This document shows positions 1-50,489 of a DNA stretch of 50,489 nucleotides, in pieces. Position 1 is the first letter of the stretch. Each line of letters opens with the position of its first letter. Below the pieces are notes generated by a model. It saw only the letters and a program-made list of their open reading frames with translations. It searched no databases and was not told where the DNA came from. A program made the position numbers and the translations under genes. The stretch comes from a virus. Location: IMG/VR virus record IMGVR_UViG_3300036781_000222, positions 1 through 50,489 of that record; one strand, given 5' to 3'.

Positions 1-1
1 C

Positions 2-451
2 CTGAGTGACGCGGACCTGAGTGACGCGGACCTGAGAAGCGCGGACCTGAGTGACGCGGACCTGAGTGGCGCGGTCCTGAGAAGCGCGGTCCTGAGCGGC
101 GCGGACCTGAGCGGCGCGGACCTGCCAGTCTTTACGATCTGTCCTGAGGTCGGATCATTTACTGCCTTCAAGAAGCTCCGCAACGGACTCATCGGAACCA
201 TCGAAATTCCAGCGGAAGCGCAGCGCGTTTCTCAGCCAAGAAGCCGCAAATGCCGCGCCGAGTTCGTCAAGGTACTCGCCATTCATGACGACGAAGATGA
301 GGTTAACGAGGGTGTCTCGAAACACGACAACACGACGGTCTATCGCGTCGGTGAGATTGTGAAGCCGGATTCCTACAACGACGACATCCGCGAGGAATGC
401 ACCAATGGCATTCACTTCTTCATCACCAAGCGGGAAGCGGAGGATTATTGA
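2..451 (+). CDS. Pentapeptide-repeat protein with C-terminal DUF5758-like domain (3' part; gene starts at 50227)
   Basis: The reading frame is open from the first base and ends at TGA 449-451. It begins with tandem A(D/V)LxS/xG pentapeptides encoded by 15-base units rich in gcggacctgag, up to about base 123. A C-terminal domain of about 100 residues follows, with the motifs KCRAEFVKVLAI and GIHFFITKREAEDY typical of phage DUF5758. The matching N-terminus lies at 50227-50489. Joining the two across the 126-base overlap gives one in-frame protein of about 187 residues. Pentapeptide repeats fold as a right-handed quadrilateral beta-helix, and some members mimic DNA; what this one does is unknown. 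It is the first gene of the early operon. An open - strand frame at 155-415 is only its shadow. Confidence 0.85.
   Translation: MSDADLSDADLRSADLSDADLSGAVLRSAVLSGADLSGADLPVFTICPEVGSFTAFKKLRNGLIGTIEIPAEAQRVSQPRSRKCRAEFVKVLAIHDDEDEVNEGVSKHDNTTVYRVGEIVKPDSYNDDIREECTNGIHFFITKREAEDY
25..150. repeat. Terminal direct repeat, identical to 50364-50489
   Basis: Bases 25-150 match the last 126 bases of the window exactly. One further copy-unit upstream differs by a single base (position 24), and then the two copies diverge because the left end carries at least one more pentapeptide unit. The repeat lies wholly inside a coding region and keeps the frame, so it looks like the join of a circular assembly broken at a variable-length array, rather than a genuine terminal redundancy. 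Confidence 0.85.
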
Positions 452-452
452 G

Positions 453-725
453 ATGCTTCAGCCCTGCGAAGAAACCACCCTCGCCGACATTCAGAACTGC
501 AAGGCGCTGATCGCCGATCTTGAGGCATTCAGCATCAAGGCTGAGCAGATCGCGCTCCGGTGCGGCGCTCGGTTGAATGGTGACGCAGACCTCGCCGACT
601 GCAAAGCGCGTGAAATCCTGAACGACCTCCGCGACACGCTGAACGAGTTGGAGCGCGAGGACACCCCGTCTGAGGACCGCCGCGCTGCTGTCGAGCTTCG
701 TCACATTGAAGCGCGGGTGGCGTGA
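453..725 (+). CDS. Small early protein, helical, unknown function
   Basis: Predicted 90 residues, starting MLQPCEETTLADIQ. The frame is open from 405, but the ATG at 453 is chosen because it follows the upstream TGA by one base and has a GGAGG ribosome site about 9 bases before it. The protein is charged and mostly helical, with a probable coiled coil in the second half (LNDLRDTLNELERE). The next gene starts on its stop codon. No family recognised. Confidence 0.7.
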   Translation: MLQPCEETTLADIQNCKALIADLEAFSIKAEQIALRCGARLNGDADLADCKAREILNDLRDTLNELEREDTPSEDRRAAVELRHIEARVA

Positions 726-886
726 TGGCGAAGTTTGCCGGCTTTTTCGTTCTGTACGTGTCGATTGTCTCGACGTTCGCCTACTTCGACCCCGCAATTA
801 ATGACGGCCACGCTAACCCATGGATGGCTTGCTTGATTGCTGCCGCATTCGTTGTGAGCGCAATGCTGATCGAATGGGGCAAGTAA
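725..886 (+). CDS. Small two-segment membrane protein
   Basis: Predicted 53 residues starting MAKFAGFFVLYVS. There are two hydrophobic stretches, roughly residues 3-20 and 33-50, separated by a polar loop (DPAINDGHANP), so it is probably a two-pass inner-membrane protein. Start and stop are both translationally coupled: its ATG overlaps the previous TGA and its TAA overlaps the next ATG. Both overlaps support reality despite the small size. Function unknown. Confidence 0.65.
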   Translation: MAKFAGFFVLYVSIVSTFAYFDPAINDGHANPWMACLIAAAFVVSAMLIEWGK

Positions 887-1344
887 TGGACAAGCAGCGG
901 CTGGAGGAGATTAGGGATCATGAGGCGGTCTTATCACTCATCCATGATGAGGGTCTGAAGGCTGAAACCATTGAGGCATTCGGCGACCTCCTCGCCGCCT
1001 ACGACGCGCAGGCGAAGGAGATTGAGCGGCTGACGGTCCAGCAGACTGAAACTTTATCCGATGATGCTGTCGTGGCCATCCGCGAACTGCTGGCGGCGCA
1101 CGATGTTCCGCTGGCGGCATTCATTGATGACCATGTCGGCAATGCTATCGTCCAGCGCAATGAAGCGCGGCAAGAACGTGATGCTCTCACCTCGCAAGTC
1201 CGCGTGCTGCGGGAGGCTGCTAAGGCGCTCTACGATGCATGTGAGTTGCGAGCTAATCAGGAAGGCGGAGACTTCGGTCCCGATATTGGCCTAGCTGCCG
1301 AACAAGTATCCGCCGCCCTCGCAGCGACGGAGCCGACGTCATGA
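886..1344 (+). CDS. Early protein with coiled coil, unknown function
   Basis: Predicted 152 residues from the ATG at 886 (TAATG overlap with the membrane protein before it). The protein is almost entirely helical and rich in Ala, Glu and Arg. Heptad-like leucines occur around AKEIERLTVQQTETL and the segment ERDALTSQVRVLREAAKALY; the latter kind of segment is common at the C-terminus of small phage proteins. No enzymatic motif is visible. It overlaps the next gene by ATGA. Confidence 0.7.
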   Translation: MDKQRLEEIRDHEAVLSLIHDEGLKAETIEAFGDLLAAYDAQAKEIERLTVQQTETLSDDAVVAIRELLAAHDVPLAAFIDDHVGNAIVQRNEARQERDALTSQVRVLREAAKALYDACELRANQEGGDFGPDIGLAAEQVSAALAATEPTS

Positions 1345-1592
1345 GCGCCCCCGACGACATGACCGGTCGCGATGATATCTCGCCGTACGTCAAGCAGGCG
1401 GTGCGCTTCTGCCGGCTGCCGGTCACGGTCGAATATAGCCGGCCGAGCAGTCAGTTCATCAGGCCTTTTGATCGGTGGCGTGTTGCGTTCAATAAATCAT
1501 TCCATTCCCACTCGCACCCGGATCATGCAGCGCACGCCTACAACGTGGAAATCGCCAATGCGCGCCGTCGTCTGCTCAATGAGGTGAAGTGA
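1341..1592 (+). CDS. Early hypothetical protein
   Basis: Predicted 83 residues (MSAPDDMTGRDDISPYVK). Its ATG overlaps the TGA of the preceding gene, a coupling used throughout this operon. There is a histidine-rich patch in the middle (HSHSHPDHAAHAY) which could bind metal, but no known metal site is complete. Not recognised. Confidence 0.65.
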   Translation: MSAPDDMTGRDDISPYVKQAVRFCRLPVTVEYSRPSSQFIRPFDRWRVAFNKSFHSHSHPDHAAHAYNVEIANARRRLLNEVK

Positions 1593-1846
1593 TGCCGCGT
1601 GATCTCTACCACCCCGATGAGCCGATGAAGCGCGTGTTAACACCGCTGCAACAAGAGCTTCTTCTTAAGATCGTCAGGACCAATGGAGGTGGCATCAGTC
1701 GCGACAATTCCGGCTATCCAGATAGCTGCATCATTGGCCTGGTCAAACGCCATTTGATCCAGGGTAAGGCCGCGCATTCATGGATGATGGTTCACACACG
1801 CGAAGGGCTGGAAGAGGCTCGGCGGATTGCTGCAGAGGTGAAGTGA
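1592..1846 (+). CDS. Early hypothetical protein, winged-helix-like composition
   Basis: Predicted 84 residues from ATG 1592, which overlaps the upstream TGA (TGATG); an in-frame GTG three bases earlier is less likely. The sequence reads as helix, Gly-rich turn, helix (LTPLQQELLLKIVRTNGGGISRD) then LVKRHLIQ and a C-terminal helix. This pattern resembles small winged-helix proteins of phages, but the match is by eye only. Upstream ribosome site GAGGTGA is present. Confidence 0.6.
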   Translation: MPRDLYHPDEPMKRVLTPLQQELLLKIVRTNGGGISRDNSGYPDSCIIGLVKRHLIQGKAAHSWMMVHTREGLEEARRIAAEVK

Positions 1847-2091
1847 TGATGGCCGCTGATCTCGAACACTACACCCGAGACTATTGGCTGCTCTCGCTGC
1901 AGCAGAGGAAGCGGTTGCCGGTGGATAAGCTGAGCCATGAGGATATGAGAGCAATGGCCCTCAACCATAGAACGGCCCAAGACCTATTCGACCATATCGC
2001 TTTCATGCCGGCTCGTCTTGCCAATCGCTGCATGGAAGAAATGAATCACTGGCAAGTCATGGTTTATGTGAAACAGGAGGACGGCAGATGA
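1846..2091 (+). CDS. Early hypothetical protein
   Basis: Predicted 81 residues beginning MMAADLEHYTRDYW. The start at 1846 overlaps the preceding TGA; a second ATG follows at once. It is helical and aromatic-rich with no recognised domain. The ATG of the next small membrane gene lies inside its last codons. Confidence 0.6.
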   Translation: MMAADLEHYTRDYWLLSLQQRKRLPVDKLSHEDMRAMALNHRTAQDLFDHIAFMPARLANRCMEEMNHWQVMVYVKQEDGR

Positions 2092-2201
2092 GCCGCCAAA
2101 CGATCCAATCTCGCGCCGCTATTCTCGCCTGGTCTGGCGTCGGCGTCTTGATCTGGGCAACGTTGCCCGTGATCCTGGTTATCTGCTGGGGAGGTAGGTG
2201 A
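2088..2201 (+). CDS. Single-pass small membrane protein
   Basis: Predicted 37 residues (MSRQTIQSRAAILAWSG then a hydrophobic helix ending WGGR). It has a positively charged N-terminus followed by one transmembrane segment of about 20 residues. It is coupled on both sides (ATGA with the upstream gene, TGATG with the downstream one) and has the ribosome site AGGAGG in the upstream gene. Function unknown. Confidence 0.55.
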   Translation: MSRQTIQSRAAILAWSGVGVLIWATLPVILVICWGGR

Positions 2202-2386
2202 TGGACATCAACCCCATGGATTGGCTAGAATCACAGCCGGGCTTCTGGCGCGGTCGCGCCTCGGTTCGGCGGCCGGATGCGAGCATTGATATATGGTCTG
2301 CTGAGGCGTTGCGCGATCACCAGATGGCTGGGCAGTTCGAGTTGAACGCCGAGCAATGTGAGACGGCAACCATCGGTAAGCGGTGA
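2201..2386 (+). CDS. Early hypothetical protein
   Basis: Predicted 61 residues (MDINPMDWLESQPGFWRGR). ATG 2201 overlaps the TGA of the membrane protein, and the ribosome site GGGGAGG stands just before it. Tryptophan-rich N-terminal half. No family recognised. Confidence 0.55.
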   Translation: MDINPMDWLESQPGFWRGRASVRRPDASIDIWSAEALRDHQMAGQFELNAEQCETATIGKR

Positions 2387-2393
2387 GGATGAG

Positions 2394-2621
2394 ATGACGA
2401 AGAAGCGAGAGATCAACAAGGAACTGGTGGACCAGGCATACAAGGTTGGATTTGACCACGCGAGAGAGCGGTTTTTCGAGGAGTTTTCCTTCTGGGCTGA
2501 CAAGATAGCCGATGGTCAGTTGGAAGCCTCTGGCGCTGTCTCGGCAGCATTTCAGCTGGTCGCCAATGTGATCCTCAGAGAGCCGACTCCATCGGCACCC
2601 GACCTCGAGGACTACGCATGA
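2394..2621 (+). CDS. Early hypothetical helical protein
   Basis: Predicted 75 residues from ATG 2394 (MTKKREINKELVDQAYK). The open frame reaches back to 2358, but that would overlap the previous gene by 29 bases. The 2394 start has GAGGATGAG directly upstream and follows the previous stop by 7 bases. Charged and helical throughout; function unknown. Confidence 0.65.
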   Translation: MTKKREINKELVDQAYKVGFDHARERFFEEFSFWADKIADGQLEASGAVSAAFQLVANVILREPTPSAPDLEDYA

Positions 2622-2995
2622 CCTGCCCCACCTGCAGCAAACCCGACGGTACCGGCTGCACCGTCCAGGGCTGCAGCTACCGCTTCATGCATGCCGATCC
2701 GAGTGGGGAACGACGTGTAATGAACGATCCAGACTGCGATTGCTGTCATGGCGCGGGCGAATTCTTCGCGCACGCTGACGATTGTTACAACGACAATTGC
2801 GGATTGGCAGGAGGATTCGACGACTGTCAGGGGCAAGTTATTCAGTGCGATTGCCGGCAAGCGCCTGACACCCAAGCCCGCACCCTAATAGCCTTCACAC
2901 TCCAGGCCATCGGCTACGACGGCAAGACCGCACCATTCACGGATAGAGCGGATCAGGTCGAGGTGATTTTGAAGAGTTGGAAGGAGAAGGAGTGA
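2618..2995 (+). CDS. Cysteine-rich zinc-binding early protein
   Basis: Predicted 125 residues. The N-terminus has CPTCSKPDGTGCTVQGC, and residues about 38-80 hold CDCCHGAGEF, later cysteines and CDC. The CxxCxGxG-like piece resembles the zinc-ribbon repeat of DnaJ, so one or two zinc sites are likely. The C-terminal 45 residues (ARTLIAFTLQAIGYDG) look like a small helical domain. An internal ATG at 2723 could give a shorter product lacking the first Cys cluster. It overlaps its neighbours by ATGA and TGATG. Confidence 0.65.
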   Translation: MTCPTCSKPDGTGCTVQGCSYRFMHADPSGERRVMNDPDCDCCHGAGEFFAHADDCYNDNCGLAGGFDDCQGQVIQCDCRQAPDTQARTLIAFTLQAIGYDGKTAPFTDRADQVEVILKSWKEKE

Positions 2996-3228
2996 TGAAA
3001 ATACGATTCCCGAGAACGCTAAAGGGATGGCGCACTCTGTTTTGGCTGACGCTCGGCCGATGCCCGATAGATCACAGCAGGCTAATCATTGACGGTAGTT
3101 GGCACGATATTGGCGGCCCAGGATACTGCTTTAAATGTGACGGCATAGCCATATGGCCGCGTTCTGGGATTGATGCTCTTTACCAAAATTACATGGCTGA
3201 GAAAAAGAAACTGGAGACCCGATCATGA
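2995..3228 (+). CDS. Early hypothetical protein with Cys pair
   Basis: Predicted 77 residues from ATG 2995 (MKIRFPRTLKGWRTLFW), which overlaps the preceding TGA and is served by AAGGAGAAGGAG just upstream. It has a basic N-terminus and a hydrophobic WRTLFWLTLG stretch. A lone CFKC pair plus RCPIDHSR could form a zinc ribbon. No family recognised. Confidence 0.6.
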   Translation: MKIRFPRTLKGWRTLFWLTLGRCPIDHSRLIIDGSWHDIGGPGYCFKCDGIAIWPRSGIDALYQNYMAEKKKLETRS

Positions 3229-3482
3229 CCCTCCACGCCCCGACCGTCTCCGATCTTCGCCGCGAGATCGCAGCGCTGCCGGAACTCGCCACGCGCGACG
3301 ACATCCTAACCCTCATCGACACGCTGGAGCTGGCGGAGAAGGTGAGTGAAGTGAAGCGATGCGGGCGCCTGACATGCGGTCTGAGAGAAATGCAGACAAT
3401 TCCTCCGATGAATCCGCCGTTGATGGTCTGCGATCAATACGATTGCGACAGATCCCCTAAGGCGCAGGATGATGATTCATGA
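3225..3482 (+). CDS. Early hypothetical protein
   Basis: Predicted 85 residues (MTLHAPTVSDLRREIAAL). The first half is helical and charged. The second half carries several Cys (KRCGRLTCG and CDQYDCD), a possible metal site. ATGA overlap with the gene before it. Function unknown. Confidence 0.6.
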   Translation: MTLHAPTVSDLRREIAALPELATRDDILTLIDTLELAEKVSEVKRCGRLTCGLREMQTIPPMNPPLMVCDQYDCDRSPKAQDDDS

Positions 3483-3532
3483 CCACCCTCCTCTGCGCCA
3501 TCGACATTCGAGAGGCGTGCGTGTCGAAATGA
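3479..3532 (+). CDS. Seventeen-codon mini-ORF, possible translational coupler
   Basis: ATG 3479 overlaps the TGA of the upstream gene, and the TGA of this frame overlaps the ATG of the next gene at 3529. The product would be MTTLLCAIDIREACVSK. It may be a real mini-gene, or serve only to carry ribosomes across the gap between two coupled genes. Evidence is positional only. Confidence 0.3.
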   Translation: MTTLLCAIDIREACVSK

Positions 3533-3657
3533 GCGAAACGGCGTGGATAATTCTGCTGAGCATGATCCTGTTGAGCATTGCAATCGGCGTGCTGTCGATT
3601 CCCAGAAAACCTGCGCCACTCGATGAAGACAGCGACAACGATGGAGATTGTTCATGA
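3529..3657 (+). CDS. Small single-pass membrane protein with acidic tail
   Basis: Predicted 42 residues, MSETAWIILLSMILLSIAIG followed by a short basic stretch and a very acidic C-terminus (DEDSDNDGD). One transmembrane helix fills nearly the whole N-terminal half. The ATG is coupled to the stop of the 17-codon frame, and its own stop overlaps the next ATG. Function unknown; small phage membrane proteins of this kind often act on the host envelope. Confidence 0.5.
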   Translation: MSETAWIILLSMILLSIAIGVLSIPRKPAPLDEDSDNDGDCS

Positions 3658-4142
3658 CCGACCAGCCGATGAGCGAGCGCGACAAAGCTTGGAAGCTATT
3701 TTTAGAGACACCCAAGGGCGGAACATTGTTCGATCTGTATTTCGCCGGTTGGCAAGCCGCCATGCAGCAAGAGCGTGCAACGGCTATCCGGGTCAGTCGC
3801 CCGGAAGGCAATACGTTTGATGAATGGCGAGAGAACGTCCGCAAGACTGCGCTTTACCAGAAGGGCGACACCATCCTGCTTTGGATCAACGAAGGAGACT
3901 ACTGGGCGGGACTTATGGATGGTCGTCTTTCCAACCAAGAGGCGCTGACGCCGGCAGTGGCCCTCTGTGCCACGCCAGCACAGCAGTCGGATAGTGATGA
4001 TGAGACGCTGATTGACTGGGAGCAGGTTGCCAGAGCGCAAAGTGCAAAACTTAGCGTCCTCCTAAATGAACCAGGAGCGCTTGAAAAGCTGAAAACAGCA
4101 TTCGCCACAGTTGGCAAGAAGGCCGAGTCCTATGCAGATTAA
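3654..4142 (+). CDS. Early hypothetical protein, 162 residues
   Basis: Starts at ATG 3654 (MTDQPMSERDKAWKLFLE), which overlaps the previous TGA; an in-frame ATG six bases earlier is less favoured. The protein has an aromatic, helical N-terminal part (FDLYFAGWQAAMQQE) of the type often seen in small phage proteins. A tail of low complexity (AQQSDSDDE) leads to a final helical segment. No catalytic motif. Overlaps the next gene by 11 bases. Confidence 0.65.
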   Translation: MTDQPMSERDKAWKLFLETPKGGTLFDLYFAGWQAAMQQERATAIRVSRPEGNTFDEWRENVRKTALYQKGDTILLWINEGDYWAGLMDGRLSNQEALTPAVALCATPAQQSDSDDETLIDWEQVARAQSAKLSVLLNEPGALEKLKTAFATVGKKAESYAD

Positions 4143-4326
4143 TCAAGCTGTTAACCGCGTACTTGGAGAGCGAGCAGCTACGGCCATTATCAATGATAAT
4201 GGGATGCATTGGGCTGTCGTTGCTGCAATGGCGGCTTGCACCGTTGGCCACGGTCCAGAAGTGAGAAATACCCTAAAGGACTATGTGACTGAAATGAAGA
4301 CCGAGGAGCATAGGAAGAAGTTATGA
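4132..4326 (+). CDS. Early hypothetical protein
   Basis: Predicted 64 residues from ATG 4132 (MQINQAVNRVLGERAATA), inside the last codons of the preceding gene. An earlier in-frame ATG at 4111 would overlap more. Helical, with a weakly hydrophobic centre (HWAVVAAMAACTVG) that is too polar for a sure membrane span. Not recognised. Confidence 0.55.
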   Translation: MQINQAVNRVLGERAATAIINDNGMHWAVVAAMAACTVGHGPEVRNTLKDYVTEMKTEEHRKKL

Positions 4327-4679
4327 GTGATGGATACAAAGAGGATGTGAGTCTAGTTGATATAGAGATGACATGGGAGATCGCGGATGCAATCGCCATA
4401 TCTGAGGGTCAGAACCCGCTCGATTACGCTCCACTCATGGTTATGTGTACGGCGGAAAACAAACCCGTCCCTTGGCGCCAGGTATATTACACACAAGCCG
4501 AGGCTGCATTTAAAGCTATCCGTCTCCGCACCGCGCCCGCTGGCGATGCCGAGTTGCTGGCATTGATTGATTTTGTCAGGCGCGGCAAGGGTGTGATGTC
4601 AACAAGTAGCGGAAAAGCTAGCGAGATTCTCGCCGCCTTCCGCGCCCAACAACGCCAACGCGAGGGCGGGAAGGAGTAA
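4323..4679 (+). CDS. Early hypothetical protein, 118 residues
   Basis: Begins MSDGYKEDVSLVDIEM with ATGA overlap to the gene before. Two helical blocks are separated by a Pro-rich linker (RTAPAGDAEL). The C-terminus (ASEILAAFRAQQRQREGG) is a motif common at the end of small phage proteins. No function can be assigned. Confidence 0.65.
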   Translation: MSDGYKEDVSLVDIEMTWEIADAIAISEGQNPLDYAPLMVMCTAENKPVPWRQVYYTQAEAAFKAIRLRTAPAGDAELLALIDFVRRGKGVMSTSSGKASEILAAFRAQQRQREGGKE

Positions 4680-4680
4680 G

Positions 4681-4794
4681 ATGGAAAAGCTTCTGACTGC
4701 TATCTGGGCAGTGATCGGGATTTACGCATGCGCCATCGTCGGCTTTCTGTGGCTGCTCGTCTATTTGTGTCGTCATCTTCAATGGGTGAACTGA
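4681..4794 (+). CDS. Small single-pass membrane protein
   Basis: Predicted 37 residues, beginning MEKLLTAIWAVIGIY and ending LCRHLQWVN. Nearly the whole length is one long hydrophobic helix. It starts one base after the previous stop, with GAAGGAG as ribosome site, and ends 2 bases before the next start. Function unknown. Confidence 0.55.
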   Translation: MEKLLTAIWAVIGIYACAIVGFLWLLVYLCRHLQWVN

Positions 4795-4796
4795 CC

Positions 4797-4985
4797 ATGA
4801 CCAAGGCTGAGGCGAAGATGTGGGCGGTGGTCAATCGCGACAATGTTGAACAGAGTGGTACGCGATCATTCTCACTCCATACATCTATCCGTAGATTTCT
4901 CGGTCTTACTTATGCGCCGTCTGACTGGGTAGAGGCTGGGAAAAATGGCTACCGCTGCGTCCGCGTCACTGTAAAAGAGGACTGA
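4797..4985 (+). CDS. Early hypothetical protein
   Basis: Predicted 62 residues from ATG 4797 (MTKAEAKMWAVVNRDNVE). This start clears the upstream membrane gene; the open frame back to 4728 is the shadow of that gene. Mixed alpha/beta composition with RYCVRVTV-like beta strands at the end. Not recognised. Confidence 0.55.
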   Translation: MTKAEAKMWAVVNRDNVEQSGTRSFSLHTSIRRFLGLTYAPSDWVEAGKNGYRCVRVTVKED

Positions 4986-4988
4986 ACC

Positions 4989-5276
4989 ATGACCACCCAA
5001 GACACCCAAGCCGCAATTGCTGAGATACGGGAGCGCAGTGAATCTGCGAAGGGAATGTACCGCTGCCAGGCAGAGGCAGACATCCCGTTCCTCCTGGCCG
5101 CACTCGAGGCGGCGCAGGCGGAGAATGAGAGTCTGAAGCGGGATCTGACTTACGTTCAGGAAATAGCTTTCAACCGCGCCGAAAGCATCAAGCGGCTCCT
5201 GCACTATCGCGATCAGATCGTGAAGGTCGGCGCTTTGATGTTGACGGAAGACGTACAGAAGGACCCCCAATCATGA
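4989..5276 (+). CDS. Early coiled-coil protein
   Basis: Predicted 95 residues. The segment IPFLLAALEAAQAENESLKR is characteristic of the C-terminal coiled coil found in many small phage proteins of this sort; the rest is helical. It starts 3 bases after the previous stop and overlaps the next gene by ATGA. Its role is unknown. Confidence 0.6.
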   Translation: MTTQDTQAAIAEIRERSESAKGMYRCQAEADIPFLLAALEAAQAENESLKRDLTYVQEIAFNRAESIKRLLHYRDQIVKVGALMLTEDVQKDPQS

Positions 5277-5566
5277 CGACCGATCAGACTGAAGCGCGGC
5301 GGGATGTATTTAAGAGATGCATGGCGGCTGTAGGTCTGCTGGCGCTCGTTTCTAAGCGCATCGATGAAGGATTCGATATTGACGACATTAAGGACGGAAT
5401 AGACGCGTGGCTTAACGTGTTCGGTAACATGAGCGATCTTCGGACAGCCACAGACCGCGAGAGGATGGTTGCGTTTGCCAAGTGGTGCATGGCTCACGCT
5501 GACTACGCCTCAATCAATTATGACGCTTCGTTAGACGCCTTCCTGGCGCAGGAGAAGAAGCTGTGA
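5273..5566 (+). CDS. Early hypothetical helical protein
   Basis: Predicted 97 residues (MTTDQTEARRDVFKRCMA). Helical, with a central acidic block (RIDEGFDIDDIKDGIDAW) and no catalytic motif. Its stop codon overlaps the unusual GTG start of the next gene. Confidence 0.6.
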   Translation: MTTDQTEARRDVFKRCMAAVGLLALVSKRIDEGFDIDDIKDGIDAWLNVFGNMSDLRTATDRERMVAFAKWCMAHADYASINYDASLDAFLAQEKKL

Positions 5567-5814
5567 GTGATGAAGCAAAATGGCTGATCTGGTCGAATGA
5601 GCATCGTGGCTGGTGGCGTCCGAAAAGCGCTGGGTATACCGGGATTATAAAGGAAGCCGGGCGCTACGTTCATGACGAAGCGTTCAACATATGCATGGAT
5701 GGCGGCACACCACGAGCGTGGAGCACCGGTATCGGGCCATACGAACTGATGGTTCTCGCGCCTGAATTCACTGACGCCGCCGCCATCAAGCAACTCGCGG
5801 AGGGACAGGGATGA
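5563..5814 (+). CDS. Conserved phage protein, WWRP type, GTG start
   Basis: Predicted 83 residues. The start is GTG 5563 (GTGA overlap with the TGA of the gene before), since no ATG fits. The N-terminal motif WLIWSNEHRGWWRPKSAGYT is one I recognise from small conserved proteins of phages of alphaproteobacteria. Its function is not known. The aromatic cluster suggests a compact beta fold. Confidence 0.65.
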   Translation: MSDEAKWLIWSNEHRGWWRPKSAGYTGIIKEAGRYVHDEAFNICMDGGTPRAWSTGIGPYELMVLAPEFTDAAAIKQLAEGQG

Positions 5815-6095
5815 GCCTCCTTGTCAGTGACAGCAACCTTGATCTGACAATATCCAGGGCCATCCGGTCGCTATTCCGTAACCCGCAATATGAATTCATG
5901 GCCGGTGGCCAATTGCGATTGATCAAGGCAGGCATCAAGCCGTCGAAGGCCTGGAATATCATGATTGAGTGCCGCGATGAGTTTCTCAAGGAGGAGGGCG
6001 TAAAGTTCGGCAACGAGAAATATGCCTGGGATGCCGATGCCGGAGCGACTCTTGCTGAAGAATTTTACATCCGTTTTATGGAGTCTAAGCCATGA
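5811..6095 (+). CDS. Early hypothetical protein
   Basis: Predicted 94 residues (MSLLVSDSNLDLTISRAIR). Its ATG overlaps the stop of the WWRP-type protein and has GGAGGGACAGGG upstream. Helical and amphipathic; no recognised domain. Confidence 0.6.
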   Translation: MSLLVSDSNLDLTISRAIRSLFRNPQYEFMAGGQLRLIKAGIKPSKAWNIMIECRDEFLKEEGVKFGNEKYAWDADAGATLAEEFYIRFMESKP

Positions 6096-6406
6096 TCACC
6101 GACAAGGACGGCAAGCGGTGGAAGTTGGTGCCGGATCACATGGACATGACAGACGATCAGGCTGAGGCGGTTGCGCTGGGCATCGGCGTCTGCGGTGGTA
6201 TGGCATATGACTCGTACCGTCTCTCACTCGCCGCCGCTCCAGCCTTCGAGCCGGGCGATGAACTGGTCGAGGAGGTGGCGCGGGCGCTCCATTGGGAAGA
6301 ATGCAGCCCGCTGGGTATTCGGTACGACGAGGAATCTGGCAGCACAAAGCGGTATTGGGAAAAGTCAGCCCGCGCCGCCCTCAGCGTGATCGGGAGGAAG
6401 GGATGA
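6092..6406 (+). CDS. Early hypothetical protein
   Basis: Predicted 104 residues. N-terminal part MITDKDGKRWKLVP, then helices. The C-terminal block DELVEEVARALHWEE followed by RYWEKSARAALSV is a pattern seen in many small proteins of alphaproteobacterial phages. No known activity. Coupled by ATGA on both sides. Confidence 0.6.
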   Translation: MITDKDGKRWKLVPDHMDMTDDQAEAVALGIGVCGGMAYDSYRLSLAAAPAFEPGDELVEEVARALHWEECSPLGIRYDEESGSTKRYWEKSARAALSVIGRKG

Positions 6407-6612
6407 GTCACGACGTCCAATGCCAAGTCTGCGGCCATTTCATGCGGTGTGATCGCGGCGCGTCATGGGCAAATATCTACGAGTTTCCTAATGGCGGCCT
6501 CGATCGAGAGATATTACGTTGCTCGTCATGCACTGAAATCGTGGGTGAGGCGCAATCGAACGCCAGACCACATGACGGCAACATGTCGCCATATCAGGGA
6601 GTGTTCCCATGA
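6403..6612 (+). CDS. Zinc-ribbon early protein
   Basis: Predicted 69 residues from ATG 6403. It contains CQVCGHFMRC near the N-terminus and CSSC about 25 residues later, so a four-Cys zinc ribbon is likely. The open frame back to 6292 belongs to the preceding gene. Function unknown; such ribbons often mediate binding to nucleic acid or a host protein. Confidence 0.6.
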   Translation: MSHDVQCQVCGHFMRCDRGASWANIYEFPNGGLDREILRCSSCTEIVGEAQSNARPHDGNMSPYQGVFP

Positions 6613-6857
6613 CCGCCCGCGACCGCTTCATCGCCTATTGCACGGGGCCTGATTACGCGATGAGACCTGATGATGCCGGCCTCACCTGGGACACCAATCA
6701 ACCACTCGCTGTCATGTGGCGGGCGGCGGAGAAGGCGGGGAGAGAGTGTGCGAGGGAGGCGATCGTTTTCCAATTGCATGTGAATTGTGACGATCATTCG
6801 GCCGGGATAGTTGAGAAGCTAACCGACGACGAGCTGGCGGAGGGCGGGGAAGGATGA
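6609..6857 (+). CDS. Early hypothetical protein
   Basis: Predicted 82 residues (MTARDRFIAYCTGPDYAMR). Helical core with LAVMWRAAEKAGRECARE. Overlaps the zinc-ribbon gene by ATGA. Last clearly supported gene of the early operon. Confidence 0.6.
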   Translation: MTARDRFIAYCTGPDYAMRPDDAGLTWDTNQPLAVMWRAAEKAGRECAREAIVFQLHVNCDDHSAGIVEKLTDDELAEGGEG

Positions 6858-6858
6858 T

Positions 6859-6972
6859 ATGGTGAGAGTTCAGCGGCGGCGTGGAAGGACACGTCACAGA
6901 TGGGGTCCCAAGCAACACATACGTGCGTCAGAAATGACTTTCGGGAATCTGGTATCAAGCCCAGAACGCTGA
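6859..6972 (+). CDS. Possible small basic protein at operon end
   Basis: An ATG at 6859, one base after the previous stop, opens a 37-residue frame that is very Arg-rich (MVRVQRRRGRTRHRW). It has the ribosome site GGGAAGGA. It stops 4 bases before the terminator hairpin. A basic peptide of this kind could bind nucleic acid, but it may be spurious. Confidence 0.35.
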   Translation: MVRVQRRRGRTRHRWGPKQHIRASEMTFGNLVSSPER

Positions 6973-6976
6973 AAAG

Positions 6977-7004
6977 AACCCCCGACCGCAAGGCCGGGGG
7001 TTTT
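6977..7004 (+). terminator. Rho-independent terminator of the early operon
   Basis: The inverted repeat CCCCCG-A-CC / GG-C-CGGGGG closes on a GCAA tetraloop and is followed by TTTT. It sits immediately after the last small early gene and marks the 3' end of the leftward block of + strand genes. Confidence 0.85.
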
Positions 7005-7162
7005 CAGTTGCACTAACTGGGACACGGTTACCTGCGGGATTGCAGGCCGCTCACCATACGTCTCCCTCTCCGCTCTGTCTCTAACCCATGTTATTGCTAA
7101 CGTCTTATTAACCATCGTCCATTAGGGTGACTGGATCGATTAACTTGGCTGGAGTTGCAGCG

Positions 7163-7480
7163 ATGGTCCAGATGACCCCGCAGGAGTATGAAGAAATGAA
7201 GCGTAAGGAAAATGCGCCAAAGACGACATCATGGCAGCGCGAGGTTGTAGGGAACAGTGCGCGGATAGATATCCCACTTGATGATATATATGCATTGCGA
7301 AAAATTGGGCCAGTGCTGGCCGGCTTGGCAGAGCGCATAACTGCTATCGCACACCGCCATGACATTCCAGAGGGAGATATCCTGATGATGCTACGCTACC
7401 AGATAAGCTATACTGTGAGAGAGATCCGGACGCTCCATGGTGGGGCGAACAAGCAAGGTATTTATCCAAAGAGAAGATGA
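7163..7480 (+). CDS. Small conserved hypothetical protein upstream of HNH
   Basis: Predicted 105 residues from ATG 7163 (MVQMTPQEYEEMKRKENA), with GGAG about 10 bases upstream. The frame is open from a GTG at 7127, which lacks a ribosome site. Helical. A stretch with VLAGLAERITAIAHRHDIP may form a small DNA- or protein-binding domain. It is the first gene after the early terminator, so it probably has its own promoter in 7005-7160, but no convincing one can be read. Overlaps the HNH gene by ATGA. Confidence 0.6.
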   Translation: MVQMTPQEYEEMKRKENAPKTTSWQREVVGNSARIDIPLDDIYALRKIGPVLAGLAERITAIAHRHDIPEGDILMMLRYQISYTVREIRTLHGGANKQGIYPKRR

Positions 7481-7959
7481 TGGTATCAGGACGCAAAAGA
7501 ACTTCATGGGAGACTTTGTTTATCAGACATAGCGCGTACCACACAAAAAATGATTGTACCGAATGGACTGGCACTATTAGTCCGTTTGGTTACGGCGTGT
7601 TGGGACGAAAAATCGACGGAAAAACTAAAAGTATTCTGGCTCACCGATATGCTTGGTACCGTGTCAATGGGGATATTCCAGAAAGAATATGTGTCTGCCA
7701 CACTTGCGATAACCCAGCCTGTGTCAACATAGATCATCTCTTTCTCGGAGATCATGGTGAAAACATGGATGACATGGCCAATAAGGGAAGGGCCAATAAA
7801 AGCAGGTCCGGTCGCATCACAGATGAACAGCGCGAAGAACGAGCGCGTGATTATCTGAGCGGAATGACTAATTCGGAAATGATGACAAAGTGGGGCGTAG
7901 ATTTACAGGCTGTCCTGCAATGGAAGCGGCGATGGAGACATCGACTAGATACGCAATAA
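7477..7959 (+). CDS. HNH endonuclease
   Basis: Predicted 160 residues. The HNH_3-type core lies at about residues 55-105: AHRYAWYRVNGDIP, CVCHTCDNPACVN, IDHLFLGDHGENMDDM and ANKGR. It has the metal-site histidines and paired Cys usual in this class. The C-terminal part (EQREERARDYLSGMTNSEM) resembles a helix-turn-helix DNA-binding tail. Such genes are often free-standing homing endonucleases, or can assist packaging. It overlaps the preceding gene and is AT-richer than its neighbours, which fits recent acquisition. Confidence 0.88.
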   Translation: MMVSGRKRTSWETLFIRHSAYHTKNDCTEWTGTISPFGYGVLGRKIDGKTKSILAHRYAWYRVNGDIPERICVCHTCDNPACVNIDHLFLGDHGENMDDMANKGRANKSRSGRITDEQREERARDYLSGMTNSEMMTKWGVDLQAVLQWKRRWRHRLDTQ

Positions 7960-7976
7960 AATAACCAGCATACAAA

Positions 7977-8046
7977 ATGTTGCGTGGACAACCGGTTTTT
8001 CCCATCTATATACTATGCGAAGGACTTAAATCTTAGTACGCAACAT
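7977..8046. repeat. Inverted repeat ATGTTGCGT ... ACGCAACAT in the convergent gap
   Basis: ATGTTGCGT at 7977-7985 and its exact complement ACGCAACAT at 8038-8046 lie 52 bases apart. They are between the convergent HNH and lysis genes. The AT-rich loop holds no reading frame. The 10-mer GTACGCAACA (8036-8045) recurs at 40090-40099 in the large non-coding region, suggesting a shared protein-binding motif. Confidence 0.5.
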
Positions 8047-8134
8047 CGATAAACCCAGCAACAATCTAACCGACGCAGTTAACCTCACGTCTCAGCGCCG
8101 GGCGGCGTTATCCACCGATCGATCCACCGCAGAT

Positions 8135-8356
8135 TTAGCGCCCCTCCGCACCCCGCAGCGCCTCCGAACAATCGCCATTGACCACCCGATCCCCAGCCTT
8201 GGCCTTCAGCGTCGTCCATTTGTCATGCTGGCTGTTCAGGTAGACCGCATCGGCCGTGGAGAGCTTGCCGACAACGCAGGCGTCATCGATGGCCTGAGCT
8301 GTTTGCTGGATGAAAGAACAGCCGGATAGTGTGATGGCCAGTAGCACCCACTTCAC
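8135..8356 (-). CDS. Small lipoprotein of lysis cassette
   Basis: Predicted 73 residues from GTG 8356 (MKWVLLAITLSGC), with GGGGGATTTAGG upstream. The short signal sequence ends in lipobox LSGC, so the mature protein should be an outer-membrane lipoprotein. The remainder is short and polar. By position, last of the lysis genes, it may be an Rz1-like outer spanin subunit, but it is not proline-rich. An alternative GTG at 8380 would add eight residues. Confidence 0.6.
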   Translation of the reverse strand: MKWVLLAITLSGCSFIQQTAQAIDDACVVGKLSTADAVYLNSQHDKWTTLKAKAGDRVVNGDCSEALRGAEGR

Positions 8357-8586
8357 CCTAAATCCCCCGCCTGATGGCACGCCCGCAGCGTCGCCCGTTC
8401 CCGGCCATAGTCGGTGATCATCCGGGCAACCATGGGGGCTTGCGACTTGATCGCCGCCAGCTCGTCAGCGGCCTGCGTCTGCTCGGCAGCGGTGTAGCTG
8501 ACCGGCCATGGGCAGTCATGGCTGACGGGCTGGAGCTTGACGGGGGTGCAGGCGGTGAGGATGAGGGCGAGAGCGAGCCATTTCAT
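8353..8586 (-). CDS. Small lipoprotein (DYGRER type), possible outer spanin
   Basis: Predicted 77 residues from ATG 8586 (MKWLALALILTACTPVK). It has a signal peptide with lipobox LTAC. The mature part carries CPWPVSYTAAEQ and ends with MITDYGRERATLRACHQ, a pattern I associate with lysis-cassette proteins of alphaproteobacterial phages. Its first residues resemble those of the neighbouring lipoprotein (MKW(L/V)), which could reflect duplication of the signal. ATGA-type overlap with its neighbours. Confidence 0.6.
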   Translation of the reverse strand: MKWLALALILTACTPVKLQPVSHDCPWPVSYTAAEQTQAADELAAIKSQAPMVARMITDYGRERATLRACHQAGDLG

Positions 8587-8798
8587 GCGAAATCCCTCCA
8601 ATCCCAATGCTTCGGAATATATCGGAGGCGCTGAAACCACCGCTGCCTCTTGAAATTCCTCTTCCAGATAGCGCGGCGGTTATAGTGATAATCCCACGAT
8701 CTGACGGGCACCTTGTTCTTGCGGAACATGCGCCAAAGTGGCTTGCCGAATAGATATAGCGTGACTGCCAGCAGCGACAGGTGCGCCCAAATCGACAT
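8583..8798 (-). CDS. Small basic membrane protein of lysis cassette
   Basis: Predicted 71 residues from ATG 8798 (MSIWAHLSLLAVTLYLFG). One N-terminal membrane helix is followed by a strongly basic, aromatic cytoplasmic tail (RRAIWKRNFKRQRWFQRLRY). Start and stop both overlap neighbours. Function unknown; the topology would suit an accessory holin or inner-membrane partner. Confidence 0.6.
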   Translation of the reverse strand: MSIWAHLSLLAVTLYLFGKPLWRMFRKNKVPVRSWDYHYNRRAIWKRNFKRQRWFQRLRYIPKHWDWRDFA

Positions 8799-9028
8799 CA
8801 AAACCCACCCTTCCGCAGATCCGCAATCGTCTGGTCGGTTGTCGCCGCCGCACTCGCAGCCGCCTTCTGTTCGGCCTCCAGCGTCTTCACCTGGGCTGCC
8901 AGGCTGGCCGACCGCTCGGCATCGACGCCATCCTGCTCCTGGACTGCTGCGGCGTTGGCGTCAGATTGGCTGCTGAAGAAGCCCAGGATCTTGTTCAGAA
9001 TGCCGAGGGCGGCCGTTAGCCAGCCCAT
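8798..9028 (-). CDS. Coiled-coil lysis-cassette protein, possible inner spanin-like
   Basis: Predicted 76 residues (MGWLTAALGILNKILGFFSS). A short amphipathic N-terminal segment is followed by a long alanine-rich coiled coil (SASLAAQVKTLEAEQKAAA). Anchor plus periplasmic coiled coil is the layout of an inner spanin, and lipoproteins lie just downstream. However, the hydrophobic segment is short, so this is a suggestion only. Confidence 0.5.
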   Translation of the reverse strand: MGWLTAALGILNKILGFFSSQSDANAAAVQEQDGVDAERSASLAAQVKTLEAEQKAAASAAATTDQTIADLRKGGF

Positions 9029-9381
9029 CAGCTTGCGGGCGCGGTAGTCGCCGGGACTGTCGATGCAGCACTGGCGCCGGAAGTTGCCTGCAGGTTCGCC
9101 ACGGCTGCCTCGATCGCCGAATTGATGGCGCTCAGCACGACCGGAATCCCCTGGCTCTCAAGCGTGGAGACAACGGCAGCGGTGGCAGCCTTCAGCTTAT
9201 CACTGCCGGAACCACCCTGCGCCTCTGCAGCCTGAACAGCGGCGACGGCTGCATTGACCAGTACCGTGCTGCCATTGGTCAGCACGGAATGGATGGCGGA
9301 CGAGAAGAATGCAGCGACCTCTTGCTCGGCCGAGGTGAAGAAGCCCTTGATATCGTTCCAGACGTTATTGAAAAAGCTCAT
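9028..9381 (-). CDS. Hypothetical protein with holin-LLH-like C-terminal pattern
   Basis: Predicted 117 residues. The N-terminus (MSFFNNVWNDIKGFFTSAEQ) is amphipathic. The middle and C-terminal pattern (GSDKLKAATAAVVSTLESQG and INSAIEAAVANLQ) resembles the conserved tail of LL-H type holins. No clear membrane span is present, so it may be an antiholin or a soluble partner. The Ala/Thr/Ser-rich end is low complexity. Confidence 0.45.
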   Translation of the reverse strand: MSFFNNVWNDIKGFFTSAEQEVAAFFSSAIHSVLTNGSTVLVNAAVAAVQAAEAQGGSGSDKLKAATAAVVSTLESQGIPVVLSAINSAIEAAVANLQATSGASAASTVPATTAPAS

Positions 9382-9620
9382 CAGGAAACTCCTTGTTTTT
9401 GTTGAATGGTTTGCGTGCGCGCCTTGGCAACGCCATGCACGATCAGGAATGTGAGCAGGCCAACAGCGGTCTGCACCCAGGTATCGTCAAAGTGCCAAGC
9501 GGCCGAGAGCAGATTGTCATTGACCTTGGTTGCCACCCCGAGCAGCAAAAAGCCCAGGCCCGTGACCCAGGCCTCATTTGCGCCCGGCAGCGAGTTGAGA
9601 ATGGCATTGAGCGCGTTCAT
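9381..9620 (-). CDS. Putative holin (two membrane segments)
   Basis: Predicted 79 residues (MNALNAILNSLPGANEAWVT). Hydrophobic stretches are at about residues 18-34 and 50-65, with a short basic C-terminus (KARTQTIQQKQG). Small size, two spans, charged end and position right after the endolysin gene fit a class II holin. It overlaps the endolysin stop by ATGA. Confidence 0.55.
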   Translation of the reverse strand: MNALNAILNSLPGANEAWVTGLGFLLLGVATKVNDNLLSAAWHFDDTWVQTAVGLLTFLIVHGVAKARTQTIQQKQGVS

Positions 9621-10099
9621 GATTCCCCCATCGTCCGGTGCCAGTTATCGATGAACTGCTGCGCCTTGGCAGCGTCGTCACGAGTATTGTACCACTTAGA
9701 CCAATAATCAGCCATGGCGGAAATATCGTTAACGGTCGGTAATTTAGCGTCGATTCTTAGATAGCGCACCCGCGCCATTGCCGCCGCATATTCGTCATGG
9801 CCGACCAGCCATTCCGCGTCGGACGGTTCGGTCAGGCTGCCGACGACCAGAACCTTGTGTGCCAGATCCGGACGATAGACGAGATAGTTGACCCAGCAGT
9901 CGTGGTGGGTCGCCGGCTCCATCTGGAACAGCCCGAGCGCCGGACCATCGCCAAGCTGCCGCCGATGCACGAGGCCGGATTCCTGGATGGCTGTGCCGAG
10001 CAGCAACTGGCCTGCGGCCTCCGACCAGGCGCCGATTGCCTCGCAGGCCGGCTGGATGATGGTCCGGAGGAACGTCTCTGCTGCGACCTTAGTGACCAC
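9617..10099 (-). CDS. Endolysin, lytic transglycosylase type
   Basis: Predicted 160 residues from GTG 10099, which overlaps the upstream TAA and is preceded by AGGTGG. The core LLLGTAIQESGL followed by GPALGLFQMEPATHHDCW matches the Glu-Ser and G-L-F-Q-M motifs of the SLT/goose-lysozyme fold; the Glu of QESG is the likely catalytic acid. The C-terminus AMADYWSKWYNT then FIDNWHRTM is typical of this phage endolysin group. It should cleave peptidoglycan once the holin opens the membrane. No signal peptide. Confidence 0.85.
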   Translation of the reverse strand: MVTKVAAETFLRTIIQPACEAIGAWSEAAGQLLLGTAIQESGLVHRRQLGDGPALGLFQMEPATHHDCWVNYLVYRPDLAHKVLVVGSLTEPSDAEWLVGHDEYAAAMARVRYLRIDAKLPTVNDISAMADYWSKWYNTRDDAAKAQQFIDNWHRTMGES

Positions 10100-10400
10100 G
10101 GAACCACCTATCGAAGAAGCCGCCGGCAGCGACCAAGCCGACAGCCGCGGCACCTTTCCAGATCAGCGCCACGACATTGCCGACCGCGCGTTGTTCGGTC
10201 CGGGTCTGCTGCAATGACCGCATCTCGTTCCTGAGTGCCCCAACCTCGACCTGCATGCCGACCAGAGGCGCCATTGCTCCCTTCAGCTCGACCAGTTCGA
10301 TATAGAGTCGCTGCATCTCGCCGCGGGCCTCATGGCGATATTTGGTGTTCTCGTCGTCGATGCGGCGGATATCGTCGCGGAGCTGGTCGGTTTCGGTCAT
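10089..10400 (-). CDS. Coiled-coil protein with C-terminal membrane anchor
   Basis: Predicted 103 residues from ATG 10400 (MTETDQLRDDIRRIDDEN), a TAATG overlap with the gene before. Residues 5-70 are a charged coiled coil. Residues about 78-96 (ALIWKGAAAVGLVAAGG) form one membrane helix, and the last residues are basic. It lies between a similar protein and the endolysin, so it is probably part of lysis. Confidence 0.6.
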   Translation of the reverse strand: MTETDQLRDDIRRIDDENTKYRHEARGEMQRLYIELVELKGAMAPLVGMQVEVGALRNEMRSLQQTRTEQRAVGNVVALIWKGAAAVGLVAAGGFFDRWFRGH

Positions 10401-10693
10401 TACCCACCCCACACGATATGAATGTTCGGCGTGATGAGCCACGCGAAGATGCCGGCGATGGCAAGACCAATCACCCAAATGAGCTTGCTGATGATGCTGG
10501 CGCCCCGGATGGTTCCATCGGTCTGGGCCTTGACAATTTCCAGCGTGTTAATCCGTCTATCATGGCCATTCAGCCGCGTATTGATTTCGCTCTTGGCGTC
10601 GCGTAGATCGCGGTCAAATCCGTCCATTCTGGTCAACACCGCCTGGAGCATACCCTTCATCTCTCCGAGCATGTGCAAAACCGATTCATCCAT
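10400..10693 (-). CDS. XhlA-like coiled-coil membrane protein, putative lysis accessory
   Basis: Predicted 97 residues (MDESVLHMLGEMKGMLQAV). The coiled coil covers residues 5-60, followed by a single membrane segment (LIWVIGLAIAGIFAWLI) and a short tail. This architecture is that of haemolysin XhlA-like holin partners. Two proteins of the same layout stand in tandem here. Confidence 0.6.
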   Translation of the reverse strand: MDESVLHMLGEMKGMLQAVLTRMDGFDRDLRDAKSEINTRLNGHDRRINTLEIVKAQTDGTIRGASIISKLIWVIGLAIAGIFAWLITPNIHIVWGG

Positions 10694-10717
10694 TATACAA
10701 GCCTCAAATGGTTGATC

Positions 10718-12250
10718 TTAGATACGGCGCCAATCAATGAAGCCAACGCCCTTATAGGACGTGCTTTGAGTTGCTGCCGAAGCCCGATGACGGACCTGCG
10801 ACGACGTATTAGTCGTTATCGTTAGTTGTGCCGCGCTCGTACCGATGGCGCTTGCTGAACCGGCCATAAGATTGCCACTTGAAAGAGCCACTGCCGCATC
10901 GTCTGGGCTATCTGGGCTGGAAACCAAAACGGATTGGGCTGCCGCTGTCGTCACCGCCATTCCCGCATTAATGATGACATCGCATTTGAGACCACCGGGA
11001 ACAGGAACTGATATTAGCGTACCCGTTGTCGGTGCCGCGCCGCTGAAGATAAATTGTGTCGCTGCGAAGAGAAATTTATAACCACCGCCCGCTACCTCGA
11101 TTGCAGTACCGCCAAGAGGATTGCCGGATGAATCGGTCAGGATCGAGAAGTTGTATCGATAGAACGTGTATCCGCTCGGCAGCGTCGGCGTCAGTGACGT
11201 GCTGGCAAAACTGGTCTCGCCGCTCGATCCCCAGATTTCAAATAAATGGATCGTAGAGCTGTTCGGCAGCGTCGTGCCGCCTTGATAGCCATTGGCCGCA
11301 TTGCCATTGCTGACGGCCCAGCTATGCCCGGCTGATGTGATGCTGCTTGCGCCCGTACTGTCGGTGCAGGAACCGGCTGAGATAGTGACAGCGCCTGTCG
11401 TGCTAGTGCCATTGATGGCGGTTGGCAAGAGGCCGGTGATGAATAGCGGCGGCGTCGTCACTGATGTGCTTGGAGCCGACACAAGCAACATATTGGCGCC
11501 GTCATATAGCGTCAGCATCGGCTGGCCGCTGATGATATATCCAGATGACGGATTGGCTCCGAACACGGTCTTGATCGACTTAGCGCCCTTGCCGTTGATG
11601 TTAACCGTTGCGGCGCCGGTATTGGCGAATGATGCAATCCAGGGGTAAACTTGGCCAGCGCGCAAAGCCGAGATAGCCGGGCTGTAGGTAACGACATAGG
11701 CATTGGCGCTGCCGGTGGAGGTGACGGCAGCCGGCACGTCATCGGCCAGCGCCTGGGTCAGATTCACAGCCAGCTTCAGCGGCGACACGATACGCGTGTC
11801 ATCGGTCCCGGTATTCGTCTCTGTCTGCGTCGCGATCTCAGCAACGCCCGCCGCTGTCTCACTGGCAGGCACGACAGTGAAGGCCAAGGTGGTCTGTTCA
11901 AATTCAATCGGGTCTTGCGCAATGACGAATGGCATCAATGTCGTCACAGCCCACCAGGTCGCGGCCTGGCCGCCAGCAAAGATAAACACCAGCGTGCCAG
12001 TGGTAGCGTCTCTTTCCCCATCGAAATCAGGCTCGCGTTGCCAGGCCGTGGTCTGCGCTGTATAAATGCCGTTCTCGACTGCGTTACTTTGGTTCTTGAC
12101 CAGCACGCGATCATTGGCCGCGAGCGCCACGCCATCGACGGTCTGCAATCCGGAGAGTGTCAGGTTGCCCAAACTGCCGGCGCGACAGGCGGTCTTCACT
12201 GCCTCGCTGGTCGAGATTCCGTCAATCCTATCAATCTGTGTGCTCGGCAT
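10718..12250 (-). CDS. Tail fibre / tail spike protein
   Basis: Predicted 510 residues, Ser/Thr/Gly/Ala-rich as expected for a beta-structured fibre. Residues 22-90 hold a module (TVDGVALAANDRVLVK, then ENGIYTAQ, W.REPD.D) also present in the larger fibre at 35139-37769. The rest consists of repetitive short strands, and the C-terminus (YKGVGFIDWRR) may be the receptor end. It is the last gene of the virion block before lysis. No depolymerase or peptidase site is recognised. Confidence 0.75.
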   Translation of the reverse strand: MPSTQIDRIDGISTSEAVKTACRAGSLGNLTLSGLQTVDGVALAANDRVLVKNQSNAVENGIYTAQTTAWQREPDFDGERDATTGTLVFIFAGGQAATWWAVTTLMPFVIAQDPIEFEQTTLAFTVVPASETAAGVAEIATQTETNTGTDDTRIVSPLKLAVNLTQALADDVPAAVTSTGSANAYVVTYSPAISALRAGQVYPWIASFANTGAATVNINGKGAKSIKTVFGANPSSGYIISGQPMLTLYDGANMLLVSAPSTSVTTPPLFITGLLPTAINGTSTTGAVTISAGSCTDSTGASSITSAGHSWAVSNGNAANGYQGGTTLPNSSTIHLFEIWGSSGETSFASTSLTPTLPSGYTFYRYNFSILTDSSGNPLGGTAIEVAGGGYKFLFAATQFIFSGAAPTTGTLISVPVPGGLKCDVIINAGMAVTTAAAQSVLVSSPDSPDDAAVALSSGNLMAGSASAIGTSAAQLTITTNTSSQVRHRASAATQSTSYKGVGFIDWRRI

Positions 12251-12252
12251 GC

Positions 12253-14823
12253 TTAGCCCCCGTATCTCACTGCATATTGGCTTGGCGGTAAAATATACTC
12301 GCTCTGATTCTGGTCCTTGACCCGGCTTTCCATGCGCCGAAGATAGCCGGGATTGGCTGCCTCTTGCAGTCCATAGAAGACCAGATAATCCATCGCCGCC
12401 TTGGTCCAGAGCAGGTTTTGAAATGGCAGGTTGTTCTTGATCGTCCGCACCGCATCGGCGCGAAAGCGCGTGAAGTCGTGCGCGGTCGCGGCGTCCTGGA
12501 GTTCGGATTTCATGCGGTAGAGATCGGCGACCTGTCCCATGATCGGACCGCCGAAGGTCTCGGCCAAGCCGCCGCCATAGCGATTCGTATCGCCGAATAG
12601 GAAGTCGCCATAGATACCGAGACCACCGCCCTGGAGCATGGCAGCGATCGTCTGCTTCTTGGCCTCTTCCACGTCCTGCGGCAGATGCTGGATCTTGCCA
12701 GATAGCAGCGACTTGATCTGGATTGCCGCCCAGCCCATCGCCGTGGTGCCGGTAATCAGGAGTGCCAGGCCGGGATAATCGATCCCACCGCCCCGGGTGA
12801 ACTCACGCAGGAACTGCCGTCGCGCCGCCGAGATGCCAAAGCCCTTAAACTGCATGAAAGCGCGCACCGCCTCACCGGCTACTGTCCCCGTGCTCAAGCC
12901 GCCGCTGGTCACGGCGCGCTCGAAGGCGCCGGGCTGGTTGACGGCTTCGTCAGCGAGGTCGGTGAAATAGGTGCCGAGGCTGGAGGCGATATCCTCGCGG
13001 GCGCGGGCGATCTTGGTGGGTGTGGAGCCGTCTCCGACATAGGCCGCCAACACCTCATCCGGCAACCGCTCCACCCCATCCGTCGTCAAGTAGCGGCGTC
13101 CACCTTTGTCGAACAGCTCAGCCTGCCGCACCACGTCCCACTCGCGTGTGCCCAGCCCATAGCGCTCCAGGTTGGCCTGGAGCTGGCGCGGCACCGCGTC
13201 CCACTCCTGCCCCGCTAGTTGACCCATCTTCCAGCTCGCCGCCTCGGCGACCCCGGCGCGCATGTTGTCAGTCCACCAGCGAATGCCGGTCATGCCCATG
13301 AAGGAATTCAGCGTCTTTGACATGGCGCCGCGGGCGCCATCTTCCGCTGTGAACCTCGCGCCGAGATTGGCGGTAGTGCCTTCCAGCATGACGCCCAATT
13401 GTTCCAGCAGCTCGTCGCGATCCTCACGACTCAGCGCCCCGCCGCCGATCGCCTGCAACTGATGCAAGACAGCTTCCGGATAAGAGAGGCCTGCATAGCG
13501 GAGTGTGCTAGCGGTGATCGGCACATCGGTGACCGCCGAGGCCAGCACCATGCCCAGGCTCTTCAGCGTATTCAGGCCCCTCAGCCCCTGGCCGAGCATG
13601 GCGAGGGTGGGATTGCCGCCGACATTGGCGGTGCCGTTGACCTGCTTGAACAGCGCCTTGGACCAGGAGCCGGACAGCTTGTCAGTCGCCTTGAAATCAC
13701 CCCGGTCGCGGGCCTTCTCCATGGTATCAGACAGGGTTTTATCGAACATCGCCTCTGGATTGGTACCCCAGGTCCGCATCAGCGCCGTGTTCTTGGCCGC
13801 CCGCTCCAGGCCATGGGTGACGCTTTCCAGCATCGTGCCGTGGCCATAGAGCCGATGGTATTCCATCATCTCGGCCGGCCCTTTGAAATGGATCGAGCGA
13901 TGGGCGCTGGCCTTCTTGGCGCGGTTGGCCGGTCCCTTGAAGCCCATCAAGAAATCATCGGCGCCGCGCTCGGCGGTGTGCTTGCCGCTGGCGAGCGCAT
14001 TAAAGACGTATTCCAGATAGGCGCGGATGGCCTTGGGATCGCCGGGGTTGTCAAAAGTCTTGTCGTGATCGACCAGGCGCAGGAAGTCCTGGCTCCACTT
14101 CTGGAAATTGCGCTCCCAGTCATAGACCGCTGTCGGCGAGCGATCGGCCAGGGTACGGCCCGCTGCCCAGCGGATTTTCATCATGTCGTGGTCTTGTCGC
14201 ATGACATAGCCGGGGATGCGGCCGATCCAGGCCCCGGCCTTGTTCTGCATCACCCGGCCCATCTCAGTTGCCTGGGCGATGATCCGCGCCGCCTCTTGCG
14301 CCTGGGCGGTCCCGAGCGGTGGCAGATTGGGATTGTCCGGCTCAGTCAGGCGCCAGATTTCAGCGGCGACCGAATCCTCAAAATCGTGATCGCGGAACAG
14401 CTTGAGCAGCCCCTTATCCGAAAGGGCGCGGAGATAGGGACTGACAAGCTTGGCCACCAGGGACTTGCCCTGGGCATCGACCGAGCGCGCCACGCCCCAG
14501 CCGCCGCCCGTGCGACCGACATTGATGGCATTGATAGTCTTCTGCTCGGAACCAACGTTCCGGCTCAGCGTTTCATCAATCTTGATCTTGGCCAGCACAT
14601 TGATTGCCCGCTGGCGCTTCTCGATAATCGCCGCGATCTTCTCGGCCGTGGCAAGATCGCGGGCGACAGCGCTGGCTGCCGTCTCGCGGTCCTCCAATGG
14701 ATTCTGCCGCATGCGCTTGGCGATCGCCGAGTCGGCATCGTCCAGGGCCTGCTGGGCGTCGTCTGCTGAAAGAGCGTCGCCGCTGGCCTTGACGATCTCC
14801 GCTATACAGTTTTCGTAGGCCAC
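12253..14823 (-). CDS. Large internal virion / DNA-ejection protein
   Basis: Predicted 856 residues. Long, helical and charged at the N-terminus (DAQQALDDADSAIAKRMRQ). A few hydrophobic stretches occur around residues 420-450 and 690-720, the latter with GLALLITGTTAMGWAAI. The C-terminal block NLLWTKAAMDYLVFYGLQEA then RRMESRVKDQNQSEY is characteristic of the last internal core protein of T7-like podoviruses. By family role it is injected with the DNA to span the envelope. A 456-residue + strand frame inside it is a high-GC shadow. Confidence 0.75.
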   Translation of the reverse strand: MAYENCIAEIVKASGDALSADDAQQALDDADSAIAKRMRQNPLEDRETAASAVARDLATAEKIAAIIEKRQRAINVLAKIKIDETLSRNVGSEQKTINAINVGRTGGGWGVARSVDAQGKSLVAKLVSPYLRALSDKGLLKLFRDHDFEDSVAAEIWRLTEPDNPNLPPLGTAQAQEAARIIAQATEMGRVMQNKAGAWIGRIPGYVMRQDHDMMKIRWAAGRTLADRSPTAVYDWERNFQKWSQDFLRLVDHDKTFDNPGDPKAIRAYLEYVFNALASGKHTAERGADDFLMGFKGPANRAKKASAHRSIHFKGPAEMMEYHRLYGHGTMLESVTHGLERAAKNTALMRTWGTNPEAMFDKTLSDTMEKARDRGDFKATDKLSGSWSKALFKQVNGTANVGGNPTLAMLGQGLRGLNTLKSLGMVLASAVTDVPITASTLRYAGLSYPEAVLHQLQAIGGGALSREDRDELLEQLGVMLEGTTANLGARFTAEDGARGAMSKTLNSFMGMTGIRWWTDNMRAGVAEAASWKMGQLAGQEWDAVPRQLQANLERYGLGTREWDVVRQAELFDKGGRRYLTTDGVERLPDEVLAAYVGDGSTPTKIARAREDIASSLGTYFTDLADEAVNQPGAFERAVTSGGLSTGTVAGEAVRAFMQFKGFGISAARRQFLREFTRGGGIDYPGLALLITGTTAMGWAAIQIKSLLSGKIQHLPQDVEEAKKQTIAAMLQGGGLGIYGDFLFGDTNRYGGGLAETFGGPIMGQVADLYRMKSELQDAATAHDFTRFRADAVRTIKNNLPFQNLLWTKAAMDYLVFYGLQEAANPGYLRRMESRVKDQNQSEYILPPSQYAVRYGG

Positions 14824-14996
14824 AACGCCAACCCCCAGAACAGCGCGCCAGAACTACCTATGGTGAAAATATACCACAGGAGTAGCAAGATATCCGATGA
14901 CGAAACAAGGTTAACCGCAGCCGGAATGGAAAATAATCCCCAGGTGGTGCCCAGGGCGTAGATGCCGCTCACCACGGCGGCGATGATCATTCTCAT
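14802..14996 (-). CDS. Small two-pass membrane protein
   Basis: Predicted 64 residues (MRMIIAAVVSGIYALGT). Two or three hydrophobic segments fill almost the entire sequence. Start and end overlap the two flanking internal virion genes, so translation is coupled. Function unknown; an integral membrane protein between two ejection proteins is unexpected. Confidence 0.6.
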   Translation of the reverse strand: MRMIIAAVVSGIYALGTTWGLFSIPAAVNLVSSSDILLLLWYIFTIGSSGALFWGLALWPTKTV

Positions 14997-16687
14997 AACG
15001 CCCTCGCAATGCAGGCAGCGGCCTGCGCAAAGCCGCGTCCCCTGGCCTCGGCCGAACGGATGTTCTCATCTTCAGCCGCTAGTACAGCTTCATGCTCGGG
15101 CCGGAGCAAGCCCTGCTCGCGCGTGGCTTGCAGGATTTCATCGGTTGCGGCGGCATAGCTTTCAGCCTCAGAACTATCTGGCACGGATGCCACCGAGCGG
15201 TCATAGCCAGCCGCTTCCCGGTTCCACTCGGCCAGGGCGCCGGCCTGGTCAGGCTGTACCTCATGGCTCTGGCGCTGGGAGCGCATGGCATCCTGCCAGG
15301 CTGACTGAAACCGGGTCCCGGTGGTGTCGGCCGCCTGTGGCAAGTCCGTGACCGCGCTTTCGCCAGCGCCCCGCGCCAGCGCCTGGTCAACCAGTTCCGG
15401 CTGCTGGCGCAATACCGCCGCCTGGCCGTCGCTCAGGCCCCGCACCACCACGGTGCCCTGGTTGCCATCGGCACGGGTGAAAGGAATGGTCTGCAGCCCT
15501 TCCCGCTCCGCTGGCGGCATGCGGTTGATATTGGCCCGCGCGGTCAACTCGTCAGGGAACTGGTCAACCACCTCGAACTCGGCCGGCTCGACCAGCCTAG
15601 TCTCATCCGTAGATCTACGTAGAGCCAGGGTGCGTCCCTCGCGGGCGGCCTGATCTTGCAAGCGGCGGATTTCAGAGCCAAAGCCCAAGGTATCAGCGGG
15701 ATAGACGGCGGGACCGCCAGCCTCGCCGGGTGTAGGTAGATCTACGGATACGCTCTGCCCTGGGCGGGCGGCCTCCTGGTTGAGAGGGCCGAACTCCTGG
15801 AGGCTTGCTTCCAGTGGCACCTGGGGCGCTTCGCTGGTCAGCGCCGTGGTATTCAGGAGATCGCTACGCCGGCTAGCCTCCATCGCGCGCAGGTATTCCG
15901 CCACGCGGATGGGCCTGTCTTCTGAAAGCGCAGCGATAGCGCCGGACAAGGCGGTGGCATGGTCCTGCGGCGGGGTGAATTCAGGAACGCCGAACAGGCG
16001 GTCATGCAGGAATCCGCCACCCGTGTGCAGGATGGCCCCAAGGCCAGCACCCATGGCGATGTTGGACAGGCTGTCCCACATGCCATAATCGCGGTCTTCG
16101 GCGCTGGCATTCTGCAGCGCGATCGGCTCAATAAGCGCTTGCCCAGCGGCGCCTTCCACGGCGCCACGGGCGATACGCGCGCCGACGAGACCGAGCCTTG
16201 CAAAGCGGGCTTCCCCGACCACCGGCACGAAGGAAGCGGCAATATTGAGCGGATCCAGTGCCGATGCGCCCAGGCTGGCGGCTAGCCGCGCCGTGGTCGG
16301 CAACACGCCAGAGGTCGCCCGGCTCAGCACATCCGCCCGCTGCAGGCGCTCGGTAGCAAACTGGTTCTGTAACTTCGCCGTCGCCGCCCGCACCGGCTTG
16401 TCCCATGAAAGCGTTCCCTTGATCCCGTATTGTTGGTTGGCTTCGTCCGGTTGCAGCAAAGGCGACTCGGAGGGTCCACGCAGGACGCCGCCGCGGCCGC
16501 CGGCAATGATCGGCCCAAGCGCCGAGGATTGCAGGTCAGCGGTCCGCAACGCCTCGGCGGTGGGACTGTCGGCCAATGCCTCATCGGCTGCTGTGCCGGC
16601 TGCAACGCCAGAAGACAGATAAGGATAGCCGGTCGCCTGGGAAACGGGGTTGGCTGGCGATTGATCACCAAACAGCGTCACGCCCAT
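14993..16687 (-). CDS. Internal virion protein
   Basis: Predicted 564 residues. A central block (SALDPLNIAASFVPVVGEAR, then GLVGARIARGAVEGAAG and LIEPIALQ) with Gly/Ala-rich amphipathic helices is a signature of phage ejection proteins in this gene order. The C-terminal third is charged and helical. It overlaps the transglycosylase gene by the ATG/stop of 16687. Confidence 0.7.
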   Translation of the reverse strand: MGVTLFGDQSPANPVSQATGYPYLSSGVAAGTAADEALADSPTAEALRTADLQSSALGPIIAGGRGGVLRGPSESPLLQPDEANQQYGIKGTLSWDKPVRAATAKLQNQFATERLQRADVLSRATSGVLPTTARLAASLGASALDPLNIAASFVPVVGEARFARLGLVGARIARGAVEGAAGQALIEPIALQNASAEDRDYGMWDSLSNIAMGAGLGAILHTGGGFLHDRLFGVPEFTPPQDHATALSGAIAALSEDRPIRVAEYLRAMEASRRSDLLNTTALTSEAPQVPLEASLQEFGPLNQEAARPGQSVSVDLPTPGEAGGPAVYPADTLGFGSEIRRLQDQAAREGRTLALRRSTDETRLVEPAEFEVVDQFPDELTARANINRMPPAEREGLQTIPFTRADGNQGTVVVRGLSDGQAAVLRQQPELVDQALARGAGESAVTDLPQAADTTGTRFQSAWQDAMRSQRQSHEVQPDQAGALAEWNREAAGYDRSVASVPDSSEAESYAAATDEILQATREQGLLRPEHEAVLAAEDENIRSAEARGRGFAQAAACIARAL

Positions 16688-19600
16688 TAGTTAACACCCG
16701 GTGCAGTGGGCGGCACCGGCCGCACGGGCGGCTTGGGTCGCTGGGGCTGCGTGGGCGCGATCGGAGCCTGGGGCGCTACCGGCTGGCTGGGCGCTACGGG
16801 TGGCACCATATCTGGCGCACCGGGACGCACGGGCTGCGTTGGTGGGATCGGTGGACCGCCCGCGCGCGGGTAGTGGCCGACCGTGTTGCGGCCATAGATG
16901 CCCGATTCCGCATCGGAAAATTTGACAATGAGACGCTTGCCTCCTGACAGCATGACGGGATCGCCGGGCTGGCCGTCACCAGGATCATAAGAGAGAACAA
17001 CGCCGCTATCATCTGGCAGATTCGTCCAAACGTGGCCCATCTGAAGGGCCTTAACGCTCTGCTCCTTGGTCCAGTTCCGGCTAAGTCCGGCCGGGCCGCC
17101 GCCTTTCGGATCGATATCGAAAGATGACAGATTGGCGATCACGCCATCGAGGCCGCTCTGAACCTTGGTGGCATCCAGAGTCGCTGGAATGCTATAGGTC
17201 TGGCTGCTGGGAAAGTTAAAGCCGCGCTTCCATGGCGCATAGGCAGCGGTCGCCGCCTGCGACAGCGGCATGCCCTGGTTCACCAGATACATGGTCGTAT
17301 TGACCATGCCATCCTCATAAGCCCCCCAGCCTGGACGCTGAGCCAAGGCGGGATCGGTGATCGACTGGACCTGGGTCCGCACCTGATCCTCGGTGATCTG
17401 CTTGCCCTTCATCCCGGCGACCAGATCGTCATGCGGCTGTTGCGCGGCGATGACGGCGCGCGCCCGCAGCACGGCATCGGCCGGGTTATCCATATAGGCG
17501 ATATAGCGCATGCTGGGGCTGACCCCCTTGGCGCTCAGCACCTGGCGCAAGCCATCGGCGCCAAAGGTGCTGGTGACATTATCCAATGTCGCTGTCACCT
17601 TGTCAGGCTCGGCGGTCATCAGCGTTGTCCCTAGCTGGCTGGCCTTGGCCTCGGTCAGCGGCTTGATCTGGTCATCCGGCACACCCAGGCGGCGCTGCGC
17701 CTGGCGTACCGTATCCACATCCACGCGCGCCTGCGTCGCCTGCTCGGGGTCGTTCAGGTCCAGGCTGTCCAGTTCCGCCGCCGCATCTGCCGCCACCGCA
17801 TCGTTCTGCTGGACATAGGCGGCCGGGTCTTTCTGCAGCCCCTCTACGCGCTTGCCGAACAGTTCAAGCCCCTTGCTGTAAGCTTCCTGCTTGGTCTGGT
17901 AATCCGGATCGCCAGCCTGCGGTTCCAGCTTGGCGAGCGCACCCTGAGCCTCCTGTGTCGTGCCGGAGACGATCGGCTGCACCACGCCGTTCAAGGTATA
18001 GGCAGCCTGCTCTTTCTGTTGCAGGACGGCCATCTTCTCAGGCGGCAAGGACTGCGACCAGTCATTGAGGTTGATCGTTCCCTTGCCGGTCGCAACGATG
18101 CTGGCGATATGATCCGGAAAGCTGTCCGCCAGCTTCTGGTTTTGGGCCGCCCATTGCGCTTGATTCTGCGCATCCTGCCGGTTGCGCTTGGCATCGATGA
18201 TGGATTGATAGCGCGGCATCATGGCGGGATCGCCGCCGAGTGCGGTCACGTTGGCAACTGCTTGAACGCTATCGCTATCATCAGACTGTTGCATATAGCT
18301 TTTCATCCGTCCCAGGATTCCCTTTTGCTGGGGCGAATAGTAGTGCTTAAAACTATCGTTCTGATCCGGCGTCAGATATCCCATGACCAGTTCGTCGCCA
18401 CGGCTGCTTTCCATCCACTGATCGAAAGTCCGCGTGTCGTCGCCATAGGCGCCGCGCGTCTGATCATAATATGCGTGTTCACCCTTAAGCTGTTCAGGCG
18501 TCAAGCTCTTAATCAGTTCCTCTTTCATGGCGTGGAACTGTGGATCTACCGGTTTTCCCGTCTGCTGATCGATACCGCCGATATAATGCAGCAAATCACC
18601 GGCAACCAAATTCCCCTTTTGCTCAGTGGTTCCCTGCGTATAAAGCTCGGTTGTCTGCTTGCCGGGATTGGGGTTTTCGCTTTCCCATGGCGGGAAACTT
18701 TCCAGCATGCGATCGTCGCCAGTCGGATTTGGTTTTTCAACTAGAACTGTGTTTTGGGCATACTTTGCTAATCGAGGGTATTGCTTCACGGCAGCGTTCA
18801 AGACTGGATTGTCGGTGACCTGCGTCCCGGCTACCCCTACCCGCTGCGCCAGCGGCGGCACCACGCGCCGCACATATTCCCGCGTCTCGTCATAGGGGAT
18901 CGCCGCCGCCCATTCCGCGTCGGTGGTCTCACCCTTGCGCGGATCGCCGAACTGCCGCGCCCAATCATCAACGGCGCTGGGATTGGCGTTATAGGCGGCT
19001 ACCGCCATGGTCACGTCGCCCTGATAGCGCGTCAGTAGCTCTTTCATCAGGTCGCCGGCGAGGGTCGCGCCATAGGAATCAACATATTGCAGGGCATGCT
19101 CGTCATAGGGGATGCCCCGACGCTCGGCCAGGACGCGTGCCACGGCTGGCATGAGCTGATATTTGCCCAATGCCCCACTCGCCGGGTTTCTATCTCCCGT
19201 GCGCCCGAACTCGCCGCGCGACACAACGCTGTCCATCAATTGCGGCGTCGGATCCATCTGGCGCGGCACCGCGTCAAGCTGTTGCTTGCCATTGAGAATC
19301 TGAAACCCGCGCGAGACCGACAGGTTATCGCTGCCGAGCGCATTCTCGAACGCCTGATTCTTGGCCTTCGTCACCATGGTTGTCAGATCTTCCGGCGGCA
19401 GTGAGCCTTGATACTGCGCCGCTGCGTCATCGATCGCCTTGACGTTGGCGTTCATGTCCGGGTTGGCCGAGGCATTGCCGATGATGGTATCCAGCTTCGA
19501 TCCCAATTCAACGCCGAGCTGGCGCTGGCGCTGGGCGATGTACTTATTGCCGTAATCGACCTTGAGCCGCGCCCCGCCCTCGGCATCTACATACCCCTTG

Positions 19601-20142
19601 AGAACAGCGGCATCGACCTGCTGTCCCATGGTCTGCAACAGCTTGGCGCGCGTCGCCGTATCTGCCGTCATGCTGGCGGATTGCAGGTTATTATTGAGGT
19701 TGACTGTCAGATCCGCCCGGCCCTGGTCGCTTTCCTTGGACTTAGCAAGCTGCGAGATTTGCGCCCCGCCGCGCATCACATCGAGTTGGCTCTCTCGCAG
19801 GAACTGATTGCGGGCGACCGGATTGCGGATCTGATCCGCCGCCGATTGCCGGGCCTGTCCCACCGCCGCGTTATAGCGATCCGGGATGGTCGCCCAGTCG
19901 GTATCATCCTGATAGGAGTTGTCCTGCTGAACCTTGGCCTGCAGGAACTGGGATTGAGCATTGGCGAGATCATTGGTATCGACCGCCTGTTGCGCTGTGC
20001 CGGCCGCGTTCGAAAGACCCTGCAACAGCGCTTGCGTGCCCTGTGCCCTGATCCCTACAGCCGATGCCGTATCTACGCGAGGAATGCCATTGGCCGCGCG
20101 CGGGATGTTCAGTGGCCCCAAGGTCGTCGGTAATGTCGGCAT
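16687..20142 (-). CDS. Internal virion protein with lytic transglycosylase domain
   Basis: Predicted 1151 residues. Residues about 302-428 form an SLT domain: SRGEFG (Glu311 is the likely catalytic acid), ASGALGKYQLMP, AVAAYNANPSAVDDW and the closing TREYVRRV. Helical regions flank it. The last 70 residues are Pro-rich (PIPPTQPVRPGAPDM). It is the equivalent of T7 gp16: carried in the head, it opens peptidoglycan locally during DNA entry. Here the transglycosylase sits in the middle, not at the N-terminus as in T7. Confidence 0.88.
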   Translation of the reverse strand: MPTLPTTLGPLNIPRAANGIPRVDTASAVGIRAQGTQALLQGLSNAAGTAQQAVDTNDLANAQSQFLQAKVQQDNSYQDDTDWATIPDRYNAAVGQARQSAADQIRNPVARNQFLRESQLDVMRGGAQISQLAKSKESDQGRADLTVNLNNNLQSASMTADTATRAKLLQTMGQQVDAAVLKGYVDAEGGARLKVDYGNKYIAQRQRQLGVELGSKLDTIIGNASANPDMNANVKAIDDAAAQYQGSLPPEDLTTMVTKAKNQAFENALGSDNLSVSRGFQILNGKQQLDAVPRQMDPTPQLMDSVVSRGEFGRTGDRNPASGALGKYQLMPAVARVLAERRGIPYDEHALQYVDSYGATLAGDLMKELLTRYQGDVTMAVAAYNANPSAVDDWARQFGDPRKGETTDAEWAAAIPYDETREYVRRVVPPLAQRVGVAGTQVTDNPVLNAAVKQYPRLAKYAQNTVLVEKPNPTGDDRMLESFPPWESENPNPGKQTTELYTQGTTEQKGNLVAGDLLHYIGGIDQQTGKPVDPQFHAMKEELIKSLTPEQLKGEHAYYDQTRGAYGDDTRTFDQWMESSRGDELVMGYLTPDQNDSFKHYYSPQQKGILGRMKSYMQQSDDSDSVQAVANVTALGGDPAMMPRYQSIIDAKRNRQDAQNQAQWAAQNQKLADSFPDHIASIVATGKGTINLNDWSQSLPPEKMAVLQQKEQAAYTLNGVVQPIVSGTTQEAQGALAKLEPQAGDPDYQTKQEAYSKGLELFGKRVEGLQKDPAAYVQQNDAVAADAAAELDSLDLNDPEQATQARVDVDTVRQAQRRLGVPDDQIKPLTEAKASQLGTTLMTAEPDKVTATLDNVTSTFGADGLRQVLSAKGVSPSMRYIAYMDNPADAVLRARAVIAAQQPHDDLVAGMKGKQITEDQVRTQVQSITDPALAQRPGWGAYEDGMVNTTMYLVNQGMPLSQAATAAYAPWKRGFNFPSSQTYSIPATLDATKVQSGLDGVIANLSSFDIDPKGGGPAGLSRNWTKEQSVKALQMGHVWTNLPDDSGVVLSYDPGDGQPGDPVMLSGGKRLIVKFSDAESGIYGRNTVGHYPRAGGPPIPPTQPVRPGAPDMVPPVAPSQPVAPQAPIAPTQPQRPKPPVRPVPPTAPGVN

Positions 20143-20726
20143 CAGCCCGCAGCCCCCGCAAATCCACCACTTGCCATTCCGGCACCAGTCGCATCACCGA
20201 GGCCATAGAGATCGGTCTGGGTCATGCCAGACGTTGCCCCATAATCGCTTTCGCCATATTTGCTGAAGAACGACGAGGCGCCCTGCGCCGCCGTGCCAAC
20301 GCCCTGCATCAGCCCAGCCGCCTTGGTCGCCGCCGCACTCGCCGAGACGCCGGCTTTCAGCGCCGCCGCACTGTCAGTATAGTCCTGCGCCTGAGATCTG
20401 GCGTTGAAGAGATCGGCCAGCGCGTTGTACTCACCTTCGCCGGCCAGGTTGCCAAGGATATTGGTCACGGTCGGATCGGTCGCTCCGGCCCCACTGCCGG
20501 CGGCTAAAGCCGTTGCCCGGCTGACCGCCAGACCGGCCTGCTTGCGTTCCTCAGTCCCGGCACGTTGGCCCGTCGCCACCGAGCTGATCGCGGCCTTGTT
20601 CAACTGCTGCGCCTGGTACTTGGCGTCAGCCTTTTGCGCCTTGGCGCTGTCGGAGCCGGCCTTGGCGCTGGCTCCAGCGCTCAGGGCCGTGATCCCCAAC
20701 ATTATGAATGGGATTGCGACCGCCAT
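20142..20726 (-). CDS. Internal virion protein B-like (T7 gp14 position)
   Basis: Predicted 194 residues. The N-terminus MAVAIPFIMLGITALSAGAS is hydrophobic, followed by an Ala-rich coiled coil (KADAKYQAQQLNKAA), SVATGQRAGTEERKQAGLAV and a Gly-rich end. This matches the layout of gp14-like ejection proteins that form the outer-membrane pore. The gene order (after the acetyltransferase-like gene, before the transglycosylase gene) agrees. Confidence 0.75.
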   Translation of the reverse strand: MAVAIPFIMLGITALSAGASAKAGSDSAKAQKADAKYQAQQLNKAAISSVATGQRAGTEERKQAGLAVSRATALAAGSGAGATDPTVTNILGNLAGEGEYNALADLFNARSQAQDYTDSAAALKAGVSASAAATKAAGLMQGVGTAAQGASSFFSKYGESDYGATSGMTQTDLYGLGDATGAGMASGGFAGAAG

Positions 20727-21076
20727 ACGTACACCTCTCCTTGTGGGCTGTCGCTCATATGCTCAAATCCGCATTTCCTTAACAGTGCCGCCGATCCCGG
20801 ATATTGCTCATCGGCCAGCGCGACAACTGGAAATTTAACAGATTTCAGCAACTGCATCATTGCCCTAATTGCTATAGCGATCCCTTTTTTATTCGAGCGA
20901 AACTCGGGCTTCATATCCGAGAATGCCTGCACTGATTTGCCACAATACGCCAAGCCGACCAAGCCCTTGACCGTGCCATCCTCGACCACGGACAGGCCCC
21001 GGATGGTGGACGGTATCTCGCCGTAGAAGGCGCGAAGGTCGCCGGCTGAGGTTGGCCTGATCGTTACCTTAGCCAT
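20702..21076 (-). CDS. GNAT-fold protein, T7 gp13-like position
   Basis: Predicted 124 residues from ATG 21076, inside the last codons of the nozzle gene; the TTG at 21085 is less likely. The pattern VTIRPTSAGDLRAFYG, GLVGLAYCG, IAIAIRAMMQLLK and YPGSAALLRKCGFEHM is that of a GNAT N-acetyltransferase. The pyrophosphate-binding loop RxxGxG/A is not clear, so activity is unsure. T7-like phages have a comparable small protein (gp13) at this place, needed for virion assembly. Confidence 0.65.
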   Translation of the reverse strand: MAKVTIRPTSAGDLRAFYGEIPSTIRGLSVVEDGTVKGLVGLAYCGKSVQAFSDMKPEFRSNKKGIAIAIRAMMQLLKSVKFPVVALADEQYPGSAALLRKCGFEHMSDSPQGEVYVWRSQSHS

Positions 21077-24000
21077 TAACGTCAAGATCCACGGTTGCCC
21101 CCAGGATCGTCACCGGACGGGGCGAGCGCGCCCGCAGGCACAGCCGGTTATCGGTGCTCCAGGTGGAGTTCAGCGTCTCCGGGTCAAAATCGTATTCGTC
21201 CCAGACCGTGTTTGGATCGATCGTCTTGCTGCCTTCCTGCCTGGGAAGCGAGCGCATCGCCTGTGGACCGGTCAGATCCAGTGTAGTGCCATAGCGCAAG
21301 CCCTGGGCATGGGTATCGTTCATGACGAAGCCAACGCGCACCGCCCGCTTGCGCCGATTCAGCGGTGACCCACCTTGCGCCGCCCAGGCGAGCTTGGCAG
21401 TCTCTGCCTCGGCGTCATAGGGCAAGCCGGCGACGACATTGGAACAGGCAACCGGGATGGTGATCTGGCCGCCCGTCACTAGAAATCCGGCGCTGTCCTT
21501 ATAGGGTGCAGCCGGGTCAAGGCCCAAATCTTTGCCATCGCCCCAGGCGACGACTGTTTCGCCTTCCAGATGGTCGAGTCCGGTCACCGTGGTTACGGGG
21601 TCGCCCTGATAAATTATATGAGCGTCCATGTTCTTGTTGAGCGTGCCGCCGATATTCTCCTTCTCCAGCGACCAGCGTTCCAGATAGCGCACCGTCTCAC
21701 CCATCACCGTGCGGCGAATGGTGTAATAGACCGTATCCTCGATCACACCGGGCAGAACGCAAACATCCTCAATCGCACCCTCGCCGCCATCGACCGTGAT
21801 CCAGCAGGTGACATTCTCGGTGGCATCGAATACCAGGACAGCCGCCGTCCCATCATTGAGCACGGCATGGATACGGGTATCGGGTTGGCGCTGGACATCG
21901 AGGCGCACCACGCCAGGATCAAGCACTTCGGGGATGAGTTGGTTCAATTGCTGAGAGGTATAGTCACCACTCACCGAGGTGGTATCGAGCAGGATCTGGA
22001 AGATCGACGTGTCAGATTTCTGGACAAAAACACCAAAGCTATCGATCTTAACCGCTGCGACCGCCGCCGATCCCTGCGTGCTGGCATCCTTCATATTGAA
22101 ATTTGACGGGGTTAGAATCTCATCGAACGATGACGAGCGGCAGGACTTCTCCGATCCCTGTCCACCGATCACCAGGCGCTGCAACGGCAACAGCCAGTTG
22201 ATGGTATCCACTGGCCCTTCGCCAATGGTCCTGTCAATCGGCCCACTATCGCCGGTCGTGCTGTCGTCAAAGCTGGTATAGGCATCCGACACGCTGAGAT
22301 TGATCTCATCCTTGCCGGCAAAAACCATCCGGCCTTCATAGATCGTGACCGAAGTCGGCCAGCCGCGGAAGTCGGACCATTCCCCTTCGCGCCAGTTCTC
22401 GGTCGCCGTGGTCGCGCCGAATGGCGTCAGGACCGAGATATTGACCAACTGGCTGTTGACGAATGAGGTCACGCGGCCAACGCCGGTCAAGCCGCCGCTG
22501 GCATAGCTGAGGATGGTATCGGCTTGCCCGCTGGTATAATTGCCGCTCTTGATTGCCAGCCGGTAGAAGACGATCTGGTTATCCAGGCCATCCGCGACGG
22601 TCGAAGTGCCATTGGTCGTATAGGTGGTGAAATCAGCCCAGGAATTGGTATCGGTGATCGATCGCTGCAACGTCAGCGTCGCAACCCAGGTGTTCGACCG
22701 GATAACAGAGAACGAACGCGTGGCGCCGACTCCGGTAATCCTGATCGGATTGGAGAATTGGTTATCGCCGGTAAACGAGGTCGCCACCGTCTGGCCGATC
22801 GAGGTCAACTGAAAGATCGCGCCAAGATGCCCGGCATTGAAGAATGGCCGGCTCGAAATCAGTGTCGTGTCGCCGGTCAACGATCCTGGTGTCATCAGGA
22901 TGCCGTTTGAAGACAGATTTCGGAAAGGTCCGTCATTGGCCAGATAATCTACCACCGACCAAGAACCGTTATTGCGACGTTCGATCCGCTGCTGTTGCTT
23001 GCCCTGACAAGCTACAAAAACAACGTCAGCCGATTGCGTCCAGCGCAGGAAAGGCAGATCACTCTCGGCCCAGATGGTCGAGACTTCCAGCGTCCCCGCA
23101 GCGCTCATCTGGATCGAGGAAATGATGGTGGAATACTGGGTCGTTGCCGACACATCGATATAAAAAACGCCGGCTGTCGGTGTGAAGGCTAGGTTATGCA
23201 CGCCAGGTCCCAGCGTCGTCTCGGGGATCAGATCAGCCGTATTGAATGCCGATCCGATCTTGATCGTGACGACACCCTGCACCACCGTCACAACGATAGC
23301 GTTGACCTGCGTCCGGTCGGCCGAGTTGACCATGACCGCCTGGACGCGCCGCGCCGAACTATAGATCGTGCCGACGAGCTGCAGGCCGCCTGTGCTAAAG
23401 AACGTGCTGGCAGCTCCCGGTCCATCGAGATCCATCCAATTGCCAATCTTGTAGGCCATTAGGGATGGATTAGCCGGAGTCCCCACGATCTGGGTATTGT
23501 CACCTGGAGACCACTGGATAGATGTCGCGGCACCAGATGGTAATGTGCTGGGGCTAGTGATCCTCGTGAATGTCGTTCCCGAGTAGCTGTAGTTAGCAAT
23601 GAACGGCGTCGTCCCACTCCCCACTGCTAGATATTTTCCAATCAGGTCAAAGGCGACCGATGTGCTGTTGCCTGGTGGCAATGTGGCTGGATTGGTAACT
23701 TTGGTGAACACCAGGTTGGAGATACTATAGATCGTTACGAATGGGGTTGTCGTATGAGCAACAGCCAGAAATGAACTGTCGAACGCAAAGCTAGCGCAGA
23801 AGGCGGCGCCGGCCGGCAACGTGCCGGGATTACTAAGCTTAAGATAGATGCCGGCTATATTGTTCCAGATATGGATGAATGGCGTGCTCTGCGTTGCCAG
23901 CGCCAGAAGCGTGCCGTCAGGAGAATATTTCAGCGCTCCGTTTGTACCAGGGGTTGCAGCAGTTGGCTGCGTGATAGACGGTAATAGCGAGAATGTCGTC

Positions 24001-24746
24001 CCTGATCTGGCGTAGAGCGTAACCTGCGAATTGCTATCGGCCACCGCCAGCGTGGCGCTATCTGGCGACCAAGCCACACAGCGACAGTCAGAAATGGTCG
24101 GCGCCGCGATTGCCGTGAAGGCAGCCGTCAGGCCAGATCCGGTTACTGAATAAAGCAATAGGCCACTGGTCAGATCAGCAATCGCCAGCAGTGTTCCATC
24201 TGGTGAAAAGGCCATATCTGGCGCGCTGAATGTAGCAACGCCAGTCGGCGCAGTGATTGAAGTCACAGAGCTGGGCGTAACGGCAAATGCAGCTACACTC
24301 TGGCCTGTCGAAAACGCCTGAACAACGACAGAACCATCGGCAGAAAGCGCCATTGCTGTCGATGCTGCCACGAAATTAGACCAAGCTACGCTGGCCCAGG
24401 GTGATATTTCACTTGTAAATCCCCCATCGACAATCTGTGTCGATACCACCGGGCGGCTGATCAGTTCGTCACCCACCCGCACGCGCATGGTATGGTCGGT
24501 CATTTCCAACAGGGCAGTGTCGGTGGTCGAGAAGACAAACGGGATCTGCAGCGCTCGCGAGTTATTGCGCGTGCTGCCGCGAAACCACAGCCCCGGCCGC
24601 AACATCATCGAACCTAGGACGCGCGGCATCCAGTTGCGTTGAATGCGCGTCGCAAAGGCATAACGTGACAAATCGATGCGCGCCAGGGCGAGCTTGGACA
24701 AAAGTCCACGGTTCCAGCCGTATAGGGCTCTTGTTTCTCTCCCCAT
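21069..24746 (-). CDS. Tail tubular protein B (nozzle) with WD40-like insertion
   Basis: Predicted 1225 residues, longer than T7 gp12 (about 800). The N-terminus (LALARIDLSRYAFATRIQRN, RVLGSMMLRPGLWFRG, IPFVFSTTDTALLEMTD) is typical of the nozzle family. Later motifs such as EGRMVFAG, INLSVSD and WLLPLQRLVIGGQGSE agree. Residues about 128-436 are an added region of seven repeats of about 45 residues with FSPDGTLLAIA-type strands, that is, a WD40-like beta-propeller. The protein forms the end of the short tail through which DNA leaves. Confidence 0.88.
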   Translation of the reverse strand: MGRETRALYGWNRGLLSKLALARIDLSRYAFATRIQRNWMPRVLGSMMLRPGLWFRGSTRNNSRALQIPFVFSTTDTALLEMTDHTMRVRVGDELISRPVVSTQIVDGGFTSEISPWASVAWSNFVAASTAMALSADGSVVVQAFSTGQSVAAFAVTPSSVTSITAPTGVATFSAPDMAFSPDGTLLAIADLTSGLLLYSVTGSGLTAAFTAIAAPTISDCRCVAWSPDSATLAVADSNSQVTLYARSGTTFSLLPSITQPTAATPGTNGALKYSPDGTLLALATQSTPFIHIWNNIAGIYLKLSNPGTLPAGAAFCASFAFDSSFLAVAHTTTPFVTIYSISNLVFTKVTNPATLPPGNSTSVAFDLIGKYLAVGSGTTPFIANYSYSGTTFTRITSPSTLPSGAATSIQWSPGDNTQIVGTPANPSLMAYKIGNWMDLDGPGAASTFFSTGGLQLVGTIYSSARRVQAVMVNSADRTQVNAIVVTVVQGVVTIKIGSAFNTADLIPETTLGPGVHNLAFTPTAGVFYIDVSATTQYSTIISSIQMSAAGTLEVSTIWAESDLPFLRWTQSADVVFVACQGKQQQRIERRNNGSWSVVDYLANDGPFRNLSSNGILMTPGSLTGDTTLISSRPFFNAGHLGAIFQLTSIGQTVATSFTGDNQFSNPIRITGVGATRSFSVIRSNTWVATLTLQRSITDTNSWADFTTYTTNGTSTVADGLDNQIVFYRLAIKSGNYTSGQADTILSYASGGLTGVGRVTSFVNSQLVNISVLTPFGATTATENWREGEWSDFRGWPTSVTIYEGRMVFAGKDEINLSVSDAYTSFDDSTTGDSGPIDRTIGEGPVDTINWLLPLQRLVIGGQGSEKSCRSSSFDEILTPSNFNMKDASTQGSAAVAAVKIDSFGVFVQKSDTSIFQILLDTTSVSGDYTSQQLNQLIPEVLDPGVVRLDVQRQPDTRIHAVLNDGTAAVLVFDATENVTCWITVDGGEGAIEDVCVLPGVIEDTVYYTIRRTVMGETVRYLERWSLEKENIGGTLNKNMDAHIIYQGDPVTTVTGLDHLEGETVVAWGDGKDLGLDPAAPYKDSAGFLVTGGQITIPVACSNVVAGLPYDAEAETAKLAWAAQGGSPLNRRKRAVRVGFVMNDTHAQGLRYGTTLDLTGPQAMRSLPRQEGSKTIDPNTVWDEYDFDPETLNSTWSTDNRLCLRARSPRPVTILGATVDLDVNG

Positions 24747-24786
24747 TTTATGCCCTTAATCCAATTAGACACTTAAGGAGAGAAAC

Positions 24787-25497
24787 ATGCTGTCTTCCCG
24801 ACAAAAAGATCTTACCGGCATGACTTTTAGCTCGTGGACTGTCATTCAATTCGACGGAATCCACGAGATGAAGAGCGCCAAAACGACGCGGTGGCTGTGC
24901 CGATGCGTTTGCGGCACAGAAAAGATTTGCTTGGGATCTACGCTGTCCGCTGGACTGACCATTAATTGCGGGTGTCTTCGTGGCACCCATGGTCATACAA
25001 AAGCCGCAAAGAACAACGGCAAAGCATCTACTACATATTCTACTTGGAAAAATATGCTTGCACGCTGTTGCAATCCGAAGTCCAAAAACTACGAACATTA
25101 TCACGGCAATGGAATCACCGTATGTGATCGTTGGCGTTATGGCGAAAACGGAATTAGTGCTTTCGAATGCTTCTTGGCTGATATGGGAGAGAAGCCAACC
25201 CCTGCTCATAGCATTGATCGTGAAGATAACAAGAGAGGCTACCATAAGGATAACTGCCGTTGGGCTACCAAAACTGAGCAGGCAAACAACCGCAGCACAA
25301 ACCTTTTGTTTGAGTATCGCGGCAAGACTTACACAGTAGCGCAACTCGGACGCCTCTCCGGACTCGGCAAAGAAGTTATACGTAGCCGATTGGTGCGCAA
25401 CATCTCCCCGTGGACAGTTGAAGCAGCCGTTGAAACGCCTATCTGTGAAGATAGACATCTGCGTCGTGGATTTAGAAAGAGCCTTGGCCATACCTAA
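24787..25497 (+). CDS. HNH homing-type endonuclease inserted in the tail operon
   Basis: Predicted 236 residues, with ribosome site AAGGAGAG. An N-terminal zinc motif (WLCRCVCG ... CGCL) is followed by YSTWKNMLARCCNPK, YHGNGITVCDRW, HSIDREDNKRGYHKDNCRW and ATKTEQANNR, an HNH-nuclease pattern very common in phages. TVAQLGRLSGLGKEVIRSRL at the end looks like a DNA-binding helix-turn-helix. It is the only + strand gene within the 29 kb late block. Its stop abuts the stop of tail tube A, and its start lies 40 bases from the start of tail tube B. This neat fit suggests homing. Confidence 0.88.
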   Translation: MLSSRQKDLTGMTFSSWTVIQFDGIHEMKSAKTTRWLCRCVCGTEKICLGSTLSAGLTINCGCLRGTHGHTKAAKNNGKASTTYSTWKNMLARCCNPKSKNYEHYHGNGITVCDRWRYGENGISAFECFLADMGEKPTPAHSIDREDNKRGYHKDNCRWATKTEQANNRSTNLLFEYRGKTYTVAQLGRLSGLGKEVIRSRLVRNISPWTVEAAVETPICEDRHLRRGFRKSLGHT

Positions 25498-26127
25498 TCA
25501 CCGATACGGCGGCCGGCGTAGCGGGCTATTGCGCCGCCGCGCCATGTTCCAGGACGTTTCCGGCAGGAATGTCGGCGTCTCCTTCATGGCATCTTTAGAC
25601 TTGGCCGTAAGCAACGCCTTGTCACGCTGCTTCTTCAGCCAATCGGTTTCCGTCGTGCTGTCCTTGAGCCTCGGCAGCGCCGCAACCGCCATCTCGTGAG
25701 CGAAATACTCGATGAACGACTGCGGCCAGCGCGACAGGTCATAGCCGGCTGTCTGATCGTTCGAGATATAGCGGATATAGATGGTCTGGAGATCGCACCA
25801 CCAATAGGCGATATCGTCCTGATACATCAGGAGCGGCATTTGCATATACTGGTCTTGCCAGATGCCGGCGATCCGCACCAGATCGAGCGGCTTATCAAAG
25901 GCATAGGTATAGCCAAAGCTGCTGGTCACGGACGGGCTATAGGTCAGCGCCACGGTCCGCATGGCATGATGCCAAAAGCCGTTCTCCAGGCACCTGTCGC
26001 GGATGCCCAGGTCCCAGATCTGATCCAGGATATAGCGATCTTCTACGTCGTCATCGAGGGTGGCTAGAAGCCTGCAGCCGGTCAGAAACAGCGCTCGATT
26101 ATACAAGCCAAGTTGATCGATCGACAA
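25498..26127 (-). CDS. Tail tubular protein A (gatekeeper)
   Basis: Predicted 209 residues. N-terminus LGLYNRALFLTGCRLLATL, then WDLGIRDRCLENGFWHHAMR, the block YAFDKPLDLVRIAGIW and IEYFAHEMAVAALPRL are hallmarks of the T7 gp11-like family. It forms the adaptor ring between the portal and the nozzle. Next in transcription come the HNH gene on the other strand and tail tube B. Confidence 0.9.
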   Translation of the reverse strand: MSIDQLGLYNRALFLTGCRLLATLDDDVEDRYILDQIWDLGIRDRCLENGFWHHAMRTVALTYSPSVTSSFGYTYAFDKPLDLVRIAGIWQDQYMQMPLLMYQDDIAYWWCDLQTIYIRYISNDQTAGYDLSRWPQSFIEYFAHEMAVAALPRLKDSTTETDWLKKQRDKALLTAKSKDAMKETPTFLPETSWNMARRRNSPLRRPPYR

Positions 26128-26156
26128 GGCAACCCCCAGAAATGTGGCCGGGATTT

Positions 26157-26175
26157 ACCGCGCCCGGCGCGCGGT
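26157..26175 (-). terminator. Hairpin after the 26179-26643 gene, weak terminator
   Basis: Perfect 7-base arms ACCGCGC / GCGCGGT with a 5-base loop lie just downstream of the stop codon on the - strand. Only AAAT follows, with no T-run, so it may attenuate or protect an mRNA end rather than terminate. Confidence 0.35.
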
Positions 26176-26178
26176 GAA

Positions 26179-26643
26179 TTAGCTGGCCTTGGCCGTCTGT
26201 TGCTGCCTGATCCAGTCGTTAAACCAGATCTGCGCTTCAACCTGCGTCCTGAAGCCTTCCTTGATCACCTTCTTGGTGGTGGTATCGACAACGCGATGCT
26301 TGGTGGTCTTGCCGGCGAACTCGATCTTATACCGGCCACCGTCCAGCATGACTTCGCCGAGCTGGGTTTCTTCCAGTTCGACATAGCGCAGCGGCTGTGT
26401 CTTGGTCCAATTGGTGCCGCTATCGACGACGATCAACTCGCCATACCAGGTCAGATTGTCCGGCGTGACTTCGATCCGGTCGCCACGTTTCAGCTTGGCC
26501 GCGCAATGCGCCCAAAATCCGGTATCGGCGCAAGCCTTGAACTCGACGCCGGCTTCCAGTTCCACCGACCACACATTGCGGTCAAATTCTGCCAGTTTGA
26601 AGCGCGTCGCCTGTAAGGAAACGGGTTTCTTCACATCAGGCAT
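26179..26643 (-). CDS. Conserved virion-cluster hypothetical protein
   Basis: Predicted 154 residues. KPVSLQATRFKLAEFDRNVW, then TWYGELIVVDSG and KTTKHRVVDTTTKKVIKEGF form a largely beta protein I recognise as recurring between capsid and tail-tube genes in podoviruses. Specific role unknown; a structural or assembly role is likely from context. Confidence 0.65.
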   Translation of the reverse strand: MPDVKKPVSLQATRFKLAEFDRNVWSVELEAGVEFKACADTGFWAHCAAKLKRGDRIEVTPDNLTWYGELIVVDSGTNWTKTQPLRYVELEETQLGEVMLDGGRYKIEFAGKTTKHRVVDTTTKKVIKEGFRTQVEAQIWFNDWIRQQQTAKAS

Positions 26644-26666
26644 TGAGGTCTCCTAGAGAGGTTAAA

Positions 26667-26690
26667 GAGGCGAGGCCGAAGCCCCGCCTC
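26667..26690 (-). terminator. Rho-independent terminator after the capsid genes
   Basis: On the - strand, a 10-base stem with one mismatch (GAGGCGGGGC / GCCTCGCCTC) closes on a TTCG tetraloop and is followed by TTT. A second, smaller GGGG-TTCG-CCCC hairpin precedes it (about 26704-26720), straight after the stop of the 26725-27006 gene. Together they should reduce read-through from the strongly expressed capsid genes into the tail genes. Confidence 0.65.
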
Positions 26691-26724
26691 AGTGTAGCAT
26701 GGGTTGGGGCGAACCCCACCGTAA

Positions 26725-27006
26725 TTAGGTGGCTGACCCAATGGTTGACCCGGTGCTGCTGATGGTCGCCGCGCCCGGGGCTGTCGCACTCACGGTGATA
26801 ACCTTACCGGAACTCACCGCGCCGCCCGTCACGAAGACGAATACGAGGTCGCCAAGTTTCATGCCGAGCTGTCCGCCATTGGTGAAGTAGCCAGCACCGG
26901 CAACCGTCGCATATGAATCAGCGCTGGCATAAGTCCAGATAGCCGGTGCCGTGTCCCCGATGGTTTGCGTCAGAAGCGCCGGAGGATTCGAAGTCGAATA
27001 AGCCAT
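26725..27006 (-). CDS. Small capsid-associated structural protein
   Basis: Predicted 93 residues (MAYSTSNPPALLTQTIGD). Motifs IWTYASADSYATVAGAGYF, NGGQLGMKLGDLVFV and a Gly/Ser/Thr-rich end. It is a conserved partner gene just after the major capsid gene in many phages of this type, probably a head decoration or stabilising protein; the role is inferred. Confidence 0.65.
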   Translation of the reverse strand: MAYSTSNPPALLTQTIGDTAPAIWTYASADSYATVAGAGYFTNGGQLGMKLGDLVFVFVTGGAVSSGKVITVSATAPGAATISSTGSTIGSAT

Positions 27007-27028
27007 GATCTATCTCCTATCCTCTCGA

Positions 27029-27880
27029 TTACTGCAGCACGAACGAGCCGTCATCGTGGTTGATCACGACCACGCCAGCGTTCTGCAACAGCTTGGACCC
27101 CATATAGACCGAGGTACGGCAATACGAATAATCCTGCTCCTCGTCATAGCCGACGAAGGTCTGGACATTCGCGATGTCGGTCGCGTGGCCAATCGCCGAG
27201 CTGTGATACATGAAGCATTTGGCGGCATTGGTGCCGAAGCCCGGGAGCTGGGGATGCACATACCACTTCATGTTCATCCAGCTATAGAAGCCGATTTCGT
27301 CTTTCCATGAGGTATTGGTGCCGTCCAGCGGCCGCATGGAGACATAATCGGCATTGGCGAATTCCTTGGTCTGGAGCAGGAACGCCAGAGCGGCTGGGGT
27401 GATCGCCACCCAGATGTTGCCATCCATCGGCACCTGGTTGTTCTGCAGGCCGGTCAAGGCATAGGTCGCCAGATTGAGGCTCATCGTCTTGGAAGCGCCG
27501 GTATCATTGGTCCCGTTGCTGAGTTCGCCGATGATATCCTGGTCGATCTTACGGTTGATCACGCCCATGCTGGTCATCTGCATGATGCGCTTGCCATCGC
27601 CCTGGCTGGCAAAGATGTTGAAGCCAGTCCGGCGCGGAAGGTCATGCCATTCCTGCAGGGTGGCGGTGGGCTGGTTGAGGTTGTCGTTACGGGCCGGGAT
27701 CAGGCCGTTGACGCCGCGGGTAACGGCGGTTGCACCGCCCGAGTCGGCCACCAGGAAGGTCGCCTGATTGCCCTTGATAACAGCTTCATTGGTGACGCTG
27801 TTGCCCATCAAGGAACGGTGCTGCTCGAAGCCCGCTATGAACTCTTGCCTATACTGGATCTGAAAGGCTGTTGCAGCCAT
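27029..27880 (-). CDS. Major capsid protein
   Basis: Predicted 283 residues. QIQYRQEFIAGFEQHRSLMG at the N-terminus, GDGKRIMQMTSMGVINRKID and the C-terminal part with YEEQDYSYCRTSVYMGSK-like sequence match podovirus major capsid proteins of the HK97 fold. It follows the scaffold gene and a strong promoter-like sequence. Its own ribosome site (AGAACCC region) is weaker than expected. Confidence 0.85.
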   Translation of the reverse strand: MAATAFQIQYRQEFIAGFEQHRSLMGNSVTNEAVIKGNQATFLVADSGGATAVTRGVNGLIPARNDNLNQPTATLQEWHDLPRRTGFNIFASQGDGKRIMQMTSMGVINRKIDQDIIGELSNGTNDTGASKTMSLNLATYALTGLQNNQVPMDGNIWVAITPAALAFLLQTKEFANADYVSMRPLDGTNTSWKDEIGFYSWMNMKWYVHPQLPGFGTNAAKCFMYHSSAIGHATDIANVQTFVGYDEEQDYSYCRTSVYMGSKLLQNAGVVVINHDDGSFVLQ

Positions 27881-28043
27881 TTGGGTTCTCCATCAAAACG
27901 GTTATACACCGCATCGACGGGGTGTCCTGGCTGCGCTCTCGGGGTGCCGGCGAACCGGGCCGATCCTTCAGCGGCTGGAGCCGCGAAGCTGGTAGGTTTA
28001 GAACTGCCGGTACCCATCAGGCACCATATGCAGGTCAAGCGAA

Positions 28044-28072
28044 ATCTTATCGCAAGCGGTTCACTTTTGCAA
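28044..28072 (-). promoter_or_regulatory. Sigma-70-like promoter for the capsid gene
   Basis: On the - strand, TTGCAA (28072-28067), a 17-base spacer and TAAGAT (28049-28044). The region 27881-28142 has no gene on either strand. The promoter stands between the terminator of the scaffold-side transcript and the capsid start, giving a leader of about 150 bases. This would allow separate, strong capsid expression by host polymerase. Confidence 0.55.
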
Positions 28073-28094
28073 GCAGTGCAGCATAATGGCGCGC

Positions 28095-28119
28095 AAAAAA
28101 GAGGCGGCACAAGGCCGCC
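28095..28119 (-). terminator. Rho-independent terminator upstream of the capsid gene
   Basis: On the - strand, GGCGGC-CTTGT-GCCGCC followed by TCTTTTTT. It lies about 25 bases downstream of the small gene 28143-28331 and ends the terminase-portal-scaffold transcript. Confidence 0.85.
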
Positions 28120-28142
28120 CCAGGGGAGCTTCTGGGAGGAAG

Positions 28143-28331
28143 CTAACTCGAGCTGACCTTACCAATCCGGCGCAAAGTCTCCGCAAGCCGCGCCCGGCGG
28201 CCGGTCACGCCGCCTTTTGCCGCCGCCTTGGCGAGCTTATTGGCTGGGATCGGCTCGCCTTCCTTGGCGCCGAGCTCCTTGCGTAGCGCGCCTGGATGCT
28301 TGATCGCGCCTGAGATCCAGTTCTTTGCCAT
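28143..28331 (-). CDS. Small conserved phage protein (MAKNW type)
   Basis: Predicted 62 residues from ATG 28331, overlapping the scaffold stop. MAKNWISGAIKHPGALRKEL then IPANKLAKAAAKGG and ARLAETLRRI is a widespread small, basic phage protein, found beside virion genes. Its function is unknown. Confidence 0.8.
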   Translation of the reverse strand: MAKNWISGAIKHPGALRKELGAKEGEPIPANKLAKAAAKGGVTGRRARLAETLRRIGKVSSS

Positions 28332-29302
28332 CACATCCCCCTCGCCTTGTACTTCTCGCGCGCCTCGATCAGCTGGGTATAGCGCTGTTGCTGCCCAGGT
28401 GAGCGCATATGCTTCTCATAGCCGCCCGGTGCGTTCATGCTCTCCTCGATCTTGGCAATCTCCGCATCAACGCCCTGCTGGACGTTGCCGCCGCCGGCCG
28501 GAATGATCGCAGCGCCAGGGTTGAGTTCCCGCGCCAGGGCCGATAGCCCTTCGAGAATGCCCTGGTGATTCATCAGCGGTGTCCCATCCGGCAGCATCGC
28601 CTCCTGGAACAAGGAGCTTGCCTCGCCGAAGAAGCCATCCGAGATATTCTTGATCCCGTTCATATTGGCCCGGTAATCGCTGCCCCACTTGCCACGCAGC
28701 GAGTCAACGACGCGCTCCTTGTTGGCGGTCTGCTCGGTGATGAAATTCTCCTGCGCCACCTCTTGAAGTTCATAGTATGCAGCAAGCGCTGCGTTGACAT
28801 GGGCCGGCGGCGCATTCTCAGCATGCATCTTGTTGAGGAACAGATCGACCAGCGGCGCGTCATCGTCACCGATCACCAGCCCCTCTGGCAGCTTATCCAG
28901 GTAGCCCTTCGGCTCATTGGGAACGCCGATCTCGGCCCGGTATGCCGCCAACTGTTCCGGCGTCGCATCGGCGCCGGGTGCTTTCCGGTGCGCGCCCGAA
29001 CTGATCAGCTTGTCCTGCTCGCGGATTTTCTTGGCAAGGGCGGTTGGATCGTTCAGGCGCTGCAACATGGTGAGCGTCTTGTTGCGCTCATCGCCCTCCG
29101 GAAAATCAAGCGCCAGCTTCTCGCGCCAATCATCCGGCCAAGTGGTGACAGGCGGCGTGGCGGATGGCTCGCCAGAGAGCGCGGTCGGAATGGCAACGGG
29201 TGACGGCGCTGGTGCCGGTGCCGGGTCCGCTGGTGTCACATCCACAGGCGCCGGGGTGGCCGTCTGGTCCGACGGAGCCGGTGCGGGTGCAGCATCAACC
29301 AT
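28331..29302 (-). CDS. Scaffolding protein
   Basis: Predicted 323 residues, acidic. The N-terminal 50 residues are Pro/Ala-rich and disordered. Then LTMLQRLNDPTALAKKIREQ, EIGVPNEPKGYLDKLPEGL and a C-terminal helical, basic end (QQQRYTQLIEAREKYKARG) follow. This composition and the place between portal and capsid genes identify the head-assembly scaffold. Confidence 0.85.
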   Translation of the reverse strand: MVDAAPAPAPSDQTATPAPVDVTPADPAPAPAPSPVAIPTALSGEPSATPPVTTWPDDWREKLALDFPEGDERNKTLTMLQRLNDPTALAKKIREQDKLISSGAHRKAPGADATPEQLAAYRAEIGVPNEPKGYLDKLPEGLVIGDDDAPLVDLFLNKMHAENAPPAHVNAALAAYYELQEVAQENFITEQTANKERVVDSLRGKWGSDYRANMNGIKNISDGFFGEASSLFQEAMLPDGTPLMNHQGILEGLSALARELNPGAAIIPAGGGNVQQGVDAEIAKIEESMNAPGGYEKHMRSPGQQQRYTQLIEAREKYKARGM

Positions 29303-29606
29303 GCGTATTTTCTCCTTTTAACGGTGGTTGGATAGGTTCTCGATTTAAAACTCGGTTCAGCTCCCGGACGATAGCCAGGCCGATCGCGCGCTTGCCGGAT
29401 GCAAAATCCGATAGACGCACGCCCTCCGGTCCGGGTCGCCAAGTCTGGTCATAGGTACCGCAGGCACTGATGAGCCATGCCAGCACTTCACGCTGTTGGT
29501 GCTCGCTGGCGGTTCCCGCCGCCATGGCCTTGACCCCCGCCGTCACATGCACGGCCGGCGTCGGAATGAAATGCACATCGGTCGCGGGATCTGGTTTCTT
29601 CGCCAT
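29295..29606 (-). CDS. Conserved small virion-cluster protein
   Basis: Predicted 103 residues from ATG 29606 (MAKKPDPATDVHFIPTPAVH). The upstream in-frame region belongs to another gene. Mostly helical, with a WLISACGTYDQTWRPGPEG segment. It lies between portal and scaffold; no function known. Overlaps both neighbours by a few bases. Confidence 0.6.
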   Translation of the reverse strand: MAKKPDPATDVHFIPTPAVHVTAGVKAMAAGTASEHQQREVLAWLISACGTYDQTWRPGPEGVRLSDFASGKRAIGLAIVRELNRVLNREPIQPPLKGENTHG

Positions 29607-29770
29607 CAGTGGATCGTCCTTGTCTTCAGGCGCTCGGCGAGACCCATCTCGAAGCCTTGCCACATCTCCTCAAATTCCTCACGCGTGACATGCGGACAGC
29701 AGACACGGCAGATATCCCACCATTCGGTCTTATCGAACAGTTGAAGGCTATCCAGTTCCTCGTCGCTCAT
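29606..29770 (-). CDS. Small acidic protein between portal and scaffold
   Basis: Predicted 54 residues, MSDEELDSLQLFDKTEWW with ICRVCC and EEFEEMWQGFEMGLAERL. ATG 29770 overlaps the portal stop, and its TGA overlaps the next ATG, so it fits exactly between two coupled genes. The Cys cluster could bind metal. Function unknown. Confidence 0.65.
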   Translation of the reverse strand: MSDEELDSLQLFDKTEWWDICRVCCPHVTREEFEEMWQGFEMGLAERLKTRTIH

Positions 29771-31494
29771 TGCCCCAATGCCTCCGCGACAGGCCCCAGT
29801 GCCGCGGCACCCTGGCCGACCTGCTGTGCCGCCTGGCCAGCGCCAGCCGCTGCTGTCAGTGTCTGCTTGAGCGCATCCATCTGCTGCTGGCTCTGGCGCA
29901 GGCTATCGACCTGATCCTCATCCTTGAGCCAGTCAGCCGGGAAGTCGATGCCGTCCAGCGCATCGCGGAGCGCCACCTCGGCGTCGGCAATGCCGGACAA
30001 TGCCGGGTCCATGGTGGCGCCGATATCAATCAACTGCTTGCCCTGGACGAAGATCTGCGCCTTGATCTGCTTCTTGGCCTCGACCAGCGGATTAGTGAAG
30101 CTGAACTTGATATCGGCACCCTGCAGGCTGTCAGGAATCGCCTGAGGCGAGCCGAACGCCTTGACCGCCATCAGCAAGTCAAAGGTCTGGCTGCACATCG
30201 GTTGGTTATAGTCCTCATTGATCGGCGTAAAGAGTGCGATCGCATTGCGCACGTATTCCTGCACCCGTGCCCGTACCTCGGTCGCCGTCATATCGGGACC
30301 GATCGGTGGCAGCGTCAGCTTGTCGGCATAGAAGCCCTTGGATAGCATAGACCGGATATCGGAAATGAACTGATTGCCGAAAGCAAGACCGCGGCTATCG
30401 ATCGTCATCGGGCGCAACGCATCGCCCAAGCGTTCGTCATAATCCGCATCGACATAAGTGATCGCGCCGGGATAGACGGCGATATCGGAGCGCACCGCTT
30501 GCTCCACGGCCACCAGCGGCGGATCAACCGCTTTCTCGCCAGCACGCAGCATCGTATAGGCCATGGCTTGCAAGACTCGCGCATCCGGCAATCCACACAC
30601 CACGGCGGGGGAGCAGGCGTATTGCGTGCCATAGCGCCAGCCTGTGACGCGCTGCCAGCGTGGGATGATGTAATAGGGCGTGATCCGCGCCGTCTCGATG
30701 ATCACCCACTGGTTTTGCAAGTCGATCCAATACTCGATCCACGGGCGCCCCTTACGGACATAAGGGCCATCATAGTCATCGGCTGGGCAGATGATATGAA
30801 TGAGCTTGCCGCACTGATACGCCTGCCGGCCATTGTCCATCGTGGCTTTCTGGATGATCTCGGGGTGCAGCTTATCCTTCGGGAAATACTGCATCATCTC
30901 CTGGTAAGTCGGCTCCCATTGCCGGCAGCGCATGCCGACCACGCCGGTTGCCGTCTCGGCCCATGCCATGTCCCGCAGATGCCAGGCACGATAGAGCAGC
31001 GCGTTATCCTTGAGATTGATCTCGACAGAAAGGCTGGCCTGCCCGAACGCGGCGTAATCGCCATCGGCTTCCTTGGTCGCCCGGCTGAACTGCGCCTTTT
31101 CATCCTGCATCGCCCGGCGCTGGGTCCGGGTCGCCATCTCCAACCACTTCTTGGCGGCATTATCGATCTGCCGGTCATCCCGATTGGTCGCTACCTCAAA
31201 CCAATCCTGGCCGGTCGGCCTGGCGCCCTCGCCGATCTGATCCTGCAAGTCGCGCATGACGAGGCTGGGATAGCTCGTGGTCTGGTTATAGGCGAACTCA
31301 TCGCCGATATAGCGCGTGATGGTGAAGTCGCTTCTGACAGCATAAAAATTTTCAGCGATATCTTGCCAGTAAGATAACAAGGGGGTTCTGGCAGAAAGCA
31401 GCCACTGCGCCCGCGCCACTATCGCCTTGTGACGATCCTCGTAATTGGAGGTCGCGCGCTCGCTGATTACCTGTGCCTGTGTCGCCGCAGCCAT
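29767..31494 (-). CDS. Head-tail connector (portal) protein
   Basis: Predicted 575 residues, close to the usual size of podovirus portals. Motifs YWQDIAENFYAVRSDFT, ADGDYAAFGQASLSVE, AWAETATGVVGMRCRQWEP and MTATEVRARVQEYVRNA are typical of the T7 gp8-like family. The C-terminus is Gln/Ala-rich. Twelve copies form the ring through which DNA is pumped. Confidence 0.9.
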   Translation of the reverse strand: MAAATQAQVISERATSNYEDRHKAIVARAQWLLSARTPLLSYWQDIAENFYAVRSDFTITRYIGDEFAYNQTTSYPSLVMRDLQDQIGEGARPTGQDWFEVATNRDDRQIDNAAKKWLEMATRTQRRAMQDEKAQFSRATKEADGDYAAFGQASLSVEINLKDNALLYRAWHLRDMAWAETATGVVGMRCRQWEPTYQEMMQYFPKDKLHPEIIQKATMDNGRQAYQCGKLIHIICPADDYDGPYVRKGRPWIEYWIDLQNQWVIIETARITPYYIIPRWQRVTGWRYGTQYACSPAVVCGLPDARVLQAMAYTMLRAGEKAVDPPLVAVEQAVRSDIAVYPGAITYVDADYDERLGDALRPMTIDSRGLAFGNQFISDIRSMLSKGFYADKLTLPPIGPDMTATEVRARVQEYVRNAIALFTPINEDYNQPMCSQTFDLLMAVKAFGSPQAIPDSLQGADIKFSFTNPLVEAKKQIKAQIFVQGKQLIDIGATMDPALSGIADAEVALRDALDGIDFPADWLKDEDQVDSLRQSQQQMDALKQTLTAAAGAGQAAQQVGQGAAALGPVAEALGQ

Positions 31495-31498
31495 CTCA

Positions 31499-31681
31499 TT
31501 ACCCCAATGTGTCTACGCCGGTTGCGTCGGTCAGGATCGTGCTCATCCGCCCCTGGCTGGCTGTACGCTTGCGCACCGCCTCCTGTTCTGCCGCCTGGAC
31601 CTGAGTATCGTCAGGTACTGGCATAACCGGCGATGCCGTTACCTTTGGCGTCTTGGTCTTTTTCGCAAACAGGCTTGCCAT
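31499..31681 (-). CDS. Mini-protein 3 of a tandem paralogous set
   Basis: Predicted 60 residues (MASLFAKKTKTPKVTAS). Basic, Pro-rich N-terminus. The C-terminal motif RMSTILTDATGVDTLG matches the ends of the two genes upstream. Proteins ending in (R)xSTILT-like sequence are common between terminase and portal genes in podoviruses; their role is unknown. Confidence 0.7.
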   Translation of the reverse strand: MASLFAKKTKTPKVTASPVMPVPDDTQVQAAEQEAVRKRTASQGRMSTILTDATGVDTLG

Positions 31682-31684
31682 GGC

Positions 31685-31933
31685 TCACCCCAACTGATCG
31701 GTATCTGTGTTCGACGTGCCGTCATCCAGCACCGTGCCGACGCGGGCCGAGTTCGCCAGCCGGCGCCTGGTCTGCTCGTCGAGTGCTGCCTGGGCGCTCG
31801 CCTGATCCATGGTCGGCTGAAGCTGCGCCGTGGTCGCTGGCGCTGCCTTTTGCTTCTTCGCCTTCGGCATGACGAACTTCCGCAAATTGAGCGGATCGGT
31901 AAAGTTCCAGAATGTCTTCTTGATGCCGCTCAC
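31685..31933 (-). CDS. Mini-protein 2 of a tandem paralogous set
   Basis: Predicted 82 residues. It starts MSGIKKTF, like MGGIKKAF of the copy upstream, and shares QAS.QAALDEQ..RRL and the ending VGTVLDDGT...DQLG with it. An insert of about 10 residues precedes the C-terminal motif. Probably arose by tandem duplication. Confidence 0.7.
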   Translation of the reverse strand: MSGIKKTFWNFTDPLNLRKFVMPKAKKQKAAPATTAQLQPTMDQASAQAALDEQTRRRLANSARVGTVLDDGTSNTDTDQLG

Positions 31934-31942
31934 CTGAGCCTC

Positions 31943-32167
31943 CTATCCCAACTGATCCGGTTGACCGCCGGTTGCGTCTTGCAAGACCGTCCCCAGCCGG
32001 CGTTTCTTCTGCTCATCCAATGCCGCCTGCAAGCTGGCCTGATCCTGCGCCGCAAGGTTAGACGGCTGTGTGCTGGTTGGCTTTGCCGCTACTGGCGCCG
32101 GCTCGGACTTTTTCTTCGGCTTCGACCCGGTGATCGCCTTGAATGCCTTCTTGATGCCGCCCATCAT
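31943..32167 (-). CDS. Mini-protein 1 of a tandem paralogous set
   Basis: Predicted 74 residues from ATG 32167 (ATGA overlap with the large-terminase stop; a second ATG follows at 32164). Basic N-terminus, Pro/Ala linker, then QASLQAALDEQKKRRLGTVL and DATGGQPDQLG. Closest to the next gene, more distant from the third. Function unknown. Confidence 0.7.
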   Translation of the reverse strand: MMGGIKKAFKAITGSKPKKKSEPAPVAAKPTSTQPSNLAAQDQASLQAALDEQKKRRLGTVLQDATGGQPDQLG

Positions 32168-33783
32168 TTCCCTCGCATATTCGCCATCGGCTGCCGCGCA
32201 ATGCGTGGGCCGCTCATAACTGCTTGTGGTTGTCTGGACCGCCCCCGGCGACCGCCCCCCTGATGCTGAGACCACTCGCGCATATCGACATATCCACGCG
32301 GTCCACCATGCCAGCACATGATAACAGAATCAGCCTTATCTGGCGAGCGTCCCAGCAGATCAATGACATCCTCTTTGGTGGTGATCTTGATCCCGCGCGC
32401 CAGGATCTCGAATGAGACGATCGTCAGTTCCGCCATCAGCTCGGGATCGTTCGGCAGCGCCACCGGGGAGCCGCCGGGCTGGTCCGGATTCAGCGCTTCC
32501 CGCATCCGCCAATAGGCCATCGCCCGCGTATTCGTGAAGCCGTAGCTTTTATCCTCGGTGCGGCGCGTGGTTCCTTCGGCGCCTTTATAGGGGATGACAT
32601 CGATGCCGTTGCCCTCAAGATGGTCACGAGGACCGCCGCCGTAGCCACCACCCATATCAAGCACAACAACAGCACCATCGCGGCGATGCTTGACCACCAG
32701 GGCGGCAACGTCTGTTCCATAGGGGGTTTCCTTGCCTGGGACCTGAACGAACGGCGCAAACCACCAATCATGGCGCCAGGTGATCGTGGTCGTATCCTCT
32801 CCGCCCTGGGCGATATCGACGCCCATGCTGCACATCGGCGTTTCCTCGGGCGGCCGTGGCGTCCAGCGCTCCATGGCCTGCCTGATCCAGTCAGTCGGGA
32901 TCAACTGGTCCGGCGCGTCTTTGCGGGCGGCCATGAAGTTGCCGTCCCGCATCGCCGAGCGCATTTCGCCGCGGAGGCCGTCAAGCGTCGCCTCATAGCT
33001 GGTGCCGACGAGATAAGGGTTATCGCTCACCTTGGCCTGGATGAACGTCCTCGATTTGGGAATGACTGGCTTTTCCTCGCCAGGGAACTGGTATGGCTCC
33101 GGTCCCGGAACCTCGAAATCGCGGTCGTCCGGATCTGTCACGAACCAACGCAGTTCGCCATGCTTGGCTGGCTTGCTATAGGTGATGTCGAGCCAGGGTC
33201 GAAACATGCTGATGATCCATTGGCCCTGGGAATTGACCGGTGGGTTGCTGGCCAGGATGGTACGGCAGCGCTGCTTCTTGGTAATCGATCGGTTCCAGGT
33301 CATCAGGAATCGGATATGCGCCTCAAGGAACTGGCACGCCTCATCGAAGCAAAGCAGGTCGTGCTCCTGGCCTTGCCAGCCATCGACTGAGCCTTCCTCC
33401 TTGGCCGCGCCGAACTCGATCAGCTTCTTGTCGCCGATCCTCATCTTCGGGCGAGAACCTCCAGAGAAGCCGTCTCGCGCGCCGGCAAACTTGATGAGCT
33501 GGTCACAGATGCCATTCAGATCGGTGTAATGGCGGCGCATGATGAGCGAGCGCTCATGATCATTCAGCGCCAGGCCAACCATAAGCCCGGTCTTGCCGCC
33601 GCCAGCGGCTCCCCCATAGAGCAGGATATCGGCGCGTGACAGATATGCATCTGTCTGCGGTCCTGGGTTAGGGATGAACTTCATATGCTTGGTGGCTTCA
33701 ATCGCCTGCTTGCTGACCTCCGCCATCTTGTCAGGCGGCAGCTTGGTCAGTGTCGCCAGGATATCCTTGAGCAGATCGGTCAT
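32164..33783 (-). CDS. terL: Terminase large subunit
   Basis: Predicted 539 residues. Walker A GGAAGGGKT at 57-65, Walker B LLCFDE at 143-148, coupling motif ILASNPP near 177-182, and a C-terminal RNase H-like nuclease starting with GVDIAQGGEDTTTI (Asp323). The protein translocates DNA into the head and cuts it. It precedes the mini-protein set and portal. Confidence 0.93.
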   Translation of the reverse strand: MTDLLKDILATLTKLPPDKMAEVSKQAIEATKHMKFIPNPGPQTDAYLSRADILLYGGAAGGGKTGLMVGLALNDHERSLIMRRHYTDLNGICDQLIKFAGARDGFSGGSRPKMRIGDKKLIEFGAAKEEGSVDGWQGQEHDLLCFDEACQFLEAHIRFLMTWNRSITKKQRCRTILASNPPVNSQGQWIISMFRPWLDITYSKPAKHGELRWFVTDPDDRDFEVPGPEPYQFPGEEKPVIPKSRTFIQAKVSDNPYLVGTSYEATLDGLRGEMRSAMRDGNFMAARKDAPDQLIPTDWIRQAMERWTPRPPEETPMCSMGVDIAQGGEDTTTITWRHDWWFAPFVQVPGKETPYGTDVAALVVKHRRDGAVVVLDMGGGYGGGPRDHLEGNGIDVIPYKGAEGTTRRTEDKSYGFTNTRAMAYWRMREALNPDQPGGSPVALPNDPELMAELTIVSFEILARGIKITTKEDVIDLLGRSPDKADSVIMCWHGGPRGYVDMREWSQHQGGGRRGRSRQPQAVMSGPRIARQPMANMRGK

Positions 33784-33992
33784 CCCAGCACCTGCGCCCA
33801 GGTGGTGGCCAGATCCACTTCGCCGCCATCATCCGGCAGCGGGCGCTCCTGGGTATCGGTCAGCACCGCCTCGCCGATCGACCAGGAGACTTCGACCTGG
33901 ACCACATCCGACACCGCGACGCTGGTAACGCTGACGCCCTTCGGCGCAAGGTCCGTAGCCAACGTGGTGCGAAAGAGGTCCAGGTCGAACAT
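33780..33992 (-). CDS. Small virion-cluster hypothetical protein
   Basis: Predicted 70 residues (MFDLDLFRTTLATDLAPKG). Beta-rich (VSVTSVAVSDVVQVEVSW). Coupled to the terminase gene by ATGA. No family recognised. Confidence 0.6.
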   Translation of the reverse strand: MFDLDLFRTTLATDLAPKGVSVTSVAVSDVVQVEVSWSIGEAVLTDTQERPLPDDGGEVDLATTWAQVLG

Positions 33993-33994
33993 CC

Positions 33995-34837
33995 TTAGCG
34001 AACCTGCTTGATATGCAGGTAGTCGAGATCAACCGTGGCCGACGCGGCCGATCGGGTGAACGCCGCAATCACTGGCGTCAAGGCCACGCTGTTCCGCGGT
34101 CCCGCCATCAGCGCCGAGTTGTTGCTGGCCGGCGTTGCCGCAGCGATCGGCACACCATTGCGATAGAACTTCGCATAGCTGCCGGTCGTGGTGTTATCGC
34201 TGTAAAGCTCGACACGCAGCGTCTCGAAGGTCGCTGCCACCGGAGCGACGCCGAAGTTCTGCCCGGTGCTGTCAACGTCATTGGCAACACCCATGCCCCA
34301 CCAGTTCTTGGTGGTCATCGCCGTGTCAAAGACAAAGCCGACCGCATCGGTCGCCGTGGTCGTGAAGCCATCGGCTGTCCCGGATCCGTTGATCGGCATT
34401 TCCAGCGCTGCCGTCTGATCGGTGAAGCCGATGAAAACGGCGATATTGGTGATGGCCGAGAGCTTGATGCGGCATTCCAAGGCCGTGCATTCGCCCTGGA
34501 ACTGTGCCGGCGCATACCAGTTCAGGCTGCCCTGAAGCTGCACGCCGTTGACCGCCATGGTGGTGGTCGCGCCCGCACCCGTCGTCGAGCGAACCACACC
34601 GGAGCGCTGGACGTTGATGGTCGGAGTTACAACGCCGCCATCCGAACCGGTCTTGGCGTCCCACCGGGCATCGAGCGTATCGCCGAGGAAGTCGTCCCAA
34701 TCGGCGCTCACCAGGGGCGACGCCTCGTGCCGCTGGCTGCCTTCATTGCCGGCGATGAAGCCGTTGAGCGCCAGGACGCGATGCTGGTTGTCCATGCCGA
34801 CGATACGGCCATGTAGGGAAGTTAGAATACCACTCAT
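33995..34837 (-). CDS. Putative structural protein, concanavalin-like
   Basis: Predicted 280 residues from ATG 34837 (MSGILTSLHGRIVGMD), chosen over ATG 34849 because GGAG lies 9 bases ahead. The block DWDDFLGDTLDARWDAKTGSD begins a beta-rich domain with a pattern resembling jelly-roll/concanavalin-like proteins, including LECRIKLSAITNIAVFIGF and FETLRVELYSDN. Probably a head fibre or carbohydrate-binding virion protein; this is inference. Confidence 0.6.
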   Translation of the reverse strand: MSGILTSLHGRIVGMDNQHRVLALNGFIAGNEGSQRHEASPLVSADWDDFLGDTLDARWDAKTGSDGGVVTPTINVQRSGVVRSTTGAGATTTMAVNGVQLQGSLNWYAPAQFQGECTALECRIKLSAITNIAVFIGFTDQTAALEMPINGSGTADGFTTTATDAVGFVFDTAMTTKNWWGMGVANDVDSTGQNFGVAPVAATFETLRVELYSDNTTTGSYAKFYRNGVPIAAATPASNNSALMAGPRNSVALTPVIAAFTRSAASATVDLDYLHIKQVR

Positions 34838-34876
34838 GTCATTCTCCATTCGTGCTGTTGCTGTTGCTTCTCGCGG

Positions 34877-34896
34877 AACCGCCGCGTGCGGTGGTT
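34877..34896 (-). terminator. Hairpin between fibre-side gene and structural gene
   Basis: AACC-g-CCGC / GCGG-t-GGTT inverted repeat in the short gap 34838-34905, directly downstream (- strand) of the 34906-35154 gene. No T-run follows, so the call as a terminator is weak. Confidence 0.3.
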
Positions 34897-34905
34897 AACC
34901 TTTAA

Positions 34906-35154
34906 CTAGCTGGCAATAGGTGGCTGCTGAAGCAGCAACGTCGCCTTGCGGGTTGAATCGATGATGCTATTGATCTCCAGCGTGTCCATGAAGGCGGCGT
35001 AATCATCGTGATCGCATAAGCGCTTCTGCAGATAGATGCTGTCGTAGATGAACGACATGAACACGTTGCCGCCCCAAACGTTATTGATGATGGCTTGCCA
35101 TTCATCAGCAGTGAAAAGAGCTCTGAATACATCGAGGTTCAATTTATCCTCCAT
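34906..35154 (-). CDS. Small protein following the tail fibre
   Basis: Predicted 82 residues from ATG 35154 (MEDKLNLDVFRALFTADEWQ), overlapping the fibre stop by 16 bases. A TTG at 35142 has GGAGG at ideal distance and may be the true start (78 residues). Helical, acidic. A gene of this size right after a fibre is sometimes a fibre-assembly chaperone, but nothing in the sequence proves it. Confidence 0.6.
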   Translation of the reverse strand: MEDKLNLDVFRALFTADEWQAIINNVWGGNVFMSFIYDSIYLQKRLCDHDDYAAFMDTLEINSIIDSTRKATLLLQQPPIAS

Positions 35155-37769
35155 TTCTGGACATGGTTGAGTAACCGGATATTGCAGGCCGAAGTGAGCG
35201 CGCCTGTCCGGCACATGATCTCAAACCCCAATTCAGTCGCTGTCACAGGCGCATTGCTGGTTGCCTGATAGGTGAAGACGGTGCCGCTGTTGATATCGGT
35301 CACCGTCACATTCCAGTTCAGCGTGCCGATCAGGTTTTGCAGATCGAGCTTAATTCCGGCATCAACGCCCCTGGCCAATCCGGTATCGACCCGCGTGCAT
35401 GTGCCCGATCCATCGTTATGCATGATCCACCAGTTGCCAGAGCTAAGATCGGCCGCATCGAAGCCGACACCGATGCAATTGGTTTGTGCAGATGGGTCAC
35501 CGCCTAGAAGTGCTGCTGTCGAGACGAGTCCGAAGAATGCTTGGTGGCCTGTCGTATTGGTGCCGAGTGCGCCAATGGAACTTGACCAGGCGCCGCCCTG
35601 GCCAGCTACGCTGGAAACGTAAATATTACGTGTCGTGGTGAACCAGCCAGAAGCAGATCCGGCCGATGCTGCCGTTGCCCAATTGGTTCTAATCTGCCGC
35701 GTGGTGACGCTGGTGGATGTAGACCCAACTGTGGTTGACGTGGCGTTTGTTCCCGCCAAGCCAAAAGTGCTGGGCGCTGTTGATCCTGTGGTCGGCGAAA
35801 CCTGGGCCATGCGGATATAGGCGTCAGCGATATAAGCGCCTCCAAATCCGCTGAAGGTGAGCACACCGTTGTCGTTGAAGAGAGCGCTTTGCGTGGAGGG
35901 GTCTGACGTTTCCAGGAATGGAATGACGAGATTGCCGGGAACATCGCTCGCGTTTGAACTGAGGGATAAAATGATATCCCCAGCCGACCCGGTGTTGGCC
36001 GATCCTGATTGGAGCAGAATATGGCCGCCATTGCCTGATCCAGAGCTTGCCCCCGCGAGAAATTCCTGAGAGCCTCCGTCACCGTTCGACGCGTTGCCGC
36101 CGGCAAATTGGAATGATCCGGCATCAGCCACTCCGTAACTCTGTCCCGAACCGATGAAGATGTTGCCCCCGAAGCTAGTCCCATCGGAACCATCGTCAAA
36201 GCCGTAGCCAGCGAACATTGTCAAGCTAGTACCAAGTTCTGAGAGAGATTGAGCATCTGCTCCCCAGAAATTGCTTATAACTGTCGTTGTCGTGGCTACG
36301 CCGAGTTGTAATGTGTAATTTCCGCTGCCGTCGTTGACGAATGTCAGCCCGGCATCACCGCCGAACGCGCCGCCATCATTGAACTGCACCTGCGTATCCG
36401 AGCCGCCAGGAGAACCGCCACCACCGCCCGCTGGCGTGGCCCAGGTCGCATCCTCGCGCAGAAACTTGGTCGTGCCGGACGTAGCGCCCGGATCAGGCAC
36501 AAGGCCCTTGGCATGCGAGGCGCCGCTGGCGACAAACGGGCTGAGCATCGCTGTCGCTTGCGACGCGGTGAGGTCACTGGCATTGGCCGTGCCAGCCGTG
36601 TTGTTGCCCTTGATCGTGCCGGCCGCCATCTGTGCGGCCCTGGCGTTGGTCACGGCATTGTTGGCGATGGTGGCGCCAAAGCTGCCAGTTCCCGAGCCGG
36701 TCACGTCGCCTGTCAGCGTGATGGTCTGATCGCCGGTATTCGTGCCGGCGAGGTTGAGCATGGTTTTGGCCTGGGCAACGGTTAGATCCGCCGCATTGGC
36801 CGTACCGCCCGTGCTGTTCCCCTTGAACGTCAGCGTTGGCATCTGCGCCAACATCGCATTGGTGACGCCATTGGTCGCAACCGAGAACTGCCGCCCCGAC
36901 AGCGTCAGGCCAGCGCCGGCCGTATAGGTGCCAGCGCCCGCTATCAGCGTCCAGGTGACGGCGGTGACGCCGAGCGTGCCGCCGGGATCGCTCGTACAGG
37001 CGAACAGGCAATCGGCGTAAGTCGTGCCTTCCTCGATATAGATCAGTGCGCCCGCGAGCTTGTCCCAGGTGTCAGCGTCCGGCGTCCTGGTCCACGCACC
37101 AGCGCCAGTCAGATAGATGCCATTGGTTGCCGGCAGCGTTTGCGCTTGGACGAGAATCCGCGAGCCAGACGGGACCGAGACGCCATCGATCGTCTGATTG
37201 CCGAGCAACGTGACATTGGAGATGGTGGCGACCAGCGCTGAGTTCTTCGGCGACAGGCCCTGTGCGATGAGATCGACATAGTTCTTGGTCGCGGCCTGCA
37301 GACTGGTGGTCGGATCAGCCGCCAGCGTCAACGCGCCAGTCAGCGTACCACCAGAGAGCGGAAGCGCATCCGTAATGCCATAGCCAGCAAGCGTGGTCGG
37401 CGTGCCGGTCAGAGAAGAGAATGCCGGAGTCACGGTCACGTTTGCCGCCAGCGTGAGCTGGCCCTGTGCATTGACGGTAAAGGTTGCCACCTGGGTGGCC
37501 GATCCATAGCCGCCGGCGCTCACGGCGGTGTTGGCGAGGGCGATCGTGCGGTCAGCGGCCAGGCTACCGCCGCCAGTCAGGCCCGTGCCCGTTGAGATCA
37601 GGCGGGTGACAGGCGGGTAAAGTGCACTGGTCTGAGCAAGCAGGCTGGCGCCGCTCATCTTAGCATTGCCAAACGTACCACCGCCCAAGTCCTGGCTAAC
37701 GCGCAGGAGATCACCTGCGCCAAGCGTGGTCGCTGTTACCGGCTCGGCGGATGTCTTGAGATCGGTCAC
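35139..37769 (-). CDS. Long tail fibre protein
   Basis: Predicted 876 residues, Gly/Thr/Ala/Ser-rich. It has typical fibre repeats (TGTGLTGGGSLAADRTIAL, the repeated F/TIKGNxTxGTANAxDLTxxQA at about residues 310-400, and LSGGTLTGALTLAADPTTSL). Residues 185-245 share a module with the 510-residue fibre. C-terminal 180 residues (NCIGVGFDAADLSSGNWW, LGFEIMCRTGALTSACNIRL) are a distinct domain common at fibre tips. It should set host range. Confidence 0.82.
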   Translation of the reverse strand: MTDLKTSAEPVTATTLGAGDLLRVSQDLGGGTFGNAKMSGASLLAQTSALYPPVTRLISTGTGLTGGGSLAADRTIALANTAVSAGGYGSATQVATFTVNAQGQLTLAANVTVTPAFSSLTGTPTTLAGYGITDALPLSGGTLTGALTLAADPTTSLQAATKNYVDLIAQGLSPKNSALVATISNVTLLGNQTIDGVSVPSGSRILVQAQTLPATNGIYLTGAGAWTRTPDADTWDKLAGALIYIEEGTTYADCLFACTSDPGGTLGVTAVTWTLIAGAGTYTAGAGLTLSGRQFSVATNGVTNAMLAQMPTLTFKGNSTGGTANAADLTVAQAKTMLNLAGTNTGDQTITLTGDVTGSGTGSFGATIANNAVTNARAAQMAAGTIKGNNTAGTANASDLTASQATAMLSPFVASGASHAKGLVPDPGATSGTTKFLREDATWATPAGGGGGSPGGSDTQVQFNDGGAFGGDAGLTFVNDGSGNYTLQLGVATTTTVISNFWGADAQSLSELGTSLTMFAGYGFDDGSDGTSFGGNIFIGSGQSYGVADAGSFQFAGGNASNGDGGSQEFLAGASSGSGNGGHILLQSGSANTGSAGDIILSLSSNASDVPGNLVIPFLETSDPSTQSALFNDNGVLTFSGFGGAYIADAYIRMAQVSPTTGSTAPSTFGLAGTNATSTTVGSTSTSVTTRQIRTNWATAASAGSASGWFTTTRNIYVSSVAGQGGAWSSSIGALGTNTTGHQAFFGLVSTAALLGGDPSAQTNCIGVGFDAADLSSGNWWIMHNDGSGTCTRVDTGLARGVDAGIKLDLQNLIGTLNWNVTVTDINSGTVFTYQATSNAPVTATELGFEIMCRTGALTSACNIRLLNHVQKWRIN

Positions 37770-37948
37770 TCGCGCAACTCCAGTCCGCCGTCTTCACGCA
37801 ATTCCAGTCCGCCATCTTCACGCAGCTCGTCATTGCCGCCAGGCGGCACAATGCTGCCGTAACGGTGCGCATGCCCCGAGAACCGAAAGGAGAAATTGGG
37901 ATCGAGCCGCGTGTGCCGGCGGCTAGACAGCAGCGGCCGACGATCCAT
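37766..37948 (-). CDS. Small protein with LREDGG repeats
   Basis: Predicted 60 residues from ATG 37948 (MDRRPLLSSRRHTRLDPNFS), with GAGG upstream. The C-terminus repeats LREDGGLELREDGGLELRE, an 8-residue motif seen in small virion-cluster proteins of phages. It overlaps the end of the coiled-coil gene by 26 bases, and its TGA overlaps the tail fibre ATG. Function unknown. Confidence 0.6.
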   Translation of the reverse strand: MDRRPLLSSRRHTRLDPNFSFRFSGHAHRYGSIVPPGGNDELREDGGLELREDGGLELRE

Positions 37949-38591
37949 CTTGGGCCTCGTCGGGTACGGCTGCGAGGATCGCCCGCGCGGCCTGGAAGCG
38001 TCGCTCGAAGGACGCGATCTGGGCGTCAAGGTCAGACTTGCGCTGGTCGAGGTCGGTCTGCATCGTCGCCAGTTCGGCGCGTGTCTCGGCAAGCTGGGCC
38101 TGGGCTACGGCTGTGTCGCTGGTCAATTTCGCCTCCCTGGCCGACAAGGCGTTATCACGAACGGTGGCAGCCTGCTCGCGGTCCTGGACGGCGGTGGTGC
38201 GGAGGTCGAGGGCGGCGTTGCGCGCGGCGAGCGCACCAGCCTCTGCCACAAGCTTGGCATCGTTGTCGGTTGCCGTCTTGCTGAGTACTGCAAGCTGGTC
38301 CTTGAGCGCTGCGTCACTTGCCGCGCGCTCCTCAGCCAACTTCCGACTCTCGGCCAAACTCGCTTCCAAGTCCTGCTTGGCGGTGAGGATCTCAGTGAGC
38401 ACGGCCCGCGTATCCTGGATCGATCCAGCCATGGCCACGAGCGCCCAGAAGTCACCCATGCGGCCCAGGGCCTGATGGCCACGGGTTTCGGCAAGCAAGC
38501 GCCGATCCTCGGGGGTTTGCGGAAGCGGCGCTCCGCCGGCTCCGCCCACCGCAGTAACCTCAACTAGCTTTCCTGCCGGGTTGTCCGCCAT
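37923..38591 (-). CDS. Long coiled-coil virion-cluster protein
   Basis: Predicted 222 residues from ATG 38591 (GAGG upstream). From residue 60 to 200 it is an almost uninterrupted coiled coil with Ala/Glu/Lys/Arg heptads (ASLAESRKLAEERAASDAAL). It stands between a small structural protein and the tail fibre. It could link fibre to tail, but this is only suggested by position. Confidence 0.65.
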   Translation of the reverse strand: MADNPAGKLVEVTAVGGAGGAPLPQTPEDRRLLAETRGHQALGRMGDFWALVAMAGSIQDTRAVLTEILTAKQDLEASLAESRKLAEERAASDAALKDQLAVLSKTATDNDAKLVAEAGALAARNAALDLRTTAVQDREQAATVRDNALSAREAKLTSDTAVAQAQLAETRAELATMQTDLDQRKSDLDAQIASFERRFQAARAILAAVPDEAQDGSSAAAV

Positions 38592-38598
38592 CACATCC

Positions 38599-38946
38599 TC
38601 ACGAGAAAAAGCTGATTGTGACCACGCAGGTGGTCGCTGAGATGAGGCTCAAGGCCGTGACCTTGGAGACAATGCGCTGAGTGGGGTTAAGCTCACTCGT
38701 TCCCGAGCCATCCGTGACGCTGGAGCCAGGCACTGCCGCGGTCTGATCGTATCCCACGTAGAAATCCGCCGTGCCCTCGAACAGTGCCATCATCGGCACG
38801 ATCACCGCGCTGTTGACGCCGGTATCGGTCGGGATGTTGAAATGCTGCTCGGTGTTCGCCGCCAGCACGATCTGGCAGATCTTGCCGGTCGGTCGGAGCG
38901 CGAACGTTCCATCCCCCAGCACCTCGCGGCGTGCCATCGTTCCCAT
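38599..38946 (-). CDS. Small virion-cluster protein, beta-rich
   Basis: Predicted 115 residues from ATG 38946 (TGATG overlap with the small terminase; GAGGAG upstream); an in-frame ATG at 38937 is possible. Strands such as FALRPTGKICQIVLAANTEQ and TADFYVGYDQTAAVPGSSVT suggest a beta-sandwich. Possible head-decoration or head-closure protein; not recognised with confidence. Confidence 0.6.
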   Translation of the reverse strand: MGTMARREVLGDGTFALRPTGKICQIVLAANTEQHFNIPTDTGVNSAVIVPMMALFEGTADFYVGYDQTAAVPGSSVTDGSGTSELNPTQRIVSKVTALSLISATTCVVTISFFS

Positions 38947-39518
38947 CAGGCGATCTCCTCGGGCGTGATCCCCTGCGACAGCAGGAAAGCCACGCGGCGC
39001 GCGACCTCATCGGGGGATTTTGGGGTGGCTGGTTCGTCGTCGGCTACGCCAGGCAGCGTCGTTCCAGTGACCTGCAACTTGTCGCCATAGCGCTTCGGAG
39101 CAAGCTTTGAGAGAACCCACTTGCGGGTATCGACCCTGAGCCTGGAGCGGGCAAAGTGCTCGCCATTGAACTTGTAACCAGGGTTGTCGGGATGGTTATT
39201 CTCAATCCAGTCATTGCTGCCATCGTCAGCAATTTCAAGGAGTTCGTCGGCCATTTGCTCAAGGCCAATGTCTCTGGCCTCGGCGTATTGCTGGCGGAAA
39301 CCGTGCCTAACTTGCAACCAGCGGAACACGGTTTTGAAGTCCGGCGCCCAATCCTCGCGGCAGATTGCCCGCAGACTTTGGCCATCGGCCAGCCTGGAGC
39401 AGATCTCGTCCGCCGTATCCTGGTTGAACGACGACGGGCGTCCCTGCGGCCGTTTCACAGGAAACGGCGGGATTACATCAGGAATCGGCAGAGTCGCGGA
39501 TTGCTCCATGTGCCCCAT
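38946..39518 (-). CDS. terS: Terminase small subunit
   Basis: Predicted 190 residues (187 if ATG 39509, which has GGGG upstream, is used). GRPSSFNQDTADEICSRLAD, GQSLRAICREDWAPDFKTVF and RWLQVRHGFRQQYAEARDIG form the helix-turn-helix N-terminal domain typical of small terminases. The region with KWVLSKLAPKRYGDK also matches. It recognises the packaging site, probably near the repeats at 39560-39601. First gene of the late block. Confidence 0.88.
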   Translation of the reverse strand: MGHMEQSATLPIPDVIPPFPVKRPQGRPSSFNQDTADEICSRLADGQSLRAICREDWAPDFKTVFRWLQVRHGFRQQYAEARDIGLEQMADELLEIADDGSNDWIENNHPDNPGYKFNGEHFARSRLRVDTRKWVLSKLAPKRYGDKLQVTGTTLPGVADDEPATPKSPDEVARRVAFLLSQGITPEEIA

Positions 39519-39559
39519 CGTCGTGGAGTTTCAACAGGTTAGCTGCGTGTGGATCTGGG

Positions 39560-39601
39560 CGGCGTGAGCGGGCGGAGCGGCGTGAGTGAACGCGGCGTGA
39601 G
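39560..39601. repeat. Three direct copies of CGGCGTGAG upstream of terS
   Basis: CGGCGTGAG occurs at 39560-39568, 39578-39586 and 39593-39601, spaced 18 and 15 bases, in a GC-rich patch 40-80 bases before the small-terminase start. Repeats at this place are candidates for terminase recognition; the three copies are seen directly, the role is inferred. Confidence 0.55.
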
Positions 39602-40134
39602 CGAGCTAAAGCGTTGGAATTGCTAGCTTTGCTGGGCTGGATTGGGGCGCGGACTGCACGGGAATGTGATCGAACTGCACTGCCTCGAATAGTGCCATAG
39701 CGCACAATCGAAATCAACCCCTAGCGTTCCCTATCCTACGTTTGTTGCAGTGCGGTAAGTGGCGTACGAGGTGTCCACGAGGTGTCCTTGCCACTAAAAC
39801 AGGTGTTTTTTAATTTAATTACAATGACTTGACCAATAGTGTCCATGTGTCCAGTCCAAGGAGGTATACAACACCCCCCTAAACACCCCCTAGAGGGATA
39901 ATATTAACACATTGTACAACACGGGGAAGGACAGTAGGACACTAATATACACTACACATACGAATATAATATTTTCAGTTAGTTAGTATAGATGGTAGCG
40001 CTAACAAAGCGGCCGAAACTAGCCTGGACACTACGTGGACGCTTGTGACACTAAGGGTAAAATGTTTGTTGCAGTGCAGCAAGAAAATGGTACGCAACAC
40101 CCTTGTGGGTGGGGTGGTTCCAGGCGCGGAGATC
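39602..40134. other. Main non-coding region, origin candidate
   Basis: No believable gene on either strand. The part 39800-40010 is far richer in A and T than the rest of the window. It holds direct repeats (AACACCCCCT twice at about 39873-39895, TACAACAC twice) and many GTGTCC/GGACAC words. It separates the - strand late block from the + strand primase and so is the natural place for an origin and divergent promoters. Nothing proves replication starts here. Confidence 0.45.
39740..40077. repeat. Direct repeat GTTTGTTGCAGTGC flanking the AT-rich region
   Basis: Identical 14-mers at 39740-39753 and 40064-40077, 324 bases apart. Each is followed by similar sequence (gcggtaag..tggcGTACG and gcagcaag..tggTACGC), so the true repeat is about 35 bases with small gaps. 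The copies bracket the AT-rich segment. Confidence 0.6.
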
Positions 40135-40160
40135 AAAAAAATCCCCGCCGAAGCGGGGAT
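40135..40160 (-). terminator. Rho-independent terminator after the 40174-40383 gene
   Basis: On the - strand, ATCCCCGC-TTCG-GCGGGGAT followed by a run of T (complement of the A-run at 40135-40141). It lies 14 bases downstream of the small gene, shows that the gene is expressed from the - strand, and keeps its transcript out of the origin candidate. Confidence 0.85.
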
Positions 40161-40173
40161 GGGGTGGGATGGG

Positions 40174-40383
40174 TTAGAAGTATCGCCATATCCTGGTCTC
40201 AATCTGATCTGGGCGAATGACCCTGGTTTTAAGTGTGATGCCAAGTTTCTTCTGCCAATAGATCAAGGTGGCTCTGTTTCCTCCCGTGAGGAGCGGCACA
40301 CGCATGCTGTCACCCGGCTTAAGCTGGATCAATGCATCTCCCCATGTCCCCTGAAACGGCTGCCCATTAACAATCAGCCACAT
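40174..40383 (-). CDS. Isolated small protein with own terminator
   Basis: Predicted 69 residues from ATG 40383 (MWLIVNGQPFQGTWGDALIQ), with the excellent ribosome site GAGGAGG six bases upstream. Basic C-terminal half (RATLIYWQKKLGITLKTRVI). It stands alone, divergent from the primase, between a terminator and a palindrome. No family recognised; a regulatory role would fit the place. Confidence 0.65.
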   Translation of the reverse strand: MWLIVNGQPFQGTWGDALIQLKPGDSMRVPLLTGGNRATLIYWQKKLGITLKTRVIRPDQIETRIWRYF

Positions 40384-40424
40384 AGATGGCCTCCTCAAAA
40401 ATTCAAATTCCAATAAAAAACATA

Positions 40425-40440
40425 TAACCTATGTTGGTTA
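40425..40440. promoter_or_regulatory. Palindrome TAACC-N6-GGTTA, operator candidate
   Basis: Perfect 5-base arms with a 6-base spacer in the divergent gap between the - strand small gene and the primase leader. Located where both promoters would be expected. No convincing -35/-10 pair was read on the + strand. Confidence 0.35.
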
Positions 40441-40489
40441 CCGTCAATTATGATAGGATTCACGAGTCGGTTAGCTACCGGCTATCTGG

Positions 40490-40552
40490 CATGGGGGTGC
40501 CGGATCTTCCCCCTTGTGGGTCGGGCGCCCCCATGTCGCAAAAAGGGGGATC
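40490..40552 (+). promoter_or_regulatory. Possible H-type RNA pseudoknot hiding the primase ribosome site
   Basis: Stem A pairs 40490-40501 with 40524-40535 (12 pairs, one G-U). Stem B pairs 40508-40515 (TCCCCCTT) with 40543-40550 (AAGGGGGA), 8 perfect pairs, and its 3' strand is the ribosome site of the TTG start at 40556. The stems interleave, which is the topology of a pseudoknot. It could make primase translation depend on a protein, RNA or ribosome opening the structure. Confidence 0.5.
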
Positions 40553-40555
40553 AAC

Positions 40556-42778
40556 TTGACCAATATTTCCGCATTACCCGTTTCAGCTACCCTCACCGCC
40601 GCCCGTGGCTATGCCGCCCGTGGGTGGTACACATTCCCGGTGCATGGCTGGGATGGCGAGAATTGCACCTGTGGCGATCCCGCCTGTGGCAACCCTGGCA
40701 AGCACCCAGCGACCCGGCACGGCCTGAAGGATGCGTGTCTCGATGGCGACCGCCTGGTGCAGATGTGGCGCCTGGGCTGGAACGTGGCGATCCGGACCGG
40801 TCCCGAGAGCGGCGTGTTCGTGGTCGATGTCGATGGCGCACCGGGGGCGATGGCCCTGGAAGAACTGGAGCGCCGCCACGGGAGCCTGCCAGCCACGCTG
40901 GAGGCGACGACAGCCAGGGGTCGGCATATCTTCTTTACCTACCCCGCCAAGGCTATCAAGACACGCGTGGCAGCCCTTGGCCAAGGCCTGGACGTGCGTG
41001 GCGCTGGTGGCTATGTGGTGGCAGCACCCAGCCTGCACGCCTCGGGCGCGGTCTATAGCTGGGCCAATGACCTGATCCCGGTAGACGCCCCGGACTGGCT
41101 GATCGATATGGCCGCGGCGGATTGGTCCAGGCCTGCACCGGCAGCGCGACCGCTCGGAACGTGGCAGCGCGAGGACGATAACGAGCGCTGGAGCAGCCAG
41201 GACGTGCGTGAGATGCTGACCGCGATCCCGGCCGACCTGATCTATGACGACTGGGTGCATATCGGCATGGCGCTGCACGAGGGCGGCTATCCCCTGGCGC
41301 TATGGGACGAATGGAGCCGGCGCGGTGAGAAGTACCGGCCGGGCGATTGCGTCAAGCGCTGGGGCGGCTTTAACGGCCGGGATGGGATCACCATGGGGAC
41401 GCTGGTGGATCAGGCCAGGCTTTATGGCTGGAAGCCACCACAGCGCGAGCCGATGCGGATCGAGGACCATCCGGCCCGCGTGTTCCTCGAGCGGGTCAAC
41501 GCGGCCTGGAAGGCGCGGACGGCAGCGGAAAAGGTCGAGGCGGTGACCACCGGCCGCGGGCTGGATGTCGGGGCAGTGGATGGCCTGATCGGAGAAACCG
41601 CGCAATGGATCGTCGATACCGCGATCAAGCCCCAGCCCGAGCTGGCGCTCCTGAACGTCCTGGCCGCCCTTGGCGCGGTCTATGGCCGGCGCTATGCCAG
41701 CCCGATCAACACCAGGACCAACATCTATATGGTGGGCGTCGCGGCGACCGGAAGCGGCAAGGACCACAGCCGGCGCCAGATCAAAAGCCTGATGGTCGCG
41801 GCCGGGATGGAGGACCTCCTGGGCGGCGATGGGGTGGTGAGTGCGGCCGGGATCGGGACCCTGCTTCAGAAGACCCCCAGCACCCTCCTGATGCTGGACG
41901 AGTTCGGGATGCTGCTGCAATCGATCTCCGATGAAAAAAGCGGAGCGCACCTGAAAGGGATCAGCAAGACCCTGACCGAACTCTATAGCAGCTCCAGCTC
42001 GGTCTATAAGGGCGGCCAATATGCCGACAGCAAGCGGGAATCGGTCGTCATCACCCAGCCTAACCTCTGTATCTATGGCACGACCACGGTCGGAGAGTAC
42101 ACCAAGGCGCTGAAGCGCCGGGCGATCGAGAGCGGCGAGCTGAACCGCTTTATCGTGGTGCCGACCAGCGAGGATTACCCGGATCCGCGCGAGACGATGG
42201 AAAGCATGGGCGTGCCAGACCGGCTGGTGGAGGCCTGGGCCAGCTTGCGGCCAAAGGTAAATGGGCTGCAAGGCAGCATGATCGTGCCGCAACCCACCGT
42301 GGTCTTGTGGGGCGATTGCAAAGACCGGATGTTCCAGATGCTCAAATACGAGCATGAGGAAATGAAAAAGGCCCAGCAATTCACCGGCTTATGGCACCGC
42401 TACCGGGAGAATTGCATCAAGATAGCGATGATCCTTGCCATCACCCGGGCGCCGATGGCCCCGCAGATCCGGCATGCCGACCTGGATTTCGCCGAAACCC
42501 TGGTGCAGCTCAATATCGAATTCATGCGGAACCTGGTCGGCGATTACGTCGCGGAAAGCCAGCACGAGGATAACAGCAATACGGTCATGAGGCTGATTAA
42601 GAAGGCCGGAGCCGAGGGTGTCAGAGGGCGCGACCTCAAGCGGGCGACGCGCTATCTGGACAAGAAGCAGTTTGAATCCGTCCTCGGCAGCCTGCTGGAC
42701 CAGGAACGGATCGTCGCAGAGGCAAGCCAGGGACGCGGCAGCCCAAGCATGGTCTACCGGGTGGCTCCCGATGAGTGA
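40556..42778 (+). CDS. Bifunctional primase-polymerase / helicase
   Basis: Predicted 740 residues from TTG 40556, chosen for the AAGGGGGA ribosome site 5 bases ahead; an open frame from 40514 has none. Residues 14-185 form an archaeo-eukaryotic-type Prim-Pol domain with catalytic DVD at 91-93 and RGRHIFF. Residues 207-292 match PriCT-2 (ERWSSQDVREML, YDDWVHIGMALH). Residues 300-740 are a DUF3987-like helicase with Walker A ATGSGKD (397-403) and Walker B LLMLDE (444-449). It should prime and unwind at the phage origin. Confidence 0.88.
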   Translation: MTNISALPVSATLTAARGYAARGWYTFPVHGWDGENCTCGDPACGNPGKHPATRHGLKDACLDGDRLVQMWRLGWNVAIRTGPESGVFVVDVDGAPGAMALEELERRHGSLPATLEATTARGRHIFFTYPAKAIKTRVAALGQGLDVRGAGGYVVAAPSLHASGAVYSWANDLIPVDAPDWLIDMAAADWSRPAPAARPLGTWQREDDNERWSSQDVREMLTAIPADLIYDDWVHIGMALHEGGYPLALWDEWSRRGEKYRPGDCVKRWGGFNGRDGITMGTLVDQARLYGWKPPQREPMRIEDHPARVFLERVNAAWKARTAAEKVEAVTTGRGLDVGAVDGLIGETAQWIVDTAIKPQPELALLNVLAALGAVYGRRYASPINTRTNIYMVGVAATGSGKDHSRRQIKSLMVAAGMEDLLGGDGVVSAAGIGTLLQKTPSTLLMLDEFGMLLQSISDEKSGAHLKGISKTLTELYSSSSSVYKGGQYADSKRESVVITQPNLCIYGTTTVGEYTKALKRRAIESGELNRFIVVPTSEDYPDPRETMESMGVPDRLVEAWASLRPKVNGLQGSMIVPQPTVVLWGDCKDRMFQMLKYEHEEMKKAQQFTGLWHRYRENCIKIAMILAITRAPMAPQIRHADLDFAETLVQLNIEFMRNLVGDYVAESQHEDNSNTVMRLIKKAGAEGVRGRDLKRATRYLDKKQFESVLGSLLDQERIVAEASQGRGSPSMVYRVAPDE

Positions 42779-43208
42779 AACCGCCCTGCAGATCGAGGTC
42801 GCCGCTTGGCTGCGGGTCTGGGTGCTGTCGCCCGCTGACGGCGGCCCCTGGTGGACAGCGGTCAATCCGGTGCCGTCGAAGTCGCGCGCCGCAGCTGGCC
42901 TCAGCAAAGCCATGGGGATGAAAGCCGGCGTTCATGACATCATTTGGGGATGGCGCGGGCGCTTCGGGGGGATCGAGCTGAAGACTGAGGTGGGGGCGCT
43001 CAATGGGGCGCAGCGCACACTTCATGAAGAATTCACACTGGCCGGCGGCGTCTCGATCGTCTGCCGGTCGCTGGAAGAGGTCCAGGCCTATGCCGCTGTC
43101 CTGGGCTGGCCCGTGCGAAGCGCGGAGGAACGAGAGGCGCAGTTAGCTACCTTGCGCCTCAGCCGAAATCGTATGCCACGACTTCAGAATACTTCCCGTT
43201 CTTTTTGA
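42771..43208 (+). CDS. VRR-NUC domain nuclease
   Basis: Predicted 145 residues from ATG 42771 (overlaps the primase stop). ETALQIEVAAWLRV, then NPVPSKSR, GMKAGVHDIIWGWRGRFGGI and ELKTEVGALNGAQ give the G-x-D...ExK arrangement of the VRR-NUC / PD-(D/E)XK fold. Such phage proteins resolve branched DNA. The last 50 bases overlap the 3' end of the convergent helicase gene. Confidence 0.85.
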   Translation: MSETALQIEVAAWLRVWVLSPADGGPWWTAVNPVPSKSRAAAGLSKAMGMKAGVHDIIWGWRGRFGGIELKTEVGALNGAQRTLHEEFTLAGGVSIVCRSLEEVQAYAAVLGWPVRSAEEREAQLATLRLSRNRMPRLQNTSRSF

Positions 43209-44730
43209 TCGCGATCCGCTTTGGCGCCGGCAGCTCGCGCGCCATCTCGACCGCCGTGTCGATATCGCGGGGTGCTGGTAACTGACCGCCACGCCGCGCC
43301 CACCAGGCGCTAGCCTTCTCCCTGGCGCGGCCGGTATGAGCGAGACAGATCCATTCATTGAACTGCTTCAGGCCGCTCTGGTAGCACGCGCGGAGCGATG
43401 GCGTGTCCTTCTCGTGCTTGACGTAGGTCACGGCTGTGACAGGATGCCAGACGGGCTGCGCGGCCTGGTCAGAAAGCAGCGCCGCCTCGCTGGCCTCGCG
43501 CTCGAACTTCGGTTCCGGCTCGGGAAATTCAAAGCCGCAAGAGGGGCACAGGCGAACACCGGCAAAGCAGGTATCGTCGCACTCGGGGCAGATCTTGACC
43601 GGCGCGTCTCCGCCCTTCTCGCCCTTGCGCTTGGCACGGATCTGGTCCAGTGGGCCGAAGCGATCGCTGTTGCGGGCGAAGTCTAAAACGAGCGCGTCCT
43701 TTTTCCCAGGCGCCAGCCGCATGCCGCGACCGAGCATCTGCACCCACAGGCCAGCGGACTGCGTGTGACGCAGGCAAGCGATCAGGTCGAGGGCGGGGTA
43801 ATTGAATCCTGTGGTGAGGATCCCAACGTTACAGACGGCGCGGATCTGCCCGGCCTTGAACTGATTGATGATCGTATCCCGCTCGCCGCTGGCAGTCTGG
43901 TCGCTGATTGCCGCCGCAGTGACCCCACGCGCCCGCAGCGCCTCGGTGACGTGACCGGCATGCTTTACGCCGGCACAGAACACCAGCCACGACCGCCGAT
44001 CAGATCCATACTCGCAAATCTCCCGCACGGCCGATTGCGTCAATTCGTCAACATCGACTGACCTTTCGAGTTCTCCCGGCACATACTCGCCGCCGCGCTT
44101 ATGGACGCTGGAGATGTCATAGGTGGTTGCCATCCACTTCGGCACAACGGGCGCCAGATAGCCTTCCTGTACGGCCTGGAGCAAACCGTACTCATAGACG
44201 ATATCGTCAAAGAGAGCTTCCTCGCCATCGATCAAGGCGCCGCTGTCCAAGCGAAAAGCCGTGGCCGTGAATCCGATCACTTTCAAATAGGGATTGGTCA
44301 CGCGTAGATCCTTGATGAACTGGCCCCACCTGGATTGCCCGTCGCGACTGATGGTGTGGGCCTCGTCAACGACAAGAAGATCAACGCGGCCGAACTCAAA
44401 GGCGCGTTTATAGATCGACTGGATGCCGGCGAAGATGACCGGATGAGATAGATCGCGGCGCTTTAGGCCGGCGCTATAGATGCCGGCATCGATCCCGGTG
44501 TCACAGCCCAGGAATTCCTGGTAATTCTGAAAAACCAGCTCACGGACATGGGTGGCATTAATGATGCGCGTGCCGGGATAAGTGGTGATCGCCTCCTTGA
44601 TGAACGTGGCGATTGTCAGCGCCTTGCCGCAGCCGGTGGGCAGCACGATCAAGGGGTTTCCGGAGCGCGCATTGAAATACGTCTCCAGGGCGCGCAAGGA
44701 TTGCCTCTGGTACCGCCTTAACTCAAGCAC
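43159..44730 (-). CDS. SF2 DEAH-box helicase
   Basis: Predicted 523 residues from GTG 44730 (GGAGG 7 bases upstream); the open frame extends to 45057 but only as a shadow of the nuclease gene. Motif Q-like RYQRQSLRALE, motif I PTGCGK (31-36), DEAH (122-125), GFTATAFR (153-160), QMLGRGMRLA (331-340), and a C-terminal four-Cys zinc ribbon (CPECDDTC ... CPSCGFEF, 381-402). Related to UvsW/RecG-like helicases; probably remodels replication or recombination intermediates. Confidence 0.88.
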   Translation of the reverse strand: MLELRRYQRQSLRALETYFNARSGNPLIVLPTGCGKALTIATFIKEAITTYPGTRIINATHVRELVFQNYQEFLGCDTGIDAGIYSAGLKRRDLSHPVIFAGIQSIYKRAFEFGRVDLLVVDEAHTISRDGQSRWGQFIKDLRVTNPYLKVIGFTATAFRLDSGALIDGEEALFDDIVYEYGLLQAVQEGYLAPVVPKWMATTYDISSVHKRGGEYVPGELERSVDVDELTQSAVREICEYGSDRRSWLVFCAGVKHAGHVTEALRARGVTAAAISDQTASGERDTIINQFKAGQIRAVCNVGILTTGFNYPALDLIACLRHTQSAGLWVQMLGRGMRLAPGKKDALVLDFARNSDRFGPLDQIRAKRKGEKGGDAPVKICPECDDTCFAGVRLCPSCGFEFPEPEPKFEREASEAALLSDQAAQPVWHPVTAVTYVKHEKDTPSLRACYQSGLKQFNEWICLAHTGRAREKASAWWARRGGQLPAPRDIDTAVEMARELPAPKRIAIKKNGKYSEVVAYDFG

Positions 44731-45679
44731 TCTTAACCTCCGCATCCGTCCATTCATCGCCCGTTGCCAGGCGATACAGCACCCAATCCTCGCCAGCATC
44801 GACCTGCTCACCAGGAACGAGCATGGGGAGATAGAGATGCGTGGGACAGCCCTGCCGCTGTTCCTCGGTGCTGAGATGGCGACCCCAGCGCTGGCACAGC
44901 CATGTGCCGTCCTGCATCGGTGTCGAGTGCAGGCAGGTGCGGCAGTTGCGCGCTGACCACTCGCCACCGTGGCATTGCTCCTGGAACGCGCACCAGCGGC
45001 ATTCGTAATAGGTGGGACCTCCGATCCGCTCCAACGGCTCCTGGCTCTCCACGACACGCTCGGCGCGGATCAGGAAACGCGCCGCTTCGATCGGGTCAGA
45101 TTCGGTGCGGACCGTGACCGGGCGACCGCGACCGCCAGGAGCGCTGGCGACGAGGTAATGGCGTTCCATGCCGGTCAGCCACATATAGACCAGGGCCTGC
45201 GCCCAGTAGACACGATTCCAGGCCCGCAGGGCCTGCTTCTCGCCATGCAGTTCGATCGCCTTGGACAGCTTCTGTAGCTGTTCCTCGCCAACGCATTTGG
45301 CCTCGAATACGTGCCACGTCGCGGGCGCTTGCAGGAGACCCAGCACGCCGCCGTCCAGGTGACCCTTGATATGCGGATTAGCACCGATCACTTCCCACTG
45401 CTGGCCATTTGGCTGCAACGTGGTGAGCTGGATGCCAGGGACGGCGCGGAGACGTGCGGCCAGCAGGTCCTCGGTTCGGTGCCCGTCCTCGAAGCGCTTG
45501 AGCGTCAGGGCGTCGAAAGTCTCCTGGGCGACCCAGCGGAAGCGATACCACATTTTGCGGGCGCAACTCTCGCCGATCTGAGAGATGCCGAGATAGGGGC
45601 GTGGCTTCTCGCGGTGCGCCTCCATGGCGCGGTCGGCTGCATCTTGGGTAGGGTCAGTAGGTAGGGGGATGGGGGGCAT
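44723..45679 (-). CDS. Cas4/RecB-like nuclease with iron-sulphur cysteines
   Basis: Predicted 318 residues. His67, Asp109 (KGHLDGG), Glu126-x-Lys128 (WHVFEAKC) and Gln161...Tyr165 (QALVYMW) form the PD-(D/E)XK core. Cys39 together with C227-x2-C230-x5-C236 reproduces the C..CX2CX5C pattern that holds a 4Fe-4S cluster in Cas4 and AddB. Extra Cys follow (NCRTC). No CRISPR system is present; a recombination nuclease acting with the helicase, whose gene it overlaps by 8 bases, is likely. Confidence 0.85.
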   Translation of the reverse strand: MPPIPLPTDPTQDAADRAMEAHREKPRPYLGISQIGESCARKMWYRFRWVAQETFDALTLKRFEDGHRTEDLLAARLRAVPGIQLTTLQPNGQQWEVIGANPHIKGHLDGGVLGLLQAPATWHVFEAKCVGEEQLQKLSKAIELHGEKQALRAWNRVYWAQALVYMWLTGMERHYLVASAPGGRGRPVTVRTESDPIEAARFLIRAERVVESQEPLERIGGPTYYECRWCAFQEQCHGGEWSARNCRTCLHSTPMQDGTWLCQRWGRHLSTEEQRQGCPTHLYLPMLVPGEQVDAGEDWVLYRLATGDEWTDAEVKSA

Positions 45680-45722
45680 ATTGCCTCGGGAAAATTAGGG
45701 CGGCCGAAGCCGCCCGCTGCGT

Positions 45723-46229
45723 TTACTTCTGCCACGGCGCCTTTTTGGCTGCGGTTGCCGGCACCGATTGCTGGTTCTGATTACCCGCGACGGCGACCCC
45801 CGCCCCGCTCGCCGGACTGTACTTCTTGACCTCGTTCTGCGGGTTGCCCTGCACCGTCTGGCCATCCTTGGTATAGGGCTTTCCGGGCTTAACAATGACA
45901 TCGGCCAGCATGTTGATCCCGTGCAGCTCTTCGCTGTCGGCGACCTGCACCTTGCCACAGGCGCGAATGATCTCGCCGAGCGTGCGATAGGCGATATCGA
46001 CCGTCTGCTGATTCTGGTTGACGATGTTCAGGCGCTCGAAGATCTTGCGGCCGACATGCTCGCCGTCGAGAATATCCATCTCCAGCGCGAGATATTCGCC
46101 ATCTCCCTTGCTGGTCTTCTTCATTTCGCTGCCGATGATCGTCACACGATATGAGCCGGACGGCACTGGACTGAAATCATTGCGCTCTGCAATTTCGTTC
46201 GCATTAATGGTTTGACCAAGATAGGCCAT
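45723..46229 (-). CDS. DUF669 family, single-strand-binding-like protein
   Basis: Predicted 168 residues. FSPVPSGSYRVTIIGSEMKK, GDGEYLALEMDILDGEHVGR and KIFERLNIVNQNQQTVDIA match DUF669. Proteins of this family lie beside recombination ATPases in many phages and behave like ssDNA-binding proteins. The C-terminus is Ala/Gln-rich and flexible. Confidence 0.85.
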   Translation of the reverse strand: MAYLGQTINANEIAERNDFSPVPSGSYRVTIIGSEMKKTSKGDGEYLALEMDILDGEHVGRKIFERLNIVNQNQQTVDIAYRTLGEIIRACGKVQVADSEELHGINMLADVIVKPGKPYTKDGQTVQGNPQNEVKKYSPASGAGVAVAGNQNQQSVPATAAKKAPWQK

Positions 46230-46232
46230 TGG

Positions 46233-47003
46233 TTAGCTCTCCTGCTTGAAGTAAGGCACGTGTTCGGCAATGACGCCCCAGGTCGCCCCATCCCTGGTAA
46301 ACGGAATCTCTGGCGGAAGGCTGTAACGGTTCTTCGCCAGATAGGCCGGCCTCTCTTCGGTGAAGAGAAACCTATCCCCGCTCCCCACAGCGCGGGTGAT
46401 CTTCTTGTTGAACCCGGCATCAGTCTTTGTGATGCCGATCCGGTAGTTGACGAAAGCGACGATATCGCTGTGCTCCTGCAGCTTGGCGCTCGCCGTCTTG
46501 TGGAGCTTGATCTCATAGCGGTCATATGGATCAGTCAGCGGGTTTTGAAACCGCTTGATCTCGGAATGCGCGATCTGAATGATCGTCATGTGTTTTTCGT
46601 CGCGCAGGTAGTTAAGGGCGCTCAGATAATCGCGCCAGAGGTCCTGGGCGTAGATATGGGCCTTGCCGTAAGGGATATCCTCGTGGTTCTTCACGCCATG
46701 CTGCTTGCAGACTTCTGCCATGATAAGTGGCTCTAGCCAATCAAGGCTGTCGATCACGACGGTATGGTAATCGTGCGCCTCGGTCGCTAGTGAGGTAAGC
46801 GCCTCCATGACATCGCTGTACGTTTCAGCGAGCGGGAAGGCATGCGGCGTCAGCGTCCCCAGGCCATCCTCTGTCAGAATGAACACTGGACTGTCGGCAT
46901 CCGCTGCAAAGCTGGACTTCCCCAACCCCTGCGGCCCGTGGATGAGAATGCGCGGCGGCTTGGTATCGCCGCCCTTGCGCAGTGAAGCTAAAGAGATAGC
47001 CAT
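46233..47003 (-). CDS. RecA-like ATPase, Sak4 / AAA_24 family
   Basis: Predicted 256 residues. Walker A GPQGLGKS at 23-30, Walker B VVIDS at 82-86, sensor-like MTIIQIAHSEIKRFQNP. The family comprises single-strand-annealing recombinases (Sak4) usually found with DUF669 or SSB, as here. It should pair homologous strands in phage recombination or replication. Confidence 0.85.
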   Translation of the reverse strand: MAISLASLRKGGDTKPPRILIHGPQGLGKSSFAADADSPVFILTEDGLGTLTPHAFPLAETYSDVMEALTSLATEAHDYHTVVIDSLDWLEPLIMAEVCKQHGVKNHEDIPYGKAHIYAQDLWRDYLSALNYLRDEKHMTIIQIAHSEIKRFQNPLTDPYDRYEIKLHKTASAKLQEHSDIVAFVNYRIGITKTDAGFNKKITRAVGSGDRFLFTEERPAYLAKNRYSLPPEIPFTRDGATWGVIAEHVPYFKQES

Positions 47004-47029
47004 TGGTGGTTCCTTGCTGTGGTGGACGC

Positions 47030-47467
47030 TTACCGTGCGCCAGATTCAGTTACCGTAATCTTAACGCCATCAGGAGAAACAGTCCGCGCCGGATCGAACC
47101 AGCCGCGCACATTATCGCCCCATGTCTTGTAGATCCGCTCGTCAATCTTGTATGCAACTTCGCGGTTAATAAAGTCGGTTGGCGTGCCGCCGTCCTTCTC
47201 GATCCGGGCATAGAGCGCAGCCAGGATATCCTGGTCCCATTCGACCTTTTTCTTGGCCTCGATTTTGATTTGGAAAGCGCCGTCCTGGATATTGACCGTG
47301 CCGAATGGCAGATCGCGTCGCGCAAGCTCGACCCCAGCCCGCTCTTCGTAGCGCCGGCTAAGCTCCGCTTCTAATTTCTTTTTGGTGGACTTGGCCGCCT
47401 TCTCGGTAGTTTCCGCAACTTTGATTGCGTCGGCGATCTGCTCGATAGTCATTTCGCTATGTTGCAC
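47030..47467 (-). CDS. Recombination-operon hypothetical protein
   Basis: Predicted 145 residues from GTG 47467, with AAGGAG at good distance; ATG 47452 is an alternative. N-terminal coiled coil (AKSTKKKLEAELSRRYEE), then a beta-rich part with GTVNIQDGAFQIKIEAKKK. It precedes the ATPase and DUF669 genes and is a common first member of such operons in phages. Function unknown. Confidence 0.65.
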   Translation of the reverse strand: MQHSEMTIEQIADAIKVAETTEKAAKSTKKKLEAELSRRYEERAGVELARRDLPFGTVNIQDGAFQIKIEAKKKVEWDQDILAALYARIEKDGGTPTDFINREVAYKIDERIYKTWGDNVRGWFDPARTVSPDGVKITVTESGAR

Positions 47468-47503
47468 GGTTGCACTCCTTTTGAATTGCGTTATGCTGCA
47501 CTA

Positions 47504-47517
47504 TTAGCTATAGCTAA
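47504..47517. promoter_or_regulatory. Perfect 14-base palindrome TTAGCTATAGCTAA, operator candidate
   Basis: It lies between the divergent recombination operon and the HTH gene. On the + strand it overlaps a -10-like TATAGC (47510-47515) paired with TTGCGT (47486-47491) at 18 bases. On the - strand it overlaps the -35 position. It is probably bound by the HTH protein encoded 18 bases further on. Confidence 0.6.
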
Positions 47518-47534
47518 CTACAGGAGATATAGGC

Positions 47535-47723
47535 ATGCAAGTAAAAAATGAAATGAGCCGCGAAGAATTTTTGCGAGCCGTCGAAGCGGGGCTGAAAAGG
47601 AACAAGATAAGCGCTGCCAGGTGGGGCTTACTCTATATGGGCGACCCAACATTTGTGAGCCGCTTGCGCGCCGGCCGCACACCACGCAAGGAGACAATGC
47701 GTCGTGCCTTGCGCCATCTGTAA
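47535..47723 (+). CDS. Small helix-turn-helix regulator
   Basis: Predicted 62 residues with ribosome site CAGGAGAT. SREEFLRAVEAGLKRNKISA then LYMGDPTFVSRLRAGRTPRK has the GDP-x-FV-x-x-L-R-x-GR pattern of short XRE-like regulators of alphaproteobacteria. It should bind the palindrome upstream and control itself and the divergent recombination operon. Confidence 0.7.
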   Translation: MQVKNEMSREEFLRAVEAGLKRNKISAARWGLLYMGDPTFVSRLRAGRTPRKETMRRALRHL

Positions 47724-48015
47724 AAGACATGCTGTGGGATTTGGCTACCTGGGCGCTCCGGTGCGATTCTGCAACCGCGCTCATCAGGATATTTATGTCG
47801 CCAGAAGGAGGGCGCTAAGAATGGTCGATATCGATGCGAAAGAGAACGCTGCACTGGATGCGGCAAGCGCGCTGGCCGGTGAGTATTTGGAGAGCTTGTC
47901 GGCGACCGATCTGAGGGCCTTCACTGCAGAGCAATGGCGCCAGCTTCTGCAGGTGATCATCGGTGGCTATACGGAAGAGCTGGCGCGGATCGAGGCGAAT
48001 GAGTGCCCGTTTTAG
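47704..48015 (+). CDS. Cys/His zinc protein, DUF6511-like
   Basis: Predicted 103 residues from GTG 47704, overlapping the regulator by 20 bases. N-terminal CAICKRHAVGFGY then RFCNRAHQDIY gives a C-x2-C...C-x3-H zinc site. The C-terminal half (ENAALDAASALAGEYLESL, QWRQLLQVIIGGYTEEL) is helical. The whole layout resembles the DUF6511 family of alphaproteobacterial phages, recognised by pattern only. Function unknown. Confidence 0.6.
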   Translation: MPCAICKRHAVGFGYLGAPVRFCNRAHQDIYVARRRALRMVDIDAKENAALDAASALAGEYLESLSATDLRAFTAEQWRQLLQVIIGGYTEELARIEANECPF

Positions 48016-48025
48016 CGGGCGCGTG

Positions 48026-48136
48026 TCATCTTGACGTTTCAATGGCCACCCATATCCATGGTGCCATTGCTGCGATGAGAGTAATCGCTGCTAGTACCAC
48101 GACCCACCAAGCTGATGGATCAGGTACTCCGCGCAA
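48026..48136 (-). CDS. Possible small membrane protein
   Basis: A frame from TTG 48136 gives 36 residues: MRGVPDPSAWW followed by one strongly hydrophobic helix to IETSR. It is the last possible gene of the - strand operon. The ribosome site is weak, so only the membrane-like composition supports it. Confidence 0.35.
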   Translation of the reverse strand: MRGVPDPSAWWVVVLAAITLIAAMAPWIWVAIETSR

Positions 48137-48147
48137 CGGTAAGCCGC

Positions 48148-48552
48148 TTACTTAGCAAACTCCAAGATTGCGACTACAAGCTCTTTGCGCGCCTTGTAGT
48201 AGTCCGACGTACCGTGGTGGATAGCTAGGTTGTCGATAGCGTTGTAAACGTCATGGCTGATTATCGTTGGCGCAACGCGCTGCTCAACGACGTAAGCCGG
48301 GTTAGCATTGAGCGTTGTTATATGCGCTTCCAGCATCGCGATATATTGGCGATGCAGCGACGCCAGAGAAGAGATTGACGTGTTCCGTTTGTCACCGCTG
48401 TTGATGTGCGCCGCTAGGTTGCGATCTATGTAGGTTGATATTGCCCGTTCAAGCGCTCCGCGCGCGCCGCCTGGTAAGTGCATGTTGGCGTTGAAAGTTT
48501 CCATCGCTGCATCGATCGCATAATTGTAACGGGCGTTAGCGTCGGTCATCAT
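48148..48552 (-). CDS. Hypothetical helical protein
   Basis: Predicted 134 residues (MMTDANARYNYAIDAAMETF; ATG at 48552 or 48549) with AAGGAAAG upstream. Entirely helical, four-helix-like, no catalytic motif. It appears to have its own promoter (48593-48619). Confidence 0.65.
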   Translation of the reverse strand: MMTDANARYNYAIDAAMETFNANMHLPGGARGALERAISTYIDRNLAAHINSGDKRNTSISSLASLHRQYIAMLEAHITTLNANPAYVVEQRVAPTIISHDVYNAIDNLAIHHGTSDYYKARKELVVAILEFAK

Positions 48553-48592
48553 CTTTCCTTCCTAGAAATCGGGACATATCGTCTCGTCTTGC

Positions 48593-48619
48593 ATTATAAA
48601 GTTGCGGCCGCAATGTCTA
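48593..48619 (-). promoter_or_regulatory. Promoter-like sequence TAGACA-N15-TATAAT
   Basis: On the - strand a perfect TATAAT (48598-48593) lies 40 bases before the start of the 48148-48552 gene. TAGACA lies 15 bases further upstream, a slightly short spacing. A NotI-type GCGGCCGC palindrome lies within the spacer. Confidence 0.4.
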
Positions 48620-48955
48620 CTGACACACCGCGTCAGGTGTCCCTGGCTCGCTGCACACCATGCCCGTATCCAACAGGATCAGCGTGCCGGTCTCGACGCG
48701 ATAGAAAGCTGGATGGTCTTTATCTTCAGCGCTGGACTTGAACCGGCCGATATAGCCCATACCAACCTTATCGCCATAGAACACCGAATATCCCTTGACG
48801 CCTTGGATGATGAATCCACGCTTGCCGGATTGATAGTCATTGAACGTGATCGACGTATTGCTGACCTTGCCGGTGCCCGTGATGGTCCAGTCATCGGCCA
48901 GGGCCGGAATGGGTGTCAGCGCCAGGATGGCGGATAGGGTGAGAATGTGTTTCAT
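48617..48955 (-). CDS. Exported small protein with signal peptide
   Basis: Predicted 112 residues from ATG 48955 (MKHILTLSAILALTPIPALA), AAAGGA upstream. It has a classic signal peptide with cleavage after ALA, and the mature part is beta-rich (WTITGTGKVSNTSITFND, IIQGVKGYSVFYG) with two Cys near the end. A periplasmic protein from a phage early region may alter the envelope, for example to exclude other phages; this is inference. Confidence 0.7.
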   Translation of the reverse strand: MKHILTLSAILALTPIPALADDWTITGTGKVSNTSITFNDYQSGKRGFIIQGVKGYSVFYGDKVGMGYIGRFKSSAEDKDHPAFYRVETGTLILLDTGMVCSEPGTPDAVCQ

Positions 48956-48984
48956 GGTGCGGGGTCCTTTGAGTGATAGCTGGA

Positions 48985-49260
48985 TCATGCATAATCTTGC
49001 GGGTTGATACGGCGATAAACTGATGGAATGAACCGTACTTCACACCACGGATAGTTCTTTGCCATCATCTCACTGACGGTCTTATTGACATTGCATTGGG
49101 GAAACTGCCCCTGCCCCCTGCGCGGCTCATAGAACATGATTCCGCGATTGGGACATACGCACCACCATCGGTCTTTAAAGTGTTCAATCAAACCGCCCGG
49201 CGCTGTTGTAGCGACATCGAACGGCACAAATATGAAATCAGATTCCTTGACTTCCGCCAT
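48985..49260 (-). CDS. Hypothetical protein with Cys
   Basis: Predicted 91 residues from ATG 49260 (MAEVKESDFIFVPFDVATTA), overlapping the stop of the HTH protein gene before it. WWCVCPNRGIMFYEPRRGQG suggests a compact fold with a Cys pair. Not recognised. Confidence 0.55.
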   Translation of the reverse strand: MAEVKESDFIFVPFDVATTAPGGLIEHFKDRWWCVCPNRGIMFYEPRRGQGQFPQCNVNKTVSEMMAKNYPWCEVRFIPSVYRRINPQDYA

Positions 49261-49559
49261 CACCCCAGCCTCACTGCGTAGATCGCCATCGGCCGCGCGG
49301 CTCTCGGCTCATCCTCGAACCACATGCCCGTGGGCCATGGCTCTTTCTCAAGTGGCAGCTTGTCGTCATGCGGCGCTTGCTCCTGCTTACCCTCATTCAC
49401 CAGCAGCCCATGATTGACCGCATGCCGACGCTGGTTCCTGACCTGCTTCAATGACATGCCGGTCGCCGAGGCGATTTCCTTGTAGCTATGGCCGGCTTTG
49501 ATCATGGCGGCGACCTGCTGATATTTGAAGGTGATCGTCAGGTTGTGGTAGCTATTCAT
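49260..49559 (-). CDS. Helix-turn-helix protein
   Basis: Predicted 99 residues from ATG 49559, AAGGA upstream, inside the end of the zinc-protein gene. QQVAAMIKAGHSYKEIASAT then GMSLKQVRNQRRHAVNHG is a clear helix-turn-helix of the resolvase/sigma-like type (a helix, AGHSYKEIA turn, recognition helix). The C-terminal part is charged. Probable DNA-binding regulator. Confidence 0.7.
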   Translation of the reverse strand: MNSYHNLTITFKYQQVAAMIKAGHSYKEIASATGMSLKQVRNQRRHAVNHGLLVNEGKQEQAPHDDKLPLEKEPWPTGMWFEDEPRAARPMAIYAVRLG

Positions 49560-49836
49560 TATCATTCCTTTCCACCTTCGCGCATGCCATGCACTGCTCC
49601 AGCACCCGAGACGACCAACGCCACTCACTAACGCCGCAAATCCTGCAAGGATCGTGCTTGTATAGCTTCAGACCCGTAGCGACATCCGTGATATACGGCG
49701 CTTCGCTGGCGTCATCCCGCATCAGGACGCCATAGTTCGGCCGGGTGGCCTGGGCGCGCAGACGATGGCCGGCGAGCGCGTCATTGTAGCAGCCGAGGGA
49801 GTTAACCTCTGGCTTGTAGTCGGATAAGTCCTGCAT
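49552..49836 (-). CDS. Small zinc-ribbon protein
   Basis: Predicted 94 residues (MQDLSDYKPEVNSLGCYNDA). CRIC and CMAC, 19 residues apart near the C-terminus, form a four-Cys zinc ribbon. The N-terminal half has no recognised domain. Start codon follows a 36-base gap after the Cro-like gene. Confidence 0.6.
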   Translation of the reverse strand: MQDLSDYKPEVNSLGCYNDALAGHRLRAQATRPNYGVLMRDDASEAPYITDVATGLKLYKHDPCRICGVSEWRWSSRVLEQCMACAKVERNDNE

Positions 49837-49872
49837 CTGTGCGATCCCCCAAAGATCATGGTTAACGAAATA

Positions 49873-50088
49873 TTACTCCGCGTGATGTCGCGCCGCCCAG
49901 ATTGCCATAGCCTCAAGCGTAATCCCAGATAAGCGTTTCTTGCGTGCCAGGCGCACAGTCGCCAGCCAATGTTCGCAAGGTATGCGGTTCCGTCTTAACC
50001 AACGGTAAACGCCTACCGGCTCAATACCCGTCGCATTGGCTAACGCATCAATGCCGATCTGGGTTACAATGTCTGAGTGGCTAATCAT
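49873..50088 (-). CDS. Cro-like HTH regulator, probably leaderless
   Basis: Predicted 71 residues from ATG 50088. MISHSDIVTQIGIDALANAT then GIEPVGVYRWLRRNRIPCEH resembles YdaS/Cro-like regulators, which often start just so. The frame is open further (ATG 50172 and 50226), but those starts would make three operator-like palindromes coding. A promoter TTGCCA-N17-TATCTT ends six bases before ATG 50088, so the mRNA may be leaderless, as for lambda cI from PRM. It is divergent from the pentapeptide gene and heads the - strand operon. Confidence 0.7.
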   Translation of the reverse strand: MISHSDIVTQIGIDALANATGIEPVGVYRWLRRNRIPCEHWLATVRLARKKRLSGITLEAMAIWAARHHAE

Positions 50089-50094
50089 CTGACC

Positions 50095-50123
50095 AAGATA
50101 GTCACGCAAGAAAAGTTTGGCAA
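50095..50123 (-). promoter_or_regulatory. Promoter of the Cro-like regulator
   Basis: On the - strand, TTGCCA (50123-50118), 17-base spacer, TATCTT (50100-50095). The A of ATG 50088 is seven bases past the -10, so transcription would start at or next to the start codon. Confidence 0.55.
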
Positions 50124-50138
50124 GGTCAAAATAATCTC

Positions 50139-50166
50139 TTGACCAATCTGGTCGAATGACTAAATT
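50139..50166 (+). promoter_or_regulatory. Early promoter for the pentapeptide gene and operon
   Basis: TTGACC (50139-50144), 16-base spacer, TAAATT (50161-50166). The start of transcription would be near 50173, giving a 5' leader of about 54 bases with the ribosome site AGGAGAG (50210-50216) before ATG 50227. It is overlapped by palindromes 2 and 3. Confidence 0.5.
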
Positions 50167-50185
50167 GGTCATTATGAAATGAATG

Positions 50186-50202
50186 ACCGGCGCGGTGCCG
50201 GT
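50186..50202 (+). promoter_or_regulatory. Perfect inverted repeat ACCGGC-N5-GCCGGT in the early leader
   Basis: Six-base arms with spacer GCGGT lie just downstream of the expected transcription start of the early promoter. It may be a further operator or a stable hairpin at the 5' end of the early mRNA. Confidence 0.45.
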
Positions 50203-50226
50203 TGGAATCAGGAGAGATAGACACAC

Positions 50227-50489
50227 ATGCTTTTCAAAATTCCCTTCCTCTCATGGACCGGCAAAGCGGCGCTGGAAATTGAAATTCCAGATGGCACGGA
50301 AAGCCGCTTTTACATGCGAGCCGCGCTGACGATCGCCGTCAAAAAGCGCGCGGACCTGAGTGGCGCGGACCTGAGAAGCGCGGACCTGAGTGACGCGGAC
50401 CTGAGTGGCGCGGTCCTGAGAAGCGCGGTCCTGAGCGGCGCGGACCTGAGCGGCGCGGACCTGCCAGTCTTTACGATCTGTCCTGAGGT
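50227..50489 (+). CDS. Pentapeptide-repeat protein (5' part; continues at base 151)
   Basis: Starts MLFKIPFLSWTGKAALEIEI with a short N-terminal region of about 40 residues that is not repeated. It then enters pentapeptides (ADLSGADLRSADLSDADLSG and on) up to PVFTICPEV at the window end. The sequence from 50364 equals bases 25-150, and the frame continues with the DUF5758-like domain at the left end. Ribosome site AGGAGAG. First gene under the early promoter. Confidence 0.85.
   Translation, partial: MLFKIPFLSWTGKAALEIEIPDGTESRFYMRAALTIAVKKRADLSGADLRSADLSDADLSGAVLRSAVLSGADLSGADLPVFTICPE

Follow-up and report, generated by a model that had tools for sequence, protein, structure and literature searches.

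A stable hairpin and a possible Shine-Dalgarno-closing alternative fold in the leader of a viral primase gene

Does the RNA ahead of a viral primase gene fold in a way that could control the access of ribosomes to that gene? The initial annotation of this locus placed a 12-pair and an 8-pair stem, interleaved, just before the primase and read them as a pseudoknot that hides the ribosome site. We analysed the whole IMG/VR virus record, a stretch of 50489 bases (the window). It encodes a terminase, a head-tail adaptor, capsid and tail proteins, SSB, a Sak4-like annealing protein, a Cas4-like exonuclease, a helicase, and the primase.

Two interleaved stems at the primase start

The primase gene begins with a TTG (40556-40558). 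Its product matches the Pfam domains Prim-Pol, PriCT_2 and DUF3987 (E = 4.8e-39, 2.4e-20 and 2.5e-8, respectively) and PHROG 3022, a DNA primase family (6.3e-96). The N-terminus was aligned to that of a relative that is 45% identical (L002), and the TTG start is supported because this relative opens M-T at the same alignment columns. The gene and its leader contain the following features.

40556-42778, plus strand: primase gene with a TTG start; Prim-Pol, PriCT_2 and DUF3987 domains
40487-40501 (core 40490-40501), plus strand: 5' arm of stem S1, 15 pairs, stacking -34.4
40524-40538 (core 40524-40535), plus strand: 3' arm of S1, pairing with the 5' arm
40508-40515, plus strand: 5' arm of stem S2, UCCCCCUU, eight Watson-Crick pairs with 40543-40550, stacking -18.4
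40543-40550, plus strand: Shine-Dalgarno (SD) sequence AAGGGGGA by direct reading, doubling as the 3' arm of S2, with the TTG 5 nt further on
40503-40522, plus strand: inner stem within the S1 loop (40503-40507 with 40518-40522), a competitor of S2 and part of the minimum-energy fold
40484-40505, plus strand: early hairpin AUCUGGCAU-GGGG-GUGCCGGAU, from prefix folding and from the fold with S2 forced

Every pair of the two stems was verified in a letter-by-letter check. S1 has a core of 12 pairs (40490-40501/40524-40535), including one G-U, and can be extended to 15 pairs (40487-40501/40524-40538), including three G-U; it is the strongest stem in the window with both strands considered. S2 consists of eight Watson-Crick pairs between TCCCCCTT and the SD. 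S1 and S2 interleave, as do the two stems of an H-type pseudoknot.

Across both strands of the window, S1 and S2 have the best summed stem energy of any interleaved pair (-52.8), and the next unrelated interleaved site reaches -40.6. When the plus strand was simulated with a first-order Markov model, pairs of this strength arose in 3 of 200 runs and stems as strong as S1 alone in 15 of 200. Given S1, controls equal S2 in 0.4% of cases for composition shuffles, in 1.6% for equally spaced segment pairs from the window, and in 19% for dinucleotide loop shuffles, which tend to retain the C run. Among the 70 ORF starts that carry an SD-like motif, the primase SD ranks first for upstream pairing (-18.4; next -14.9), and the primase leader has the lowest folding energy. 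None of 200 dinucleotide shuffles of 40461-40560 folds as stably as the actual sequence (z -3.34). These tests are generous because they were run after the site had been picked. The stem pairing is moderately improbable by chance; it is unusual without being overwhelming, and four G/C runs account for much of it. The initial annotation had considered long G and C runs unlikely to fit so well by chance.

A strong GC hairpin and a C run that happens to match a G-rich SD, with no regulation, could account for the arrangement, and we judge this fortuitous origin possible if somewhat unlikely. The frequency of S1-strength stems in the simulations and of S2 in the loop shuffles speaks for it, as do the lack of conservation and the fact that S2 is unused in the favoured fold (both below). 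However, the joint event is rare in simulated windows, and it falls on a replication gene's SD. A fortuitous origin leaves room for a hairpin that insulates the SD or slows mRNA decay.

Competing folds of the leader

The nested optimum for 40480-40580 combines S1 with the inner stem, at -42.2 kcal/mol. Forcing S2 yields the early hairpin, which can coexist with S2 but not with S1, together with S2, at -33.3; given this gap of 9 kcal/mol, S2 would seldom form without a strong trigger. In the nested ensemble of the free leader, S1 has a probability of 1.000 and S2 of 0.000, and the two stems are mutually exclusive in nested folding. When the 3' arm of S1 is blocked, the S2 probability is 0.999 and the SD is closed. 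Blocking 40490-40507 gives S2 a probability of 0.96, and blocking only 40478-40501 closes the SD mainly by a different pairing (S2 probability 0.26). With S1 blocked, the leader thus has a plausible fold that pairs the SD, by S2 or otherwise, as in an SD-occluding leader.

In prefix folding, the early hairpin appears first and S1 is complete by 40540, ahead of the emergence of the SD. With S1 formed, the G run of the SD has a mean unpaired probability of just 0.32; its "open" state is only relative because weak downstream pairing holds the G run.

Alternatively, both stems might coexist in an H-type pseudoknot, with the SD blocked until a protein or a ribosome opens the structure. Every pair for this structure is present, in the best interleaved stem pair of the window, and the favoured fold places the C run in its hairpin loop. 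Under ideal A-form geometry, an S1 of 12 or 13 pairs can just be bridged by its third loop of 7 or 6 nt, but for 14 or 15 pairs the 5 or 4 nt that remain are too few. The base of S1 must therefore open for the pseudoknot, the third loop being too short, and so must the inner stem. By simple rules (stacking values summed, with generic penalties), the rough pseudoknot energy is -31 to -35, about 7-11 kcal/mol worse than the nested fold, and on this reckoning it lacks the advantage over nested folds expected of an H-type pseudoknot. The capacity to pair as a pseudoknot is distinct from folding into one. As a ground state, the structure proposed in the initial annotation is not supported by the nested fold and the near-zero probability of S2, and we regard the pseudoknot as unlikely. 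In these models, S1 and S2 appear to act better as competitors than as partners.

We tentatively favor a stable hairpin in the primase leader with a mutually exclusive alternative fold that closes the SD and is possibly regulatory. The long hairpin (S1 and the inner stem) would form by default upon transcription, before the SD is made, with the complementary C run in its loop and the SD just 3' and unpaired with the hairpin. Were S1 prevented or undone by a protein, an antisense RNA or a ribosome, S2 or another pairing would cover the SD, and primase synthesis would be lowered. We infer that transcription comes from upstream of S1 and that one of these triggers may switch the leader in the cell. 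The earlier proposal of a translational switch retains the exact pairing of S2 with the SD, which could control access to it, but no signal for a regulator or for ribosome passage was established. That the SD, as a pseudoknot or switch strand, senses the primase or another replication protein and times the onset of replication seems to us rather improbable.

Relatives and neighboring DNA

A DNA similarity search in phages found no DNA-level relative of the window. Identity to the best full-length relatives of the primase is 39-46%. None of their primase leaders, examined by inspection, has the S1 and S2 stem pair, and no homologous leader was found among them, which leaves the pairing without conservation or covariation support. 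Relatives that lack compensatory pairing had been named in advance as counting against the pseudoknot, and formally they do; the refutation is weak because the leaders are not homologous. Since these relatives are distant and organized differently, those without the leader neither refute nor support a function here. Searches by way of the 69-amino acid (aa) ORF (below) and the helicase gave no relatives, and a search with the terminase small subunit gave 21 loci, just one of which has a primase match (weak). Fourteen IMG/VR matches to the leader pattern have no primase relative in the fetched stretches and look like unrelated GC-rich sequence. Rfam has no match above the gathering score in the whole window, and a local run at a permissive threshold gave only chance matches.

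Three more distant primases (L038, L039 and L040; 25-27% identity) have leaders, within ~120 nt before the primase start, with common GTCGACG inverted repeats and repeated GGGAGAA-like motifs; this is a separate candidate leader structure. A tract of repeats lies upstream of the L002 primase.

In many relatives (L061, L063-L066, L069, L023 and L076 are examples), the primase start abuts the preceding ORF or overlaps it by 1 or 4 nt, and the preceding ORF is DUF6511 in the three that were tested (L019, L023 and L061). The DUF6511 match in the window is at 47821-48012 on the plus strand (E 3.1e-17), ~7 kb away from the start of the primase. The window primase, which has a leader of its own and a strong SD, is set apart from the DUF6511-primase arrangement, and it may have lost its coupling to an upstream gene. 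The region upstream of the primase is divergent, with an ORF on the minus strand, and contains the following features.

40431-40559, plus strand: possible 42-aa leader ORF, an open frame with a TGA that overlaps the primase TTG (TTGA)
40419-40447, minus strand: possible divergent promoter for the 69-aa ORF, TTGACG-17-TATGTT, by consensus match only
40177-40386, minus strand: 69-aa ORF
40141-40160, minus strand: strong terminator-like hairpin and T run found by a scan, just past the end of the 69-aa ORF

Translational coupling, in which ribosomes on the 42-aa ORF melt the structure and reinitiate at the primase, would fit the exact 4-nt stop-start overlap and the abutting or overlapping starts of the relatives. 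However, the codon score of this ORF (-1.15) lies between the coding and off-frame ranges (5th percentile 2.2 and 95th percentile -2.3, respectively). It also has no convincing SD, no homologue in the searches made and no match to DUF6511, and we find such coupling quite doubtful.

S1 was also considered as an intrinsic terminator and as a repeated operator. No T run follows it and the terminator scan did not report it; the half-site CATGGGGG has a single further copy, at 8431, which lacks an inverted partner. GTGTCC occurs 16 times in the window, and 6 of these motifs, along with all three copies of TAGTGTCC, fall in ~260 bp (39771-40031) of the intergenic region that separates the terminase small subunit gene from the primase. 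This region, possibly an origin or operator, also has ACGAGGTGTCC in tandem and a direct repeat of 20 nt (39740 and 40064). The ends of the record (1-120 and 50370-50489) have tandem repeats of the type CCTGAG-n-GCGCGGA that partly match each other and may represent pentapeptide-repeat-like coding or an assembly overlap. A DNA-level element in place of an RNA switch, either an operator or a single-strand initiation hairpin near a replication origin, is very improbable: a long inverted repeat does adjoin the primase, with the GTGTCC cluster and direct repeats nearby, but the full S1 half-site is unique within the window, and the cluster is ~0.5 kb off and excludes S1.

Comparison with known leader structures

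The gene 32 pseudoknot of phage T4 is ~28 nt long and lies well upstream, 67 nt before the start codon according to a review, and it nucleates the binding of gp32 over an unstructured start region (PMC3014915, PMC535899). Like this operator, the primase leader is a structured RNA 5' of the start codon of a phage replication gene. The pseudoknot has been shown for T4 gene 32 and is proposed for the primase leader, where, unlike in T4, the SD itself would serve as one strand of the pseudoknot.

The repZ mRNA of IncI-alpha (ColIb-P9) and the repA mRNA of IncL/M encode replication proteins and have alternative leader pairings, with repA coupled to a leader peptide (PMC10724649, PMC12365149). The primase leader is similar in having alternative pairings ahead of a replication protein. 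A pseudoknot activates translation of repZ and repA and antisense RNA opposes it, whereas in the primase leader the pairing would shut off the SD, and a scan showed no antisense promoter across the leader. A translated leader ORF that runs up to the start codon belongs to the repZ/repA type; the 42-aa ORF, with its TTGA overlap and its ambiguous codon score, is a candidate for one. On present evidence, the primase leader can be assigned to neither the T4 gene 32 nor the repZ/repA type.

The ermC-type attenuators also have mutually exclusive stems, one of them over the SD, as the primase leader does. Their default state is closed and is opened by stalling on a leader peptide, unlike the computed default of the primase leader, which leaves S2 unformed.

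If the leader does not switch, it is a caution that interleaved complementarity between G and C runs need not imply a pseudoknot. A 2010 review suggested that the T4-type gene 32 pseudoknot may still be the sole viral one in translation autoregulation (PMC3014915). If the leader does switch, the primase would become one of the few replication genes of phages known for structured control of translation, in a leader small enough for reporter testing.
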